Part shown: piece by piece, positions 1-64,000 of the stretch
Layout of the letters: every line of letters starts with the position of its first letter
How positions within the stretch are numbered: the first letter of the stretch is position 1
DNA from: Lachnospiraceae bacterium MA2020
Lineage (GTDB): Bacteria; Bacillota; Clostridia; Lachnospirales; Lachnospiraceae
NCBI GenBank assembly: GCA_000746015.1
Contig: JQKK01000007.1
Coordinates: 1 to 64,000, forward strand
Direction: 5' to 3'
DNA: 64,000 bases
Position numbers and translations under genes: made by a program
The notes under the pieces: generated by a model
What the model saw: the letters and a program-made list of their open reading frames with translations, nothing else
Told to the model about the DNA's origin: nothing
Databases searched by the model: none

Positions 1-285
1 AAAAATATGGTAAAGAACCATAGGCTTGCGCAGGCTATTGCAGATGTATCATGGTCTGAGTTTGTAAGGCAGCTGAGTTATAAAGCTGAGTGGTACGGAA
101 GAAAAATCTCAAAAGTAGATAAATTTTTCCCAAGCTCACAGCTGTGTCATGTGTGTGGATATAAGAATACTGAGGTAAAAGACCTGAAGGTCAGAGAATG
201 GATATGCCCTCATTGTAACACAAGGCATGACAGAGATACAAATGCAGCAAAGAATATATTAAAAGAAGGACTGACAATGGTCTAG
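1..285 (+). CDS. tnpB: TnpB RNA-guided nuclease, C-terminal fragment (gene enters from the left)
   Basis: The reading frame is open from base 1, so only the last 94 codons are seen. They carry the TnpB/OrfB zinc ribbon (CHVC then CPHC, i.e. CxxC...CxxC) and the final RuvC motif [11 protein letters not shown] with the catalytic Asp. TnpB of IS200/IS605 elements is an RNA-guided DNA nuclease that cuts the empty donor site and favours element retention. The 3' end of the gene normally overlaps the guide (omega) RNA, and the downstream right end fits this. Whether the whole gene is intact cannot be judged here. Confidence 0.88.
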
Positions 286-388
286 TACATATGTATAGCG
301 GTAGGAACTATCGTGTTAGCTTGGTAAATTAGGTTTCAATAGAAACCTGTACCCAAGAACCACGTGACTTTAGTCATGTGAGGTTCAG
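286..388 (+). ncRNA. Probable omega-RNA scaffold / right end of the IS element
   Basis: This is the non-coding right end following tnpB. It contains the conserved terminal hairpin CACGTGAC-TTTA-GTCATGTG (one G-U pair) and ends GAGGTTCA. In characterised TnpB systems the RNA starts inside the tnpB 3' end and finishes at the element end, and the adjacent host bases act as guide. By analogy the guide here would be about 388-407, i.e. aguA coding sequence. The 5' end of the RNA is not determined. Confidence 0.6.
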
Positions 389-1063
389 GCTTCTCCATTT
401 GTGCTTGAAGGCGGCTCCATACACTCTGACGGCGAGGGCACTGTCATGGTCACTGAGGCGTGTCTTTTAAGTGAGGGCAGAAACGCTTCTATGACGAAGG
501 AGCAGATTGAGAAAAAGCTGAAATTGTATCTCGGAGCGAATAAGGTTCTTTGGCTTCCGCGAGGTATCTATAATGACGAGACTAACGAGCATGTTGACAA
601 TGTATGTGCTTTTGTGGCTCCGGGAGAAGTGGTGCTTGCATGGACAGATAATGAAGATGATCCACAGTATGAGCTTTCAAAGGCTGATCTCGATTATCTT
701 GAAAGCGTTACAGATGCAAGCGGGCGAAAACTAAAGATACATAAGCTGCCTATACCGGATCATCCAGTTTTGGTAGACGAAAAGGATCTTGCAAATTTTG
801 AATTTGAAGATGGCGAGGATACACGCGAGGTAGGAGAGAGACTTGCCGCAAGCTATGTGAATTTTTATTTTACAAACGGCTCTGTGCTTGTGCCTCAGTT
901 TGGAGGAGAGAATGCTGAAAGTGATGCACGCGCATTGGATATTTTGAAGTCTGTCTGCAAGGGTAGAGAAGTTATCGGCATACCGGCAAGGGCTATTCTT
1001 TTAGGTGGAGGGAATATTCACTGTATAACACAGCAGATACCGCAGAAGGGAAAAGCATTATGA
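389..1063 (+). pseudogene. aguA: Agmatine deiminase, 5'-truncated by the IS element
   Basis: In-frame coding sequence begins right after the IS end ([12 protein letters not shown]...) and runs to a TGA overlapping aguB. About 225 residues match the C-terminal part of agmatine deiminase (family length about 365), which converts agmatine to N-carbamoylputrescine and ammonia. Active-site elements kept are the EGGSIH histidine and the catalytic cysteine in GGGNIHC near the end; the N-terminal third is missing. A GTG at 401 could in principle start a short product, but I see no good ribosome site in the IS end. The missing 5' part probably lies left of the element, outside the window. Confidence 0.85.
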
Positions 1064-1968
1064 TCAAAGATTTAGATAAAGTAAAAGTAGCCTGTGTGCA
1101 GTTTGCGTGCGGAGAAGAGGCTCCGTCTGATGCAGCACAGGTTAAGAGAAATATTGAGACTGCGGAAAGGCTTGTTAGAGAGGCAGCTGAGAACGGTGCT
1201 AATATCATTCTTTTATCTGAGCTTTTTGAGAGAAAGTATTTCTGCCAGGAAAGACAGTATGATTATTATGAGATGGCACTTCCTGCAGATGAAAATCTGG
1301 CGGTAGAGCATTTCAAGAAGGTTTGTGCAGAATTAAAGGTTGTAATGCCGATAAGCATCTATGAAAGGGACGGAAATGTTCTTTACAATTCTGTCGTCAT
1401 GATAGATGCAGATGGCAGTGATCTCGGCACATACCGTAAGACTCATATCCCGGATGACCACTATTATCAGGAAAAGTTTTATTTTACTCCAGGCAACACA
1501 GGATTTAAGGTCTTTGACACCGCCTATGGCAAGGTCGGAGTAGGTATCTGCTGGGACCAGTGGTTCCCGGAGACTGCAAGATGTCTTGCGCTGAATGGTG
1601 CAGATATCATTCTTTATCCTACCGCAATCGGTTCAGAGCCGATACTTGATGTTGACAGCGCAGGTCACTGGATGCGCACCATGCAGGGACATTCTGCAGC
1701 GAATATAGTTCCTGTGGCAGCGGCTAATCGTATCGGATTGGAAAAAGTTACGCCATCTGAGGCAAACGGAGGTCAGACTTCAAGCCTTAATTTCTACGGC
1801 AGCAGCTTCCTTACAGATGAGACAGGAGATGTCATCTCAAAGGCTTCTCGCGACAAAGAAGAGATCATCTATGCAGAGTATGACTTCAATGAGATTCGCA
1901 AAAATCGCCTTGCATGGGGGCTGTTTAGGGATAGAAGACCGGAATGCTATGGGGAGATTGTAAAGTGA
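1060..1968 (+). CDS. aguB: N-carbamoylputrescine amidase
   Basis: A 302-residue nitrilase-superfamily enzyme that hydrolyses N-carbamoylputrescine to putrescine, CO2 and ammonia in the agmatine route. The catalytic triad is visible: Glu54 ([11 protein letters not shown]), Lys127 ([10 protein letters not shown]) and Cys164 ([12 protein letters not shown]). The length is normal for AguB. The start ATG overlaps the aguA stop (ATGA), so the two genes were an operon with translational coupling. With aguA cut by the IS element, expression now depends on read-through from the element or an internal promoter, and substrate supply is probably lost unless a second aguA exists. Confidence 0.93.
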
Positions 1969-1987
1969 TTCATAGTTAGACATCCAC

Positions 1988-2180
1988 GGAATGGCTGTAA
2001 GGATTCCTTCCGCATCCCTGCAACCGCTTTTATCGTTGAACTTCCTTCTAACATCGACTAATGCCCGAAACGATTCGCCTCGATTATGGCTCTTAGTTTC
2101 GGGCATAAGTCTTTGTAAGAAGGTGATTTCAACTGAGCGGTTGACACGAGGATGCTATAGGAAAACGTTACAGCCATTCC
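1988..2180 (+). ncRNA. Candidate rod-shaped structured RNA (nested inverted repeats)
   Basis: Five nested complementary pairs fold this 193-nt stretch into one long rod: 1988-2000 with 2168-2180 (13 bp, GGAATGGCTGTAA), 2013-2017 with 2150-2154, 2021-2028 with 2136-2143 (CAACCGCT/AGCGGTTG), 2035-2048 with 2119-2133 (imperfect), and 2061-2071 with 2096-2106 (ATGCCCGAAAC). A strong terminator follows at 2218-2262. A rod with internal bulges resembles 6S RNA in overall plan, but I do not recognise its conserved bubble and do not name it. A palindromic mobile element is the alternative. No promoter was identified. Confidence 0.5.
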
Positions 2181-2217
2181 TGAATAATAATGCAGGTTAC
2201 GATATATAAGTGAAAGA

Positions 2218-2262
2218 AACAGCTTTGAGCGAAAATATCATATCGCTTGAAGCTGTTTTTTA
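2218..2262 (+). terminator. Intrinsic terminator after the structured RNA
   Basis: Stem AACAGCTT-GAGCGA (2218-2232) pairs with TCGCTT-AAGCTGTT (2243-2257), followed by a run of T. It ends transcription from the aguB/RNA side; the opposite strand has only a weak U tract. Confidence 0.85.
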
Positions 2263-2270
2263 TTTGATCA

Positions 2271-2714
2271 TTACTTTTTATTATTGATATTTTTTCGTTT
2301 CAGTTTGTGAGTGGCATAATCTAGCATATCACGCCTTCCTGCGGCATCCAGTTTTGAAAAGTAGTACAGCATTTCTCGCTGCTCTTGTGTCAGGCCTGCT
2401 AACTTCTCATCATTGATGAAAGAAAGATAGTCGGACATTTCTAACGCATCGGCACCTGGCGGTAAAGCATCATAATAGATATCATTGTCCAATTCAAGGC
2501 ACAGCTTTAGTAAATCATCAGTTGAAAGCCCATAGAATGCGGCTATTTTGTAAAGCGGTATAGGACTAGGCATTCTCTTGCCTGCTTCATAGGCAGAGTA
2601 TGTTTGCTGCCTGATTTCTCCGGCCATAGCGACCTCGCTTTGGGTGTAATTATGGGCGAGCCTCAGTTCTTTAAGTTTTTCAGCAATTTTTCTAGAATTA
2701 TTTTTCTCGGACAT
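2271..2714 (-). CDS. XRE-family transcriptional regulator
   Basis: A 147-residue protein with an N-terminal Cro/C1-type helix-turn-helix (about residues 10-65: LKELRLAHNYTQSEVAMAG, QQTYSAYEAGKRMPSP) and an uncharacterised C-terminal helical part. The start is set at 2714 because a good ribosome site (AAGAAGGTG, 2721-2729) lies six bases upstream; the ATG at 2723 falls inside that site. It is divergent from the accessory locus starting at 2863, and the gap holds two TAGTGGTAA direct repeats. It probably represses that locus and itself (inference). A decayed copy of this gene and of the same intergenic region lies at 7735-7957. Confidence 0.85.
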   Translation of the reverse strand: MSEKNNSRKIAEKLKELRLAHNYTQSEVAMAGEIRQQTYSAYEAGKRMPSPIPLYKIAAFYGLSTDDLLKLCLELDNDIYYDALPPGADALEMSDYLSFINDEKLAGLTQEQREMLYYFSKLDAAGRRDMLDYATHKLKRKNINNKK

Positions 2715-2770
2715 TATATGCACCTTCTTTATTAAAAGTTTAGCATTTATCCGAAATATTTATACAATGT

Positions 2771-2814
2771 TAGTGGTAATGTATACAGCGATAGTGGTAA
2801 ACTAAAACTATAAT
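2771..2814 (+). promoter_or_regulatory. Operator repeats and promoter of the accessory locus, copy A
   Basis: TAGTGGTAA occurs at 2771-2779 and 2792-2800, 21 bp (two helical turns) apart, just upstream of a TATAAT box at 2809-2814. The second repeat overlaps the expected -35 position, a layout suited to repression by the divergent XRE protein. The same pair with the same spacing recurs at 7879-7908. Confidence 0.65.
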
Positions 2815-2862
2815 TTGTCTTTTAAGAAATTAAGGTTGGAGGTATCAGGATGATATATATAT

Positions 2863-3078
2863 ATGCAAAGGCCGTTGACCATGCGGGAAATTGGGAAGAT
2901 ACTGAATTCTCTGACTCCATCGGGTAATCGTGCGCCTATGCCTTCTATACATGAGAAATCCTTATTTGACATAAATGCTGCGAATACAAGGAAGGAAATG
3001 GTCCTGGATAATTTTATTTTCGCTTTCGAAGAGCAGAATACAGATGCGATGGCGTTTGAGTATAAGCTTGACTTCTAA
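2863..3078 (+). pseudogene. Deletion-fusion small gene (head of the 7958 gene, tail of the 12225 gene)
   Basis: The N-terminal 54 residues nearly match the 101-residue protein at 7958, whereas the tail (EEQNTDAMAFEYKLDF) matches the end of the membrane protein at 12225 (NEQNTDARAFEYKLEF). The join falls at a shared GCTT(T) sequence. The simplest reading is a copy of the large operon that lost everything between these two genes. The ATG best placed for the GGAGG ribosome site is at 2850, but a TA tract two units longer than in the intact copy (12 vs 8 nt) puts it out of frame; only the ATG at 2863, far from that site, is in frame. Expression is therefore doubtful. The function of the head domain is unknown. 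Confidence 0.7.
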
Positions 3079-3092
3079 GGAAAAATGGTTTT

Positions 3093-4239
3093 ATGAATGA
3101 GTTTATAATGAATGATATAGAAATTGAAGATGACAATGATGATGTTATCACTGATCCGGAGGTGTATTATAATCGTGCATTTGTCCTTTTTGACACAAAG
3201 CACTATAATGATGCTTTCTCAGAGATAGAAAAAGCGATAAGGTATGGGAACGGAGAGTTAAAAATATAAGGTTTTAAAAATGAAGATCCTTATTGGCTCG
3301 GGGGACTATCAAAAAGGCGAACAGTTCATTGTCAACTCCAATATTTTGTCACAGATCCCGGATAGGTCTGATTCTATTTGGAAACAGGTTATGTCCGGAC
3401 TGGCGGAATGTGTTTGTTATTTATACGATGCAGAAAGCGTCAGTAATTCTGAAATTAAAAAGCTGAACAGTGACATAGTTTATGAATTGACATCTATGCT
3501 TAGTCGTGGAGACGGTGTATCGAAAAATGATACTCTTTCGGTCGCAGTGCATCAAATAGCTTCTGAAAAGGGTAATATAGATTCTAAGGCAAGACTTGGA
3601 TGGATGTATATTAATGGTATTGGTGTGAAAAAAGATGTTGCACAGGCTTTCAATTGGTATTTGTCTGCAGCCAAGCAAGGACACTTAGCTTCACAACATA
3701 ACACAGCCTTGATGTATCTTAGAGGAGATGGAGTAAACAAAGACATAGCGGAATCTATAAGATGGTTTGAATCTGCTGCAAGGGGAGGTTATAACGAGTC
3801 TCAGTATTTACTTGGCTTATTGTATGCTAATGGATCCGGTGTAAAGAAGGACGAGCAAAAAGCTTCAGAATGGTTATTTGATTCCGCTCAAAGAGGAAAT
3901 GATAGAGCTTCAAATAAGTTGACCGAGCTTGCAAATGAAGGAAGCTCATATTGTCAGTATGCATTAGGCAAACTATATTATGACGGCATAGCTTTCGCAC
4001 GAGATGATGATAAGGCTTTGCAATGGTGGATACAATCGGCCGCACAAGGAAATCAGGCGGCTGTTCAAGCCATAAAAGATATTAATTCTAATAGTAATAC
4101 TGAAGCAGCTGCTAATGTGGCATTAGCTAAGCAGGCTAATGCTGCAATGGCTGTTGATGATACCATATCACCAGCAGCCTTAGCTGCAGCCAATGTCATT
4201 GCTAAAGGCATTTGTAAGATTGCTGACTTCTTTAATTGA
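3093..4239 (+). pseudogene. Sel1-repeat protein gene, frameshifted in an A tract
   Basis: The first frame (3093-3269) encodes the acidic TPR head shared by this locus (MNEFIMNDIEIEDDNDD, DPEVYYNRAF, KAIRYGNGELK) and stops at 3267. The rest (3280-4239) is in the +1 frame and begins with the residues expected next (KILIGSG...). Removing one A from the 5-A run at 3260-3264 restores L-K-Y-K-V-L-K-M-K-I-L and one protein of about 380 residues. The body has five or six Sel1 repeats (e.g. GDGVSKNDTLSVAV, GIGVKKDVAQAFNWY, GSGVKKDEQKASEW) and an alanine-rich helical tail (ALAKQANAAMAVDDTISPA). Sel1 repeats are alpha-solenoid protein-binding modules. It may be a dead copy, an ON/OFF slippage switch or a sequencing error. 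Confidence 0.8.
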
Positions 4240-4267
4240 GAAGAAGTAATCTACCGGGTCCGAGCAA

Positions 4268-4336
4268 GTCTTTAAACTGCCTGACCCAAGGGATCGTCAG
4301 GGTACAAGTCCTTGACTTCTAAGGAGAAATGGGTTT
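4268..4336 (+). repeat. Conserved 69-nt leader, copy 1
   Basis: This spacer before the second Sel1 gene closely matches 6226-6294 over its full 69 nt, including TTAAACTGCCTGACCCAAG and the ribosome-site segment TTGACTTCTAAGGAGAAAT. The last 25 nt also resemble the spacers before 3093 and 12614, where the same bases are the end of the upstream small gene (...GACTTCTAAGGA). It contains a short CCTGAC...GTCAGG hairpin. The near-identity carries on into the coding region, so leader plus head form one repeated DNA module. Confidence 0.8.
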
Positions 4337-6103
4337 ATGAATGATTTCATTATGGATGATGATATAGAAATTGAAGATGACAATGATGATGTTATCACTG
4401 ATCCGGAGGTGTATTATAATCGCGCCTTTGTCCTTTTTGACACGAACCATTATGATGACGCATTAAATGAAGTGAATAAAGCTATAGAATATGGGAATGG
4501 AGCATTAAAATACATGGTCCTCAAGGTGAGAATCCTTATATGTTTAGAGGATTATCATAGCTGTGACCAATTCTTTTCAAAATTCAACCTTCTTTCGAAA
4601 ACTCAAAATGAAGATGTAGCAAAGGATGTCAGGGAAATCATCATGTCTAGCTATGCAAGAAGCATCTATAATTTGTACGATTCAGAGGATATTAGTGATA
4701 ACCTTGCTACAGGCTTGATATCAGTGATTAATGAACTTGCTTTGATGTTCCGCTATGGGAAAAATATACTAAAAGATGAAGCTTTTGCAGTAGCATTGTA
4801 TCATGTAGCGGCTGAAAAGGGTAACATGGAATCTCAGGCGTGTTTAGCATTTATGTATCAAAATGGATGCGGCACGCCAAAGGATATGTCGAAAGCGTTT
4901 TATTGGTATAGAGCTTCAGCAGAACAGGGATATAAGGAGGCTCAGTACAATCTTGCGTTGATGTATCTCAAAGGTCTGGGTATACCGAAAGATATTAGCG
5001 AGGCACTCATGTGGTTTGAAAGGGCTGCTGAGCAGGGAGATAGGGAATCTCAATATTTATTGGGACAATTATATAGTGGTAATTATGGAATTAAGCTTGA
5101 TGTGAAGACCGCTAAATATTTATTTGACGCCATAAAAAACGGGCATGATAAAGCAAAGGAAAGGCTGCTGGAATTGGCTGATAAGGGAGATCCTGAATCA
5201 CAATACTATGTTGGAAAGATGTACAAAGATGGGAAATGGATGGTACAAGATAACAAGAAAGCACTAGAATGGATTGAAAAATCGGCTGATCAGGGGAATG
5301 CAAAAGGTCAGAATGCCTTGGGATGTTTCTACCTAGATGGTATAGGTGTGTCACAGGATTATAACAAAGCGATGTCTCTTTTCCTTAAAGCAGCAAGACA
5401 GGAAAATGCATATGCCCAAGCAAATATAGGATATATGTATATGTCTGGTATAGGAGTTGAAGCAACACCAAGGCTGGCGTTATATTGGACGGAGCTCGCC
5501 GCAAACCAAAAACTCGACCGTGCACAACACCAAATGGGACATATATTTCAATGGGGAATTGGTGTAGAGGAAAACAACATTAAAGCGAAAGAGTGGTATA
5601 GTTTAGCTGCTGAACAAGGATATGCATGGAGTCAATATATGTTAGGCGCTATAGCTCTTGATGAAAGGGATTATGATACGGCCGTAAAATGGCTTATGAA
5701 AGCGGCAGATCAGGGATTAGTTTTTGCTCAAAATCGTCTGGGACTTTGTTATGAGAATGGGCAGGGTGTCTCTCAAAACTTTTCATCGGCTTTGGAGTGG
5801 TATCAAAAGGCAGCGGATAGTAATAATGCAAAAGGACAATATAATCTGGCTAAGATGTATGAAGAAGGCAAAGGTGTAGCAAAAGATGCTGTAAAGGCAG
5901 CGGAATGGTATAGAAAAGCAGCGGAACAAGGGGATATGGGGGCACAGTTTTCTTTGGGATGTGCATATGAAAATGGTCAAGGTGTAAGTAAAAATATAGA
6001 AGAAGCCGTAAAGTGGTATCAAAAAGCCGCAGATCAAGGACATGAACTAGCTCAAAGGCGGTGTGAAAGGTATCACAAATACAAAAGTTGGATGCAGCAT
6101 TAG
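4337..6103 (+). CDS. Large Sel1-repeat protein with acidic TPR head
   Basis: A 588-residue, apparently cytoplasmic solenoid protein. Residues 1-58 form the shared head: MNDFIMDDDIEIEDDND, then a TPR-like helix pair (DPEVYYNRAFVLFDT...DDALNEVNKAIEYGN). From about residue 165 there are about twelve Sel1 repeats (e.g. GCGTPKDMSKAFYWYRASAE, GKGVAKDAVKAAEWYRKAAE). The end is eroded: 6094-6204 still encodes the alanine-rich tail of the 3093 gene (ALAK, ADAAMAVDDTISPA), but one frame off and with TAG where the other copy has CAG. The present stop is thus secondary. Sel1 arrays scaffold protein complexes; the partner here is unknown. No signal peptide. Confidence 0.9.
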   Translation: MNDFIMDDDIEIEDDNDDVITDPEVYYNRAFVLFDTNHYDDALNEVNKAIEYGNGALKYMVLKVRILICLEDYHSCDQFFSKFNLLSKTQNEDVAKDVREIIMSSYARSIYNLYDSEDISDNLATGLISVINELALMFRYGKNILKDEAFAVALYHVAAEKGNMESQACLAFMYQNGCGTPKDMSKAFYWYRASAEQGYKEAQYNLALMYLKGLGIPKDISEALMWFERAAEQGDRESQYLLGQLYSGNYGIKLDVKTAKYLFDAIKNGHDKAKERLLELADKGDPESQYYVGKMYKDGKWMVQDNKKALEWIEKSADQGNAKGQNALGCFYLDGIGVSQDYNKAMSLFLKAARQENAYAQANIGYMYMSGIGVEATPRLALYWTELAANQKLDRAQHQMGHIFQWGIGVEENNIKAKEWYSLAAEQGYAWSQYMLGAIALDERDYDTAVKWLMKAADQGLVFAQNRLGLCYENGQGVSQNFSSALEWYQKAADSNNAKGQYNLAKMYEEGKGVAKDAVKAAEWYRKAAEQGDMGAQFSLGCAYENGQGVSKNIEEAVKWYQKAADQGHELAQRRCERYHKYKSWMQH

Positions 6104-6204
6104 CTAAGTAGGCTGATGCTGCAATGGCTGTTGATGATACTATATCACCTGCTACAGTAGCAGGTGGTATTGACAAACTTGCTAATCTTTTCAAGAATAA
6201 GTAA
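6094..6204 (+). pseudogene. Detached C-terminal tail of the preceding Sel1 gene
   Basis: Read in its own frame this encodes A-A-L-A-K-stop-A-D-A-A-M-A-V-D-D-T-I-S-P-A... up to L-F-K-N-K-stop, homologous to the tail of the copy at 3093-4239. It is separated from its gene by a one-base change in an A run around 6083-6086 plus a CAG-to-TAG nonsense change at 6109-6111. Confidence 0.7.
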
Positions 6205-6225
6205 TCCCGCGGTGGATCTGAGTAT

Positions 6226-6294
6226 GTCCTTAAACTGCCTGACCCAAGGGGTCGTCATTGTACAAGTCCTTGACTTCTAAGGAGAAATTGGTTT
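6226..6294 (+). repeat. Conserved 69-nt leader, copy 2
   Basis: Same length and nearly the same sequence as 4268-4336, ending in the TAAGGAGAAAT ribosome site before the clamp-like gene. Its central hairpin is weaker (GTCATT instead of GTCAGG). A partial third copy (CAAGTCGTTAAACTGTCTT) sits near 7603-7622. Confidence 0.8.
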
Positions 6295-7284
6295 ATGAAT
6301 GATTTTATAATGGATGATGATATAGAAATTGAAGATGACAATGATGATGTTATCACAGATCCGGAGGTGTATTATAATCGCGCTTTTGTTTTGTATGATA
6401 CGAATCATTATCAGGACGCATTGTCAGAGATCGATAAGGCAATAAAGTATGGAGATAGCGGAATAAAATACATTAAAATGAAATTAAAAATATTGTATGA
6501 AGGCTTTGGTTATGAAAGTTATTATCGATATGTAAAAAAGATTAGTTGTTTTTCATTATCTCAGTATTCATTGAAAAGAATAATTGACCAGACATTGTTT
6601 TCGGCTGGTAAAGGTAATAATCCCCTGTTTAATACGGTACTTTTTGAGATATCCGAAAATAGACTAATGGTTACTACATTAGATGGTCATCGAATTGCTC
6701 ATTGCACTACTATTATTAACAATAACAGTAGTAATAGTAATGCCGCCATTATTCCTATCAATTCACTGGAAAAACTATATTATAGATTAACCAATACTAA
6801 TGATATATATGTTAATTTTCTAATAAATAATAATGAAGCTTTATTTATGATTGATGAAAACATTGTAGATTTCAAACTGTTGTCTGGAAGTTACTTTGAT
6901 TATAGAGAATTTTTGTCGAGCTTTTCTAATCATAAAACAAAAGTACAAGTTATAAGAAACGAGCTATTAGAGATACTTGAGCTTGCCTGTGCTACAATAA
7001 AAGCAAAAACACCATGTATCATATCCGTCTGTGAAAACAGACTACATTTTTCAGCAGAAAGCAATACTGGAATGATAAGCAGAACGTTGAGTGTTGTAAA
7101 AAGAGGGGATGATATAAGGATGGGCTTTAATCCGAAATTTCTTGTTGAACCTATACGGGTTATAGACGATGAAACAATACAAATGTATTTTTCACCATAT
7201 GAAGGTCCATGCGTTCCATGCCATATTCGTGATGATAATGGCAATTACCATTATTTAATACTTCCGATAAATATAAACAGATAA
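6295..7284 (+). CDS. Acidic TPR head fused to a DNA polymerase III beta-clamp-like body
   Basis: Residues 1-58 are the head shared with the Sel1 proteins of this locus (first 37 residues almost identical to the 4337 product). From about residue 87 the protein reads as sliding-clamp domains 2 and 3. Domain 2 shows LKRIIDQTLFSAGKGNNPLF, then LMVTTLDGHRIAH, IIPINSLEKLY and the FDYREFLSSF motif at 201-210 (DnaN: FPDYRRVIP). Domain 3 (about 213-329) has RNELLEILELA, LHFSAESNTGM, FNPKFLVEPIRVI at 278-290 (DnaN: FNPKYLLDAL) and the ending YLILPININR (DnaN: yLI.PvRl). Clamp domain 1 is missing and replaced by the head. DnaN is the DNA-encircling processivity factor; whether this forms a ring is unknown. 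It is not the housekeeping clamp. No frame damage is seen. Confidence 0.85.
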   Translation: MNDFIMDDDIEIEDDNDDVITDPEVYYNRAFVLYDTNHYQDALSEIDKAIKYGDSGIKYIKMKLKILYEGFGYESYYRYVKKISCFSLSQYSLKRIIDQTLFSAGKGNNPLFNTVLFEISENRLMVTTLDGHRIAHCTTIINNNSSNSNAAIIPINSLEKLYYRLTNTNDIYVNFLINNNEALFMIDENIVDFKLLSGSYFDYREFLSSFSNHKTKVQVIRNELLEILELACATIKAKTPCIISVCENRLHFSAESNTGMISRTLSVVKRGDDIRMGFNPKFLVEPIRVIDDETIQMYFSPYEGPCVPCHIRDDNGNYHYLILPININR

Positions 7285-7509
7285 AATATAATTTAGGATA
7301 CCACCTCATATGGGCGGGTGGCACATAGCACTCTCCCTATGTTGTAATCATGGTTAGAGTATATGATCTGACAAAGGCATGAGGTAAAACCGATGATTTC
7401 ACTTATACATAGGAAAGAAGTATATATTTTTTTCGAGGGATTCCTGGTTTAATCTTTTCGTTTGAACCGTAGTTCGAAACCCCACCCCCTTTTATATTAG
7501 ACAATAAAG

Positions 7510-7553
7510 ACCGTCATACCGGTTACTTAGGGTAACTGGTATGGCGGTTTTTT
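7510..7553 (+). terminator. Strong intrinsic terminator
   Basis: A 17-bp stem ACCGTCATACCGGTTAC / GTAACTGGTATGGCGGT (two G-U or mismatch positions), loop TTAGGG, then TTTTTT. It separates the clamp-like gene from the AAA+ operon. Confidence 0.92.
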
Positions 7554-7734
7554 GGTGCCATTTTTTATGGTAATAGAGCATGGTATACGTATCGACCCAG
7601 ACAAGTCGTTAAACTGTCTTATTTTTATGCCCGGAATTAGAAAGGAGCCGGGATAATCATTAACAAATCTTATGAAAGGAGAATATGTAACTATTTCACA
7701 TTAACCCTGTGCTATATCAGCACACTATTAAGAA

Positions 7735-7822
7735 ATAGATATCATTGTCAAATTCGAGGCACAGCTTGATTAAGTCATCAGTTGAAAGCCCATAAAATGA
7801 AGCAATTATTTTTATCGGACAT
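7735..7822 (-). pseudogene. Remnant of a second XRE regulator gene
   Basis: On the minus strand it keeps the start and ribosome site of the 2714 gene (GAAGGTGCATCTAATG) and a segment matching that gene's middle, but about 150 bp in between are deleted. Translation gives only M-S-D-K-N-N-C-F-I-L-W-A-F-N before a stop. It marks a duplication of the regulator-operator unit, leaving one working regulator for both operator copies. Confidence 0.75.
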
Positions 7823-7878
7823 TAGATGCACCTTCTTTATTAAAAGTTTAGCATTTATCCGAAATGTTTATACAATAA

Positions 7879-7922
7879 TAGTGGTATTGCATACAACAAT
7901 AGTGGTAAAATTAACTTGTAAT
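7879..7922 (+). promoter_or_regulatory. Operator repeats and promoter of the AAA+ operon, copy B
   Basis: TAGTGGTAT (7879-7887) and TAGTGGTAA (7900-7908) have the same 21-bp spacing as at 2771-2800. A TGTAAT box lies at 7917-7922. The XRE protein at 2271-2714 probably controls both sites. Confidence 0.6.
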
Positions 7923-7957
7923 TTGTCTTTAAAGAAATTTAGGTTGGAGGTATCAGG

Positions 7958-8263
7958 ATGATATATATGCAAAGACCGCTGACCATGCGGGAAATAGGAA
8001 AGGTACTGAATTCTCTGACTCCGTCGGATAATCGTGCGCCTATGCCTTCTATGCATGAGAAATCCTTATTTGACATAAATGCTGCGAATACAAGGAAGGA
8101 AATGGCCCTGGATAATTTTATTTTCGCTTATAAAGGCATGTTGGAAGATGACGGTCCCTCATATTTGCAGAAGAAAATGTATGCTCAACAGAGTGCCAGG
8201 GATTATCTTCGTGAATCCTCTCATATCATGGAACTCGTTAAGAATGTAAATAGATGGATTTAG
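7958..8263 (+). CDS. Small uncharacterised protein, first gene of the AAA+ operon
   Basis: A 101-residue, soluble, mostly helical protein (MIYMQRPLTMREIGKVLNSL..., then a charged helical half ending NVNRWI). No signal peptide or membrane segment. The ribosome site GGAGG is well placed before the ATG at 7958. The first half recurs in the fused gene at 2863. The next gene starts 15 nt after its stop. I do not recognise the family; its place right after the operator and before the AAA+ gene suggests an adaptor or regulator of the ATPase (inference). Confidence 0.8.
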   Translation: MIYMQRPLTMREIGKVLNSLTPSDNRAPMPSMHEKSLFDINAANTRKEMALDNFIFAYKGMLEDDGPSYLQKKMYAQQSARDYLRESSHIMELVKNVNRWI

Positions 8264-8277
8264 GAGGAAGGATTAGG

Positions 8278-9501
8278 ATGGGGTTATTCGGACATAGTGA
8301 GGCATCTCAAATGACTGGTAAAAAAAAAATTGACAAGTCCGTCAATACGATTACATACAAGGACATATCCCGGACTTACGATGTCGGAGACACTAAGTTG
8401 CGTTTCAGCATCAAGGGAGCAAGCTATGGCAAGATAGACGGTAAGGAAGTCCTACTGGACGAGGAATTGGTAAGTGAAATGCTTGACAAGATGTGCCAGG
8501 CGGTTAAGTCAACCTATACCAAGTACAATCCGGTACCCACTGAGGTTGTCATATTGCATAGAAGTCAGACTCCTGACGCAATGCCGACAAACGATGTAGA
8601 AGATGGTGGAAAAAAAGTTAATCAGCCATTCGAGGCGTACAGTCCGAAGATATCATTGAAACAGGTTGTTCTTAATGAATCTGTAAAGCAACAGATCATG
8701 GTAGCGATTACAGCCGTAAAAAATCGGCGTAAGATGCTTGAGGACTGGAAGATGCCGCAGAGCTATTTCGGCAGCCGCGCAGTCATACTGAATTTTTATG
8801 GCAAGGCTGGTACGGGCAAGAGCATGGCAGCGGAAGCAATAGCGGATGCGCTCGGCAAGAAGGTCTATAAGATTAATTATTCCGAGCTGGAATCAAAATA
8901 TGTGGGGGAAACGCCAAAGAACATACGAAGAGCCTTTGACTGCGCTTCAAAGGATGATGCGGTACTGATTTTTGATGAAGCGGACTCATTTTTGGGAAAG
9001 CGTCTTACTTCTGTCACCCAGTCGGCAGACTATGGTGTGAATATCACTAGGAGCGTCCTGCTCATGGAACTGGAGAAGTTCGAGGGAGTAGTGGTTTTCA
9101 CAACAAATCTTATAAAGAACTATGATGAGGCGTTCAAGCGTCGAATCCTGCTGAGCGTGTACTTCGATATGCCGGATGAAGAGGCACGTGAGGCAATATG
9201 GAGAATGCATATAAACCCTGAAATGCCCATAGCTCCCGATGTAACTATGGAGGAATTGGCGAAAAAATTTACGGACGTGTCGGGAGCTGATATAAGAGAC
9301 ACGGTATTCTATGCAGCCCTTCATGCCTTGGAGCAGGACAAGGAAATGATCGGGTACGATAGCTTCGACTATGCGTATAACGCAATAAGGGAGCGGTATA
9401 GGGATCACGAAATGGAGGATAGTATAGAAATCATTTCGGATGAAAGGATTCCTGTGGATCAGGTGAAGAAAGCGGAGGAGAAGAATGTCAGCGATAGCTA
9501 A
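8278..9501 (+). CDS. Classical-clade AAA+ ATPase
   Basis: A 407-residue protein. Residues 1-120 are an unrecognised N-terminal region; the AAA domain starts near 125. Walker A is GKAGTGKS (175-182), followed by the KYVGET pore-loop signature (207-212) typical of the FtsH/p97/katanin clade. Walker B is VLIFDEAD (229-236), sensor 1 FTTN (274-277) and the arginine-finger region FKRRI (286-290), with the C-terminal lid and sensor 2 around SGADIRD (335-341). Such proteins thread or remodel substrate proteins through a hexameric pore. No membrane or protease domain is attached. The start at 8278 is chosen for the TAGGAGGAAGG site just upstream. It overlaps the next gene by 17 bp. Confidence 0.93.
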   Translation: MGLFGHSEASQMTGKKKIDKSVNTITYKDISRTYDVGDTKLRFSIKGASYGKIDGKEVLLDEELVSEMLDKMCQAVKSTYTKYNPVPTEVVILHRSQTPDAMPTNDVEDGGKKVNQPFEAYSPKISLKQVVLNESVKQQIMVAITAVKNRRKMLEDWKMPQSYFGSRAVILNFYGKAGTGKSMAAEAIADALGKKVYKINYSELESKYVGETPKNIRRAFDCASKDDAVLIFDEADSFLGKRLTSVTQSADYGVNITRSVLLMELEKFEGVVVFTTNLIKNYDEAFKRRILLSVYFDMPDEEAREAIWRMHINPEMPIAPDVTMEELAKKFTDVSGADIRDTVFYAALHALEQDKEMIGYDSFDYAYNAIRERYRDHEMEDSIEIISDERIPVDQVKKAEEKNVSDS

Positions 9502-10144
9502 TGCGGCTATATTATACAGGAAGGCGCAGATGGGCGCAGTTGCAGCTTTGTCAGATGTGACGGAGGCTGCTCTTGAAGAAACAAACTTTTATGACCTGGG
9601 ATACATCGAGGCTATGTCAAAGCGGATACAGGAAAAGCTGCATTCAAAGAGTGTGGAGCTTTCTACTAATATCGATATGGACAAGCAGGATCCTTATTAT
9701 ATTGAGAAACGTAAAGAGTTGCAAATAGATTGTAGGAAACTGGCTTTTCGACTGATGTTTATGGCATCAAATGATCCAAGGCAACTTTCGACATGTGAGA
9801 AGATTGCTGAGGATCAGGGATTTGACTTCATCCAGTGCATACGTGGGATGCAGGCTTATTACGACGGTAGTATGGAACAGGCTTTTAATATGATTGAGCC
9901 GTATTATGTAAAATATGGAACCGTCGAGGAACACTTTCTGGTCAATAAGGTATTTGGGATGCTCCTGATGAAACGTGGCAATTATGAGAAGGCCGCATCC
10001 TTTCTCACATATTCGCTTCAATTTAACCCTGATGACAGGGAATGTCTGGAAGCTTTAAAGAAATCATTAAGCTTCACAGGTAGGATGGAGCATAGCGGTT
10101 ATATTGATAGTGTCCTTGAAGTGCTGGATTGGAATTGGGAGTGA
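9485..10144 (+). CDS. Uncharacterised helical protein with TPR-like C-terminus
   Basis: A 219-residue all-helical protein. The C-terminal half reads as TPR-like hairpins (FIQCIRGMQAYYDGSMEQAF, LLMKRGNYEKAASFL, SLQFNPDDRECLEALKKSL). The N-terminal half has no match I recognise. The GGAGGAG ribosome site lies inside the end of the AAA+ gene and the start overlaps it by 17 bp, so the two are translationally coupled. That coupling and the TPR fold suggest a cofactor that brings substrates to the ATPase (inference). Confidence 0.82.
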   Translation: MSAIANAAILYRKAQMGAVAALSDVTEAALEETNFYDLGYIEAMSKRIQEKLHSKSVELSTNIDMDKQDPYYIEKRKELQIDCRKLAFRLMFMASNDPRQLSTCEKIAEDQGFDFIQCIRGMQAYYDGSMEQAFNMIEPYYVKYGTVEEHFLVNKVFGMLLMKRGNYEKAASFLTYSLQFNPDDRECLEALKKSLSFTGRMEHSGYIDSVLEVLDWNWE

Positions 10145-10149
10145 CAGAT

Positions 10150-10932
10150 ATGGAGCGTATAGATTATATCTATGAATTACAAGATGAGCTCTTTGAAGAA
10201 TATAAGAATGGTCTTTTTCTACAGAAAGAAATTGAAGAAGTATATGACGAGATTGATTACAAGCTACGCCGTGCAGATCTTTTAGGAAAAACTGTTCAGG
10301 CAACTGAGTTCCAGTTTCCTAAGCTTTATTCCATTGTAAAGAATATATCGGAGATTCTTGGAATAGATGCCCCACCACTTTATGTTTATGACAGCTACTA
10401 TTATGGAGCAACGAGTACTGGAATAAAGAAATGCTGGATCGAGATATCCGCCCGCAGTGTGCAGGATCTTCCTAAAGAGGATATCATTTTTATTCTTGCA
10501 AGGGAGTTGTATATGGTAGCAGACAGCATAGTAAGGGAAAAGACTATGATGGAAGAGATGTTCAACGTCATAGCAAGGGTAGCCCCAAAGGATTTGGAGC
10601 AGATATCGAGACTGAAATTCTACCATTGGTACCGTACTGCGAATTATGGAGCTGACAACTTTGCATACCTTATGTGTGGTAGCTTAAAGCATGCGGTTCA
10701 TGCAATACTTACCATTGTTCTCAACAGTAGAATGCTTGCTGAGCAGGTGAACATGAAAGAATACTTGAATCAAGCATCAAGGATCAATGCCATGGATGAT
10801 ACGGTTTACAACTATACAAAGTCTGACGAGGCTATACCTTATGCGCCGCACCGTATTAAGAATTTGATGGAATATTCAATGTCGGAAAGAGGCATGAAAG
10901 CTTATAGAAATAGTAGGATATTGGCAATATGA
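10150..10932 (+). CDS. M48-like peptidase fold with all zinc ligands lost
   Basis: A 260-residue protein that follows the M48 (HtpX/Ste24-like) soluble domain closely: FPKLYSIVKNISEILGI, PPLYVYDS, IEISARSVQDLPKEDIIFIL, then the active-site helix. That helix reads ARELYMVAD: HExxH has become R118-E119-L-Y-M122, so both histidines are gone while the glutamate stays. The third-ligand motif (family E-x-x-AD) reads NYGADNFA (165-172), with Asn for Glu. The late YAPHRIKNLM matches the family's HP...RI segment. It is therefore probably a non-catalytic binding protein. No membrane segments are seen. The ATG at 10150 follows the previous stop by five bases; an upstream TTG at 10129 is less likely. Confidence 0.8.
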   Translation: MERIDYIYELQDELFEEYKNGLFLQKEIEEVYDEIDYKLRRADLLGKTVQATEFQFPKLYSIVKNISEILGIDAPPLYVYDSYYYGATSTGIKKCWIEISARSVQDLPKEDIIFILARELYMVADSIVREKTMMEEMFNVIARVAPKDLEQISRLKFYHWYRTANYGADNFAYLMCGSLKHAVHAILTIVLNSRMLAEQVNMKEYLNQASRINAMDDTVYNYTKSDEAIPYAPHRIKNLMEYSMSERGMKAYRNSRILAI

Positions 10933-10956
10933 AAAGAAGAAAGGATTCAGCAATAA

Positions 10957-12174
10957 ATGCAACCAATGGAAGCGGCAGTTTTAGATGAATACAAAGTAAA
11001 ACCCCTTCAAGAACTTGTTGTCATGACTAAACAGGGTGATAGCGAGGCACAGTTTGAAATAGGAAGACGTTTCTTGTACGGGGAAGGCGGGGCAAAGCGG
11101 GACTATCCGTTTGCGTTACAGATGATTACCCCTGCTGCTGACAATGGCTGTGTGCAGGCTCAATATACCCTCGGCCTTATGTATGAGAAAGGATTGGGTG
11201 TGGATGCTGATATTGAGAAAGCTATAGCTTGGTATGATAAGGCTCAAAGGCAAGGGCATGAGTCGGCGAAGTTAAGGCTGGAACGGTTGTCACCATCAGT
11301 TACTGAAGATGTTCATCAAAAGGATATCGATGATTCGATAGGTGATAGCACTAAAGATTTCCGCACTGAACAAACAGAGTACGATGTTTTTGAGATGGAA
11401 GATGTCGAATTTGTTGATGAAAATCCGGAAGAAGATATCAAAATAACAAGTGATAGAACGGAAGAAATAAAGGATCCTGTTTTATATAAAACGAGAGCCA
11501 TGGTTGATGTTTTATGCGGCGATAGAATGTCCGCAATAAGAGATGCCGAAAAAGCGGCTTTGTACAGCGAAAACCTTGAGGAAGAGGAACAAGTAGATTA
11601 TTTAAGATTTCAACTTTCGATTATAACAGGCAAAGATTGTTCTCGGTTAAGTGTTCCTGATGTAGTTGAGTTCTCCAAAATTTCTAAATCAAATGGGGAG
11701 TATAAAGGGCGTTTTGGCGGAATTCTATTTCAGCTATTTTTATCTATATGGATATTAATCGGTATAATAGGGCCATTGTTGGTGTTTATAATAGGAATGC
11801 TGGATGCTGATTATGTGCTTACATTTCCAGCAATGTTGGAACTGTTTTTGATTGGCCTTCCGGGTTTGGTTCAGGCTCTTATTTTTGGTTTTTTAGGTCA
11901 TTCGGGCCGTAGATATAAAAGATTCTTAAAGTCAGCAAGACCATGTGATGTTGTTGAACCGTGGATTAAAGAAAAATTTACTACTATGGTAATGCAAGAA
12001 GGAGAAGAGAAAGCAAAGAAAAATCTGCTTGATTATGTTAATAAAGAAGTTAAACGGCAAAGGAGAAAGCGAAAGATATCTAAAGCGCTGGAAAGATGCA
12101 TTACAAACAATTATATGGTTCGAATAGCAACAAAACAGATACTAGAGGGTTTGGTAAAAGGCATAATGAGATAA
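10957..12174 (+). CDS. Sel1-repeat membrane protein with internal acidic TPR module
   Basis: A 405-residue protein. Residues about 28-105 hold two Sel1 repeats (EGGAKRDYPFALQMITPAAD, GLGVDADIEKAIAWYDKAQR). Residues about 130-200 repeat the head found at the N-terminus of the other Sel1 proteins: an acidic run (VFEMEDVEFVDENPEED) followed by DPVLYKTRAM...AIRDAEKAALYSEN. Two or three hydrophobic segments follow (about 250-315: LFLSIWILIGIIGPLLVFII, FLIGLPGLVQALIFGFLG), then a long basic C-terminus. It could anchor the AAA+/M48-like complex at the membrane (inference). It sits between the M48-like gene and the small membrane gene in one operon. Confidence 0.85.
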   Translation: MQPMEAAVLDEYKVKPLQELVVMTKQGDSEAQFEIGRRFLYGEGGAKRDYPFALQMITPAADNGCVQAQYTLGLMYEKGLGVDADIEKAIAWYDKAQRQGHESAKLRLERLSPSVTEDVHQKDIDDSIGDSTKDFRTEQTEYDVFEMEDVEFVDENPEEDIKITSDRTEEIKDPVLYKTRAMVDVLCGDRMSAIRDAEKAALYSENLEEEEQVDYLRFQLSIITGKDCSRLSVPDVVEFSKISKSNGEYKGRFGGILFQLFLSIWILIGIIGPLLVFIIGMLDADYVLTFPAMLELFLIGLPGLVQALIFGFLGHSGRRYKRFLKSARPCDVVEPWIKEKFTTMVMQEGEEKAKKNLLDYVNKEVKRQRRKRKISKALERCITNNYMVRIATKQILEGLVKGIMR

Positions 12175-12224
12175 AAATAGCAATCAATATGTATTTTATT
12201 TTTAGATGTTTAAGGAGGATGAAT

Positions 12225-12599
12225 ATGTTTTTATTGCTTGCAGGAGTAGTCCTTGCCGGAGCGGCAATCGGGGTTGCAGCGACCATCTTGTTTAAGAAAT
12301 ATTGGCCGAAATTTCAGGAATGGCTGAATAACTACGCATTGGATGTTGTTGAAAGAAAGTTGGGATATAATGCAAGAAAGACTATAGAGAGAGCGGAATC
12401 TTACGTGACAAGACTACATGACAAGCTGGAACATAGGACAACGGTTTATGTAGGCAGGCAGAGTGTTCTTGATACACATTTTCATAAGGTCACATTTAAA
12501 AGCGCAGCGCCTTTGTATAGTCAGGAAACTGAAGTACAGAATGCTTTCAATGAGCAGAATACTGATGCAAGAGCATTTGAGTATAAGCTTGAATTCTAA
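12225..12599 (+). CDS. Small single-pass membrane protein
   Basis: A 124-residue protein with one N-terminal membrane segment (MFLLLAGVVLAGAAIGVAAT), a basic-amphipathic helix (KKYWPKFQEWLNNYALDVVE) and a C-terminal tail NEQNTDARAFEYKLEF that is also found at the end of the fused gene at 2863. The start is set at 12225, six bases after AAGGAGG; an in-frame ATG at 12219 abuts that site. Its stop is followed after 14 bases by the next Sel1 gene. Not recognised; probably a membrane-associated subunit of the locus. Confidence 0.82.
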   Translation: MFLLLAGVVLAGAAIGVAATILFKKYWPKFQEWLNNYALDVVERKLGYNARKTIERAESYVTRLHDKLEHRTTVYVGRQSVLDTHFHKVTFKSAAPLYSQETEVQNAFNEQNTDARAFEYKLEF

Positions 12600-12613
12600 G
12601 GAAAAAAGGTTTT

Positions 12614-13507
12614 ATGAATGATTTTATAATGGATGATATAGAGATTGAAGACGATGAAGAATATGTCATCACAGATCCCCAGATATATGTAGAGAGAGCC
12701 CGCACCTTACTGAATATGCGATATTTCGAAGTTGCTATGAAAGAGGCTGAACAAGCTATTGCATATGGGAAGGGAGAGCCCCAATACTTGATACTGAAGC
12801 TAAGGGTACTGTATGAGAGTACACAATTTGAGCAGGCACTCAAATATATTAAGGATTCGCGATTATTTGAAATAATCAAAGGAAACTGTGATCTTTTGGA
12901 TGATGAACGAAATTACCCATATATGGTATTTGCAAAATGCGCAAAAGAGATAATTGCAGATAAGAAGAATAATAAGGTCATCATTAATACAAAAGATTGT
13001 TATAAATATGTTTTGACTCCATCTGAAGTATATCATTTGGGATGTATGTTTAGGTCTGGAAAAGGATTTTCAAGGAATGATCAAAGAGCGGTATCGATGT
13101 TTCAAGTGGCTACAAATAACGGTAATGTCGATGCAACCGCAAGCTTGGCGTATATGTATCAAATGGGTAGAGGCGTCCTGAAAAATAATAACATGGCAGT
13201 GGATTATTATACAAAGGCTGCAAAACAGGGAAATGTTGGAGCCCAATATAATCTTGGGGTGATGTTTCTTAACGGTAATGGCATAGGCCAAGATTATGAA
13301 AGAGCAGCATACTGGTTATTTCAAGCATCCGAAAAAGGTGATGCGGATGCCTTGTACCAGATTGGACGAATGCATTATAAAGGAATGCGATTTCAAAAGA
13401 ATACATCAAAAGGTATTGAGCTTATAAGTAGAGCAAAGCAGAGAGGAAGTAAAGCGGCTGAACGATTCCTGAATAATTATTATGAACAGGAAGAAAAAAA
13501 TCGTTGA
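12614..13507 (+). CDS. Sel1-repeat protein with acidic TPR head, last gene of the locus
   Basis: A 297-residue protein. Residues 1-60 are the shared head (MNDFIMDDIEIEDDEEYVIT, DPQIYVERARTLL...MKEAEQAIAYGKG), and residues about 135-290 hold four Sel1 repeats (GKGFSRNDQRAVSMF, GRGVLKNNNMAVDYYTKAAK, GNGIGQDYERAAYWLFQASE, ...). This copy is undamaged. It lies 14 bp after the small membrane gene, with the TAAGGAAAAAA ribosome-site layout of the other head genes. It is probably cotranscribed with the AAA+ operon and is thus the likely active partner of the ATPase complex (inference). Confidence 0.88.
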   Translation: MNDFIMDDIEIEDDEEYVITDPQIYVERARTLLNMRYFEVAMKEAEQAIAYGKGEPQYLILKLRVLYESTQFEQALKYIKDSRLFEIIKGNCDLLDDERNYPYMVFAKCAKEIIADKKNNKVIINTKDCYKYVLTPSEVYHLGCMFRSGKGFSRNDQRAVSMFQVATNNGNVDATASLAYMYQMGRGVLKNNNMAVDYYTKAAKQGNVGAQYNLGVMFLNGNGIGQDYERAAYWLFQASEKGDADALYQIGRMHYKGMRFQKNTSKGIELISRAKQRGSKAAERFLNNYYEQEEKNR

Positions 13508-13532
13508 TATATTCAAATAAGACAACAAATCA

Positions 13533-13609
13533 GGTGCAAGTGGGGATACATGTCCAAAGAGCAACAGAATTTACATGTGTTGCGTTGGATATGTATCCCC
13601 GCTTGCGCC
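13533..13609 (+). ncRNA. 25-bp fully paired RNA hairpin
   Basis: Arms 13533-13557 and 13585-13609 pair over 25 positions without a mismatch if the transcript is read on the plus strand; the only non-Watson-Crick positions are three G-U pairs. The loop holds an inner GCAACA/TGTTGC stem (13561-13566 with 13578-13583). There is no T run after it, so it is not an ordinary terminator. It lies right behind the accessory locus. It could be a 3' stability or processing element, a small RNA or a miniature mobile element. Confidence 0.65.
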
Positions 13610-13620
13610 GTCATATTATT

Positions 13621-13814
13621 GTAAATGTGAAGTATCCACATTTATAATTATCGCTATAAATCCTCGCCTATTCCTCTATATTGTATAATTGTTAAGAAAA
13701 ATTTAAGAACTTTACCCTTAAATGTATCTTTATCAATACATAAATATAGTATAAAATATGTACTGTATTTTATACAATTGTGATAAAGAGAGGATTTATG
13801 ATTTGCAAAGAAAA
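13621..13814. other. Leader and promoter region of the LRR protein gene
   Basis: A small TAAATGTG/CACATTTA hairpin lies at about 13621-13646, then AT-rich sequence with repeated TTGTATAATTGT-like segments near 13680 and 13772. A short ATG at 13798 opens only a six-codon frame. No gene is seen. Confidence 0.4.
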
Positions 13815-15437
13815 ATGAAACATTCAATGACAAGAAGAATAGCGGTTTTGCTTGCTGTGAGTACGATGTTTTCTGCTGTTCCTGCATATGGTGAAGAAGT
13901 TTTTAGTGAGACCGATTCAGCAAATGAATTGGTGAAAGCTCAAGCTGATGATCTGATGTCATCTACAGTATCATCAGATGGTGCAGTATCGTCAGATGTT
14001 GCTGATCGTAAGGAGTACAATGGCCTTGTTTATTATGTAGATTGTGGTGAATGTGTAATCGTGGGTTATAAGGGTAGTGACAAGATAGTTACCATTCCAT
14101 CCGAAATCGAAGGTCATAAGGTCAAGTGGATTGGTGATAATGCTTTTATAAGTAATAAAACGATTGAAGAAATTATCATAAATGAGGGTACCGAGGATAT
14201 TAGATACAGGGCATTTTGGGGTTGTGAAAACTTAAAAAAAGTTCATTTGCCTGACAGCTTATTAGCTATTGATCATGAGACATTTGTAAATTGTACTAAG
14301 CTTGAGGAGATAAATCTTCCAAAGAATTTAAACTGTTTTGGAACGAGTTGTTTTTCGGGGTGTTCAAGTCTAAAGAGTATTGTCATTCCGCAGAATATTA
14401 GTGAAATTAGGGATAGTGCATTTTATGATTGCAGTGGACTTGAGAAGATCACATTTAATAGTGAGCTTGAAGATATTGAAGATTATGCTTTTTCGGGCTG
14501 TCGTTCTTTGAAAGAGATTGATTTAGGTAATTGTGAAAAGCTTGAAAAAATAGAGCAATATGCATTTGCATATTGTGATTCTTTGGAAAATTTCTTCATG
14601 TCAAATTCAATCGATGAAATTGAGGATCACATATTTTATGAGGATATAGGATTAAAGAACGTGCAGCTTTCTATTAATCTTAAGGATGTTACATGTGATT
14701 TGTTTGAAAAATGTCCTAATCTTAAAACGGTGTTTGTGTCAAAGATTGCTGAAAGAATAGGATCAACGTTTTTTGCAGAGAATAATAATGTTTCAGATAT
14801 TTATTTTGACGGAAATTCTCAGGAATGGGATAAGTTTGCAGAAAAAGCGAAGGAAAGAATATCAAAGGCGAAAATTCACTACAATACGTCAGTTGCAGAA
14901 TATTTAAAGAAGTTTAGGAATGGCTCCGGAGAAAATTCTCCATCCCAGAATTCTCCATCCGACAATGAACCTGTGAGCTCAATTGTACACAGAGGAAATG
15001 ACAATGAGGTAGAAATCAGCTATAATTCGATTATACCTTTTCCTGGGAAAAGAATGAATGCAGGAACCTTTGGTAATGTTACGGTTTTCTTTGAAGGAAA
15101 AGAATACAAAGTTGAAAAAATCAAGGTAAATAATAAAAAGTGTAAATTTCAGATTTTGAAGGTTTCACCTGAAAACTATATTCTGAAACACTATATAAAA
15201 AAGCTGACAAAGGGAGTAAATGGACTTGATTATCAGGTCAGAGCATATTATGTTAGTCAGGATAGTAACGTTAAAGTAAAATTCAATAAAAGAGGCAGAT
15301 TGAAGAGCGTCATTGTTGAAATCAATGGCATACCGTATAAGTGCAAAAAATCAGAATATAACTATAATGAAGGACAAAAACTCATAAGATTTATGGGGGA
15401 TAATCTGACAGGTAGTTATGCTATAATTAATAAATAA
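13803..15437 (+). CDS. Secreted BspA-type leucine-rich repeat protein
   Basis: About 544 residues. A signal peptide is clear (MTRRIAVLLAVSTMFSAVPA, cleavage near AYG-EE). Residues about 80-360 hold about eight LRR_5/BspA-type repeats of about 23 residues (e.g. LKKVHLPDSLLAIDHETFVN, LKSIVIPQNISEIRDSAFYD). A Ser/Asn/Pro-rich linker (about 370-395) leads to a beta-rich C-terminal domain of unknown family. BspA-like proteins are surface or secreted binding proteins. The start is TTG 13803, eight bases after AGAGGA; ATG 13815 is the alternative and gives the same mature protein. It is monocistronic, with a terminator at 15449. Confidence 0.88.
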   Translation: MQRKMKHSMTRRIAVLLAVSTMFSAVPAYGEEVFSETDSANELVKAQADDLMSSTVSSDGAVSSDVADRKEYNGLVYYVDCGECVIVGYKGSDKIVTIPSEIEGHKVKWIGDNAFISNKTIEEIIINEGTEDIRYRAFWGCENLKKVHLPDSLLAIDHETFVNCTKLEEINLPKNLNCFGTSCFSGCSSLKSIVIPQNISEIRDSAFYDCSGLEKITFNSELEDIEDYAFSGCRSLKEIDLGNCEKLEKIEQYAFAYCDSLENFFMSNSIDEIEDHIFYEDIGLKNVQLSINLKDVTCDLFEKCPNLKTVFVSKIAERIGSTFFAENNNVSDIYFDGNSQEWDKFAEKAKERISKAKIHYNTSVAEYLKKFRNGSGENSPSQNSPSDNEPVSSIVHRGNDNEVEISYNSIIPFPGKRMNAGTFGNVTVFFEGKEYKVEKIKVNNKKCKFQILKVSPENYILKHYIKKLTKGVNGLDYQVRAYYVSQDSNVKVKFNKRGRLKSVIVEINGIPYKCKKSEYNYNEGQKLIRFMGDNLTGSYAIINK

Positions 15438-15448
15438 TCGAGTGAATT

Positions 15449-15479
15449 CAGCAGACACTTTTGGGTGTCTGCTGTTATT
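15449..15479 (+). terminator. Hairpin terminator after the LRR gene
   Basis: CAGCAGACAC, loop, GTGTCTGCTG followed by TTATTT. A closely similar hairpin lies at 22708-22736, so this may be a dispersed palindrome used as terminator. Confidence 0.7.
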
Positions 15480-15529
15480 TGCTGTATAGGAAATTTTGAA
15501 GTTCTATATGGGGCATTATCGGAGGATGT

Positions 15530-17761
15530 ATGGGAAATATTGTCAATATTTCATTTTTGATACCGTCTGAAAGAGGGACGGAGGCTCTGCAAAATCTTAC
15601 GTTGTACTATGTCATAAAGGGCAGTGCAAAGTTAACGAGTGCAGATGGTAATCGACTGATCATGCAGGAGGAAGATGTTGCAGCGGTCAATGCGGGAGAA
15701 GACAGCAAAATTGAAGTGACTGATGGCGTTACTGCTGCAATTGAATTTAGTCGTGAGCAGATATATAGCCTGCTTGACGGCAAAAAAAGATATGTAGAAT
15801 GCTGCAGCGTGAATGTACGCACAGGTTCTTTTAACAACTTAAAGGAAAAGGTAAAAAAGCTGCTGGGCTCTATGTTTCGTGATGAGCTCAGCTCTGTTGC
15901 TTTTGAGAAAAACAGCTATGACCTGTTGCTTACACTGCTTAGCGAGTACTCACGCGAGGTCATGACGGGCGGCAGGAAAGACGAAGTAAACAATTGGATC
16001 GATAATTCATACAAGAATGTGATAACGCTTGAAAGTGCAGCCGAATACTTCCATCTTACACCACAGTATTTCAGCCGGTGGTTTGCAGAAGAGTTTGGCC
16101 TCACTTTTTTGAAGTATTTATCAAATGTAAGATGTAAAAATGCTTTGAAGGAGCTAGTCTCGACAGACTATACGATACTTAGGATAGCGCTTGATAACGG
16201 CTTCCCAAACTCAGCGAGCTTTACAAAGGCTTTTGCGGAGATGTATGGCGAAACACCGCTTAAGTATAGAAAAAAACATGCGAAAAAGTCAGAAACTGTC
16301 AGGCTGCAGGATGATGATATAAAGAAATATATTGAAGTTATAGATACACAACATTCAGAAAATAGAAGTGTTGTGGTGGATTGCAGAGAGAACGTAGAAA
16401 GATTGAAACCATATTGGACAGCGCTTTGTAATCTGTCTAATATTTATGATCTGGCAAATTATGAAATGCAGAGTCAGGTGCGTCAGCTTCAGGAAAGCAT
16501 GAGATTTAAGTATGCGCGAGTAAGACTTGACTATCGGGAAAAAGAGACAGGATCAAAATACTACATGGAAGGCAGAGCCATGGAGTTTCTGCTTGAAATG
16601 GGTCTGTCTCCTCTTTTTGTGATCGACTACAGACTCTGTATCCAAAATGATGGCTTTTTGCCATGGTTTCAAGGATTTGCGAGTCATATAGCCATGCGTT
16701 TTGGTATTCGCAAAATGTATCTTGAAGTTTTGTATGACTCAGTTTTTAACAGTAAAAAATCGCGTGAATATCATACTTTCGTTGAGATAATCCGCAAGAC
16801 TCTTGATAAGATAAAGATGGAGTACACTATAGGCGGCCCGGGGCTGCTCTTAAATCACGATGGCAGCAATCTTGTCTCATTTATCAAGGACAATCCGGAT
16901 ATAGACTACATCTCTATAAAGTGTGCACCGATAGAAATAGGCAATGATTCAAATGCAAATGTAAGAAGAGTTACAGAGTCGGATTACTTTTTGCATCAAT
17001 ATCGTCTCGCACAGGAAGTTCTTAAGTCAGGTGGATATGAAAAGGAAATATTGATCACTGATTGGAAAAACAGCCTTACGGGTTTTGATATTTTGAATGA
17101 TTCAAGCTGGATAGCGGCGAGGATAGTGCAGAGTGCGCTAAAAGGCTACGGTATACTTACGTCCCTTCCAATGGACTATCCGCTGGATCTGATGCAAAAT
17201 ATGGACAGCTCGGGTGAGTTGCAGATGTTTAATGGCAGCTCCGGTCTTATGACAATTAATCAGCTTAAAAAGCCGTCATTTTATGCTTTCAGTTTTTTGT
17301 CCCATCTTGATGATGAATACCTTTACAGCGATGAAAATATGATCATAACCTCATCAAACAGCAGTTATTTCCAGATACTTCTGCAGAATGTCTGCCCACT
17401 GTCGTATCAATACTATATGTATCAGCAAAAAGAGAATATCAATGAAAATATACCGGATGAGTTTTTTGAGAGTAAAACACCCTATAAAGTGACACTGGTA
17501 CTTGAGGGAGTCGAGGATATATCCTGGTTTGCCAAGATCAGAAAGATAAATGAAAACGATGGAAATGTATATAATGCGTGGCTGCAAATGAATTATAAGG
17601 ACATGTCGTTTATGGGGCGTGATGAGATGGAGATGTTAAAGTCTGTGAGTTTTCCCAAAATGCAGGGGACTACTTTGCATGCGATTGATGGGAAGCTTGA
17701 AATACCAATAGAAGTTTTGCCTAACGAAATACAACATATTCATTTAATTCCGATAAGATAA
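15530..17761 (+). CDS. AraC-family regulator with GH39-like C-terminal domain
   Basis: A 743-residue protein. Residues 1-130 are a cupin-like sensor domain, and 152-250 an AraC/XylS DNA-binding domain with two helix-turn-helices (LESAAEYFHLTPQYFSRWFA, then ILRIALDNGFPNSASFTKAF and YGETPLKYRKKH). Residues about 270-743 resemble a glycoside hydrolase family 39 TIM barrel (FKYARVRLDYREK, GLSPLFVIDYR, KMYLEVLYDS, ILITDWKNS). In this family architecture the barrel probably binds sugar rather than cutting it. It lies just upstream of, and co-directional with, a PTS permease and a GH1 enzyme, so it probably activates them on the transported glycoside. The GGAGG site is four bases from the ATG. Confidence 0.88.
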   Translation: MGNIVNISFLIPSERGTEALQNLTLYYVIKGSAKLTSADGNRLIMQEEDVAAVNAGEDSKIEVTDGVTAAIEFSREQIYSLLDGKKRYVECCSVNVRTGSFNNLKEKVKKLLGSMFRDELSSVAFEKNSYDLLLTLLSEYSREVMTGGRKDEVNNWIDNSYKNVITLESAAEYFHLTPQYFSRWFAEEFGLTFLKYLSNVRCKNALKELVSTDYTILRIALDNGFPNSASFTKAFAEMYGETPLKYRKKHAKKSETVRLQDDDIKKYIEVIDTQHSENRSVVVDCRENVERLKPYWTALCNLSNIYDLANYEMQSQVRQLQESMRFKYARVRLDYREKETGSKYYMEGRAMEFLLEMGLSPLFVIDYRLCIQNDGFLPWFQGFASHIAMRFGIRKMYLEVLYDSVFNSKKSREYHTFVEIIRKTLDKIKMEYTIGGPGLLLNHDGSNLVSFIKDNPDIDYISIKCAPIEIGNDSNANVRRVTESDYFLHQYRLAQEVLKSGGYEKEILITDWKNSLTGFDILNDSSWIAARIVQSALKGYGILTSLPMDYPLDLMQNMDSSGELQMFNGSSGLMTINQLKKPSFYAFSFLSHLDDEYLYSDENMIITSSNSSYFQILLQNVCPLSYQYYMYQQKENINENIPDEFFESKTPYKVTLVLEGVEDISWFAKIRKINENDGNVYNAWLQMNYKDMSFMGRDEMEMLKSVSFPKMQGTTLHAIDGKLEIPIEVLPNEIQHIHLIPIR

Positions 17762-17921
17762 AAATTAGTGCTGAAAATTAATATGATATACTGAAATATG
17801 TTAATATGATTATCTATATTAAAAATCAGAATTGAAATTCGTTAATATATAGAAGGATTGTAACGCAGAAATAGTGGATAATTAGATACATCAAACAACA
17901 CTATTTAAGGAGATATAAGCA

Positions 17922-20742
<2,821 letters not shown>

Positions 20743-20992
20743 ACTCGGATTAAACCGAGTTGGTTAAAACCGAGTAAAAAGACATGCGGGTTTTCTGCAT
20801 GTCTTTACTTTATATGTGAGATTTTTTTTATTTTAACTCGGATAGAACCGAGAGAATTGAAATTGACGAAATATAAAAATAGATATAAAATAATAACAAA
20901 TCATAAATAAAAGTGAATTATCATAAATGAACATAAATAATTATAATGTTTCATAAATGAATATAAATAATAATCTCAATCATAAAAACGGA
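20743..20992. promoter_or_regulatory. Terminator hairpin and TCATAAATGAA-type repeats
   Basis: After the GH1 stop come AACTCGG...ACCGAGTT hairpins and a terminator-like AAAGACATGC/GCATGTCTTT stem (about 20777-20805). Between 20898 and 20992 the motif TCATAAAT(G)AA recurs four times, two copies being near-palindromic (TTCATAAATGAA), just before the ATPase gene. The repeats could be operators; no regulator is identified. Confidence 0.5.
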
Positions 20993-21002
20993 GGTTTTAG
21001 CT

Positions 21003-22091
21003 ATGGGAGGAAAGATTGATCCGTTCACAAGAACACCTGGGATAGCAGGCAAAGCATATATTGACAATGGGATAGCGGATGAAATAATAGAAAACTTTTG
21101 CAGCGATGAATCAGCAAAATACGTTTATAAAATTACCGGATTAAGAGGCTCAGGAAAGTCAGTAGAATATAGTAAAATAATCCGAACCTTAAAAGAAAAG
21201 ACAGGGTGGCTGGTTTATCCTCTTTCTGCGTCAGGTGATGCTGTTCCAACGCTTATATCTAAACTGAGTATGGAAAAGTTCATTGATTCTACTGTAGCCA
21301 CCACTTCCATTAGTTCGAATACGTCTGTAGGCGGAAATATTCACATCGTATCTGGTTCAGAAACAGTTAATGTATCAAAAACATTAAAGCCAAACGAGCA
21401 ATTATATTCAGAAGAGGCCACTCTTACGAGCATGATTAATTCTGCTAACAAAAAGAAATATAAAGTTTTAATTGGCATCGACGATATCGCAAAGACTCCT
21501 GAAATGGTCAAACTCCTTTCAATTGTTGGCTCTATGATATTAGAAGGACTTCCAGTTTATTTAGTAGTTACAGGTCTTTCGGAAAACATCGAAGATTTTT
21601 CAAACGAGAAAAATTTATCTTTCTTCAAAAGAGCAGATACAAAAGAGATAAGAGGTCTTAATCGGTACGATATAACGTTTATGTACGAAAAGCTTCTTGG
21701 TGTGGATGCTAAAGAAGCGAGAAAAATTGAATCACTTTCAAAAGACTACGCTTATGCATATCAAGTTCTTGGCTCTTTGTATTTCAGCAAAAAAGCATCT
21801 GATACACTTGAAGATATTATTCCTGATTTTGAGAGAATAATGTACAAGGATTCTTATGATTTGATATGGAAATCCCTCACACCGGGCGAAAAAGAACTTG
21901 TAACATGTATATGTAAATCTAAATCGGGTAAGGCTGAAGATATTAAAAAGCTCATGTCTAATCCGGGAAGCTATTCGGTTTTCAGAGATCGACTTATCAA
22001 TAAACATTTAGTTGATGGTGATACCCGCGGGTATTTGAAAATACAATTGCCTAGCTTTGATAAGTTTGTCGAGCTATGGGGCGAAGATTGA
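21003..22091 (+). CDS. P-loop ATPase of the AAA/STAND type
   Basis: A 362-residue protein. Walker A is GLRGSGKSV at about residues 45-53; Walker B is probably KVLIGIDD (about 154-161). The LVVTGLSENIEDF segment behaves like sensor 1, and a winged-helix-like C-terminal part (about 290-362) follows. It resembles the single-chain ATP-binding proteins with a DUF-type helix-turn-helix end that are common in Lachnospiraceae. Their role is unknown. The ribosome site CGGAGG is well placed. It is flanked by its own leader repeats and appears monocistronic. Confidence 0.75.
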   Translation: MGGKIDPFTRTPGIAGKAYIDNGIADEIIENFCSDESAKYVYKITGLRGSGKSVEYSKIIRTLKEKTGWLVYPLSASGDAVPTLISKLSMEKFIDSTVATTSISSNTSVGGNIHIVSGSETVNVSKTLKPNEQLYSEEATLTSMINSANKKKYKVLIGIDDIAKTPEMVKLLSIVGSMILEGLPVYLVVTGLSENIEDFSNEKNLSFFKRADTKEIRGLNRYDITFMYEKLLGVDAKEARKIESLSKDYAYAYQVLGSLYFSKKASDTLEDIIPDFERIMYKDSYDLIWKSLTPGEKELVTCICKSKSGKAEDIKKLMSNPGSYSVFRDRLINKHLVDGDTRGYLKIQLPSFDKFVELWGED

Positions 22092-22127
22092 TCTGTTCAT
22101 TATTGTTGAAGTTGATTTTTTATTAAG

Positions 22128-22155
22128 TTGACAGCACAATTAATTTGGGTATAAG
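22128..22155 (+). promoter_or_regulatory. Sigma-A-type promoter
   Basis: TTGACA (22128-22133), 16-bp spacer, TATAAG (22150-22155), about 70 bp before the small membrane protein gene at 22228. Confidence 0.6.
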
Positions 22156-22227
22156 ATATTCCATGTTTACCGACATATTGTAGGCAAATAGACAGTTTAG
22201 AATTTTAACTTGAATTTGGAGGCGCAT

Positions 22228-22686
22228 ATGAAGGAAAAGTTTTACATGGATTATCAGGGAGACATTAAGGAAAATTTTGAAAAATATGTCAATAAGCCTG
22301 GTTTGTTTAAGTTCTCTGATGAATTCTATGGAAGAATGAACGGCAACAGTTTTTGGTTTTTTAAGCCATCTCCGTGGGGTAAGAATAGTTTCGTAACAAT
22401 AATACAGGGCGAAGTGCAGGACAATAAGGTTTGCTTTGGTTATAGGAAGACATCATGGTTACTTCCGTTGACTATATTTATTGATATGTTAGGATTGGCA
22501 TTGATATTGTATTCGATATACCTGCTGCTGATTGGTGCAGGTATATCTGGTGATCCGGTTGAGAGCTTGATCTTTGTCCTTATACCGGTTATTTTTACTG
22601 TTTTGACGTTTAGATATCCAAAAAAAGAGAAAGAAGAGCTTTACGAGCAGCTGCAGAAAATATGCGGTCATGAAGTAAATGCATGA
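22228..22686 (+). CDS. Small membrane protein of unknown function
   Basis: A 152-residue protein. A soluble N-terminal part (about 1-75, with FWFFKPSPWGKNSF) precedes two membrane helices (about 77-103 LLPLTIFIDMLGLALILYSI; about 112-130 SLIFVLIPVIFTVLTF) and a charged C-terminus. The start at 22228 is set by TTTGGAGG six bases upstream; the frame extends further to a TTG. Not recognised. Confidence 0.7.
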   Translation: MKEKFYMDYQGDIKENFEKYVNKPGLFKFSDEFYGRMNGNSFWFFKPSPWGKNSFVTIIQGEVQDNKVCFGYRKTSWLLPLTIFIDMLGLALILYSIYLLLIGAGISGDPVESLIFVLIPVIFTVLTFRYPKKEKEELYEQLQKICGHEVNA

Positions 22687-22707
22687 ATATTATACGTAAA
22701 TCGGAAT

Positions 22708-22736
22708 GCAGCAGACGCTTTGAGGGTGTCTGCTGC
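22708..22736 (+). repeat. GCAGCAGAC hairpin, relative of the one at 15449
   Basis: GCAGCAGACGC, loop TTTGAG, GTGTCTGCTGC. No T run follows. It shares stem and loop pattern with 15449-15474. Confidence 0.6.
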
Positions 22737-22766
22737 AAAACTATATGTAAAAGGAGAATTCGCAGG

Positions 22767-23354
22767 ATGAAAAATTATACTGACGCAATGATCATTATCG
22801 CCTTAACTGTCACAATGGTTTCGGGTTGCGGGACAACTGTCGGCAGTGCACACAGTAATAAGACTAATAATGTTGATGCAGTTATTAAGCAGCAGATGGC
22901 GTCGGAAACAGTCAGTCTTGAATCGTCAGAATCTGTGGAGCCTTCTGAGGATGCTGATATAAGTTCTAATACAACGACACAAAAGCCTGTTTCAGATGAT
23001 GAAGTACGCGAAAAGATAATCGCTGAGCAACCAGACATCGATCTTACAGTTATGGGTGCAGATATGGTTTATGCAACGGTCTATCAGATGATGGTCAATC
23101 CTGATGAATACGTTGGCAAGACGATCAAGATGAACGGCACTTATTATAATTCATATTATGAGCCAAATGATACATATTACAACTATTGCATCATCAAAGA
23201 TGCTCTTGCCTGCTGTAGTCAAGGCCTTGAGTTTGAAAAGTCAAGCGATATAAGTATTGAAGAAAATGCGGAGATCACAGTTACAGGCGTATTTGAAACA
23301 TATAAAGAGGATGGAAATCTGTATTGTCACATAGTTAATTCAAAAATCGAATAA
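22767..23354 (+). CDS. Putative lipoprotein
   Basis: A 195-residue protein. A lipoprotein signal is visible: a hydrophobic stretch and the lipobox VSGC (Cys near residue 21). A low-complexity Ser/Glu/Thr linker (about 45-75) leads to a small C-terminal domain (about 95-195) that resembles OB-fold-like domains in Firmicute lipoproteins (DEYVGKTIKMNGTYY, ITVTGVFETYKEDGNLYCHI). It is anchored outside the cell membrane. The start ATG is ten bases after AAGGAG. Confidence 0.75.
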   Translation: MKNYTDAMIIIALTVTMVSGCGTTVGSAHSNKTNNVDAVIKQQMASETVSLESSESVEPSEDADISSNTTTQKPVSDDEVREKIIAEQPDIDLTVMGADMVYATVYQMMVNPDEYVGKTIKMNGTYYNSYYEPNDTYYNYCIIKDALACCSQGLEFEKSSDISIEENAEITVTGVFETYKEDGNLYCHIVNSKIE

Positions 23355-23525
23355 TCAAATATAGCTTAATATTTCTTCAAATCCCTGTTTTCCTTCAGGG
23401 TAGAATGTGAGCATTGGGTAACAATAAGTTTGTATAGCTGCTGAGAGCCATTTAACTTAAAATGTTGTATTTTACAATGAAGAAGTCTAAAATAAAAAGC
23501 AAAAACTGAAAGGTGACAATTTTCT

Positions 23526-24167
23526 ATGGATTATAAAAGCATCATAATCAACAGCGGACTTGAGATAATCAAAAGAGGTCTTACGGTGGAGACCTGGGGG
23601 AATATTAGTGTAAGAGACAGTGAGAGCGGGCTTGTCTACCTGACTCCCAGTGCGATGAAATATGATGAGATAACAGAAGATGACGTTGTAGTCATGGATA
23701 TAGATGGAAATATCGTTGAGGGGAAGCGCAAGCCAACAATAGAGACCGGAATGCACCTTGCAATCTATAAGAGCAGACCTGAAATAAATGCTGTGATTCA
23801 CACGCATCCTATATATTCAATGGTCTATGCTGTGCAAGGAAGGTCTATATCTCAGTTTACAGATGAGACAGCGCAGGCGCTTGGCGGAGAAGTTCTCTGT
23901 ACAAAGTATGCGCTGCCTGGAACTGATGAAATGGCAAAAGAAGTTGCAAAAGCGCTTCCTGAGACGCACAGAGCATGTCTTATACATTCGCATGGAGCTG
24001 TGTGTCTTGGACGGAGTATGTCAGAAGCCTTTAAGACAGCAACAGTACTCGAAGCAACGGCCAGAGTATTGCAGCTGGTAGAAGCAACCGGTGCAAAGCC
24101 GGCGGGCATATCTCAGGAAAACATTGATTATATGTGGGATTTTGCACAAAATAAATATGGAAGGTAA
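23526..24167 (+). CDS. Class II aldolase (fuculose-phosphate aldolase-like)
   Basis: A 213-residue class II aldolase/adducin family enzyme. Zinc ligands His92 and His94 (IHTHP) and His154 or His156 (CLIHSHG) are present, and Glu73 (IETGMH) fits the catalytic residue. The family cleaves L-fuculose-1-phosphate, L-rhamnulose-1-phosphate or similar, or epimerises ribulose-5-phosphate; the substrate here is open. No partner kinase or isomerase gene is adjacent. It ends at a bidirectional terminator shared with the convergent HD-GYP gene. Confidence 0.88.
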   Translation: MDYKSIIINSGLEIIKRGLTVETWGNISVRDSESGLVYLTPSAMKYDEITEDDVVVMDIDGNIVEGKRKPTIETGMHLAIYKSRPEINAVIHTHPIYSMVYAVQGRSISQFTDETAQALGGEVLCTKYALPGTDEMAKEVAKALPETHRACLIHSHGAVCLGRSMSEAFKTATVLEATARVLQLVEATGAKPAGISQENIDYMWDFAQNKYGR

Positions 24168-24175
24168 AAAAATAC

Positions 24176-24207
24176 AAAGGCTTCCCCGTTGATAGGGAAG
24201 CCTTTTT
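24176..24207 (+). terminator. Bidirectional terminator
   Basis: AAAGGCTTCCC, short loop, GGGAAGCCTTTTT between two convergent genes. A-rich sequence on the left serves the minus-strand gene. Confidence 0.9.
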
Positions 24208-26435
24208 CACCACCAAAGCACCTTTTCATCAAGTTCACTTTTGTCAAGCCAACCGTCTTGAACCATTTCTATAAAAGCCTTTGAAAGCTCAGGATTAAAC
24301 TGAATTCCTGCACCTTTACGGATTTCTTCAAGACAATCCTCAAGATCCATTTTATTGCGATAGGGTCTTGTGGAATACATTGCATCAAAGGCATCTGCAA
24401 TTGATATGATCTGTGCGATCTCGGGTATCTCATCACCTTTAAGTCCTTCAGGATAGCCGCTGCCATCATACTTTTCATGATGATAGCCTGCCCCAAGAGA
24501 AATTTCAGGAATAGCATCTATTCCTAAAAGAATGTCTTTACCCAAGGCAGCGTGCTCTTTGATTATTGAATATTCTGTGTCATTAAGTTCTCCGGGTTTA
24601 TTAAGAATATAATCGGGTACAGCTATCTTGCCTATGTCATGCAGTAGGGCAATATTATATACTTTTCTTGCAAAAGCTTTATCATATCCCAATTTCAGAG
24701 CAAGCTTACGGGAATACTCAGCAACTCTGAAGGAATGTCCGCTTGTATATTCATCCTTTTTATCTATAATTTTTGCAAAAGCCATGATCATCTGATCAAA
24801 TATCTTTTGTATTGCAAATCTCTGTTTTTTCTCTTTCTCAACCTTTTCATGAAAGTTTATTACGAATATCAGCAATATAGTAATAAAGGCAACAATCATA
24901 ACGACTATCGTGGCTTCTGCATGATCTTTGAGAAAATCATTGATCGTATAATAATATAACTTGTCAGTATAACGATCTGCCATATGGAAGATATAGTCAT
25001 CATCTAATACACTGATTCCTCTATTTATAAGCTTTAGCAGACTCTTATTACCTATATCTATTCCGAAGCATATGTTTTCGTATCCGCCGAGCTGTATTAC
25101 AGATAAGTCATGATATATGCTGTTCCTTAGAATGTTGTATGCCCTCAAACTATTTAGGACTGTTGCGTCAGCTTCACTGTTGATTACCGCTTCAAGACAT
25201 TCATTTGTAGAATTATAATACTTTAACTCTGTATCAGGAAAATTTGCCAGGACATAATAGTACTGTAATCCGTTATTTCGGTTGACGGCCATAGTTTTGA
25301 TATGGTGGTTGTCAATATCATCCTTGTAAACAAGCTCATTATTCGTTGAAATAACCGGGCTTGACTGATAAATTCCGTTTTCTTCGGAATAATACAGATT
25401 TCCTCCTATCGGAAAGGTTATATCTACAATTCCTTTATCCAAATCAGCTAACATATCACTGTAGGATCTATATCCCTTGTAGGATACATCGACTTTATTG
25501 AGATTAAGCTCTCTTAATATTTGTGATACAGCATCTTTTACAATTCCGTTAACATTGCCGTCTGCATCTGTATCACTGTACGGGAGCAGATCTTCCATAT
25601 ATCCGACAACAAGAGAATCATTATTTGCGATCCAGTCCTTTTCCAAATCAGAAAAAGCCAGACTTGAAATACTTCCGGAATAATATCTGTTTTTCAAATT
25701 ACTGATATAGTTAGGCTCTTCGACCGAAAGAAGCATCTGAGCTTCATTTAATTCATCCAGAATATCCGCCCTTCGTTTATTTACACAGAGATAATATTCT
25801 GAAGCTCCAAAAGTACACACTACTTCTGACGCTTCTCTGCCATAGGTGCCGCTTCCTTCCACGGCTGCCATATCAAGCTTACCGGTATCATAATCTGCAA
25901 AAAGTGAAGAATAATCATCATATGTAATGATCTTACACTCGATATCCTTAACATCAAGAAACTTGCCCAATATATCTACTATTGCGCTGTCAAGAACTCC
26001 TATTTTTTTTCCTGTAAATGAAGCCGGGTCAGAAGTGATGCTTTTATTTTCGTTATGCTTTATAAGATTATAAAGCTCATTTCCCATTGCTCTGTCAGGA
26101 TAGGAGATTACCCTTTTTCTTTGAGCATTCATTGCAATTCCGGCAAGCAGATCGATATCTCCATCTACAAGCATCTTAAAAAGATTGTTATAGCTATCAT
26201 ATACATATTCATATTCCCAGCCGGTATACTCGGAAATTTTACGATAATATTCATAAGCATAGCCTGATTTGGCTGTTCCTTCAGAGGCTCCTTCCTGAAA
26301 AACTTCATTTTCATAATAGCCAACTCGTATCGGCCTGTTTTCATTTGCATACACTGGAATACTATAAACAAATCCCATTACTATAAGAATGGATATTACG
26401 ACAAATAGAATTTTATTACACAACAATCGCTGCAT
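24207..26435 (-). CDS. Periplasmic-type sensor with HD-GYP cyclic-di-GMP phosphodiesterase
   Basis: A 742-residue membrane sensor: signal/anchor at 5-29 (LCNKILFVVISILIVMGFVY), two tandem solute-binding domains (SBP_bac_3 type, about 35-260 and 270-500), one membrane helix (about 508-530, ATIVVMIVAFITILLIFVIN) and a cytoplasmic HD-GYP domain. The HD-GYP motifs are complete: LLHDIGKIAVPDYILNKP, then KEHAALGKDIL, AGYHHEKYDGSGYPEGLKGD and ADAFDAM. HD-GYP proteins degrade cyclic di-GMP, so an amino-acid-like ligand sensed outside may set cyclic di-GMP level and motility. Chemoreceptor and motility-type promoters nearby fit. Confidence 0.92.
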   Translation of the reverse strand: MQRLLCNKILFVVISILIVMGFVYSIPVYANENRPIRVGYYENEVFQEGASEGTAKSGYAYEYYRKISEYTGWEYEYVYDSYNNLFKMLVDGDIDLLAGIAMNAQRKRVISYPDRAMGNELYNLIKHNENKSITSDPASFTGKKIGVLDSAIVDILGKFLDVKDIECKIITYDDYSSLFADYDTGKLDMAAVEGSGTYGREASEVVCTFGASEYYLCVNKRRADILDELNEAQMLLSVEEPNYISNLKNRYYSGSISSLAFSDLEKDWIANNDSLVVGYMEDLLPYSDTDADGNVNGIVKDAVSQILRELNLNKVDVSYKGYRSYSDMLADLDKGIVDITFPIGGNLYYSEENGIYQSSPVISTNNELVYKDDIDNHHIKTMAVNRNNGLQYYYVLANFPDTELKYYNSTNECLEAVINSEADATVLNSLRAYNILRNSIYHDLSVIQLGGYENICFGIDIGNKSLLKLINRGISVLDDDYIFHMADRYTDKLYYYTINDFLKDHAEATIVVMIVAFITILLIFVINFHEKVEKEKKQRFAIQKIFDQMIMAFAKIIDKKDEYTSGHSFRVAEYSRKLALKLGYDKAFARKVYNIALLHDIGKIAVPDYILNKPGELNDTEYSIIKEHAALGKDILLGIDAIPEISLGAGYHHEKYDGSGYPEGLKGDEIPEIAQIISIADAFDAMYSTRPYRNKMDLEDCLEEIRKGAGIQFNPELSKAFIEMVQDGWLDKSELDEKVLWW

Positions 26436-26581
26436 TTTATAACACCAAATTTACATTTATCCTTAATCATATTTAGCAGAAGTTTATATGCTGCAGTTCA
26501 CAGGTAAACTACTACTTATAGTAGAATACCATATGTATGAAAAATATCAAAGTACTTGTTACGGCTATAGGCATACTTCGC

Positions 26582-26618
26582 AAAAAAAGCAATCAAGATT
26601 ATGATCTCGATTGCTTTT
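26582..26618 (-). terminator. Terminator of the SulP gene
   Basis: Stem AAAAGCAATC/GATTGCTTTT; read on the minus strand it ends in seven T. Confidence 0.85.
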
Positions 26619-26636
26619 AATCTTAACATCATATCA

Positions 26637-28289
26637 TTACATAGCACTAATTTCTTCTGCGCGGCGGATAGCATCATCGATATGTGGCTGGAAGTTTTCA
26701 GCACCGACTCTTTCGATGAAACCGTCTTTTCTCATTGTTTCCATAGGCTGCTCATTAGCATGAGATATTACAAGCTGAACATTCTCTTTTTCACACTTAT
26801 CAAGAAGAAGCTCAAATGAATGCATAGCAGATGCATCGATTGCAGGAACACCTCTCATACGGATGATAAGAGCTTTAGTATCTGCTTCGAACTTGATAGA
26901 ATTGATAAGCTCAGTATCACCGAAGAACATAGGACCGCTGATTTCATAAACGCGGATGCTCTTGCTGATGTTCTTAAGCGCTACTCCGTCTGGATCATCT
27001 TCAGGATCGTAGTACTTCCATCCTCTGATACGTGACTCATCACTCATTCTCTTCATGAAGAGGAGACAGGCAAGGACCATACCAACCTCGATAGCCATTA
27101 CAAGGTCAAATACTACTGTAAGTACAAAAGTAATTACAAGTACTAAGATATCGCTCTTTGGAGCAGTCTTGCAAAGGTGTGTGAATGTACGCCACTGGCA
27201 CATGTTGTAAGCTACCATAAAGAGGATAGCAGCGATAGTTGGCATTGGTATAAGTGCTGCGTAAGGCATGAGCACTACAAGTATAAGTACAAGTACGATA
27301 GAGTGAACGATACCGGCGATAGGTGAACGTCCACCGTTCTTGATGTTTGCAGCTGTTCTTGCGATAGCGCCTGTTGCAGGGATACCTCCAAAGAGCGCTG
27401 ATCCGATATTTCCGACACCCTGAGCTACAAGCTCCATATTTGAGCGGTGACGTGAATTGATCATGCTGTCAGCAACTACACATGAAAGCAAAGACTCGAT
27501 AGCTGCAAGGATAGCGATAGTAAATCCATCAGAAGCAACAGCACTTATGGCATCAAATGAAACAGCAGGAAGGTGAAGCTTTGGAAGGCTTCCGCTGATG
27601 GTGTAAAGATCGCCGATAGTGTTGACATTCATGCCGATAAGCTTAACCATAAGGATGCCGACGATAACGGCGATAAGGCTTCCCGGGATCTTTTCACTTA
27701 CCTTTGGCCATACGATAAGGATTGCAAGACTCACAACACCGACCATGATAGCCTGCACGTTGATAGTGTCAAGGGAGCGTGAAAGAGCTACCATTTTGTC
27801 CATTGTGCTGATAGTTACAGCGCCTGCAGGATAAGATGCTCCGACGAAATCCTTTATTTGACCTAAAAGAATAGTAAGGGCGATACCGGATGTAAATCCT
27901 GTTGTAATTGTGTAAGGGATAAACTTAATAAGGCTTCCGAGCTTGAAAATACCGAGAAGTATAAGTATTACACCTGCAAAGATGGTTGCGAGCATAAGAC
28001 CTTCCATACCACGGGCAGCAACGATGCCGGCAACGATTGTCGCAAAGGCTGCGGTAGGACCCGCGATCTGCACACGGCTTCCGCCTAAGAAAGATATAAG
28101 AAAGCCTGCAACGATAGCAGTGTAAAGACCTTCCTCGGGACCTACACCTGATGCAAGTGCAAGTGCGATAGAAAGTGGAAGAGCTATGATAGCCACGATG
28201 ATACCGGAAAGTACATCGGTGATAAACTGCTTTTTGTCATAGCTTTTCAAAACAGTAAACAGCATTGGTTTCAATTTTTCGTGATCCAT
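26637..28289 (-). CDS. SulP-family anion transporter with STAS domain
   Basis: A 550-residue membrane protein: about twelve to fourteen hydrophobic segments (residues about 20-420, with the SulP-type GSRVQIAGPTAAFATIV and GGIPATGAIARTAANIKNGG) and a C-terminal STAS domain (about 440-545, LIIRMRGVPAIDASAMHSFE). SulP proteins carry sulfate, bicarbonate or dicarboxylates; the substrate is not settled by sequence. The start is ATG 28289, six bases after GAGG; the upstream in-frame GTG at 28301 overlaps that site. Confidence 0.92.
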   Translation of the reverse strand: MDHEKLKPMLFTVLKSYDKKQFITDVLSGIIVAIIALPLSIALALASGVGPEEGLYTAIVAGFLISFLGGSRVQIAGPTAAFATIVAGIVAARGMEGLMLATIFAGVILILLGIFKLGSLIKFIPYTITTGFTSGIALTILLGQIKDFVGASYPAGAVTISTMDKMVALSRSLDTINVQAIMVGVVSLAILIVWPKVSEKIPGSLIAVIVGILMVKLIGMNVNTIGDLYTISGSLPKLHLPAVSFDAISAVASDGFTIAILAAIESLLSCVVADSMINSRHRSNMELVAQGVGNIGSALFGGIPATGAIARTAANIKNGGRSPIAGIVHSIVLVLILVVLMPYAALIPMPTIAAILFMVAYNMCQWRTFTHLCKTAPKSDILVLVITFVLTVVFDLVMAIEVGMVLACLLFMKRMSDESRIRGWKYYDPEDDPDGVALKNISKSIRVYEISGPMFFGDTELINSIKFEADTKALIIRMRGVPAIDASAMHSFELLLDKCEKENVQLVISHANEQPMETMRKDGFIERVGAENFQPHIDDAIRRAEEISAM

Positions 28290-28433
28290 GATTTTCCTCA
28301 CATATGTTTATAAATAATGATTGACTTTTAAGATTATAAGACCATGTTTCACCTTTGTCACTAGAAAAATTTATTGAATTTTTAGAATTGTTTGTTGTTT
28401 GCTGAAGAATGCAAAAAAAGAAAAAATTTAAGC

Positions 28434-28461
28434 TAAATTTATAAGCTCAAATTGCCGATTT
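28434..28461 (+). promoter_or_regulatory. Sigma-D (sigma-28) type motility promoter
   Basis: TAAA (28434-28437), 16-bp spacer, GCCGATTT (28454-28461). This matches the flagellar/chemotaxis sigma-D consensus (TAAA-N14-16-GCCGATAT) and lies about 90 bp before the chemoreceptor gene. Confidence 0.75.
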
Positions 28462-28548
28462 AACTGTTAGAAAAGTATATTTTTGCTTTTCTGTATGTGT
28501 GTAAAATATGCAATATGTCTGAGAGGTTTGACTTATGAGGAGGTAATA

Positions 28549-30582
28549 ATGGCAAAAGTGAGAGAAAATACAGAGAATGGGCAGAAAAAAAAGAGCGTAA
28601 AAGCAATAATGCTTGTGATTATGATGGCTATATGCATAATACCCATGGGCGGTTCATTGGCTTTAAGCTATACAAGCTCGATAAAAAAGGCTCAGGAAGA
28701 TGCTTTGTTAGTAAATACAAAGCAGGCGACGATAGTTGAGGACTATTTTACGGATGTTATCAATCAAAATCTTAGAGCATTGCAGTCTACGGCTTGCTCA
28801 CCTTTTACACGAGAATATGTAAAGGCTGATGATGCCAAAAGAGCTGAGATGGAAAGTACGATGAATGAGTATATTCATAGCATGAATGATAGTCTTGGTG
28901 GCGACAACAATATAATTGTGTCTAATGCAAACGGAGATCAGCTATACAGGCTTGATGGCAATGAGCTCAAAAGCGTGGCAGATAGAGACTATTTCCAGAC
29001 AGCTGTTACAGGTAAGATCGCGATTTCGGGTCCGATGATCTCTAAAGCTGAGGGTAAGAGGATTATAGTTATTGCTGTGCCTGTAATTGATAGTGACGGT
29101 GCGATACTCGGGATAATACACAGAAGTTACCAGATTTCTGTATTCCATGGTTATCTTGCAGATATAGCGTCTGACACCGATGCTGAGTTGTTTATATGTA
29201 ATGCTGACGGTGAGGTAATCGCGCACTCGCATCGCGAGATAGGTGTTGATGATGAACTTGAAGACTTAAAGGAAAATGGCTTTTACAAGTTGGCACAGAC
29301 CTCTGATAAGGGCGGCGCTATAGAGTTTTATCAGGGCAAGAAGGTAATTACATCATATAAAAGGGAAGATATGACGGGCTGGATAGTTGTTGCTTCAACG
29401 TATTATGATATAGCGATGAAGTCATCTATCAGAAACGCACTTATCACTTTGAACATGGGTATCGTGATGCTCGTTTTATCAATAATCGCATCACTTGCGC
29501 TTGCAAACTCATTTATCAAACCTCTTAGAGTTATAAATAATTCACTCAGCAAGATCGCAGATGGAAGATTTGAAAAGATCGACCAGTATGTACATAAGAA
29601 TAATGAATTTGGCAGGATCATACGAAATACCAATGATCTTGTAGATAAGCTTGGAGATATAATCAGAAATATAAAGACTTCTACAGGTGAAGTAAATGCT
29701 GCATCAGATGAGCTGGCATCAGCTGGAGCAACTCTTTCAAAGACAGCAGATGGTGTATCTACTGCTGTAAATGAGATTGCATCCGGAGCAGCTCAGCAGG
29801 CGGAGGAGATACAGAATGTCACGGCAAGTGTAGGCGAGATAGGAGAGGCTACGTCAAGTGTACAGGCAAGGACCGAAGAGCTTGTAGAATATGCAAAACG
29901 TATGGAAGAAGCCAGTGCGGAGTCGGCAAGCAGTCTGACGGATCTGCAGAAGAGCTCTAAGAATATGAGTGACAGCATTGCTCAGATTACAGAAAAGGTT
30001 GGAGCTACAGGAAATGCTGTAGAGAGCATAAACGGCAAGGTAGAGGAAATTGCAGGAATCGCAATGCAGACAAACCTTCTTTCTTTGAATGCTTCTATAG
30101 AGGCAGCGAGAGCGGGAGAAGCAGGACGCGGATTTGCAGTTGTTGCGGAAGAAATAGGAAAGCTTGCGGAAGACTCCAGGATACTTGCTGACGGAATCAG
30201 ACGCGAGATGGATGTACTTTTGGCAGAGTCACAATCTGCTGTTGATATGGCTACGGAAGTGCAGAAGGAAAATACGGAGCAGCAGAAAGTACTGGGAGCT
30301 ACTGTTTCCAGCGTAAACATGATGATAGAAGACATTTCATCTACCATAGATGGCGTAAAGGGCATCGAAAAGGATGTAGAGGTTTGTGTACAGTCCAAGG
30401 ATGTAGTTGTAGATGCGATGGCGTCTCTTTCAGCGGTCAGTCAGGAAAATGCCGCATCAGCGGAAGAGACGGGTGCATCTGTACAGCAGCTTACGGCTAC
30501 GGTTGCAACATTGGCAGATTCGGCAGGATCGCTTAAGAATATCGCTGAAGAGCTCAACTCGGATATGGAGTTCTTTAAATAA
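28549..30582 (+). CDS. Methyl-accepting chemotaxis protein (dCache type)
   Basis: A 677-residue chemoreceptor: N-terminal membrane helix (about 20-42), extracellular double-Cache ligand domain (about 45-290, with [20 protein letters not shown]), second membrane helix (about 300-325), HAMP, and a long cytoplasmic signalling coiled coil. The tip that contacts CheA/CheW reads [20 protein letters not shown]. The start is ATG 28549 after AGGAGGTAATA. A sigma-D-like promoter lies upstream. The second chemoreceptor at 44577 has the same architecture. Confidence 0.93.
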
Positions 30583-30586
30583 AGAT

Positions 30587-30648
30587 AGATCCTTCGCTGC
30601 GCTCAGGATGACAAAGTATTGTGTCATCCCGAACGAAGTGAGGGATCT
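30587..30648. repeat. Imperfect 27-bp palindrome, shared terminator
   Basis: Arms 30587-30613 and 30622-30648 (AGATCCTTCGCTGCGCTCAG... with its near complement) pair over 27 nt with a few wobbles and mismatches. It has the look of the dispersed GATCCTTCGCTNCGCTCAGGATGACA palindromes seen in many bacterial genomes. Lying between convergent genes, with TTTTATCTTTT on the plus side, it probably terminates both. Confidence 0.8.
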
Positions 30649-30656
30649 TTTATCTT

Positions 30657-31949
30657 TTATTTTTTCAAACTATCAAGATCTTTATAAAATTCAGGGTAAG
30701 AAATATTTACGCAGCCTGCATCTAAAATATCAACAGGCTGAACATCTGCATTTATGAGTGATGCTATAGAAAAGCTCATGGCGATACGGTGATCTTTTGC
30801 GGTATTTATCTGTGCATGATGGAGTTCGCTCTTGCCGCGGATTATCATACCGTCATCGGTAGCTTCAGCATCAGCTCCCATAGCTTTGAGGTTATTTACT
30901 GTGAGATCGATCCTGTTTGACTCCTTGACCTTGAGCTCAGCAGCATCTTTTATGACAGTTTCACCTTCAGCCTGAGTAGCTACCACAGCGATCAAAGGAA
31001 GCTCATCGATAAGGGTTGGGATGATATCTCCTGAAATCTCAGTACCTTTGAGCTCTGAAGTCTTGACGAGGATATCAGCAACTTTTTCACCTGCAACTTC
31101 ACGCACATTGAGCAATTCAAGGTTGGCATTCATTGCCTTAAATACGCGGATAAGACCATCACGGGTAGGATTGATACCTACATTTTTTACAAGTATCTCA
31201 GAATCAGGTGTGATAAGACCTGCGCCGATGAAATATGCGGCAGAAGAGATATCGCCCGGAACGGTGATCTTCTGGCCGTGAAGCTCATTTCCCGGAACGA
31301 TCACTGCAGTAGGATCTTCAAAACTTCCGGATCTGATATCAGCACCAAAAGAGCTGAGCATGAGCTCGGTATGATTACGTGAAAGCGATGGCTCTGTAAG
31401 AGTTGTCTCACCGTCTGCATAGAGACCTGCAAGTATCACGGCTGACTTGACCTGCGCAGAAGCGACTTTGGTCGTGATATGTGTGCCATGAAGCTGTGAA
31501 GGCTTGATATTCAAAGGAGCGCAGCCGTTGCCCTTTACAGAAGTGATAGATGCTCCCATTTCAGAAAGTGGATCGATCACGCGCTTCATAGGGCGCTTCT
31601 GGATGGATTCATCTCCTGTAAGGGTTGTTTCAAATGACTGTCCTGCGAGAATTCCGGAGAGTATCCTGGTCGTTGTACCGGAGTTTCCGCAATCTATTGT
31701 TTCATTAGGAGCCTGAAGTCCATAAAGACCCTTGCCGTTGACGGTGATGATATCATTTTCTTCAGTGATCTCAATTCCCATTGCCCTAAATGCATTCATT
31801 GTGGAAATGCAGTCAGCGCTCTTTAAAAAGCCGCTTATCTCGGTCTTTCCTGTAGCGATAGAACCAAGCATTATAGAGCGGTGGGAGATTGACTTATCTC
31901 CCGGTACAGTGATCTCGCCTCGAAGTGATGATGTATGTGATAATTTCAT
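30657..31949 (-). CDS. aroA: 3-phosphoshikimate 1-carboxyvinyltransferase (EPSP synthase)
   Basis: A 430-residue enzyme joining phosphoenolpyruvate and shikimate-3-phosphate in aromatic amino acid synthesis. Typical segments: VPGDKSISHRSIMLGSIA at the start, NSGTTTRILSGILAGQ, the LTGDESIQKRPMKR segment, and PTLIDELPLIAVVA with the catalytic Asp/Glu region. It is the last gene of the minus-strand aroF-tyrA-aroA operon, 12 bp after tyrA. Confidence 0.96.
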   Translation of the reverse strand: MKLSHTSSLRGEITVPGDKSISHRSIMLGSIATGKTEISGFLKSADCISTMNAFRAMGIEITEENDIITVNGKGLYGLQAPNETIDCGNSGTTTRILSGILAGQSFETTLTGDESIQKRPMKRVIDPLSEMGASITSVKGNGCAPLNIKPSQLHGTHITTKVASAQVKSAVILAGLYADGETTLTEPSLSRNHTELMLSSFGADIRSGSFEDPTAVIVPGNELHGQKITVPGDISSAAYFIGAGLITPDSEILVKNVGINPTRDGLIRVFKAMNANLELLNVREVAGEKVADILVKTSELKGTEISGDIIPTLIDELPLIAVVATQAEGETVIKDAAELKVKESNRIDLTVNNLKAMGADAEATDDGMIIRGKSELHHAQINTAKDHRIAMSFSIASLINADVQPVDILDAGCVNISYPEFYKDLDSLKK

Positions 31950-31961
31950 TATGTCTCCTCA

Positions 31962-33050
31962 TCAGTTTTGATATATCGTATATCCATGTTTTATAAGCGT
32001 ATCGGAAGCGTGCTGTCTTGAATCGTTGTCGTAAAACTCTATTCTGAGTGCTCCCTGCTCATAGGTCCTGTTGTGGATGATACCGATGTTTTTGATCGAT
32101 ATCCCCTTTGTAGAAAGAATTGTGGCGATAGTAGCGATAGCACCGGTCTCGTCGATAAGATCGCAGTGCAGGTCATAGACTTTTCCGATGGATCCTTTTA
32201 CGCCGTCCTGTATCGAATCACGGTAATTCTTTATATCTCCAAAGAGTTTATTTAGTTTCTGACCTTCGGCATTTTCTACCATTTCTCCCATGTCTGAAAG
32301 TCGCATGGTGTATTCTGAAAGAACATATCTGATGTTTTCGGCATTTTCAAGGCAGATCTGCTCCCACATTGTAGGATCAGAAGAAGCGATGCGGGTGATG
32401 TCCTTGAAACCGCCGGCTGCGATAAGTTTCATATACTGCTCAGGTGTATCTGTCTCTTTGATAAGCTGCACCAGTGAATATGCGATAAGATGCGGTACGT
32501 GGCTTACGGCAGCGGTGATCAGGTCGTGATCTGCAGGAGATATCCGCAAAGGTATAGCGCCGAGATCGCGCACAAGAGCAGTGTATTTTTCTATATCAGC
32601 TTCAGTAGCGGCGTTTGATGGGGTGAGAATGTAGTAAGCGTTCTCTATCAGATGGTCACTTGAGTTTGCAAAACCTGACTTTTCCGAGCCAGCCATCGGA
32701 TGCCCGCCTATGAAATGCGCAAAAGGAACAGCCCTTTCAACAGCATCATGTATTATGCCCTTTACAGAACCAACATCTGTAAGGATAGTGTGGTCTGTAA
32801 GGTACTTTTTAAGCTCAGGTAAAAAACTGATATTGGTGTTGACCGGGGCGCAGAGAAAAATGAAATCGCATCCGGCAAAAGACTCGTCAATTGAATGTGT
32901 GCCATGATCGATAGTGCCGTTCTCGAGCGCCTGCTCAAGAGGCGCAGCGGAACGGTTGTAGGCGACTATCTTTGAGTCAGGCATTTTCTGACGGATAGTA
33001 AGAGCAATAGAGCCGCCAATAAGGCCCAGCCCTATAAAGCCGAATTTCAT
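31962..33050 (-). CDS. tyrA: Prephenate dehydrogenase with C-terminal ACT domain
   Basis: A 362-residue protein. An N-terminal NAD-binding Rossmann motif (GFIGLGLIGGSIA), the prephenate dehydrogenase body with GGHPMAGSEKSG and ISPADHDLITAAVSHVPHL, and a C-terminal ACT domain (about 292-360, LHCDLIDETGAIATIATILS) likely to bind tyrosine for feedback control. It oxidises prephenate to 4-hydroxyphenylpyruvate. The start overlaps the aroF stop by 4 bp (ATGA), showing coupling. Confidence 0.95.
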   Translation of the reverse strand: MKFGFIGLGLIGGSIALTIRQKMPDSKIVAYNRSAAPLEQALENGTIDHGTHSIDESFAGCDFIFLCAPVNTNISFLPELKKYLTDHTILTDVGSVKGIIHDAVERAVPFAHFIGGHPMAGSEKSGFANSSDHLIENAYYILTPSNAATEADIEKYTALVRDLGAIPLRISPADHDLITAAVSHVPHLIAYSLVQLIKETDTPEQYMKLIAAGGFKDITRIASSDPTMWEQICLENAENIRYVLSEYTMRLSDMGEMVENAEGQKLNKLFGDIKNYRDSIQDGVKGSIGKVYDLHCDLIDETGAIATIATILSTKGISIKNIGIIHNRTYEQGALRIEFYDNDSRQHASDTLIKHGYTIYQN

Positions 33051-34063
33051 CTGAAACTCCTTCCTACGAGATCAGCGTATGGTTTGATATTTGATGTCAG
33101 ATTTTCAAACTGTTCGAAAGTAAGTGACTGAGGACCATCGGAAAGTGCCTTTTCAGGACAATTGTGAACTTCGATCATAAGTCCGTCAGCACCTGCAGCA
33201 ATAGCACTCTTTGCAAGTGGCTCGACATAGCCGCGTACTCCTGTAGCGTGTGAAGGATCAACGATAACAGGAAGGTGTGTGCGTGATTTAAGTACCGGAA
33301 CAGCAGAAATATCAAGAGTATTTCTTGTTGCAGTCTCAAATGTACGGATACCTCTCTCGCAGAGGATGACATTAGGGTTACCCTCAGAAATTATGTATTC
33401 TGCTGCATTGAGCCATTCGTCGATAGTTGAAGAAAGGCCACGCTTTAAAAGAACAGGAAGCTTTGTACGTCCTACTTCTTTCAAAAGATAGAAGTTCTGC
33501 ATATTGCGGGCACCAATCTGAAGCATGTCAACATACTTTACAGCAGCATCGATAGACTCAAGTGAAATGACCTCGCTGATAGTAGCAAGTCCTGTAGCCT
33601 CAGATGCTTCCTTCATGTATTTAAGTCCCTCTTCACCAAGTCCCTGGAATGAGTAAGGTGAAGTACGAGGCTTGTAAGCACCGCCCCTCAGGATAGTAGC
33701 GCCGGCTTTTTTCACAGCTTCAGCTACCAAGAGCATCTGATCTTCGTTTTCTACAGCACATGGACCAGCCATGATAGTAAGAGTGTCAGGACCGATGATA
33801 GTATTTTTTACTTTAATGCCTGTTGGCTCCGGATGGAATTTGCGATTTGCAAGCTTGTAGCTCTCTGTGACCGGTACAAGCTTATCTACATCATCAAAGA
33901 TCTGTAGATTGTCACAATTCAGCTTGGATTTGTCACCGACAATTCCTATGATGGTGACTTCTGTACCACGTGAGATATGTGGTGTAAGACCTGAGTCATT
34001 AACAAATTTTGCTACTTTTTCTATACTGGCTTCAGATGCGCCAGGTTTCATTACGATTACCAC
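33047..34063 (-). CDS. aroF: 3-deoxy-7-phosphoheptulonate (DAHP) synthase
   Basis: A 338-residue DAHP synthase of the AroA-beta/KDO8PS-like class. A ferredoxin-like N-terminal regulatory domain (about 1-70) precedes the barrel with MAGPCAVENEDQM, RGGAYKPRTSPYSFQGLGEE, the LLKRGLSST segment and PVIVDPSHATG. It performs the first committed step of the shikimate pathway from PEP and erythrose-4-phosphate. The start is GTG at 34063 after GGAGG. It opens the operon; no T-box or other leader is seen upstream. Confidence 0.95.
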   Translation of the reverse strand: MVIVMKPGASEASIEKVAKFVNDSGLTPHISRGTEVTIIGIVGDKSKLNCDNLQIFDDVDKLVPVTESYKLANRKFHPEPTGIKVKNTIIGPDTLTIMAGPCAVENEDQMLLVAEAVKKAGATILRGGAYKPRTSPYSFQGLGEEGLKYMKEASEATGLATISEVISLESIDAAVKYVDMLQIGARNMQNFYLLKEVGRTKLPVLLKRGLSSTIDEWLNAAEYIISEGNPNVILCERGIRTFETATRNTLDISAVPVLKSRTHLPVIVDPSHATGVRGYVEPLAKSAIAAGADGLMIEVHNCPEKALSDGPQSLTFEQFENLTSNIKPYADLVGRSFR

Positions 34064-34259
34064 GATTATTATCCTCCGTATGATTATGATGTCTTACTAA
34101 ACAGAAAGACAAGGTATAGTATACCACAATTACAATAAATATAATACACTTTAACACGTAGACGCGTTGAAGTACAGAAGAATAATAAAGATTGTAAAAT
34201 ATGCACAATAGTATTGCTTTTTGGACAATATTTTAGTAAAATATTCCTATCGAAAGACG

Positions 34260-34287
34260 AGTAGTCGCTGGGGGATATAGGACTACT
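34260..34287 (+). promoter_or_regulatory. Leader hairpin before the EF-G paralogue
   Basis: AGTAGTC (34260-34266) pairs with GACTACT (34281-34287) about 27 bp before the start codon. The role is unknown. Confidence 0.4.
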
Positions 34288-34313
34288 GTCTATATATTGA
34301 GGAGGTACTGCAT

Positions 34314-36407
34314 ATGAATGTTTACACAACGGACAGGATTCGTAACGTAGCACTGTTGGGCCATGGCGGCGCAGGAAAGACAAGCCTAGTCGAAGCCATG
34401 GCGAAAATATCTGGCCTGACGACCCGTGTAGGCCGCGTCGAGGATGGAAATACCATCAGCGATTACACCAAGGAAGAACAGAAGAGAAAGTTCTCAATAA
34501 GCACCTCTGTGATCCCTATTGAGTGGGATAATACAAAACTCAATGTGTTTGATACTCCAGGTTACTTTGACTTTGTCGGAGAGGTGGAGGAAGCAATGAG
34601 TGCGGCTGCGTCTGCGATCATTGTAATTAACGGTAAAGCCGGAGTAGAGACCGGTACCAAGAAAGCATGGGATATCTGTGACAAATACAATCTCCCACGC
34701 ATGATCTATGTGTCCAATATGGATATCGACAATGCAAGTTTCAAGAATGTTCTTGAAGACCTGACAGCTCTTTACGGAAAGAAGATTGCGCCTTTCCATT
34801 TCCCAATCCGTGAAAATGAAAAATTCGTCGGCTATGTTAATGTCCTTGCAGAGAAGGCATATCGCTGGAATGACAAGGGTGACGCAGTCGAGTGTGAGAT
34901 TCCTGAGTATTCAAAGGAAAATCTCCAGATATATAGAGACTCTCTGATGGAGGCAGTTGCTGAAACATCTGAAGAATTCATGGACAGATATTTTGGCGGC
35001 GATACCTTTACAGAAGCTGAGATGAGAGCAGCACTTCACACAAGTGTATGTGATGGCTCTATCGTACCAATGACAATGGGTTCAAATACTCTTATACAGG
35101 GTATTTATACACTTCTTGATGACTGTGTTAAGTACCTTCCAAGTCCTGAGGGACGCAAGGTTTCAGGTATCAACACAGCTTCAAACGAGATATTTGAGGC
35201 AGACTATGATTTCTCAAAGCCAAAGTCAGCTATCGTATGGAAGACCATTATCGATCCATTTATCGGTAAGTACTCATTGTTTAAGGTTAATTCCGGCGTT
35301 TTCAAAGTAGGTGATATGATCTACAACGAGAAACGCGATGCTGAGATCAAGATAGGTAAGATGTATGTACTCTGTGGCTCAAAGGCAACAGAGGTCAATG
35401 AGCTTCACGCAGGTGATATTGGTGCTCTTGCAAAGCTTGCAGTAACAAAGACAGGTGATACACTTTCAACAAAGCAGATGGCTATCACTTATCCAAAGCT
35501 TCTTATCTCAACACCATACACAGCTATGAGATATAAGCCTGTAAATAAGTCTGATGTAGACAAGATCTCACAGGCACTTGCAAAGATGACAGCTGAGGAT
35601 CTGACACTCCTCAATGTCAATGATGCAGAGAACCGCCAGACACTCCTTGTAGGTATTGGTGAGCAGCAGATCGAGATCGTTAAGTCAAAGCTCGAAAACG
35701 AGTATAAGATCCAGATTGAGCTTTCAAAGCCAAAGGTAGCATATAGAGAGACTATTCGCGGAAAGTCAGATGTTGAAGGCAAATACAAGAAGCAGACCGG
35801 TGGACACGGTCAGTATGGACATGTAAAGATGATATTCGAGCCATCAGGCGACATGTCAAAACCATATGTATTTGAAGAAAAGGTCGTAGGCGGAGCAGTT
35901 CCAAAGAACTTCTTCCCGGCTGTTGAAAAAGGTCTTACTGACTCAGTCGTAAAGGGACCTCTTGCAGCATATCCTGTTGTCGGTGTAAAGGCTACACTCT
36001 ATGATGGATCATATCACGCAGTTGACTCATCTGAGCAGTCATTCAAGACAGCAGCCAAGCTTGCATTTAAGGATGGTTTCATGAAGGCAAATCCAATCCT
36101 TCTTGAGCCTATCATGACACTCAGAGTGACAGTACCTGATGAGTTTACCGGTGATGTAATGGGTGATCTCAATAAGAGACGCGGCCGCGTACTCGGAATG
36201 ACACCTGTTTCCGGCGGCAAGCAGGTAGTAGAAGCTGAGATACCTGAGTCCACATTGTTCGGATACAATACAGACCTCCGTTCAATGACAGGTGGTATCG
36301 GAGAATTCTCTTATGAATTCAATCGCTATGAGCAGGCTCCGGGTGATGTTCAGGCACGTGAGATTGAAGCTAGAAAGGATAAACTCGTTGACTCAGTCGA
36401 AGATTGA
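34314..36407 (+). CDS. Elongation factor G-like GTPase (divergent paralogue)
   Basis: A 697-residue protein with all five EF-G domains. P-loop GHGGAGKT (16-23) and G3 DTPGYFDF (80-87) are present. Two motifs depart from translational EF-G: the switch-1 ERGITI segment is replaced by KRKFSIST (57-64) and the guanine-specificity NKxD reads SNMD (134-137). Domain IV has GGHGQYGHVKM and FFPAVEKGL, and the C-terminal domain RRGRVLGMTP. Such second EF-G genes occur in many Clostridia, with roles in recycling or unknown; this is not expected to be the main EF-G of the str operon. The gene overlaps the next one by 20 bp if that starts at TTG 36388. Confidence 0.88.
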   Translation: MNVYTTDRIRNVALLGHGGAGKTSLVEAMAKISGLTTRVGRVEDGNTISDYTKEEQKRKFSISTSVIPIEWDNTKLNVFDTPGYFDFVGEVEEAMSAAASAIIVINGKAGVETGTKKAWDICDKYNLPRMIYVSNMDIDNASFKNVLEDLTALYGKKIAPFHFPIRENEKFVGYVNVLAEKAYRWNDKGDAVECEIPEYSKENLQIYRDSLMEAVAETSEEFMDRYFGGDTFTEAEMRAALHTSVCDGSIVPMTMGSNTLIQGIYTLLDDCVKYLPSPEGRKVSGINTASNEIFEADYDFSKPKSAIVWKTIIDPFIGKYSLFKVNSGVFKVGDMIYNEKRDAEIKIGKMYVLCGSKATEVNELHAGDIGALAKLAVTKTGDTLSTKQMAITYPKLLISTPYTAMRYKPVNKSDVDKISQALAKMTAEDLTLLNVNDAENRQTLLVGIGEQQIEIVKSKLENEYKIQIELSKPKVAYRETIRGKSDVEGKYKKQTGGHGQYGHVKMIFEPSGDMSKPYVFEEKVVGGAVPKNFFPAVEKGLTDSVVKGPLAAYPVVGVKATLYDGSYHAVDSSEQSFKTAAKLAFKDGFMKANPILLEPIMTLRVTVPDEFTGDVMGDLNKRRGRVLGMTPVSGGKQVVEAEIPESTLFGYNTDLRSMTGGIGEFSYEFNRYEQAPGDVQAREIEARKDKLVDSVED

Positions 36408-37905
36408 TATTGAAAAAATAAATAATGATTCCAAGGCTCTCCCCACATGGGGGGAGCTTTGTGCATACTTAGTGGTCGCAATTTCAGGATGCATATTTAT
36501 ACTGTTGGCATCAAGCTGGACAAGCCCACTTTATAAGAATGCCTATGGCTTTGATGCTTCGTGGTATTCACTTGCGGGCAGGGCGATAGTAGAGGGCAAA
36601 GTACCATATAAGGATCTTTTTGACTTAAAGGGGCCGACTCTGTTTTTTTATGAGGCGATAGGTCAGTTTTTCATAAGAGGCAGAAATGGTATTTATTTGA
36701 TCCAGTGTATATCCATATCATTTACGGCGGTACTTATATATAAGTGTGCAAGACTCTATGCGGGCAAAATATGGAGCAGCATAGTCCTCATATTATTTTA
36801 CTTTGTATATGCAGACCTGCTTTGGGGCGGCAATACGGTAGAAGAGCTTTTTATGCCGCTCAATATGATATGCATTTACCTTGCGCTTAAATGTCTTAAA
36901 AACCGCGAGTTTGAAAATACTGAGACCAAGGCTTTTGTATTTGGAATAAGTTTCTTTATCATATTTTGGGGCAAGATGACGGTGGCAGCACCTATGGTAG
37001 CCGCAACACTCACTGTATTTATATGTCTTTTAATTGAAAAAAGATATGCAGAAGTGATCAATTGTATAAAATATTTCTTTTTTGCCGGATTTTGCACGAC
37101 AGCACCTATTCTCGCATACTTCATGATGCGAGGAGCATTGAAGGATATGATCTTCTGCGTGTTCCAGCTTGGATTCAAAAGAGGCACTGACTATTATGAG
37201 AGTTTTTCGCTCGAATGGGAGTTGAACCTCATGATATGCTCACTTGTTTTCGTTTTCTCGATCCTTTTGTGGCTCAAAAAGAAGGTGCCGCTATACATAA
37301 AGATATTTATGACACTTATGTCCGTAGTTATATATGCTCTTTTGCATCTTGGCACCCCATATACATATTATTTTATTACAGAGCTGCCATTATATGTCTG
37401 CTTTCTTATCTTTCTGCCTTACCTTGCGACAAAGATAAAGGTAAAACGGCCAATGAGTCTTATAAGTGCTATAGTGAGTGTAGCGATATTTTTCACGATT
37501 CTTATATATTTTGGCCAGAACAGTCTCGATAAGATCGAGGAGAATATAGATATTTATAAGCACGACGGTGGAAGTGAATATGTGCAGCAGGTAAGGGAAA
37601 TATATGCTGAGATACCGGAAAATGAAAAAGATGAATTGTATAATCTTGAGTCCGGCATGATATTTTATGAAGTACTGCAGGAGCTGCCAAATAATAAGTA
37701 TCCTGTAAATCTGCCATACTTTTTGCATCTGTATCCTGAGATAAAGACAAATGTACTTAATTATCTGGACGTAAAAAAACCGGCATGGATCGTCAGCGAA
37801 AATCTTTATGGGTTTGATGACGAGGATATCAGAAATTACGTATGGTCGCACTACATGCAGGTAAAGGTAAATGGTGCGGAAGAGCTGTACTGGAGAGTAA
37901 AATGA
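36388..37905 (+). CDS. Polytopic membrane protein, glycosyltransferase GT-C/GT39-like
   Basis: About 505 residues with nine to eleven membrane helices (first about residue 20: LCAYLVVAISGCIFILLASS) and a soluble C-terminal part. The loop after helix 1 has FDASWYSLAGRAIVEGKVPY-type residues and LFDLKGPTLFFYEAI, as in lipid-linked-sugar glycosyltransferases with an Asp in the first extracellular loop. The start is unsure: TTG 36388 with GAAAGGA upstream is the best choice. A terminator-like hairpin at 36435-36456 lies inside the coding start, which is odd; GTG 36472 would avoid it but has no ribosome site. Confidence 0.7.
   Translation: MTQSKIDIEKINNDSKALPTWGELCAYLVVAISGCIFILLASSWTSPLYKNAYGFDASWYSLAGRAIVEGKVPYKDLFDLKGPTLFFYEAIGQFFIRGRNGIYLIQCISISFTAVLIYKCARLYAGKIWSSIVLILFYFVYADLLWGGNTVEELFMPLNMICIYLALKCLKNREFENTETKAFVFGISFFIIFWGKMTVAAPMVAATLTVFICLLIEKRYAEVINCIKYFFFAGFCTTAPILAYFMMRGALKDMIFCVFQLGFKRGTDYYESFSLEWELNLMICSLVFVFSILLWLKKKVPLYIKIFMTLMSVVIYALLHLGTPYTYYFITELPLYVCFLIFLPYLATKIKVKRPMSLISAIVSVAIFFTILIYFGQNSLDKIEENIDIYKHDGGSEYVQQVREIYAEIPENEKDELYNLESGMIFYEVLQELPNNKYPVNLPYFLHLYPEIKTNVLNYLDVKKPAWIVSENLYGFDDEDIRNYVWSHYMQVKVNGAEELYWRVK
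36435..36460 (+). terminator. GC-rich hairpin inside the start of the membrane-protein gene
   Basis: GCTCTCCCC, loop ACAT, GGGGGGAGC (one G-U) followed by TTTGTG. It lies 30 bp after the EF-G-like stop and looks like that gene's terminator, but the downstream reading frame runs through it. Confidence 0.5.
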
Positions 37906-38005
37906 GCAAAAACTGTGTATAGTTTATTGTACTAAAGTCCTTGACTTTTTATGTATATGGTTTTAAACTAAAACGGTTAATATATAAGTTAAGGAGAGAT
38001 TTGTT

Positions 38006-40408
38006 ATGGCAGAAGCGTATAATCACAGCCAAGTTGAAGATAAGTGGACTAGGCAGTGGGCAGAGAATCCTGTCAATGTAGACGACGGGAAAAAAGAAAA
38101 ATATTACTGCCTTGATATGTTTCCATATCCATCAGGTAATGGACTGCATGTCGGACATTGGAGAGGCTATGTTATCAGTGATGTCTGGAGCCGTTATAAG
38201 CTAATGAACGGTCATTATGTGATTCACCCTATGGGATGGGATGCATTTGGACTTCCGGCTGAGAACTATGCCATTAAGATGGGCGTTCAGCCAGCAGTTT
38301 CAACTGCTGAGAATGTCCGCAATATAAAGAGACAGATCAAGCAGATCGCAGCGCTCTATGATTGGGACATGGAGCTCAATACTACGGATCCTAAGTTCTT
38401 TAAGTGGACACAGTGGATCTTTGAGCAGATGTACAAGAAAGGTCTCGCATATCAGAAGGAGATGCCTATCAACTGGTGTCCTTCATGTAAGTGTGGACTT
38501 GCAAACGAAGAAGTAGTAAACGGTAAGTGTGAGAGATGCGGCACTGAGGTTACAAAGAAGAACCTCAATCAGTGGATGCTCAAGATCACTGAGTACGCAG
38601 ACAGACTTCTTGATGATCTTGATACTCTTGACTGGCCTGAGAAGGTTAAGAAGATGCAGGCAGACTGGATCGGCCGTTCTTATGGTGCAGAGGTAGAGTT
38701 CAAAGTTGACGGAAGTGATGATGTTATCACAGTTTACACAACACGTCCTGATACACTTCACGGTGCTACATTCATGGTTCTCGCACCTGAGCATGAGCTT
38801 GCAAAGAAGCTTGCTACACCTGACAGACTTGCAGATGTAGAGAAGTACATTGCTGATGCAGCAAACAAGTCAAACGTAGACCGTATGCAGGGTAAGGAGA
38901 AGACAGGCGTATTTACCGGTTCTTACGCTATCAACCCTCTTAACGGCAACAAGACACCTATCTGGCTTTCAGATTACGTTCTTGCTGACTACGGTACAGG
39001 TGCTATCATGTGCGTACCTGCTCATGATGACAGAGACTTCGCATTTGCAAAGAAGTTTGATCTTCCTATCGTACAGGTTATCGCAAAAGACGGTAAAGAG
39101 ATCGAAGATATGCAGGAAGCATATACAGATGCTGTCGGCACAATGATCAATTCCGGCGAGTGGAATGGCATGGAGTCAGCAGTTCTTAAGAAAGAAGCTC
39201 CTCACATGGTTGAGAAGAAAGGCTTCGGACGTGCAAAGAAGAACTACAAGCTTCGTGACTGGGTATTCTCAAGACAGAGATACTGGGGTGAGCCTATCCC
39301 AATCATCCACTGCCCATGCTGTGGAGATGTGCTTGTTCCTGAAGAGGAGCTTCCACTCATGCTTCCAGAGGTTGACCACTATGAGCCAACAGGTACAGGT
39401 GAGTCACCACTTGCAGCTATCGATGAATGGGTAAATTGCAAGTGTCCTAAGTGTGGTGGAGATGCAAAGAGAGAGACCAATACTATGCCTCAGTGGGCTG
39501 GTTCATCATGGTACTTCCTCCGCTACGTTGATGTAAATAACGATAAGGAGCTTGTAAGCAAGGAAAAGGCTGATAAGCTTTTGCCGGTTGATATGTATAT
39601 CGGTGGTGTAGAGCATGCAGTGCTTCACCTTCTTTATGCAAGATTCTGGACTAAGTTCCTTTATGATATCGGAGTAGTTGGCTTCAACGAGCCATTCAAG
39701 AAGCTCTTTAACCAGGGTATGATCACTGGTAAGAACGGTATCAAGATGAGTAAGTCAAAGGGAAATGTTATTTCTCCTGACGATCTTGTACGTGACTACG
39801 GTTGTGATTCACTTAGACTCTATGAGCTTTTTGTTGGTCCGCCAGAGCTTGATTCTGAGTGGGATGACAGAGGTATCGACGGTGTATATCGTTTCCTTTG
39901 CAGACTCTGGAATCTCGTACTCGACAATGCTGAGAAGGATGTAAAGGCTACACCAGAGCTTATCCGTATCCGTCATCAGCTTATCGATACTATCGATACA
40001 AGACTTAGCACATTCTCATTAAATACAGTTATCTCAGGTTTCATGGAGTTCAACAACAAGCTTTGCAAGCTTGACGGTGTAGACAGGGAGACACTTTCAA
40101 CATTTGTACAGCTTCTTGCTCCATTTGCACCACACATCGCTGAAGAGCTTTGGGAGAGGCTCGGACACGAGGGTTCTGTATTTGCATCAGGCTGGCCTGT
40201 AGCTGATAAGGAAGCTATGAAAGAGGATACTAAGGAAATAGCTATTCAGGTTAACGGCAAGATGAGAGGAACAATTGAAATCTCAGTAAGCGATCCTAAG
40301 GAAGCTGTAATCGCAAAGGCTAAAGAAGCTGTTGCAGATAAGCTTACAGACAATATCGTTAAAGAGATTTATGTTCCGGGCAAGATTGTAAACATTGTTT
40401 GCAAATAA
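38006..40408 (+). CDS. leuS: Leucyl-tRNA synthetase
   Basis: An 800-residue class I synthetase. The HIGH motif reads HVGH (about residues 47-50, NGLHVGHWRGY) and KMSKS is intact (GIKMSKSKGN). The CP1 editing domain has TTRPDTLHGATF and the zinc-binding cysteine set CPSCKCG...CERCG is present. It charges tRNA-Leu. The upstream gap of 100 bp has a TTGACT-like -35 but no T-box leader. Length is normal for bacterial LeuRS. Confidence 0.97.
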   Translation: MAEAYNHSQVEDKWTRQWAENPVNVDDGKKEKYYCLDMFPYPSGNGLHVGHWRGYVISDVWSRYKLMNGHYVIHPMGWDAFGLPAENYAIKMGVQPAVSTAENVRNIKRQIKQIAALYDWDMELNTTDPKFFKWTQWIFEQMYKKGLAYQKEMPINWCPSCKCGLANEEVVNGKCERCGTEVTKKNLNQWMLKITEYADRLLDDLDTLDWPEKVKKMQADWIGRSYGAEVEFKVDGSDDVITVYTTRPDTLHGATFMVLAPEHELAKKLATPDRLADVEKYIADAANKSNVDRMQGKEKTGVFTGSYAINPLNGNKTPIWLSDYVLADYGTGAIMCVPAHDDRDFAFAKKFDLPIVQVIAKDGKEIEDMQEAYTDAVGTMINSGEWNGMESAVLKKEAPHMVEKKGFGRAKKNYKLRDWVFSRQRYWGEPIPIIHCPCCGDVLVPEEELPLMLPEVDHYEPTGTGESPLAAIDEWVNCKCPKCGGDAKRETNTMPQWAGSSWYFLRYVDVNNDKELVSKEKADKLLPVDMYIGGVEHAVLHLLYARFWTKFLYDIGVVGFNEPFKKLFNQGMITGKNGIKMSKSKGNVISPDDLVRDYGCDSLRLYELFVGPPELDSEWDDRGIDGVYRFLCRLWNLVLDNAEKDVKATPELIRIRHQLIDTIDTRLSTFSLNTVISGFMEFNNKLCKLDGVDRETLSTFVQLLAPFAPHIAEELWERLGHEGSVFASGWPVADKEAMKEDTKEIAIQVNGKMRGTIEISVSDPKEAVIAKAKEAVADKLTDNIVKEIYVPGKIVNIVCK

Positions 40409-40454
40409 TTATTGCGTAATTAAATAGGATATAGTTGAGTTATTAAAGGATTTT

Positions 40455-40513
40455 TTCGGCAGGCTTTCTAAGTTTTGGCATCAGAAGGGGATAGCAGCAG
40501 TAGGTCTGCCGAA
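40455..40513 (+). promoter_or_regulatory. Leader hairpin before the L,D-transpeptidase gene
   Basis: TTCGGCAG (40455-40462) pairs perfectly with CTGCCGAA (40506-40513) around a 43-nt loop, ending 21 bp before the start codon. I do not recognise a riboswitch class in it. Confidence 0.4.
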
Positions 40514-40533
40514 AGGATGAAAGTGGGGAAAGT

Positions 40534-41460
40534 ATGAAAAACTTAATAAAGGTGGTTATCGCGATACTTACAGTTGTCACTGTATTTACTGTGCCTCTGA
40601 TCAAACCATTAAAAGGTCATGCGGAGTATACTATTACGTATGATTTTACAGGACTTGAGATACCGGAAGGCGAGAGCGCTACGTTTACAGTAGATGAGGC
40701 AACAATGCAGCTTTTCAGGACAGACGATGCGCACATCAGTACCTTCGTTTCTGCACTTGCCGGCAAATATAAGGTTGGCAATGCAGTTATCAACGAGTCA
40801 GCTGAGTTTAATTACATCAAGGCTGTTTTGAATGGCACATTGCCGGGAGGACTTCATAGAGCAAGCTATATCACAATGGCAGCTCCAAGCAGTGCACTTG
40901 CATATGGCAACGGTACATATATCGATATCAACAAGACTACTCAGACACTTACATATTTTAAGGATGGAAGTGCTGTATATTCAACACCGATAGTAACTGG
41001 AAGTGTTGCAGCAGGTCATGATACACCTAGTGGAGTATATTCCATTCAGTATAAGCAGAGAGACCGCGTGCTCAGAGGCGAGGACTATGAGTCACCTGTA
41101 AAATACTGGATGCGCTTTACAGGAAACATCGGACTTCACGATGCAAACTGGCGCTCAAGCTTTGGTGGTGAGATCTATAAGAGAAAAGGTTCTCACGGAT
41201 GTGTTAATATCCCACCTGCAAATATGCCATATCTCTATCAGGAGTGTCCTGTAGGTACAGTAGTTGTTGTACATGAAGACGAAGCACTCCTTGCACAACA
41301 GGCAGCAGAAGCAGCACAGCAGGCTGCACTCGAAGCGCTTCTTGCTCAGCAGCAGGCAGCACTTGAGGCTCTTGCAGCACAGCAGGCAGCAGAGGTTCAG
41401 GCAGCTCAGGATGGTACAGTTGTAGTTGATCAGGTTGAGCAGATTTATTCAGTTGACTAA
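40534..41460 (+). CDS. L,D-transpeptidase (YkuD) with Ala/Gln-rich tail
   Basis: A 308-residue exported protein. A signal peptide covers about 1-30 (VVIAILTVVTVFTVPLI). The YkuD domain (about 127-247) has the catalytic set His202 (IGLHDANW) and SHGC with Cys223 (GSHGCVNIP). It cross-links peptidoglycan 3-3 or attaches proteins. After residue 247 a roughly 50-residue tail of repeated ALLAQQ/AALEAL blocks probably forms a helix or coiled coil reaching into the wall. A terminator follows at 41484. Confidence 0.92.
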   Translation: MKNLIKVVIAILTVVTVFTVPLIKPLKGHAEYTITYDFTGLEIPEGESATFTVDEATMQLFRTDDAHISTFVSALAGKYKVGNAVINESAEFNYIKAVLNGTLPGGLHRASYITMAAPSSALAYGNGTYIDINKTTQTLTYFKDGSAVYSTPIVTGSVAAGHDTPSGVYSIQYKQRDRVLRGEDYESPVKYWMRFTGNIGLHDANWRSSFGGEIYKRKGSHGCVNIPPANMPYLYQECPVGTVVVVHEDEALLAQQAAEAAQQAALEALLAQQQAALEALAAQQAAEVQAAQDGTVVVDQVEQIYSVD

Positions 41461-41483
41461 CTGATATGATAAAGTAGATTCAA

Positions 41484-41520
41484 AGATGCCCTAGAGATTG
41501 TCTCTAAGGCATCTTTTTTT
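41484..41520 (+). terminator. Intrinsic terminator
   Basis: AGATGCC-TAGAGA / TCTCTA-GGCATCT followed by seven T. Confidence 0.92.
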
Positions 41521-41608
41521 CGTCCTTTCTACCATTGAAATTACTCTTTGTGAAGACTATCATGGTATACATATTGCATTGAAAAAGATCTAGAAAGAAG
41601 GAACGAAA

Positions 41609-41980
41609 ATGAAATACCTGAAGCAATTTGGAATCATACTTGCAATCTCCTTTGCAGGCGAATTACTCAACAAAATCTTACCCTTGCCAATTCCTGCAAG
41701 CATATATGGTCTGGTAATACTATTTGCTTTGCTGCATTTTGGCATTTTGAAGGTAGATCATGTAAAAGAGACATCAACATTTTTGATAGAGATAATGCCT
41801 CTTATGTTTATCCCGGCTGCTGTCGGACTTTTAGAGTCATGGGGCATTATTAAAAATAATGTAGTTCCATATATCGTGATGACAGTCGTTTCGACCATAG
41901 TAGTAATGGCCGTATCCGGAATAGTCACCCAGCTTGTAAGTAAATCAGGATGTAAGACAGAAAGAAGGGAACAGGCATAA
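41609..41980 (+). CDS. lrgA: LrgA/CidA-family membrane protein
   Basis: A 123-residue protein with four membrane helices (e.g. PIPASIYGLVILFALLHFGI, PLMFIPAAVGLLESW). CidA/LrgA proteins are holin-like membrane proteins tied to murein hydrolase control, overflow metabolism and pyruvate uptake. The stop overlaps the lrgB start (TAATG), so the pair is translationally coupled. No LytSR regulator is nearby. Confidence 0.9.
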   Translation: MKYLKQFGIILAISFAGELLNKILPLPIPASIYGLVILFALLHFGILKVDHVKETSTFLIEIMPLMFIPAAVGLLESWGIIKNNVVPYIVMTVVSTIVVMAVSGIVTQLVSKSGCKTERREQA

Positions 41981-42672
41981 TGAACGAGATGTTTGAAAAC
42001 GCGGTATTTTTTGGAGTAACTATAAGTCTTTGCGCATATGGACTTGGGCTTATTATGCAGAAAAAATTTAAGATAGCAGTATTTAATCCATTGCTTATTT
42101 CGATAATTATCACAATGCTAGTGCTTAAAGTCGGAAATATCAGCTATGATAAATATAATGAAGGAGCTAAATATTTAAGTTATTTTCTTACTCCTGCTAC
42201 AGTTTGTCTGGCAGTGCCTCTTTATGAGAAAATAGAGCTCTTAAAGTCAAACTGGAAGGCGATAATCGCAGGTATAGTTTCCGGCGTTATCACAAGTCTT
42301 GGAAGTATCCTTGCAATGGCAGCATTTTTTGGGCTTGACCATAAAGAATATGTCACATTTCTACCAAAGTCTATCACGACAGCTATAGGCATGGGAGTGG
42401 CAGAGGAGCTTGGAGGATATGTAACTTTAACCGTAGCTGTTATAATTGTTACAGGAATCTTTGGAAATGTCTTCGCATCTGCAATCTGCAAGATCTTTAA
42501 GATAACTGATCCGATAGCTGTTGGTATCGCTATAGGAACTGCATCACATGCAGTAGGAACAGCACGTGCAATGGAGATAGGCGAGACAGAGGGCGCAATG
42601 AGCAGCCTGTCAATAGCTGTAGCAGGTCTGATAACAGTTGTGGGCGCATCGATATTTGCTAATTTTATGTAA
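41980..42672 (+). CDS. lrgB: LrgB-family membrane protein
   Basis: A 230-residue partner of LrgA with about seven membrane helices and the family stretch [18 protein letters not shown], then [18 protein letters not shown]. Together they form the antiholin/pyruvate-transport-type LrgAB unit. A terminator follows at 42694. Confidence 0.93.
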
Positions 42673-42693
42673 GATATATGATTTCTATTTTGG

Positions 42694-42720
42694 GCACCGT
42701 AGTATTGCGGTGCTTTTTTT
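42694..42720 (+). terminator. Intrinsic terminator of lrgAB
   Basis: GCACCG, loop, CGGTGC, seven T. Confidence 0.92.
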
Positions 42721-42835
42721 CATATTTTTTACCATATTTTGTCGGGTTGTTTTTATATAGTATAAAGGATACTATAAGAAAGAATAATTGCATCCTATAG
42801 ATTAAACACAATTAAATATGGTAAAAGGTAATATT

Positions 42836-44173
42836 ATGAGAAACAACAACACAGACATGACAACAGGAAATACAGTACGACATATCATTATGTTTGCACT
42901 CCCGGCACTTATAGGAAATATCTTTCAACAGATATATAATATTGCTGACTCTATCATAGTAGGGCGTTTTGTTGGATCGAGTGCTTTAGCGGCTGTTGGA
43001 GCCTCGTCATCTATAACGTTCTTATTTTTTGCTCTATGTAATGGTATAGGAAATGGCGGAGGTGTCATAGTTTCTCAGTTCTTTGGCGCCCACAAAGACG
43101 ATAAAGTGAAGAATTGCATAGTAAATACCGGATTTATCATGATAATAGTTCCGGTTTTGTTTGGAATCATAGGATTTATTTCAGCGCCAGCCGCACTTAA
43201 GCTGCTGGATACCCCTTTAGAGATACTGGCAGATTCTACGCTTTACGTACGTTATATGTGCGTAGGTCTGCTTTTTGTGTCTATGTATAACTATATGGCT
43301 GCAATGCTGAGGGCATTGGGAGATTCAAAATCGCCGCTTTACTTTTTGATACTTTCGACGATAATAAATGTCTTTCTTGATATCATGCTTGTCTACAATT
43401 TCCACATGGGAATAGCCGGAGCTGCTGTTGCGACAATAGTTTCACAGTCTATCGCGGCGGTGAGCTGCGGGATATATGCGTATAGGATCAATCCGTACTT
43501 CAGACTGAGAAAAAGAGACTTTGTGCTGAGCTTAAAGATGGCTTTATCCATTATAAGGCTCGGAGTACCTATGTCACTTCAGTTTGCGCTTATCGCAATA
43601 TCGGCAATGGCAGTACAGAGGATAGTTAATTCCTACGGTACTACGGTCGTTGCAGCTTTTACGGCGACAGGCAGGATAGAGCAGCTTATACATCAGCCTT
43701 ATACTACGCTGGGAGCATCTCTTGCGACATATTGCGGACAGAATTATGGAGCAAAGAAATACGACAGAGTGTATCTTGGGTATAAAAAAGGACTGCTCAT
43801 AATGCTTTGCATTACAGCAGTCATGGTATTTGTTATGCAATTGTTTGGTGGACCTATAACCAGTCTTTTTGTATCGGATAGCGAGGTCATTGCGATTAGT
43901 GCTTTAGGACTGAGGATCACAAGCCTGTTTTACGTCGCTCTAGGTATAATATACGTAGTAAGAGGGGTTCTAACGGGCATAGGAGACGCTTTTTTCGCAC
44001 TATTCAATGGAATAGTGGAAGTGATCGGTCGTTTTACCTTACCGCTAATAATAACACAATACCTTGGAATGGGAGCAACCGGAGTATGGTTAGCCACAGG
44101 CTTTGTGTGGATCCTCAGTGCAGTCGCAGCATGGTTAAGATATAAATTTCATTTTGGCCATCTATTTAACTAG
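42836..44173 (+). CDS. MATE-family multidrug efflux transporter
   Basis: A 445-residue transporter with twelve membrane helices. Typical MATE segments: FALPALIGNIFQQIYNIADS near the start, GNGGGVIVSQFFGA, and GASLATYCGQNYGAKKYDR in the second half. It exports cationic compounds in exchange for Na+ or H+. The start at 42836 is preferred (AAAGG seven bases upstream) over an ATG at 42818 without a ribosome site. A second MATE gene lies at 62103. Confidence 0.93.
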   Translation: MRNNNTDMTTGNTVRHIIMFALPALIGNIFQQIYNIADSIIVGRFVGSSALAAVGASSSITFLFFALCNGIGNGGGVIVSQFFGAHKDDKVKNCIVNTGFIMIIVPVLFGIIGFISAPAALKLLDTPLEILADSTLYVRYMCVGLLFVSMYNYMAAMLRALGDSKSPLYFLILSTIINVFLDIMLVYNFHMGIAGAAVATIVSQSIAAVSCGIYAYRINPYFRLRKRDFVLSLKMALSIIRLGVPMSLQFALIAISAMAVQRIVNSYGTTVVAAFTATGRIEQLIHQPYTTLGASLATYCGQNYGAKKYDRVYLGYKKGLLIMLCITAVMVFVMQLFGGPITSLFVSDSEVIAISALGLRITSLFYVALGIIYVVRGVLTGIGDAFFALFNGIVEVIGRFTLPLIITQYLGMGATGVWLATGFVWILSAVAAWLRYKFHFGHLFN

Positions 44174-44576
44174 CTTAATATCGATTATGCTGCTTTAATG
44201 AAAGTGATGATAATATAGTCAGGGTAATAAAGTTAATTTCTAGTTCGTAAGCAATCAGGTTTTTGACTTCTTACCCTGACATTCATTATATCGGACATTT
44301 TTCTGAAAAAATAATAGTTTCAATGAAACACTTTGTGGAAACATTTGGTTTCTAAACACTTATGTAATTAAATGTAAAATATGTTAAGAATATTTGGCAG
44401 GTGGACTAATATAAATGCATAGAATTGTACAAAATAACCGATGTATTCTATAAAAAACACGTATTATATAGAAGATATATACATATCTGATGTATAATTA
44501 TGATTAAGTGATGATAATTGCGACTTATTATATACTTGATCTGCAGGCACACATAACATTTTGCCAGGAGGTGTCC
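44174..44576. other. Non-coding gap with one long-range inverted repeat
   Basis: GTCAGGGTAA (44218-44227) and TTACCCTGAC (44271-44280) are perfect complements 43 nt apart and may form the MATE gene's 3' hairpin. The rest is AT-rich, with ACCGATGT near 44437 that resembles half of a motility promoter but lacks a TAAA box at the right distance. No gene is seen. Confidence 0.5.
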
Positions 44577-46592
44577 ATGTCCAAGAATAAGAAATCCGAT
44601 ATCACTTTTTTTAACAGCGTAAAACCTAGATTGATCGCAGTAATGATGCTTATCTGTATTGTGCCGTTGCTTGTTTCTTTGACTATAAGTTACAGAAGCT
44701 CTATGAATCAGGCGATTAAAGATGCTCAGATAAAGGGATCACAGCAGGCAGAAATCGTTCAGAATGAATTTTTGGCGATATTTATCCAAAATGTACGTAT
44801 GATGGAGTCTATCTCACACAGTAAGCAGGTCAAGGAGCTTCTGCTTGATCCGCAGCCGGGAGAGATAGAGGCAGTTCAGAAGTATCTTATTACACTAAAT
44901 GATCACCTTGGTGATGGCAATGACATTATTGTTGAAGATGCTACCGGTCAGCAGATCGTCAGAACATCGGGAAATCTTGTAAACGTAGGAGATCGTGATT
45001 TCTTTAAAGAGGCGATGACAGGCAAGGAAGTCATATCTGATGTACTTATCTCAAGGGCAACCGGACTTAAGGTTGTCATACTTGCCATCCCTATCAAAGA
45101 CAAAGAAGATAATGAAGTTATAGGTGTTGTTCAGAAATCCTATGATCTTTCATTCCTTCACGAATTCCTGGCGGGAACAGCAGATGCATCTGAAGGCGAA
45201 GAGTCATTTATCGTTGATAAGAAGGGTGATCTTATAGCTCATTCCGGCTATGAAATAAAACCGGATGATGAAGCGCAAAATTTTGGAAGCTCTAAATTTA
45301 TGACTGAAGGCAAAGACAGTGGAATGTATATTGGAAACCATGCTAATGGTAAGCAGATTATAGGCTATAAGAAAGATTCTCAGACGGGATGGACAGTTGT
45401 AACCTCATTTGATTTTGATAAAACAATAAGCTCTGCACGAAATAGTGCGATATCAACTGTTATCATAGGCGTTGTGATGCTTATTATTGCTATATTTATA
45501 TCATTCTCAATGGCAAATTCGTTTACAAATCCGCTTCATGAGCTTAACGAATGCATGAGCCAGCTTGCAGTAGGCGTTTTTAGTCCTATAGCTAAGTATA
45601 CCAGCCGTAAGGATGAATTTGGTCAGATCATAAGTAATACAAACTCCGTTATCGATAAACTTAGCGGAATAATCGACAACATAAAAGGTTCTACATCTGA
45701 GGTAAACAATTCAGCAGAGGATGTGGCTGAAACGGCAAATCAGATCTCGCAGACATCTGAAAGCGTTGCTACGGCAGTACAGGAGATCGCATCCGGTGCG
45801 ACTCAGCAGGCTGATGAGATTCAGAGTGTCACAGAAAACGTAGAAAAGATCAGTGAGGCAAATGGACAGGTTCAGCAGAATACAAGCGAATTGTCATCTC
45901 TTGCAACAGATATGCAGGATGCAAGTAAGATATCTTCTGACAATCTTGGTTCACTTCAGAAGAGCAGCGAAAAGATGAGCGACAGCATCACTCAGATCTC
46001 AGAAAAGGTTGGCGCTACAGGTGCTGCAGTTGACAATATCAACTCTAAGGTAGAGGAGATCGCTTCTATCGCTACACAGACAAATCTTCTTTCACTTAAT
46101 GCTTCTATCGAGGCAGCACGTGCGGGTGAGGCAGGTCGTGGATTTGCAGTAGTAGCAGAAGAAATCAGCCAGCTCGCTGATAATTCAAAGAATCTTGCAA
46201 GCGCTATCAGAGCAGAGATGGATGTACTCTTGTCAGAGTCCCGCTCCGCAGTTGAGATGGCAGATGCAGTACGTAAAGAGAATGAACAGCAGCAGGATAT
46301 CATTACTTCAACTGTACAGAGCGTAAAGGATATGATAGAAGATATCGCTTCAACAGCTGATAGGGTAAAGACTATCGAAAAGGCTGTGGACGGCTGTATG
46401 AGTGCGAATGATGTAGTTGCTGAGGCAATGACAAATCTGTCAGCTGTCAGTGAGGAAAATGCTGCTTCATCGCAGACTACGGGAGCAGCTGTTGAGGAAC
46501 TTTCCGCAACAGTTACTACTCTTGCAAGCTCTGCTGACTCGTTAAAGGGAATAGCTGAAAAACTCAGTGAAGACATGTCGTTCTTCAAGTGA
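44577..46592 (+). CDS. Methyl-accepting chemotaxis protein (dCache type)
   Basis: A 671-residue chemoreceptor closely similar in plan to the one at 28549: membrane helix (about 17-40), dCache sensor (about 42-285, [20 protein letters not shown]), second helix (about 300-325), HAMP and signalling domain with [20 protein letters not shown]. The C-terminal ending (EDMSFFK) also matches that of 28549 (SDMEFFK). The two are probably paralogues with different ligands. The start is ATG 44577 after CCAGGAGG. Confidence 0.93.
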
Positions 46593-46729
46593 TAAAATAA
46601 TTTCGGGGTCAAAGTGTAAATGCTTTGGCCCTGATATCATGTAGGTGATAATTTTTCACCTATTTCGATATATTCTAAATGAAATATAGTGTACTCTGTT
46701 TTCAAACAAACACTAGAAGGAGCAATCTA

Positions 46730-47521
46730 ATGAACATTGAAGACAGATACATTGACGAAGGCTATAGACTTGTCTGGCATGATGAGTTTGACGGAGAAAA
46801 CTTAAATACTGATGACTGGAATGTCGAGGAGCATGAGAGCGGCTGGGTAAATGCTGAGCTGCAGAGCTATCCACCTCTTGAAAACGGAAATATCAAGCTT
46901 AAAGACAGCATGCTTGTGATCAAGCCCCATATAGAAAGAGTAAATACTGATGGAACACGCCAGATCACTTCCGGACGTATATCAACGCAGGGCAAGCATG
47001 ATTTTACATATGGACGCTTTGAGGCACGTGCAAAGGTGCCAAAGGGAAAGGGCTACCTGCCGGCATTTTGGCTCATGGCAACAGATGAGGATAAGCATGG
47101 TCAGTGGCCGAAGTGCGGTGAGATAGATATCATGGAAGTGATGGGACACGATACTTCTGCCTCATATCACACGATACACTATGGCTACGATATGGGCAGC
47201 GGTCATAGAGAGAGTCAAGGGGCTAAGCAGCTTTCAGACGACGCATTTTCAGAAGAGTTTCATGTTTTCAGACTTGACTGGGAAGAGGGAAAGCTCACCT
47301 GGTTTGTTGATGATGAAGAAGTGTACTCAACAAGCGAGTGGTATGCCGGAACAGATGCCGAGCATGTATATCCATATCCGGCTCCATTTAACCATGATTT
47401 CTATGTCATCTTAAATCTTGCAGTAGGTGGAAGCTGGGTAGGCTACCCGGATGAAGAAGTCTACGTGCATATGGAAGAAGACAGTTTTGAGATAGATTAC
47501 GTGAGAGTATATCAGAAATAA
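46730..47521 (+). CDS. GH16 beta-glucanase without a signal peptide
   Basis: A 263-residue family 16 glycoside hydrolase. The catalytic motif ExDxxE is GEIDIMEVMG with Glu131, Asp133 and Glu136; GYLPAFWLM, the FEARAKVPKGKG segment and NLAVGGSW are also typical of laminarinase/lichenase-type members. Acts on beta-1,3 or mixed-linkage glucans. No signal peptide, anchor or binding module is present from the ATG at 46730 (AGAAGGAG upstream), so it probably works inside the cell on imported oligosaccharides, or uses an unrecognised export route. Confidence 0.92.
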   Translation: MNIEDRYIDEGYRLVWHDEFDGENLNTDDWNVEEHESGWVNAELQSYPPLENGNIKLKDSMLVIKPHIERVNTDGTRQITSGRISTQGKHDFTYGRFEARAKVPKGKGYLPAFWLMATDEDKHGQWPKCGEIDIMEVMGHDTSASYHTIHYGYDMGSGHRESQGAKQLSDDAFSEEFHVFRLDWEEGKLTWFVDDEEVYSTSEWYAGTDAEHVYPYPAPFNHDFYVILNLAVGGSWVGYPDEEVYVHMEEDSFEIDYVRVYQK

Positions 47522-47528
47522 AGATTTT

Positions 47529-47560
47529 ACACCCTTTCTGCTTGACAGGAAGGGTGTTTT
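47529..47560 (+). terminator. Intrinsic terminator
   Basis: ACACCCTTTCTG, loop, CAGGAAGGGTGT, then TTTT. Confidence 0.9.
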
Positions 47561-47569
47561 GCTGTAATA

Positions 47570-47609
47570 TGAAAATCGTTTTCAGATTGAAATTGGAAAT
47601 GATTTTCAT
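47570..47609 (+). promoter_or_regulatory. Two Fur-family-like operators
   Basis: TGAAAATCGTTTTCA (47570-47584) is a perfect 7-1-7 inverted repeat. GGAAATGATTTTCAT (47595-47609) is a second, imperfect copy. Both resemble Fur/Zur/PerR boxes and sit just before a metal-binding lipoprotein gene, so metal-dependent repression is likely. Confidence 0.65.
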
Positions 47610-47623
47610 ATTGGAGGTTGAAG

Positions 47624-48628
47624 ATGAAAAAGTATACGGCATTTATTATGTCAATGATCCTCATGGCTACGGCAACTGGATGCTCGGCAGGAGCAAAGGG
47701 AGCGTCAGCTGCAGGCAATCCTTTAAATAGTGACAAGATCAAGGTAGTCACCACGATATTTCCTGAGTATGACTGGGCGAAGCAGGTTGTAGGTGACGAT
47801 TCTGAAAATGTAGATCTTACACTTCTGCTTGATAATGGTACAGATCTGCACAGCTATCAGCCTACTACAGAGGATATGCTCAAGATATCAGAGGCAGATC
47901 TTTTTATATATGTGGGCGGAGAATCAGATACATGGGTTGATGATGCACTTAAAAATGCGACAAATAAAGACATGAAGGTGATAAACCTCATGGAAACGCT
48001 CGGCGATGATATAAAGGAAGAGGAAGTCGTCGAGGGTATGGAAGCTGAGGAAGAGGAAGAAGAGGAAGGCGAAGGACATGATGAAGTCGAGTACGACGAG
48101 CATGTGTGGCTTTCACTTGAAAATGCAGAAACTATAGTAAATGAGATAGCAAAGAATCTTGTGGAAGTGGATAAGGAAAATGCAGAAAAATACGAAAACA
48201 ATGCAGAGACATATAATGAGAAACTTGATACGCTTGCTGAAGAATACAAAAGTGCAGCGCAAGCTTCGAAGATAAAGACAGTCCTCTTTGGAGACAGATT
48301 CCCATTCAGATATTTGACAGATGAGCTTGGTCTGAAATATTATGCGGCATTTGTCGGCTGCTCAGCAGAGACAGAGGCAAGTTTTGAGACTATCACCTTC
48401 CTTGCAAATAAGGTAGATGAGTTGTCGCTTCCTGCAGTCCTTACTATAGAAAACTCTGATCAGAAGATTGCCAAGACAATAGTAGAAAATACCAAAGGTA
48501 AAAATCAGAAGATACTTACGCTTGATTCCATGCAGTCAGTCAAGAGAGCTGATATAGATGAGGGCAAGACATATCTTTCAATAATGGAAAGTAATCTCGA
48601 AGTATTGGAAGCAGCATTGGGAAATTAA
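47624..48628 (+). CDS. ZnuA/AdcA-type metal ABC transporter substrate-binding lipoprotein
   Basis: A 334-residue lipoprotein (cluster 9 solute-binding family, Zn or Mn). The lipobox ATGC places the lipidated Cys at 20. Metal ligands fit His in TDLHSYQPT and His in EYDEHVWLSLENA. Between them is a Glu-rich loop (about 122-146, with EEEEEEEGEGHDE) where ZnuA proteins usually have a His-rich loop. No permease or ATPase gene is adjacent, so it must work with components encoded elsewhere. The start ATG 47624 follows TTGGAGG. Fur-like boxes lie upstream. Confidence 0.9.
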   Translation: MKKYTAFIMSMILMATATGCSAGAKGASAAGNPLNSDKIKVVTTIFPEYDWAKQVVGDDSENVDLTLLLDNGTDLHSYQPTTEDMLKISEADLFIYVGGESDTWVDDALKNATNKDMKVINLMETLGDDIKEEEVVEGMEAEEEEEEEGEGHDEVEYDEHVWLSLENAETIVNEIAKNLVEVDKENAEKYENNAETYNEKLDTLAEEYKSAAQASKIKTVLFGDRFPFRYLTDELGLKYYAAFVGCSAETEASFETITFLANKVDELSLPAVLTIENSDQKIAKTIVENTKGKNQKILTLDSMQSVKRADIDEGKTYLSIMESNLEVLEAALGN

Positions 48629-48730
48629 TGGTAGATAAGGAATAATCGCATTCGATTTAATGCGTTGAAACTGTACAATTTTAATCATTTAAAGCTTGAA
48701 ATTACGCTCTGCAGATGTTACAATAAGTCA

Positions 48731-48850
48731 AGATTCTCTGGAGAGTCTCTTGTGAAGACAAAGAGCGCCGAAGGTGTAGGCATACTGCAAAGGGTTGCAG
48801 AGTGTAATCTCTCAGGCAAAAGGACAGAGCAAATACCATATTTGCGTCCT
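48731..48850 (+). promoter_or_regulatory. Glycine riboswitch
   Basis: One aptamer is visible, with the conserved blocks CTCTGGAGAG (48737-48746), GCGCCGAAGGTGTAGGC (48765-48781) and CTCTCAGGCAAAAGGACAGAG (about 48809-48829) as found in glycine riboswitches. The 3' AGGAC strand (48821-48825) can instead pair with GTCCT (48846-48850) in a hairpin, giving the switch. A terminator follows at 48857-48885, then a glycine/alanine:Na+ symporter gene. Confidence 0.92.
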
Positions 48851-48856
48851 CTCCGG

Positions 48857-48885
48857 AAAGTCGATTAGTAAACTGATCGGCTTTT
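48857..48885 (+). terminator. Riboswitch terminator
   Basis: AAAGTCGAT, loop, ATCGGCTTT, TTT, 35 bp before the symporter start. Confidence 0.75.
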
Positions 48886-48919
48886 TCAATTTTAAACTAT
48901 TTTAAAGGAGAGCAAAGTA

Positions 48920-50374
48920 ATGACAAGTTTTAACGCAGTTCTGAGTAGTATCGATGATTTCGTATGGGGTATCCCTCTGATAGTTCTTATCATGGGTACG
49001 GGTATCTTTCTGACGATACGACTGGGTGTGATGCAGTTTAAAAAGCTGGGACTCGCACTGAGGTACATGGTACGAAACGAAGATACGTCAAATGGTGAAG
49101 TAAGCAGCTTTGGGGCACTCTGTACCGCTCTTGCAGCCACGATTGGAACAGGTAATATCGTAGGTGTCGCAACAGCGATAATGGCAGGAGGACCTGGTGC
49201 GATCTTTTGGATGGTGCTTGCAGCCTGCCTCGGTATGGCTACAAAGTATGCAGAGGGACTTCTTGCTGTAAAGTATAGAGTAGACAAAGGCAACGGCAGA
49301 TACCTCGGAGGACCTTTCTACTATATCGAGAATGGTATGGGTAAGCAGTGGAAGCCGCTCGCGCAGGCATTTGCAGTATTTGCAACATGCGTTGGTCTCA
49401 TGGGTATCGGTACATTTACACAGGTAAACGGTATCGCATCAGCTACTAAAAGCTTCTTTGACCCTGAGATGGCACATCCGGTAAATGTGCTCGGAACTGA
49501 CTATTCAGTAGTGACAGTTATCACAGCTGTTGTCATTGCTTTGATCGTAGCATTGGTAGTTATCGGCGGAATTAAGAGAATTGCCAATGTATCATCTATA
49601 ATCGTGCCATTCATGGCAGTGATCTATGTAGGCGTATGCGCTATGATACTTATATATCATGTGCGTGAGCTTCCGGCAGCAATCCTTACAGTGCTCCAGA
49701 GCGCATTTGGTCTCAGAGCTATGGGCGGTGGAGCTCTCGGCGCTATGTTTATGGCTATGCAGAAGGGTGTGGCAAGAGGAATCTTCTCAAATGAGTCAGG
49801 TCTTGGTAGTGCTCCTATCGCAGCTGCAGCAGCACAGACAGATGAGCCTGTAAGACAGGGACTCGTATCAATGACAGGTACTTTCATCGACACAGTATGC
49901 ATCTGTACAATGACAGGACTTACGATTATCGTAACAGGCGCATATGATGTAGCACTTGCAAACGGACTTGAGGGCGTAGACGTTACTTCAACTGCATTCT
50001 CAACAGGACTTCCATGGAATGGACAGATAGGCTCATTCATACTTATGGCGTGCCTTGTATTCTTTGCATTTACAACAATTATCGGATGGGACTACTATAG
50101 CGAGCGAAGCCTTGAGTATCTTTTCAACAACATGACAGTTGTAAAGGCTTACAGATGGCTTTATATACTTGCAGTACTTATCGGACCATTCTTTACGGTA
50201 TCTGCTGTATGGACTATCGCTGATATATTTAATGCACTCATGGCTATCCCAAATCTTATCGCACTCCTTGCACTCAGCGGTGTGATCGTGGCTGAAACAA
50301 AGAGTTATTTTGCGAGACTTGGGGAAGATGGCAAGATTGTAAAAAAAAATATAGCTGAAAGTATTGACATCTGA
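48920..50374 (+). CDS. Sodium:alanine/glycine symporter (AGCS family)
   Basis: A 484-residue membrane protein with about eleven helices and the AGCS signatures GALCTALAATIGTGNIVGVA, GGPGAIFWM and FSNESGLGSAPIAAAAAQTD. It takes up alanine or glycine with Na+. The glycine riboswitch directly upstream points to glycine as a main substrate or signal. The ribosome site GGAG lies eight bases before the ATG. Confidence 0.95.
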   Translation: MTSFNAVLSSIDDFVWGIPLIVLIMGTGIFLTIRLGVMQFKKLGLALRYMVRNEDTSNGEVSSFGALCTALAATIGTGNIVGVATAIMAGGPGAIFWMVLAACLGMATKYAEGLLAVKYRVDKGNGRYLGGPFYYIENGMGKQWKPLAQAFAVFATCVGLMGIGTFTQVNGIASATKSFFDPEMAHPVNVLGTDYSVVTVITAVVIALIVALVVIGGIKRIANVSSIIVPFMAVIYVGVCAMILIYHVRELPAAILTVLQSAFGLRAMGGGALGAMFMAMQKGVARGIFSNESGLGSAPIAAAAAQTDEPVRQGLVSMTGTFIDTVCICTMTGLTIIVTGAYDVALANGLEGVDVTSTAFSTGLPWNGQIGSFILMACLVFFAFTTIIGWDYYSERSLEYLFNNMTVVKAYRWLYILAVLIGPFFTVSAVWTIADIFNALMAIPNLIALLALSGVIVAETKSYFARLGEDGKIVKKNIAESIDI

Positions 50375-50410
50375 CATGTCAAAGAGTAGAATTACAAATC
50401 AGTAAAGACA

Positions 50411-50446
50411 AAGGCGTCTTAGAGAGAAAACTCTAAGGCGCTTTTT
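50411..50446 (+). terminator. Terminator of the symporter gene
   Basis: GGCGTCTTAGAG, loop, CTCTAAGGCGC, then TTTTTCTTT. Confidence 0.88.
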
Positions 50447-50465
50447 CTTTAAACAAATAGTCGTA

Positions 50466-50525
50466 GAAGAAGGCGATACAAAGGCGTTTCGCAATGGAGT
50501 GAACTGCCTTTGTATCGTCTTCTTT
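50466..50525 (+). promoter_or_regulatory. 20-bp hairpin in the amt leader
   Basis: Arms 50466-50485 and 50506-50525 (GAAGAAGGCGATACAAAGGC and complement) pair over 20 bp with wobble only. It lies 33 bp before the amt start codon and directly after the previous gene's terminator. It may be a second terminator, an mRNA-stability element or a protein-binding leader. Confidence 0.6.
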
Positions 50526-50557
50526 CTATATTATAGGGATTATATAGGAGGAGAATT

Positions 50558-52318
50558 ATGACAGAGGAAGTTATGAGTGTAATTGACGCGAAGGTATTTG
50601 GCGTGTGGTTTTTGCTGGGTGCCGCATTGGTATTTTGGATGCAGGCAGGTTTTGCCATGTGTGAGGCAGGATTTACAAGAGCAAAAAATACCGGAAATAT
50701 CATAATGAAAAACCTTATGGATTTCTGTATCGGAACAGTAGTATTCATCCTTATCGGTTTCGGTCTTTTCCTTGGAGAAGACTTTATGGGAATCATCGGA
50801 AAGCCGGGATTTGACATTTTTACCGGATATGCAAATTTTGACTGGTCAAATTTCGTATTCAACCTCGTTTTCTGTGCTACAACAGCTACTATAGTATCAG
50901 GTGCGATGGCTGAGAGAACAAAGTTCTTATCTTATTGCGTATACTCAGCAGTGATCTCAGCAATCATCTATCCTATCGAGGCTCACTGGACATGGGGTGG
51001 CGGCTGGCTTTCACAGATTGGCTTCCACGATTTCGCCGGTTCAAACTGCATCCACATGGTAGGTGGTATCTCAGCCCTCATCGGTGCAGCAATGCTCGGA
51101 CCTCGTATCGGTAAGTTTGTAAAGAATGCAGAAGGTAAAGTAGTAAAGGTAAACGCTTTCCCAGGACACAATCTTACAGCAGCTTCACTTGGTGTATTTA
51201 TCCTCTGGCTTGGCTGGTACGGATTCAACGGTGCAGCTTGTACTTCAGTAGAGCAGCTTGGTTCAGTATTTGTAACAACAACAATAGCTCCTGCAATCGC
51301 AACAGTAGTCTGCATGGTCTTCACATGGGTTAAGTATGGCAAGCCTGATGTTTCAATGTCACTTAACGCTTCACTTGCAGGTCTTGTAGCAATCACAGCT
51401 CCTTGTGACGTAGCAGATGCAGCAGGCGCAATCATCATCGGTGGTGTAGCAGGACTTTTGGTTTGCTTTGGCGTATGGCTTCTTGATCACAAGCTTCACA
51501 TCGACGATCCGGTTGGTGCAGTAGCAGTTCACTGCCTCAATGGTATCTGGGGAACACTTGCAGTAGGACTTTTTTCTTCACCATCAGCTCCCGGTTATTC
51601 AATCGCTGATGCAAACGGCAACGCAATGGTAGGTCTTTTCTACGGCGGCGGATTCAAGCTTCTTGGTATCCAGCTTTTAGGTGTAGCAGCAACAGGTCTT
51701 TGGACAGCAGCAACAATCGCATTCACATTTGAGCTTATCAAGGTAACTATTGGCCTCAGAGTAAGCGAGGACGAGGAGATAACAGGTCTTGACGCAACAG
51801 AGCATGGTCTTGCATCAGCTTACTCAGGATTCGCACTTATGGACGTATCAAACTCACTCAGCATGTCAGTAAATGCAAATACTCACCTTGGCGTAGACGC
51901 AGGTGTAGAGTATGAGAGTGACCTTGCTATCCCTGTAGTAAAGACAGTAGACAGCAACGAGAGAGGCATCTTCAAGGTAGTGATCGTTGCAAAGCTTTCA
52001 AGATACGATGTACTTAGAAAAGCCCTCAATGACCTCGGTGTAACAGGCATGACAGTTACTCAGGTAATGGGATGCGGAGTGCAGAAGGGCTCAGGCGAGA
52101 TGTACAGAGGTGTAGAGGTAGACGCAACACTTCTTCCAAAGGTAAAGGTAGAAGTAGTAGTAAGTGAGATACCTGTAGACGATGTTATCGCTGCAGCAAA
52201 GAAGGCACTCTATACCGGACATATCGGAGATGGAAAGATCTTTGTATATGGTATCGAGCGTGTAGTAAAGGTACGTACAGGCGAAGAAGGATATGAAGCT
52301 TTGCTTGACGTTGAGTAA
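50558..52318 (+). CDS. amt: Ammonium transporter fused to a PII (GlnB/GlnK) domain
   Basis: A 586-residue protein. Residues about 1-430 are an Amt channel with eleven helices (WMQAGFAMCEAGFTRAKN, IYPIEAHWTWGGGWL, the pore His in GHNLTAASLGVF and VAVHCLNGIWGTLAVGLF). After a linker, residues about 468-586 form a complete PII domain (FKVVIVAKLSRYDVLRKALN, MTVTQVMGCGVQKG, T-loop YRGVEVDATLLPKVKVEVVV, and GHIGDGKIFVYGIERVVKVR). Free PII proteins block Amt when nitrogen is plentiful, so the fusion should be self-gating by 2-oxoglutarate/ATP. Such fusions are known in Clostridia. No separate glnB is adjacent. Confidence 0.95.
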   Translation: MTEEVMSVIDAKVFGVWFLLGAALVFWMQAGFAMCEAGFTRAKNTGNIIMKNLMDFCIGTVVFILIGFGLFLGEDFMGIIGKPGFDIFTGYANFDWSNFVFNLVFCATTATIVSGAMAERTKFLSYCVYSAVISAIIYPIEAHWTWGGGWLSQIGFHDFAGSNCIHMVGGISALIGAAMLGPRIGKFVKNAEGKVVKVNAFPGHNLTAASLGVFILWLGWYGFNGAACTSVEQLGSVFVTTTIAPAIATVVCMVFTWVKYGKPDVSMSLNASLAGLVAITAPCDVADAAGAIIIGGVAGLLVCFGVWLLDHKLHIDDPVGAVAVHCLNGIWGTLAVGLFSSPSAPGYSIADANGNAMVGLFYGGGFKLLGIQLLGVAATGLWTAATIAFTFELIKVTIGLRVSEDEEITGLDATEHGLASAYSGFALMDVSNSLSMSVNANTHLGVDAGVEYESDLAIPVVKTVDSNERGIFKVVIVAKLSRYDVLRKALNDLGVTGMTVTQVMGCGVQKGSGEMYRGVEVDATLLPKVKVEVVVSEIPVDDVIAAAKKALYTGHIGDGKIFVYGIERVVKVRTGEEGYEALLDVE

Positions 52319-52323
52319 ATCAA

Positions 52324-52366
52324 ATAGTAAACGAACAAAATGCATACATTTTGCTTCGTTTACTAT
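52324..52366 (+). terminator. Hairpin after amt
   Basis: ATAGTAAACGAA...AAAATG / CATTTT...TTCGTTTACTAT, right after the stop. Strong stem but no clear T run. Confidence 0.65.
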
Positions 52367-52459
52367 ATGCTTTCATCTAAAAATTCATCTATAATAAATC
52401 TTATCTTATTAGGAAGCGGCATCGGATATCCGGTGTCGCTTTTAACTTTTTTAAAGCAT

Positions 52460-52480
52460 ATATCATTGTATATATGATAT
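52460..52480 (+). promoter_or_regulatory. Inverted-repeat operator before the XRE gene
   Basis: ATATCAT, seven bases, ATGATAT, about 40 bp before the XRE start. Probably the autoregulatory site. Confidence 0.45.
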
Positions 52481-52520
52481 ACTGTTTATATACAAGCGTT
52501 ATCAATTTAGGAGCATTTTT

Positions 52521-52871
52521 ATGATAATAAGTGAACGAATATTTAAGTTAATGCAGGATAAAGGCATTTCACAGATTGAATTTTCTAGAAAGACAGGCAT
52601 AGCTCAAAGCACTATAAGCGATTGGAAAAGGAAAAAGACAAATCCTGTTGCGGATAAGATCATGTGTATATGTGATGCGCTGGGCGTTACTCCGTATGAT
52701 CTTTTGCAGGATAGCGTCAAACATAGTGATGGAGCAGACTACATCATCACAGGAGAAGGCACAGATGCATATCATTTGCTCGAGATATACGAAAAAATCG
52801 ACAGCAAGAAGAAACAGAGATTGATGGGATATGCAGAGGCACTTTGTAATTCAGAAGTATGTCAGGGTTGA
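52521..52871 (+). CDS. XRE-family repressor
   Basis: A 116-residue protein with an N-terminal helix-turn-helix (ERIFKLMQDKGISQIEFSRK, STISDWKRKKTNPVADKI) and a short helical C-terminus. It heads a stretch of mobile-element remnants and may be a phage- or ICE-type repressor. A terminator (52854-52885) overlaps its stop codon. Confidence 0.88.
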   Translation: MIISERIFKLMQDKGISQIEFSRKTGIAQSTISDWKRKKTNPVADKIMCICDALGVTPYDLLQDSVKHSDGADYIITGEGTDAYHLLEIYEKIDSKKKQRLMGYAEALCNSEVCQG

Positions 52872-52885
52872 CATACTTCTTTTTT
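52854..52885 (+). terminator. Terminator overlapping the XRE stop codon
   Basis: GAAGTATGTCA, loop GGGT, TGACATACTTC, six T. The TGA stop is part of the right arm. Confidence 0.9.
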
Positions 52886-52893
52886 AAATTATA

Positions 52894-52913
52894 TAATACG
52901 TATATACGTATTA
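52894..52913. promoter_or_regulatory. Perfect 20-bp palindrome
   Basis: TAATACGTATATACGTATTA lies 39 bp before the integrase fragment start, a likely binding site for a dimeric repressor such as the XRE protein just upstream. Confidence 0.6.
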
Positions 52914-52951
52914 GAATATGATAAAACGTACAATAATAGGAGTGCATAGAG

Positions 52952-53269
52952 ATGGGCAAGGTCTTACGAAAAATTTCATTCAGAGAAGTATATGAAGAAT
53001 GGCTTAAAAGTAAAAAAGGTGAGCTAAAGCCATCAAGCTATGTTAAGTATAGAAATATAGTCAAAAGCTATTTGATAGGAAGATTTGGTGATAAAGATAT
53101 CAGGACTATATCATATGAGGATGTAAAAAAGCACTTCGATAAGCTGAAACTTGATGAGCTGGATACTATTGAGTATTATCAGCAGCCTGGAAAAGCTCAT
53201 CATCTATCCGAGATAACAGCGAAACAATGTGAGCTCTATGAGCTCATGGGTGTAAATGTCCCGTCATGA
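52952..53269 (+). pseudogene. Tyrosine recombinase, N-terminal fragment only
   Basis: A 105-residue frame. Residues 6-75 match the SAM-like core-binding domain of phage/ICE integrases (FREVYEEWLKSKKGELKPSS, YVKYRNIVKSYL, ISYEDVKKHFDKL). The catalytic domain (R...HxxR...Y) is absent; the last 30 residues are unrelated. A good ribosome site (AGGAG) is kept. It looks like the stump of an integrase left by a lost mobile element, although a small DNA-binding product is possible. Confidence 0.7.
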
Positions 53270-53568
53270 TCAAACCTTGGTATAAAATGACGGGACTTCA
53301 GGCTATAAGACAGAATGATATTTTAGATGGTAGCTTTACTGTTTCTGAAGTGCTTTCGCATTCTTTCTATGCGAAGACGTTTCTGTTTACGGTCAGGCTA
53401 CATCTGTGATCTTCTGGAAAGAGCTTCGTTATAGATTTGCTCAATTACTTCTATATCGTATAATCCAGCTAGACATTTAGGAAATAATTTTTTTAACCTG
53501 CCGATAATAAAAGTTCTATTAGCTTGATAGCGGAAATACAAAATATGTTTCGGTAGAAAAGTTGGGAG
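53270..53568 (-). other. Gap with a possible coding remnant on the minus strand
   Basis: Read on the minus strand from about 53536 to the stop at 53398-53400, the frame encodes a plausible protein piece (...NRTFIIGRLKKLFPKCLAGL, YDIEVIEQIYNEALSRRSQM). It has no good start or ribosome site. I do not recognise the family; probably debris from the same mobile element. Confidence 0.35.
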
Positions 53569-54153
53569 ATGAACGTATTTACTACTGATGAATTTGATAG
53601 AAAGATTAGAGAAGATTTTTTAAAGATTCAGATGTTAAACGTATGGATATCTTATGAAGAATTTTACTCGGATCTGGATATAGAAAAAATCGAGCAGTTG
53701 ACTGCATTTATGTGCGATTTTCTTAAAGTCGGAAAACCTATAATTAAGCTGTTAGATAATATTGATAATGCTTATGCAAATACGGTATTTTGTATGAAAA
53801 ATGGAAAAACAGAAGTATCTCATATTGAATTTTTAAAGAGGCATCTAAAATTTACTGGTGAGGAAGAACGTATAATCTTATTGCAGTCAATTGCTCACGA
53901 GGTAAGGCACATATGGCAATTTCATAATCAGCTTATAGAGTTTAATATGGATCAAGTTTATACAGATTCTGTAGATGAAATAGATGCTATTGCATTTTCA
54001 AGATTGTTTTTGGGATTCTTTGCTTCTTCACAATTCATAATAGAAGATAAAGAACTTGATAGGAAGGTTACAAGAATTGAGAACCTCATTTATACGGATT
54101 TTATATTTAGAGTAGTCCAGGAAAATCAGAGAATCAAGTTTCAATGGTCATAA
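53569..54153 (+). CDS. Putative HExxH zinc metallopeptidase-like protein
   Basis: A 194-residue soluble protein. The motif H110-E111-V-R-H114 (SIAHEVRHIWQ) followed after about 22 residues by DEIDAIAFSRLF (Glu137/Asp139) is the layout of a gluzincin-type zinc site. There is no secretion signal. Similar small proteins occur in mobile elements of Firmicutes; the target is unknown. The ribosome site GGGAG lies close to the ATG. A terminator follows. Confidence 0.65.
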   Translation: MNVFTTDEFDRKIREDFLKIQMLNVWISYEEFYSDLDIEKIEQLTAFMCDFLKVGKPIIKLLDNIDNAYANTVFCMKNGKTEVSHIEFLKRHLKFTGEEERIILLQSIAHEVRHIWQFHNQLIEFNMDQVYTDSVDEIDAIAFSRLFLGFFASSQFIIEDKELDRKVTRIENLIYTDFIFRVVQENQRIKFQWS

Positions 54154-54164
54154 GATAACAATAG

Positions 54165-54216
54165 AAAGCCACATGGTTTGGATCACATGGTATGATTCAG
54201 ACTGTGTGGCTTTTTT
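54165..54216 (+). terminator. AAAGCCACA terminator, copy 1
   Basis: AAAGCCACA...TGTGGC and six T, with an inner ATCA/TGAT pair. It is nearly repeated at 55672-55711. Confidence 0.85.
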
Positions 54217-54284
54217 GATTTGAAGGTGCACAGGCAGGTACCGACAAAATTCTTGCATTTTTTGCGGAAAACGGGCTTTTTTTG

Positions 54285-54305
54285 ACACTAGACAAGAACT
54301 AGTGT
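54285..54305. promoter_or_regulatory. Palindrome overlapping a TTGACA box
   Basis: ACACTAG, seven bases, CTAGTGT. The left arm overlaps TTGACA (54282-54287), about 70 bp before the Rpn gene, a typical operator position. Confidence 0.5.
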
Positions 54306-54375
54306 TTGTGCTAATATATATGTATAACCTCCATGGTGGTAATAGAATTAGGATAGAGGATGCAGTAAAGTAATA

Positions 54376-55296
54376 ATGGCAGAAGACAATAGACAGTATA
54401 AGGACAGACTATTTAATTTTATCTTTGGAGCGGAGGAAAATAAGGCGTGGACTCTGAGCCTTTACAACGCGGTAAATGGTTCGAATTACACGGATCCTGG
54501 TGAGATAGAGATTACGACGATAAAAGAGGTTATGTATCTAGGGATGCATAATGATGTTTCATTTCTGATTTCTAATGAGATGACGTTGTATGAGCAGCAA
54601 TCCAGTTTTAACCCGAACTTACCTCTGCGTCTGTTGCAGTATTCAGGGAATCTGTATGAGAAATATGTGGTTAAAAATAAGTTGAATAAGTATGGAAGTA
54701 CGTTACTGAAATTACCGGTGCCTAAGCTTGTTGTATTTTACAATGGAGAGAGGGATACGGAGGATGAGGTCGAGCTCAGACTTAGTGATTCGTTTCCTGA
54801 AGGTGCACAGGCAGACATTGAAGTAAAAGTCAGGATGATCAATATTAATTATGGTCGGAATATGGCGTTACTTGAATTATGCAAACCATTGAAGGAGTAT
54901 TCCTGGCTGGTCGAAAGAATAAGGTGCAATAAGAAAAATCATGAGTTGGAAAGTGCTATAGACAGATCAATTACAGAGATGCCGGAAGATTATTTGATAA
55001 AGCCATTTCTGATGGCACACAGATCGGAGGTACGGGGTATGCTGTTGACAGAGTATAATGAAGTTGAGACCATGCAGTTATTTAAAGAAGATGGCAAAAA
55101 GGAAGGCTTGAGGGAAGGCTTAAGTAAAGGTCTAAGGGAAGGCTTAAGTCAAGGCTTAAAGGAAGGACGTGAGAGCGAGCGTCTTGATGCAATCCGTGAT
55201 ATGGTGAAATATGGAGACTCAAAGGAGAGAATACTAAAACAGTATACTGAAGAAGAGTACAACAAGGCACTTGGTATTGAGCAGCCTGATAATTGA
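54376..55296 (+). CDS. Rpn-family PD-(D/E)XK nuclease
   Basis: A 306-residue protein. The nuclease core lies in residues about 8-170, with motifs HNDVSFLI and YEQQSS (D...ExQ) and VPKLVVFYNG. The C-terminus has an (E/K)GL repeat (about 237-262: KEGLREGLSKGLREGLSQGL) typical of this family (formerly transposase_31/PDDEXK_2, recombination-promoting nuclease Rpn). Lachnospiraceae carry many copies. The repeat is encoded by 12-nt DNA repeats that could change length. It has its own palindrome/promoter upstream and overlaps a phage-like fragment downstream. Confidence 0.9.
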   Translation: MAEDNRQYKDRLFNFIFGAEENKAWTLSLYNAVNGSNYTDPGEIEITTIKEVMYLGMHNDVSFLISNEMTLYEQQSSFNPNLPLRLLQYSGNLYEKYVVKNKLNKYGSTLLKLPVPKLVVFYNGERDTEDEVELRLSDSFPEGAQADIEVKVRMININYGRNMALLELCKPLKEYSWLVERIRCNKKNHELESAIDRSITEMPEDYLIKPFLMAHRSEVRGMLLTEYNEVETMQLFKEDGKKEGLREGLSKGLREGLSQGLKEGRESERLDAIRDMVKYGDSKERILKQYTEEEYNKALGIEQPDN

Positions 55297-55298
55297 TT

Positions 55299-55639
55299 TT
55301 GATGTTAAGCGAAATAGTCTACGATATTGGTATGCTGTTGGCATAAATGTTCCCTTGGATGGAAAGAACTTGATTAAGGATTTCATAGTGGGTGCTGATG
55401 GATGGTCACAGTGGTTTATAGGAAATGTATGGGATAGCTCACTTGTAAATTTGATAGAAGTTCCGGCTGATGGGATATACAAGTTTGAATCAACTGTTGC
55501 AGTAGCCGGAGATATGGTAGACGTTAGTACATTCGGAGTTGGCTTTAGATGCGACAATTGGGCAAGCGGATCGTTTCGAGTAAGAAATGTGAAGATTGAA
55601 AAGGGTGATCATGCAACAGCATGGAGCCCGGGGATATAG
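55299..55639 (+). pseudogene. Phage structural protein fragment (C-terminal end)
   Basis: The frame ends in FRVRNVKIEKGDHATAWSPG, a phrase typical of the C-terminal beta-sandwich of phage tail/baseplate proteins; the earlier part (YWYAVGINVPLDGKNLIKDF) fits a carbohydrate-binding-like jelly roll. No proper start or ribosome site exists; the frame emerges from the end of the Rpn gene. It is most likely a prophage remnant. Confidence 0.6.
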
Positions 55640-55671
55640 TAGCAAAGCTATAAAATTAGGGAAAGCCACAT

Positions 55672-55711
55672 GGTTTGAATCAGAGTTGGATTCAGGCTGT
55701 GTGGCTTTTTT
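55672..55711 (+). terminator. AAAGCCACA terminator, copy 2
   Basis: Same design as 54165-54216: AAAGCCACA...TGTGGCTTTTTT with the shared sequence TTTGATTT behind it. Confidence 0.85.
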
Positions 55712-55775
55712 GATTTACACAAGGTGTTCTGGCATTGTGCAGAAAGATACGAATTTTTGGAATATAATATGAAAC

Positions 55776-55804
55776 TTGACACCCTACAATGTAGGGTATA
55801 TAAT
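55776..55804 (+). promoter_or_regulatory. higBA promoter with operator in the spacer
   Basis: TTGACA (55776-55781), 17-bp spacer, TATAAT (55799-55804). The palindrome ACCCTAC-AAT-GTAGGGT (55781-55797) fills the spacer, so a bound repressor would block polymerase. This fits autoregulation by the antitoxin. Confidence 0.85.
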
Positions 55805-55840
55805 GAGTTTATGAATTAGATTATTAACTATGATAGTGAA

Positions 55841-56197
55841 ATGACAAGAACATTTATAGAGGTACCGTTATTCTCCAAGCGATGGTCTGAGATAGGTCTA
55901 GGTGAGGATGAATTGTTAAAACTTCAAATAATGTTACTAAAGGATCCGAAGAGTGATCCGGTGATGGAGGGAAATGGTGGAATAAGGAAAGTACGTTTTC
56001 CATTGGAACATAGGGGGAAAAGTGGAAGTGTTAGGGTTTGCTACACTGACTTTGAAGAGTATGAAGTTATTTATCTTATAACTGCTTTTACTAAGGATAA
56101 TCAGGAAAATCTCACAAAAGAAGAACGCAATATTTTGAAGAAACTTGTGAAAGCATTGAAGGATGAAGCTGCAAAGAACAGGGGGTATAAGGTATGA
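55841..56197 (+). CDS. higB: HigB/RelE-family toxin
   Basis: A 118-residue protein of the RelE/ParE fold in its HigB-type version (LLKDPKSDPVMEGNGGIRKV, GKSGSVRVCYTDFEEYEVIY, LITAFTKDNQENLTKEER). Such toxins cut mRNA on the ribosome. The antitoxin gene starts within its stop (ATGA overlap of 4 bp). Toxin-first order is usual for higBA. Its own ribosome site is weak. Confidence 0.88.
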   Translation: MTRTFIEVPLFSKRWSEIGLGEDELLKLQIMLLKDPKSDPVMEGNGGIRKVRFPLEHRGKSGSVRVCYTDFEEYEVIYLITAFTKDNQENLTKEERNILKKLVKALKDEAAKNRGYKV

Positions 56198-56511
56198 GTA
56201 CTCTTTTTGATGATTTATGTGAGGGATTACAGGAAGCCATTGACTTCGAGAAGGAAAATGGTTGTGCCAAGACGACTGTATTTATGATTGAGCCTGTAAA
56301 GAAATATTCGAATGAGCAGATTAAATCTATTCGGAATAAGGCTGGAATGACACAGGCAGTATTTGCAAACTATATGGGTGTATCAAAAAAAACAGTGGAG
56401 GCATGGGAACTCGGTCGTACTCATCCTACAGGACCGGCGTGTAGGCTTTTGGACATATTAGATGAAGGAAAAGAGGATGAGTTATCTTTTGTTTCGGTTG
56501 ATAGGAAATAA
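56194..56511 (+). CDS. higA: HigA-family antitoxin (XRE helix-turn-helix)
   Basis: A 105-residue protein with a helix-turn-helix at about 40-90 (IKSIRNKAGMTQAVFANYMG, VSKKTVEAWELGRTHPTGPA). It should bind HigB and repress from the palindrome in the -35/-10 spacer. Translation is coupled to higB through the 4-bp overlap. Confidence 0.9.
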   Translation: MSTLFDDLCEGLQEAIDFEKENGCAKTTVFMIEPVKKYSNEQIKSIRNKAGMTQAVFANYMGVSKKTVEAWELGRTHPTGPACRLLDILDEGKEDELSFVSVDRK

Positions 56512-56602
56512 GTCTTAACACGCACCCCTGATTTGGAAAGATGGGGAAACAATTGGAAAACTAGGAAGATGAGAAAGCTGCATAATGAACTGTTAAGTGA
56601 CA

Positions 56603-56626
56603 AAATCCCGGCATATGCCGGGATTT
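56603..56626. terminator. Perfect 24-bp palindrome between convergent genes
   Basis: AAATCCCGGC AT ATGCCGGGATTT-type palindrome (AAATCCCGGCATATGCCGGG then ATTT). It serves as bidirectional terminator for higBA and the minus-strand kinase-like gene. Confidence 0.75.
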
Positions 56627-56643
56627 CGTCATGTCTAACGGTT

Positions 56644-59613
56644 TTACAGGCTAAACTTCTTTTTTGCAGCCGAATGGGCAGTTTTTGCGGCTTTTCTATG
56701 CTTGTTTGTTGCATTGTTATCTTTTAGGGTGGTCATTTCGTCCTTATAGAGATCACTTAAAGATTTTAAGGTAATCTTACCTTCGTTATGAGAGCTGCCT
56801 TTGCGTTTAGAAGGTGCATTATTTTCAACTGAAGGCGTCAAAAATTCTGACTCCAGGCCTTGCGCACCGGCTGCTCGGGCAAAGCCTGTTCCGGTATTCT
56901 TGTCCATGGCGTTTCCGTTATCACCAAGCACTTTTTGCACGTATTTTGGCAAAAGTTCCTGACATTTTTTGTAGCTCTCTTTTGTCTTTTCGAGTGATTT
57001 ATTAAACTCTGTCTGAATAGATGTAAGCTTTTGTGGATCAGTTTCCTCAGACATCTTTACTACAAGTTCTCTAAAGCTCTCAGCATTCTTGTTATATTCC
57101 TTCATCGCCTTAAGCGTATCATTATAGGTTCCGGAATTCCAACGCACAATTCTCGCAACATGCTTGGTTTCAAACATCTCCATATAGCCGGAGATTGCCT
57201 CAGGATTCAGGAGCAGTCTTTGCAGATTTGAATCGATTCTCTTGTCTGATGGTTGACTATCGTTGAACTTGAGAATATTCCTTTGGACTGTTGATTCAAA
57301 TTTATTTTTCTCAATAGTTTCAGAAGGGAGTCTCATTTCTCCATTTTCAAGCTCAGTGTTATATGTATTGCGATAGTTTTCTTTTATGATCTCCGTGATA
57401 TTTGCAAACCTGTTTTCGCGGGTTTCATCAGATATTTTATTGAGCCTTTCAGCCGTCTTGCTTGGCTTTTCAGGAAGGTCTTTGCAAAAGTAATCTATAT
57501 TTGTAAGATCAACCTTGATATCTGATACATTTACAGATCCTTTTCCATCGCTGTCCTTTTGAATATTTACAAGCGACAACTGGTGCTTTCCACTTAACAT
57601 TAGCTCAGCTATCCTAGCCTTAAGTTTATCGGGATCTTTTAATTCTTTATCTAGGCCATAATTCTCACGCAGCACATCTTTTACCTTTTTGCCATCACAA
57701 TAGATACAGTCCGTTATATCCTTAAAGCCGAGAGTCTTGTAGATACGAGAGCTAAAAACTTCTTTTTTCATAAGTGGCTCGACATGGCATTGGAAATATC
57801 TCTTACCTGAATTGTAATCGTATTCCTCAGGATAGTTTTTAGTCAGACCGTTTTTGGAAATCTTATATATATTTGAAATTTCCTTTGAACTGATTATACC
57901 GATCTGATCCATTTGCTCTGTTTCGGTTGTGCAGATGATTATTTCAGCTTTAGGTCTGGCATCAAGTATATCGGGCTGATTAGGTGCTTTCTCAAAAAGC
58001 TTTTCTTTTGATATCTGTCCAAAAAGTGATCTGCTTCCTGCCTGCTGACCTAGCTTGGCAAAATTAAGTTTTTGCCATAATGGATCATCATCCTTTAATA
58101 TCCTCAGCTGACCCATGGATAAATCATCACCTAAAGGCTTTTTGGCCTCGGCTTCTCTTTTCATGGACTGCAGAATTCTGTCCTGCAAAATCTCTGTTCG
58201 TTTCCAGGCACTTTCTATTTCATCAGGTCTTATAAGGCCTTTAAGCGAATTTTTTAATTCATCATGACTTAAACTAAGTATCCGGTCTGCGGTACTTTTC
58301 CGTAATAAGAGCATGTTGTCGGGACCAGCCATATATCGCTTGCCCTGAGCAATTGATTCCGGTGGGAGATTACCGAAAGACATATCATTATCAATTCCCT
58401 TAATTCCGGTAATCTTTTTGTTTTCTTCATCAAACTGGAAAATGACGTTTTTTTCGTGACGGTCAGTGCTTCCACAGATATAGTCAAGCGCTTGGATATC
58501 ACTTACCTGTTTTAAGAGAGCTTCTTCATTATAATCTACGCCGTCATATTGTTCTACTTTTGTCTTTAGCTCAGGAGTGGTATAGCCCTTTGCCTCCTCC
58601 ATGAATACGCCGTTTACTTCTTTACCATCAATTGTAGCGGTCATTGTGGTGGAGTATGCCATGAGATCTGTCATTCCTATCAGATCTCCAACTTTTGAAG
58701 TGGCAGCGTTGCGCTTTTCGATATTTGCATCTCCGGCAATACCGGCATACTGATAGTTATACTGAGTACCTGCAAGCACACTTATATAAGCACTGAATAT
58801 ATATGTGTAGACATCGGGGAAATCTTCACGATGCAGATATTGATTGATGAAGTCGTCGGAAGCCCCGGCTTTATGTAGCATATCACTAAACTTTGAATAA
58901 AAAGGAGCCTTCATTTCTTCATTATCGTCTGCATATATAAAACCATTATATATAACGTTCCATTCAGGGTCATTGATCATCTCGACAAAGCCAGCGATTC
59001 CCTCATTTGTTGTGAGCATTTTGAATAATGGATCATATTCTGACTTAGTATTTTCATCAAAGTTCGATTTATTTTTGATCTCATTATAAAATTTCTCCGG
59101 CTTTTCTCCAGTATCTTCTGCTGTAAAGTAGCCATTTTTACCGTTGGCTTTTGCCGGGATTCTGGCACTCATGGCCTGTCCAACCCTACGGTTCAGATCA
59201 AGTTCCTCTGTTTTAGTTCTTTGTCGATAATTATCCGCATCAAGGATATCTGATAAAAGCAGCAACTGACCAGGATTATAATTCTCCAGCCTTTCACTTT
59301 CTGCAGATGTTTTTTCACAGATTGCCATTATCAGGTTATAGCCATTATCAGTGGCATTATGTGATATCAAATATTCTTCACATAATCTGTTCATGCGCTG
59401 ATATGCCTGACGAAGAGCTTTGAGCGTGGTCATGTCCATCTGAGACTGTCCATTTTCCTGCTCTGAACGGATCATTTCTGCGACCATATCATGGACTGCA
59501 GATATCTCCATATAAAGTGTTCTGTGAATATTTTGGCTCTCGCACAGTTGCTCCAGATTCTTAAATGGCTCTTCCCAAGTGATATTTGGGTTTATCTGAT
59601 TATTATTTGGCAT
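56644..59613 (-). CDS. Large protein with HipA/PI3K-like kinase motifs
   Basis: A 989-residue protein, apparently cytosolic, with no signal peptide. A kinase-like core is suggested by the catalytic loop CGSTDRHEKNVIF (Asp384, His386, Asn389) followed by GIDNDMSFG (Asp408/Asp410). This is the spacing of the DRHxxN and metal-binding DxD motifs in HipA, PI3/4-kinase-like and effector kinases. Upstream, NAATSKVGDLIGMTDLM and VFMEEAKG fit the N-lobe/hinge. The N-terminal 150 and C-terminal 500 residues are helical and unrecognised, ending in a basic segment. The substrate is unknown; an effector or toxin-like role is possible. The ribosome site AGAGGTG is well placed. It sits alone beside a toxin-antitoxin pair. 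Confidence 0.75.
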   Translation of the reverse strand: MPNNNQINPNITWEEPFKNLEQLCESQNIHRTLYMEISAVHDMVAEMIRSEQENGQSQMDMTTLKALRQAYQRMNRLCEEYLISHNATDNGYNLIMAICEKTSAESERLENYNPGQLLLLSDILDADNYRQRTKTEELDLNRRVGQAMSARIPAKANGKNGYFTAEDTGEKPEKFYNEIKNKSNFDENTKSEYDPLFKMLTTNEGIAGFVEMINDPEWNVIYNGFIYADDNEEMKAPFYSKFSDMLHKAGASDDFINQYLHREDFPDVYTYIFSAYISVLAGTQYNYQYAGIAGDANIEKRNAATSKVGDLIGMTDLMAYSTTMTATIDGKEVNGVFMEEAKGYTTPELKTKVEQYDGVDYNEEALLKQVSDIQALDYICGSTDRHEKNVIFQFDEENKKITGIKGIDNDMSFGNLPPESIAQGKRYMAGPDNMLLLRKSTADRILSLSHDELKNSLKGLIRPDEIESAWKRTEILQDRILQSMKREAEAKKPLGDDLSMGQLRILKDDDPLWQKLNFAKLGQQAGSRSLFGQISKEKLFEKAPNQPDILDARPKAEIIICTTETEQMDQIGIISSKEISNIYKISKNGLTKNYPEEYDYNSGKRYFQCHVEPLMKKEVFSSRIYKTLGFKDITDCIYCDGKKVKDVLRENYGLDKELKDPDKLKARIAELMLSGKHQLSLVNIQKDSDGKGSVNVSDIKVDLTNIDYFCKDLPEKPSKTAERLNKISDETRENRFANITEIIKENYRNTYNTELENGEMRLPSETIEKNKFESTVQRNILKFNDSQPSDKRIDSNLQRLLLNPEAISGYMEMFETKHVARIVRWNSGTYNDTLKAMKEYNKNAESFRELVVKMSEETDPQKLTSIQTEFNKSLEKTKESYKKCQELLPKYVQKVLGDNGNAMDKNTGTGFARAAGAQGLESEFLTPSVENNAPSKRKGSSHNEGKITLKSLSDLYKDEMTTLKDNNATNKHRKAAKTAHSAAKKKFSL

Positions 59614-59713
59614 ACGTTCACCTCTTAGAAAATTATCTTTCTTAATCTATGTAGCCCTCTAATCTATATACAGATAAGTATCTAAAATTAGCCTTTTATT
59701 TCAACATACAAAA

Positions 59714-59742
59714 TTGAAGCGTGTCAGATGGTATGCTATAAT
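59714..59742 (+). promoter_or_regulatory. Sigma-A promoter of the ABC-F gene
   Basis: TTGAAG (59714-59719), 17-bp spacer, TATAAT (59737-59742). Confidence 0.75.
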
Positions 59743-59784
59743 GCTTATGTTTATGATTTAGTTAGTGAATTATGAGGTATTATT

Positions 59785-61395
59785 TTGGTTAAATTTGAGA
59801 ATTTTTCCTTCGGATTTCCTGAGAAGGATCTTTATGAAAACATTAATTTTGAGATAAAAATGGGTGATCATGCGGTTCTCATAGGCAGCAATGGTTCTGG
59901 AAAGAGCACTCTTGTTGATCTTATCATGCATGCGGAGAAGTATACTTATGATGGTCTGATCAGATTACAGAAAAGCTGCAGGATTGGCTATGTAAGTCAG
60001 TTTGTTGAGCATGAGACTTCTGAGCTTTCTGTATTTGATTTTCTTGCGGCACCATTTCGCACTCTTATGGAGAAGTCAGATGAACTGTGCGCAAAGATGA
60101 GTGATTCAGATGATCTTGATAAGATTTATGAGGAGTATCAGAAGATCCTAGACCAGATAGAAGCTGTAGATGCATATAATTATGAGTCAAATATAGGGAA
60201 GGAACTGGCAGTGGCCGGACTTACTGATTTTGCAGAGATGCCTGTGAGCAAGCTGAGCGGAGGAGAGTATAAATTATTCTTTATCATCAGAAATATGCTC
60301 CTCAAGCCACAGCTTTTGATCATGGATGAGCCGGATGTTTTCCTTGATTTTGAAAATTTGACAGCTCTTATCAAACTGATCAATTCATATGATGGTACTA
60401 TACTTACGATCACACACAACAGACTCCTTCTCACACAGTGCTTTGATAAGGTGCTTGATATAGAGAACAAGTCAGTGCGTGAGTTCCCGGGAAACTTTGC
60501 TGAGTACAATACCTGGATGCTTGAGACTAAGGTTGAATTGTTTGAGCATGCAAGAGATTTTGATGAGTTCCTTGAAAAGCAGGATAAGATAGTCGAAAAG
60601 ATCCGTGCTATAGCAGAGATGACCGCGGAGCCTAAGATGGGACGTCAGCTCAAGGCAAGAGCCACATACATTGAAAGACTCAGAAAAATGCGTGGCGAAG
60701 ATCCGTTTATTGAAGATCATGATCATGAGTTTCATTTTTGCTTCAAAGAAAGTGACGATGAAAATGTACTTCCGCTGGAGATCAAAGTTGAAGATTATGC
60801 TCTTGCATACGGTGAGAGAAAGCTGCTTGAGGATATTTCATTTACGGTTGCTCCGGGTGAAAAAGTGGCTATTGTGGGAGCAAATGGTACGGGAAAATCC
60901 AGTATGCTCAATGATATATTTGCAGAGCTTGAGAAGCAGTATCCGGGAGAAGTAGGCTACTTTAAGCAGGTGGTTGAGGCTGATAAAGAGCTGATGCTGT
61001 CGGGCGGAGAGCGTAATCTTAAGCAGGTTGAGGAGCTTTGCGAGGTATCACACAGAGCATTGCTGCTTGATGAGCCTACAAGCCATCTTGACATATACGC
61101 TCAGATAGAGCTTGAAAAGGCGATAAAAGAGTACGAAGGTACAGTTCTCATCGTTTCACATGATCTCTTTGCGGTTACAGCAAGTGCTGACAGGATTCTT
61201 CTTGTGGAAGATGGCACAGTCCGTGAGATGAGCGGCCGTGCATATCGTAAGACTATTTACAAAAAGTATTTTGAAAGTGATGTATTTGATGCTGAGAGAA
61301 AGCGTATAGATACTGAAATGAAGGTCACATCACTTATCAGGGCAGGTAAGTATGACGAGGCAAGAGCTGTGCTTGGAATGCCAAAAAAGAACTAA
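59785..61395 (+). CDS. ABC-F family ATPase
   Basis: A 536-residue soluble protein with two ABC domains and no membrane segment. Domain 1: Walker A GSNGSGKS (34-41), signature LSGGEYKLF, Walker B LLIMDEPDVFLD. Domain 2: Walker A GANGTGKS (about 366), signature LSGGERN, Walker B LLLDEPTSHLD. The linker between them has the charged helical hairpin seen in ribosome-binding ABC-F proteins. These act on the ribosome in translation control or antibiotic protection; which applies is not clear. The second domain is compact, with few residues between Walker A and signature. The start is TTG with GAGG upstream. Confidence 0.9.
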   Translation: MVKFENFSFGFPEKDLYENINFEIKMGDHAVLIGSNGSGKSTLVDLIMHAEKYTYDGLIRLQKSCRIGYVSQFVEHETSELSVFDFLAAPFRTLMEKSDELCAKMSDSDDLDKIYEEYQKILDQIEAVDAYNYESNIGKELAVAGLTDFAEMPVSKLSGGEYKLFFIIRNMLLKPQLLIMDEPDVFLDFENLTALIKLINSYDGTILTITHNRLLLTQCFDKVLDIENKSVREFPGNFAEYNTWMLETKVELFEHARDFDEFLEKQDKIVEKIRAIAEMTAEPKMGRQLKARATYIERLRKMRGEDPFIEDHDHEFHFCFKESDDENVLPLEIKVEDYALAYGERKLLEDISFTVAPGEKVAIVGANGTGKSSMLNDIFAELEKQYPGEVGYFKQVVEADKELMLSGGERNLKQVEELCEVSHRALLLDEPTSHLDIYAQIELEKAIKEYEGTVLIVSHDLFAVTASADRILLVEDGTVREMSGRAYRKTIYKKYFESDVFDAERKRIDTEMKVTSLIRAGKYDEARAVLGMPKKN

Positions 61396-61435
61396 AAATT
61401 TAGCATATATTATATTTGGAAAGTAGGAAATCAAA

Positions 61436-62038
61436 TTGATCAAGACTGTAATTTTTGACATCGGTGGTGTATTGATAGGCTACAACTGGCAGGAGCATCT
61501 GTTAAGGGAATTCAACAATGACAGTGCACTTGTCGACAGGATTAAGGAAAATGTATTTGGACACGGCAACTGGGACGAAGTGGACAGAGGTGTTTTGACT
61601 GAGGCAGAGCTTTTTGAGAAATTTGAAAAGCATGCACCTGATCTGAAAAATGAGATACATCAATTTTGGGAGACTCTTGGTGGAGCACTCTGGCAGTATG
61701 ATTTTACAAAAGACTGGATAAAGGATCTTAAGAATCGTGGTTATAGGGTTTTGTATCTTTCAAACTGGTCAGATCATGTAAAGAAGTGCTGCGAGGAGCA
61801 GATGGATTTCCTTCCTATGATGGATGGCGGCGTATTTTCTTATGAAGCGCATCTTATAAAGCCGGATCACGCAATTTACAAGGCGATCATTGATAAGTAT
61901 GAGCTGGATCCTGCAGAGTGTGTTTTCCTCGATGACAGATTAGACAACTGCGAGGCAGCGCGTGAGTGTGGTATGAATGCTGTGCAGGTGACAGATCACG
62001 AAACAGCAGTAGAGGGGCTTGAGAAGCTTCTTAAGTAA
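61436..62038 (+). CDS. HAD-superfamily hydrolase
   Basis: A 200-residue subfamily IA HAD protein. Motif I is FDIGGVL (normally DxDx: here Asp8 is the nucleophile and Gly10 replaces the second Asp, as in epoxide-hydrolase N-terminal-like HADs). Motif II is LYLSNWSDH, motif III the Lys in HLIKPDHAIY, motif IV FLDDRLDNCEAA. A phosphatase for small metabolites such as sugar phosphates or FMN-like compounds. The start is TTG at 61436 after AGGAAA, 40 bp behind the ABC-F gene, probably cotranscribed. Confidence 0.88.
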   Translation: MIKTVIFDIGGVLIGYNWQEHLLREFNNDSALVDRIKENVFGHGNWDEVDRGVLTEAELFEKFEKHAPDLKNEIHQFWETLGGALWQYDFTKDWIKDLKNRGYRVLYLSNWSDHVKKCCEEQMDFLPMMDGGVFSYEAHLIKPDHAIYKAIIDKYELDPAECVFLDDRLDNCEAARECGMNAVQVTDHETAVEGLEKLLK

Positions 62039-62052
62039 TTAATACTGAAAAT

Positions 62053-62099
62053 AAAAAAGGAAAGGCTGGTTTTGAAACACACAGCTTTTCCTTTTTTTA
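62053..62099. terminator. Bidirectional terminator
   Basis: AAAAAAGGAAAGGCTG, loop, CAGCTTTTCCTTTTTTT between convergent genes. Confidence 0.92.
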
Positions 62100-62102
62100 T
62101 AA

Positions 62103-63473
62103 TTACTTATTTTTAGTATATAGTGGCTCTATTTCAGTCTTAATAAGATGCTTTAAGAAGATGAAGCAGAGGGATGCAGATGCAACTTCTGCCAAGAGGA
62201 AGCACCACCAAACTTTTGAAAGTCCAAAGAAAAACGCAAATACAAATGCTGACGGAAGCAATACCACAAGCTGTCGTGAGACAGATACTATAAGTGCAAG
62301 TACACCGTGTCCGAGAGCCTGGAAAGTTGAGATGCACACTATTGAAAATGCAGCGATCATAAAGTGGAATGATATGATCCTCAATGCATTTACACCGATA
62401 GCGGTCATGTTGTCAGATGCACTAAAGAGGCTCAGAAGCTGTGCAGGCACTGTCCAGAAGAGTATGACTCCAACAGCCATAAGAGCAAGTGCGGTCTTGA
62501 AACCGAGTATAAACGTTTCCTTGATACGGTCAGGCTTAACTGCTCCATAATTGTAAGCAATGATAGGAAGCAAGCCATTATTAAGACCCATGACAGGCAT
62601 GAAAATGAAGCTCTGAAGCTTATAGTACGCACCAAATACCGCAACCGCAGTATCTGAGAAACGGCCAAGGATCTTGTTCATACCAAAATTCATGATAGAG
62701 CTTACTGCCATCATTACTATAGAAGGAAGTCCGATCTGATATATACTTCCTACGACACTCCATGAGAAAGGATGTTCCTTAAAGGATATCTTAATCTCTT
62801 TATTTTTGTGGATATTCATAAATATGGCAATGATAGCGGCAATCGTCTGGCCTGTGACTGTAGCGAGCGCTGCACCTGCAACTTCAAGTCTTGGAAAACC
62901 AAAAAGACCAAAGATCATGATAGGATCGAGAATGATATTTGCTATAGCACCGATCATCTGTGTGATCATTGAAAGTTTTGTCTTACCGGTAGACTGCAGC
63001 AGCTTTTCCATCAGCGCCTGTATGAATAGTCCGAAGCAAAGACCGCCAACTATTCTCGCATAATCGATTCCATACTTTACGATGGTCTCGTTATCAGTGA
63101 AAAAGCGGAAAAATGGAGCACTGAAGACAAGGCAGATGATCGCGAAGATTATTGATGTAACGACAGATATGATTATACCATTTGTAGAAACATCGTTAGC
63201 TCTCTTATAATCCTTAGCACCCAGATATCTTGATACGAGTGCGTTTACGCCGACACCGGTACCGACCGAAAGTGCGATCATAAGATTCTGTATCGGGAAA
63301 GCGTATGAAACAGCGGAAAGAGCTTCTTCTGAAATCCTGCCTACAAAGATACTGTCAACGATGTTGTACAGAGCCTGCACAAGCATTGAAGTCATCATAG
63401 GTATCGAGATATCAAATAATAGCTTGTTGACGGGCATTACACCCATCTTGTTTTCTTTAATTTTTTCTGACAT
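62103..63473 (-). CDS. MATE-family efflux transporter
   Basis: A 456-residue transporter with twelve membrane helices. Segments typical of the NorM/DinF-like group: DISIPMMTSMLVQALYNIVD, VGTGVGVNALVSRYLGAKDY, GLPSIVMMAVSSIMNFGMNK, and NGLLPIIAYNYGAVKPDR. It differs clearly from the MATE protein at 42836, so it is not a recent duplicate. Substrate unknown. Confidence 0.93.
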   Translation of the reverse strand: MSEKIKENKMGVMPVNKLLFDISIPMMTSMLVQALYNIVDSIFVGRISEEALSAVSYAFPIQNLMIALSVGTGVGVNALVSRYLGAKDYKRANDVSTNGIIISVVTSIIFAIICLVFSAPFFRFFTDNETIVKYGIDYARIVGGLCFGLFIQALMEKLLQSTGKTKLSMITQMIGAIANIILDPIMIFGLFGFPRLEVAGAALATVTGQTIAAIIAIFMNIHKNKEIKISFKEHPFSWSVVGSIYQIGLPSIVMMAVSSIMNFGMNKILGRFSDTAVAVFGAYYKLQSFIFMPVMGLNNGLLPIIAYNYGAVKPDRIKETFILGFKTALALMAVGVILFWTVPAQLLSLFSASDNMTAIGVNALRIISFHFMIAAFSIVCISTFQALGHGVLALIVSVSRQLVVLLPSAFVFAFFFGLSKVWWCFLLAEVASASLCFIFLKHLIKTEIEPLYTKNK

Positions 63474-63671
63474 TCTTATTAACTCTCCTAGAATAAAATC
63501 ACTATCTTATTAGAATAGCATTTTATGGAATTATATGCAAAAAAATCTTTACGAAATTTAAGATTGCCGAATATGTTTTTATGCAATGTGATGTGATATA
63601 ATTTTTAACGATTGTATGTCTGTGAGGACATTCTATGCAATTAATTATTTGAAGTTTTTGAGGTGAATATT

Positions 63672-64000
63672 TTGAGTGAGGAAAGACCGGTAATAGAGGT
63701 CAAAAATCTATATAAGATATTCAAGCTTGGCGAGCAGAAAGTAAGGGCTTTAAATGGAGTAAGCTTCACTGTTAATAAGGGTGAGTTTGTCGCCATTGTC
63801 GGCACGAGTGGATCGGGAAAGTCGACTTTGCTGAATATGCTGGCAGGACTGGAGGGTCCGACAAAGGGCAGTGTTCGCGTAGCAGGTGAGAATATTGAAA
63901 AATATAATGAGCGTCAGTTAGTTAAGTACAGGCGGGATCATGTTGGCTTTATCTTTCAGGCATATAATCTTATGCCTACGCTCAACGCTATTGAAAATGT
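63672..64000 (+). CDS. ABC transporter ATP-binding protein (MacB/LolD type), cut by the window end
   Basis: The first 109 codons are present: TTG start after GAGGTG, then VIEVKNLYKIFKLGEQKVRA, Walker A GTSGSGKST and the Q-loop VGFIFQAYNLMPTLNAIENV. This Q-loop is characteristic of the LolD/MacB/FtsE-type ATPases that work with FtsX-like permeases. The permease is expected just beyond the window. A TATAAT box lies at 63597-63602. Confidence 0.9.
   Translation, partial: MSEERPVIEVKNLYKIFKLGEQKVRALNGVSFTVNKGEFVAIVGTSGSGKSTLLNMLAGLEGPTKGSVRVAGENIEKYNERQLVKYRRDHVGFIFQAYNLMPTLNAIEN

Follow-up and report, generated by a model that had tools for sequence, protein, structure and literature searches.

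Sliding clamps are known as rings. In a review (PMC11139829), the E. coli clamp is described as closing through domain-3 residues Ile272 and Leu273, which pack on domain 1 of the partner, and through Glu298, 300, 301, 303 and 304, which pair with basic residues of the partner's domain 1. The double substitution I272A-L273A turns this clamp monomeric, according to a second paper (PMC3022782); its authors could not clone a plasmid for a monomeric clamp with a working cleft and read this as a dominant-negative effect. The clamp-loader subunit delta binds the I272A-L273A monomer about 50 times more tightly (PMC11139829). DnaN is also a target: phage Twort Gp168 acts on it by occupying the clamp DNA channel (PMC11139829), and the toxin RipA acts on it as well (PMC12795458).

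Here we describe a gene of Lachnospiraceae bacterium MA2020 in which two thirds of a clamp are joined to another N-terminal module. The window that we analyzed is a stretch of 64,000 nucleotides from contig JQKK01000007.1, and the gene is an intact ORF at 6295 to 7284 on the forward strand, which codes for 329 amino acids. The protein consists of an acidic head, TPR-type hairpins and DnaN domains 2 and 3. With Lachnospiraceae-type DnaN it has in common domains 2 and 3, the cleft residues and the fold; it differs in lacking domain 1, in its changed ring face and in carrying a TPR head. Unlike DnaN, it is encoded outside any dnaA-dnaN-recF neighborhood. Among the PMC literature matches listed, which largely leave subscription journals outside, we found no description of a DnaN-TPR or DnaN-Sel1 fusion.

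Domain make-up, occurrence and origin of the fusion

The first-pass annotation had read the body of the protein as DnaN domains 2 and 3, and on this the Pfam profiles, the nearest PDB chain and the AF2 fold agree. Residues 88 to 325 match the two domains (Pfam, 3e-15 and 4e-9), and the nearest PDB chain is 3t0p (5e-45), the DnaN of Eubacterium rectale. The AF2 model (pLDDT 84) superposes on solved clamps, with a top match of 2.1 Å over 239 residues; 3t0p has the same fold (2.1 Å over 241 residues, 35% identity). Profile matches, alignment and model place domain 2 at about residues 86 to 207 (6550 to 6915, forward strand) and domain 3 at about residues 213 to 328 (6931 to 7278, forward strand). 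Neither of the outcomes named beforehand as speaking against this assignment, a profile search without a DnaN match or a fold different from that of clamps, was observed.

Clamp domain 1 was said to be replaced by a head of the type found in the locus's own Sel1 proteins, and this description held. Residues 1 to about 83 comprise an acidic head and TPR-type hairpins that are also present in the neighboring Sel1 proteins. The acidic tail (residues 1 to 22, 6295 to 6360, forward strand) has a net charge of -11 and mostly low pLDDT, and is common to neighboring proteins. The hairpins (residues 23 to 83, 6361 to 6543, forward strand) are assigned from a TPR_2 match below the cut-off (E 1.9e-4) and from the structure model, which places helices at 23-35, 39-53, 57-71 and 73-83. 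No Sel1 match was found in the fusion protein at E up to 1, unlike the other head proteins of the locus. Domain 1 is absent: TIGR00663 matches from position 113 only. A DnaN profile run on 81 phylum-sample genomes gave 83 matches, 80 of which begin by position 10; the other three are two pieces in one genome and the gene of the window, which begins at position 121. Sequence and model thus establish a head joined to domains 2 and 3.

Across the genus, family and phylum samples, only a single genome showed the fusion. No second head-clamp fusion appeared among 48 genus genomes (its own included), where fusions may have been missed because any match, ordinary dnaN included, was obtained in only 21 of the 48. 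In the family, 346 of 397 genomes were matched and, among the matches listed, only that of the window starts before query residue 57. The phylum sample (81 genomes, DnaN profile) contained no second fusion. The look for the same fusion in other Lachnospiraceae that the annotation had proposed therefore brought no second case within the limits of these searches.

Elsewhere in the host genome (3.72 Mb in 49 contigs) lies a normal dnaN, flanked by genes that by eye read as DnaA- and RecF-like. Identity of the fusion body is 31% to this DnaN, 31 to 34% to the 22 genus DnaN and up to 40% to DnaN from further genera in the family; within the genus, the remaining 21 DnaN are 53 to 71% identical to that of the host. 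We rejected an origin from the host's own dnaN, since the body is no closer to it than to the rest of the genus. In trees, the body falls on a long branch among Lachnospiraceae-type DnaN, its exact place unsettled. Base composition was considered as a sign of foreign origin and rejected: the body has 30.5% GC and a GC3 of 0.22, against 40.3% GC for the window, and says nothing on origin because the host dnaN is similarly AT-rich (32.7% GC, GC3 0.25). Nor was a phage or plasmid source retained, as part-matches occurred in 15 of 50,697 phage and 11 of 72,556 plasmid records and none covers 80%.

With the whole fusion as query, no match in genome or viral contigs was confirmed, and scans of viral contigs with the AAA+ pair and with genus DnaN found nothing. 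The clamp alignment returned eight DnaN loci from viral contigs, of which we used six; L112 and L113 have the same beginning as L111 and were left out. The six are 22 to 28% identical to the fusion body. The remaining controls were all 22 DnaN matches of the genus, 29 phylum DnaN (every locus returned except the host's) and nine family DnaN, which are not a random sample because they were chosen as the best matches to the body from the matches in 346 of 397 genomes. Two viral contigs (L107 and L108) carry a Lachnospiraceae-type DnaN with 14 of 18 cleft residues as in the host's and Ala at 272; phages that infect this host group may supply a clamp of their own.

Ring face and partner-binding cleft

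E. coli K-12 DnaN numbering was mapped onto the alignment for the ring-face and cleft columns. The fusion has L230, A233 and T234 (6982 to 6996, forward strand) where E. coli has R269, I272 and L273, and S262 and R263 (7078 to 7083, forward strand) in place of E303 and E304. Among the 22 genus DnaN, column 269 is always Arg (Leu in the fusion) and column 272 always Leu (Ala in the fusion), while column 273 is Leu, Met or Phe in 18, 3 and 1 of them (Thr in the fusion). Column 303 is Asp in 12 and Asn in 10 (Ser in the fusion), and column 304 is Glu in 20 and Asp in 2 (Arg in the fusion). Of the other interface columns, 298 is highly variable in the genus, 300 is Gly in all genus DnaN and in the fusion, and 301 is Ser, Ala or Thr in the genus and Met in the fusion.

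We chose four ring-face traits: a basic residue at 269, hydrophobic residues at 272 and 273, and an acidic one at 304. Column 269 is our own addition by inspection and lies outside the interface list of PMC11139829. The fusion scores 0 of 4, against 4 for 61 and 3 for 6 of 67 other DnaN (22 genus, 9 other family, 29 phylum, 6 viral and E. coli). The DnaN that score 3 are five of the six viral ones (Ala272 in two, Thr or Cys273 in three) and one from the family (Ala304), so either a single change can be tolerated or rings are not all alike. Scored by residue class, one of five conserved interface columns is kept in the fusion, compared to 90 of 117 elsewhere (p 0.015, uncorrected); by identity the deficit is not significant (1/4 versus 32/62, p 0.31). 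Neither class test shows a deficit of this kind for the six viral DnaN or E. coli (p at least 0.43).

Like the E. coli I272A-L273A monomer, the fusion has an intact cleft and, at the two hydrophobic positions of the ring face, residues that are small or polar; it differs in being natural, in having one domain fewer and an attached head, and in its further ring-face changes. With 0 of 4 traits, and given that I272A-L273A monomerizes the E. coli clamp, the protein probably forms no ring. The annotation had suggested that the fold was reused "as a ring or adaptor". The ring half of that proposal finds no support, as the protein lacks domain 1 and its domain-3 surface, which would face domain 1 of the partner, has lost all four traits; the adaptor half fits better, since the partner-binding cleft is kept.

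For the cleft, we used the residues listed in the review PMC11139829. Most of subsite I lies in domain 2 of the fusion (N109, L129, G131, H132, R133, I134 and F201), and domain 3 contributes N279, F282, L323, P324 and N326. Twelve cleft columns are conserved in 31 Lachnospiraceae DnaN (22 from the genus and 9 from the family), and at the sequence level the fusion keeps 11 of them. Outside the cleft, 32 of 62 conserved columns are kept (Fisher test, one-sided, uncorrected p 0.009). By residue class, the excess is not significant (16/17 versus 90/117, p 0.087), nor is it against a wider set of 60 DnaN (p 0.18 to 0.19).

Compared with the host's own DnaN, 12 of 18 cleft residues are identical, while the remainder of the body stands at 30%. 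The 29 phylum DnaN, whose remainders are 24 to 36% identical, share 4 to 10 of the 18 with the host; the ranges are 4 to 14 for viral DnaN (n = 6), 12 to 18 for the genus and 13 to 17 for the family (n = 9). As judged from the alignment, the likeness of the fusion to the host clamp is thus highest at the cleft. Its cleft affinity may nevertheless differ, because four positions (155 Phe, 246 Glu, 247 Phe and column 344) carry residues unlike those of all 22 genus DnaN; column 344, beside a three-residue insertion, is uncertain.

The canonical pentameric clamp-binding motif did not occur in the 12 window proteins scanned, and we therefore name no partner. A single match to the hexameric motif falls in the Sel1 protein encoded at 4337 (0.19 expected), and with a looser pattern the XRE, 7958 and M48-like proteins have one match apiece (0.2, 0.2 and 0.3 expected).

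The surrounding locus and the age of the fusion

The annotation had set the fusion in a Sel1/AAA+ locus, and the neighbors bear this out. Upstream lie an XRE-type regulator (2271 to 2723, reverse strand), a head copy that stops early (3093 to 3269, forward strand) and a protein of 588 aa with a head and 11 Sel1 stretches (4337 to 6103, forward strand). The Sel1 body that belongs to the short copy is in another frame, at 3280 to 4239, so that 3093 to 4239 is a broken sister of the head/Sel1 genes. Downstream, all on the forward strand, follow a small first gene (7958 to 8263, 101 aa; by eye, similar to L051:7808-8116 of Lachnospiraceae bacterium AD3010), a classical AAA+ ATPase (8254 to 9501), a TPR-like protein (9485 to 10144, 219 aa), an M48/HtpX-like protein without the HExxH zinc ligands (10129 to 10932), a Sel1 protein with a hydrophobic segment (10957 to 12174), a small membrane-type protein (12219 to 12599, 126 aa from an internal Met) and a head and Sel1 protein of 297 aa (12614 to 13507). 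The Sel1 protein with the hydrophobic segment contains an internal head-like stretch (11431 to 11622, E 6.7e-7); the head module is therefore found in at least two kinds of locus protein. At the contig end, an ORF at 7 to 285 resembles, by eye, the C-terminal end of a transposase protein of the TnpB type.

Among PADLOC models, the AAA+ protein is nearest to IetA of the anti-phage system IetAS (E 1.6e-30). However, no IetS was matched among ten locus proteins scanned (E up to 0.01), and TPR, M48-like and membrane-type neighbors are present instead. An NCBIfam model (printed IteA) gives the AAA+ protein 89.6 bits against a cut-off of 510, and proteasome-activating nucleotidases score higher. The M48 likeness is weak (E 0.017 to 0.12, plus a zinc-site stretch seen by eye), and the structure model of this protein is unusable (pLDDT 40). 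The HExxH histidines are missing, by eye, in the protein of the window and in L055, L074, L056 and L106 (five rows); a pseudo-protease partner of the AAA+ protein is possible. The small membrane-type proteins of the window, L051, L074, L056 and L106 end in a similar C terminus (acidic residue, Tyr, Lys/Arg), perhaps an AAA+ contact site.

In AD3010 (G003; L051 and L055), the core locus has the same gene order, established partly by eye: XRE, small gene, AAA+, TPR, M48-like, Sel1 with a hydrophobic segment, small membrane-type and a single head protein, whose place the 12614 gene takes in the window. The AAA+ and M48-like proteins are each 74% identical to those of the window. There is no clamp at the AD3010 locus, which adjoins integrase- and resolvase-like genes (by eye). 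The head-Sel1 proteins of both loci resemble the fusion in their acidic head with DIEIE...VITDP and in the TPR hairpin; unlike in the fusion, their bodies are Sel1 repeats, in AD3010 also with a hydrophobic segment. The four-gene core (AAA+, TPR, M48-like and membrane-type) is present in two more Lachnospiraceae (L056 and L074) and in one genome from a different family of the order (L106). Weak head matches (E 1.2e-5 or worse) were found in 11 other genomes of the 397 in the family, and reflect mainly the TPR part, as eight of the 11 begin at profile position 14 or later. In Haemophilus haemolyticus (L057, 9028 to 15009), a related AAA+ gene lies beside WYL-type regulator, MotA/TolQ-like and OmpA-like genes (by eye), a set that we take to recall Zorya.

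Pieces of the locus start are repeated: parts of 2474 to 3025, covering the 5' end of the XRE gene and the stretch preceding it, recur in 7734 to 8129, and 3022 to 3167 resembles 12543 to 12688. ORF 2863 to 3078 combines the first part of the 7958 gene with the last part of the membrane-type gene (12096), which in sequence is the footprint of a tandem locus copy with an internal deletion. The repeated locus starts left behind this deletion-fused ORF, the broken head/Sel1 gene, the head/Sel1 gene at 4337 and the clamp fusion.

The fusion itself begins in a 260-nt repeat (6214 to 6473, forward strand) that spans the intergenic stretch and the start of the head and is 85% identical to 4256 to 4515 (forward strand), before and in the 4337 Sel1 protein gene. 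Over 6228 to 6377, which runs from the intergenic part into the head, the two copies agree at 142 of 150 positions; beyond 6377, they agree at 63 of the next 90, with background thereafter. By this comparison, the 5' end of the fusion is young. The body, in contrast, has a terminal branch that measures 1.9 changes per site in one tree and 3.2 in another. When neutral change was simulated crudely, with substitutions only, 0 of 4,000 copies still had an open frame, even at 0.25 changes per base. Since a young 5' end is joined to a very divergent body whose frame is open, it is likelier that the body is old and its head newly copied than that the fusion arose as a recent accident.

Possible roles and their meaning

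Our leading explanation, still a tentative one, is that a sliding-clamp fragment has been reused as a non-ring binding module, docked through its head, whose cleft would capture clamp-binding proteins. In function, the protein is probably not a clamp but a hook or decoy aimed at replication proteins. The suggestion that the locus acts on replication or DNA came from the annotation, and we infer the same; in favor of a locus role, the syntenic AD3010 core has its own head protein. The fusion protein would be monomeric, and its TPR head, like those of its Sel1 sisters, would dock it on a core complex of AAA+, TPR, M48-like and membrane proteins. The cleft would then capture QLxLF-type proteins of host or phage, such as polymerases, clamp-loader delta, MutL-like proteins and similar. 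Capture could report an attack on replication to the AAA+ machine (a decoy sensor), or it could pull clamp-binding proteins off the fork (an adaptor or effector). The sister head proteins would have the same role, with Sel1 solenoids for other ligands.

The single genome, the very long branch of the body and an array in which one head gene is broken and one ORF is a deletion fusion could all be expected of recombination debris, that is, of a head copy joined by chance to a dnaN fragment in a decaying tandem array, with no function. We consider this rather unlikely: the frame is open over 329 codons, which neutral drift of that length would close in the crude simulation, and a body far more divergent than the recently copied head and upstream stretch still fits the fold and keeps its cleft. 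The kept cleft and changed ring face would also suit an abortive effector, a monomeric clamp fragment that, once released or induced, sequesters clamp-loader delta or polymerases and halts replication. The apparent dominant-negative effect of the E. coli monomer (PMC3022782) and its tighter binding of delta (PMC11139829) lend such a poison some plausibility, but no antitoxin-like partner is evident on reading the locus, and we hold it to be less likely still than debris.

More doubtful again is a decoy or immunity protein that poses as the host clamp and so draws phage proteins or toxins directed against the clamp to itself. Gp168 and RipA (PMC11139829 and PMC12795458) exemplify such attackers; yet Gp168 sits in the clamp DNA channel, which the fusion is unlikely to form, and the likeness to the host clamp peaks at the cleft. 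Least credible, and in our view very improbable, is a working clamp, in which three copies form a six-domain ring, as in the T4 and PCNA trimers, or one copy joins the host DnaN ring. Dimeric and trimeric clamps do share their overall shape (PMC11139829), but here ring-face residues are changed, domain 1 is missing and TPR hairpins are fused at its would-be position.

The reuse of a clamp fragment as a head-docked binding module can be carried further, to a reading that we offer as speculative, possible but on the unlikely side. The locus would encode an AAA+ immune-type complex with interchangeable adaptors that share one head, and one of these would be a ring-dead clamp that recognizes or removes clamp-grabbing proteins. 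The head and its recombining 5' repeat would then be a cassette for swapping bodies.

What is new, at the level of the alignment, is a clamp body that keeps 11 of 12 conserved cleft residues but none of four ring-face traits. A natural clamp piece with its groove kept and its ring apparently given up would show the clamp as a plain protein-binding module. It raises the direct question of whether a cell or a defense complex fishes for clamp-binding proteins, and it points to an uncharacterized AAA+ locus with a set of head-sharing adaptors.
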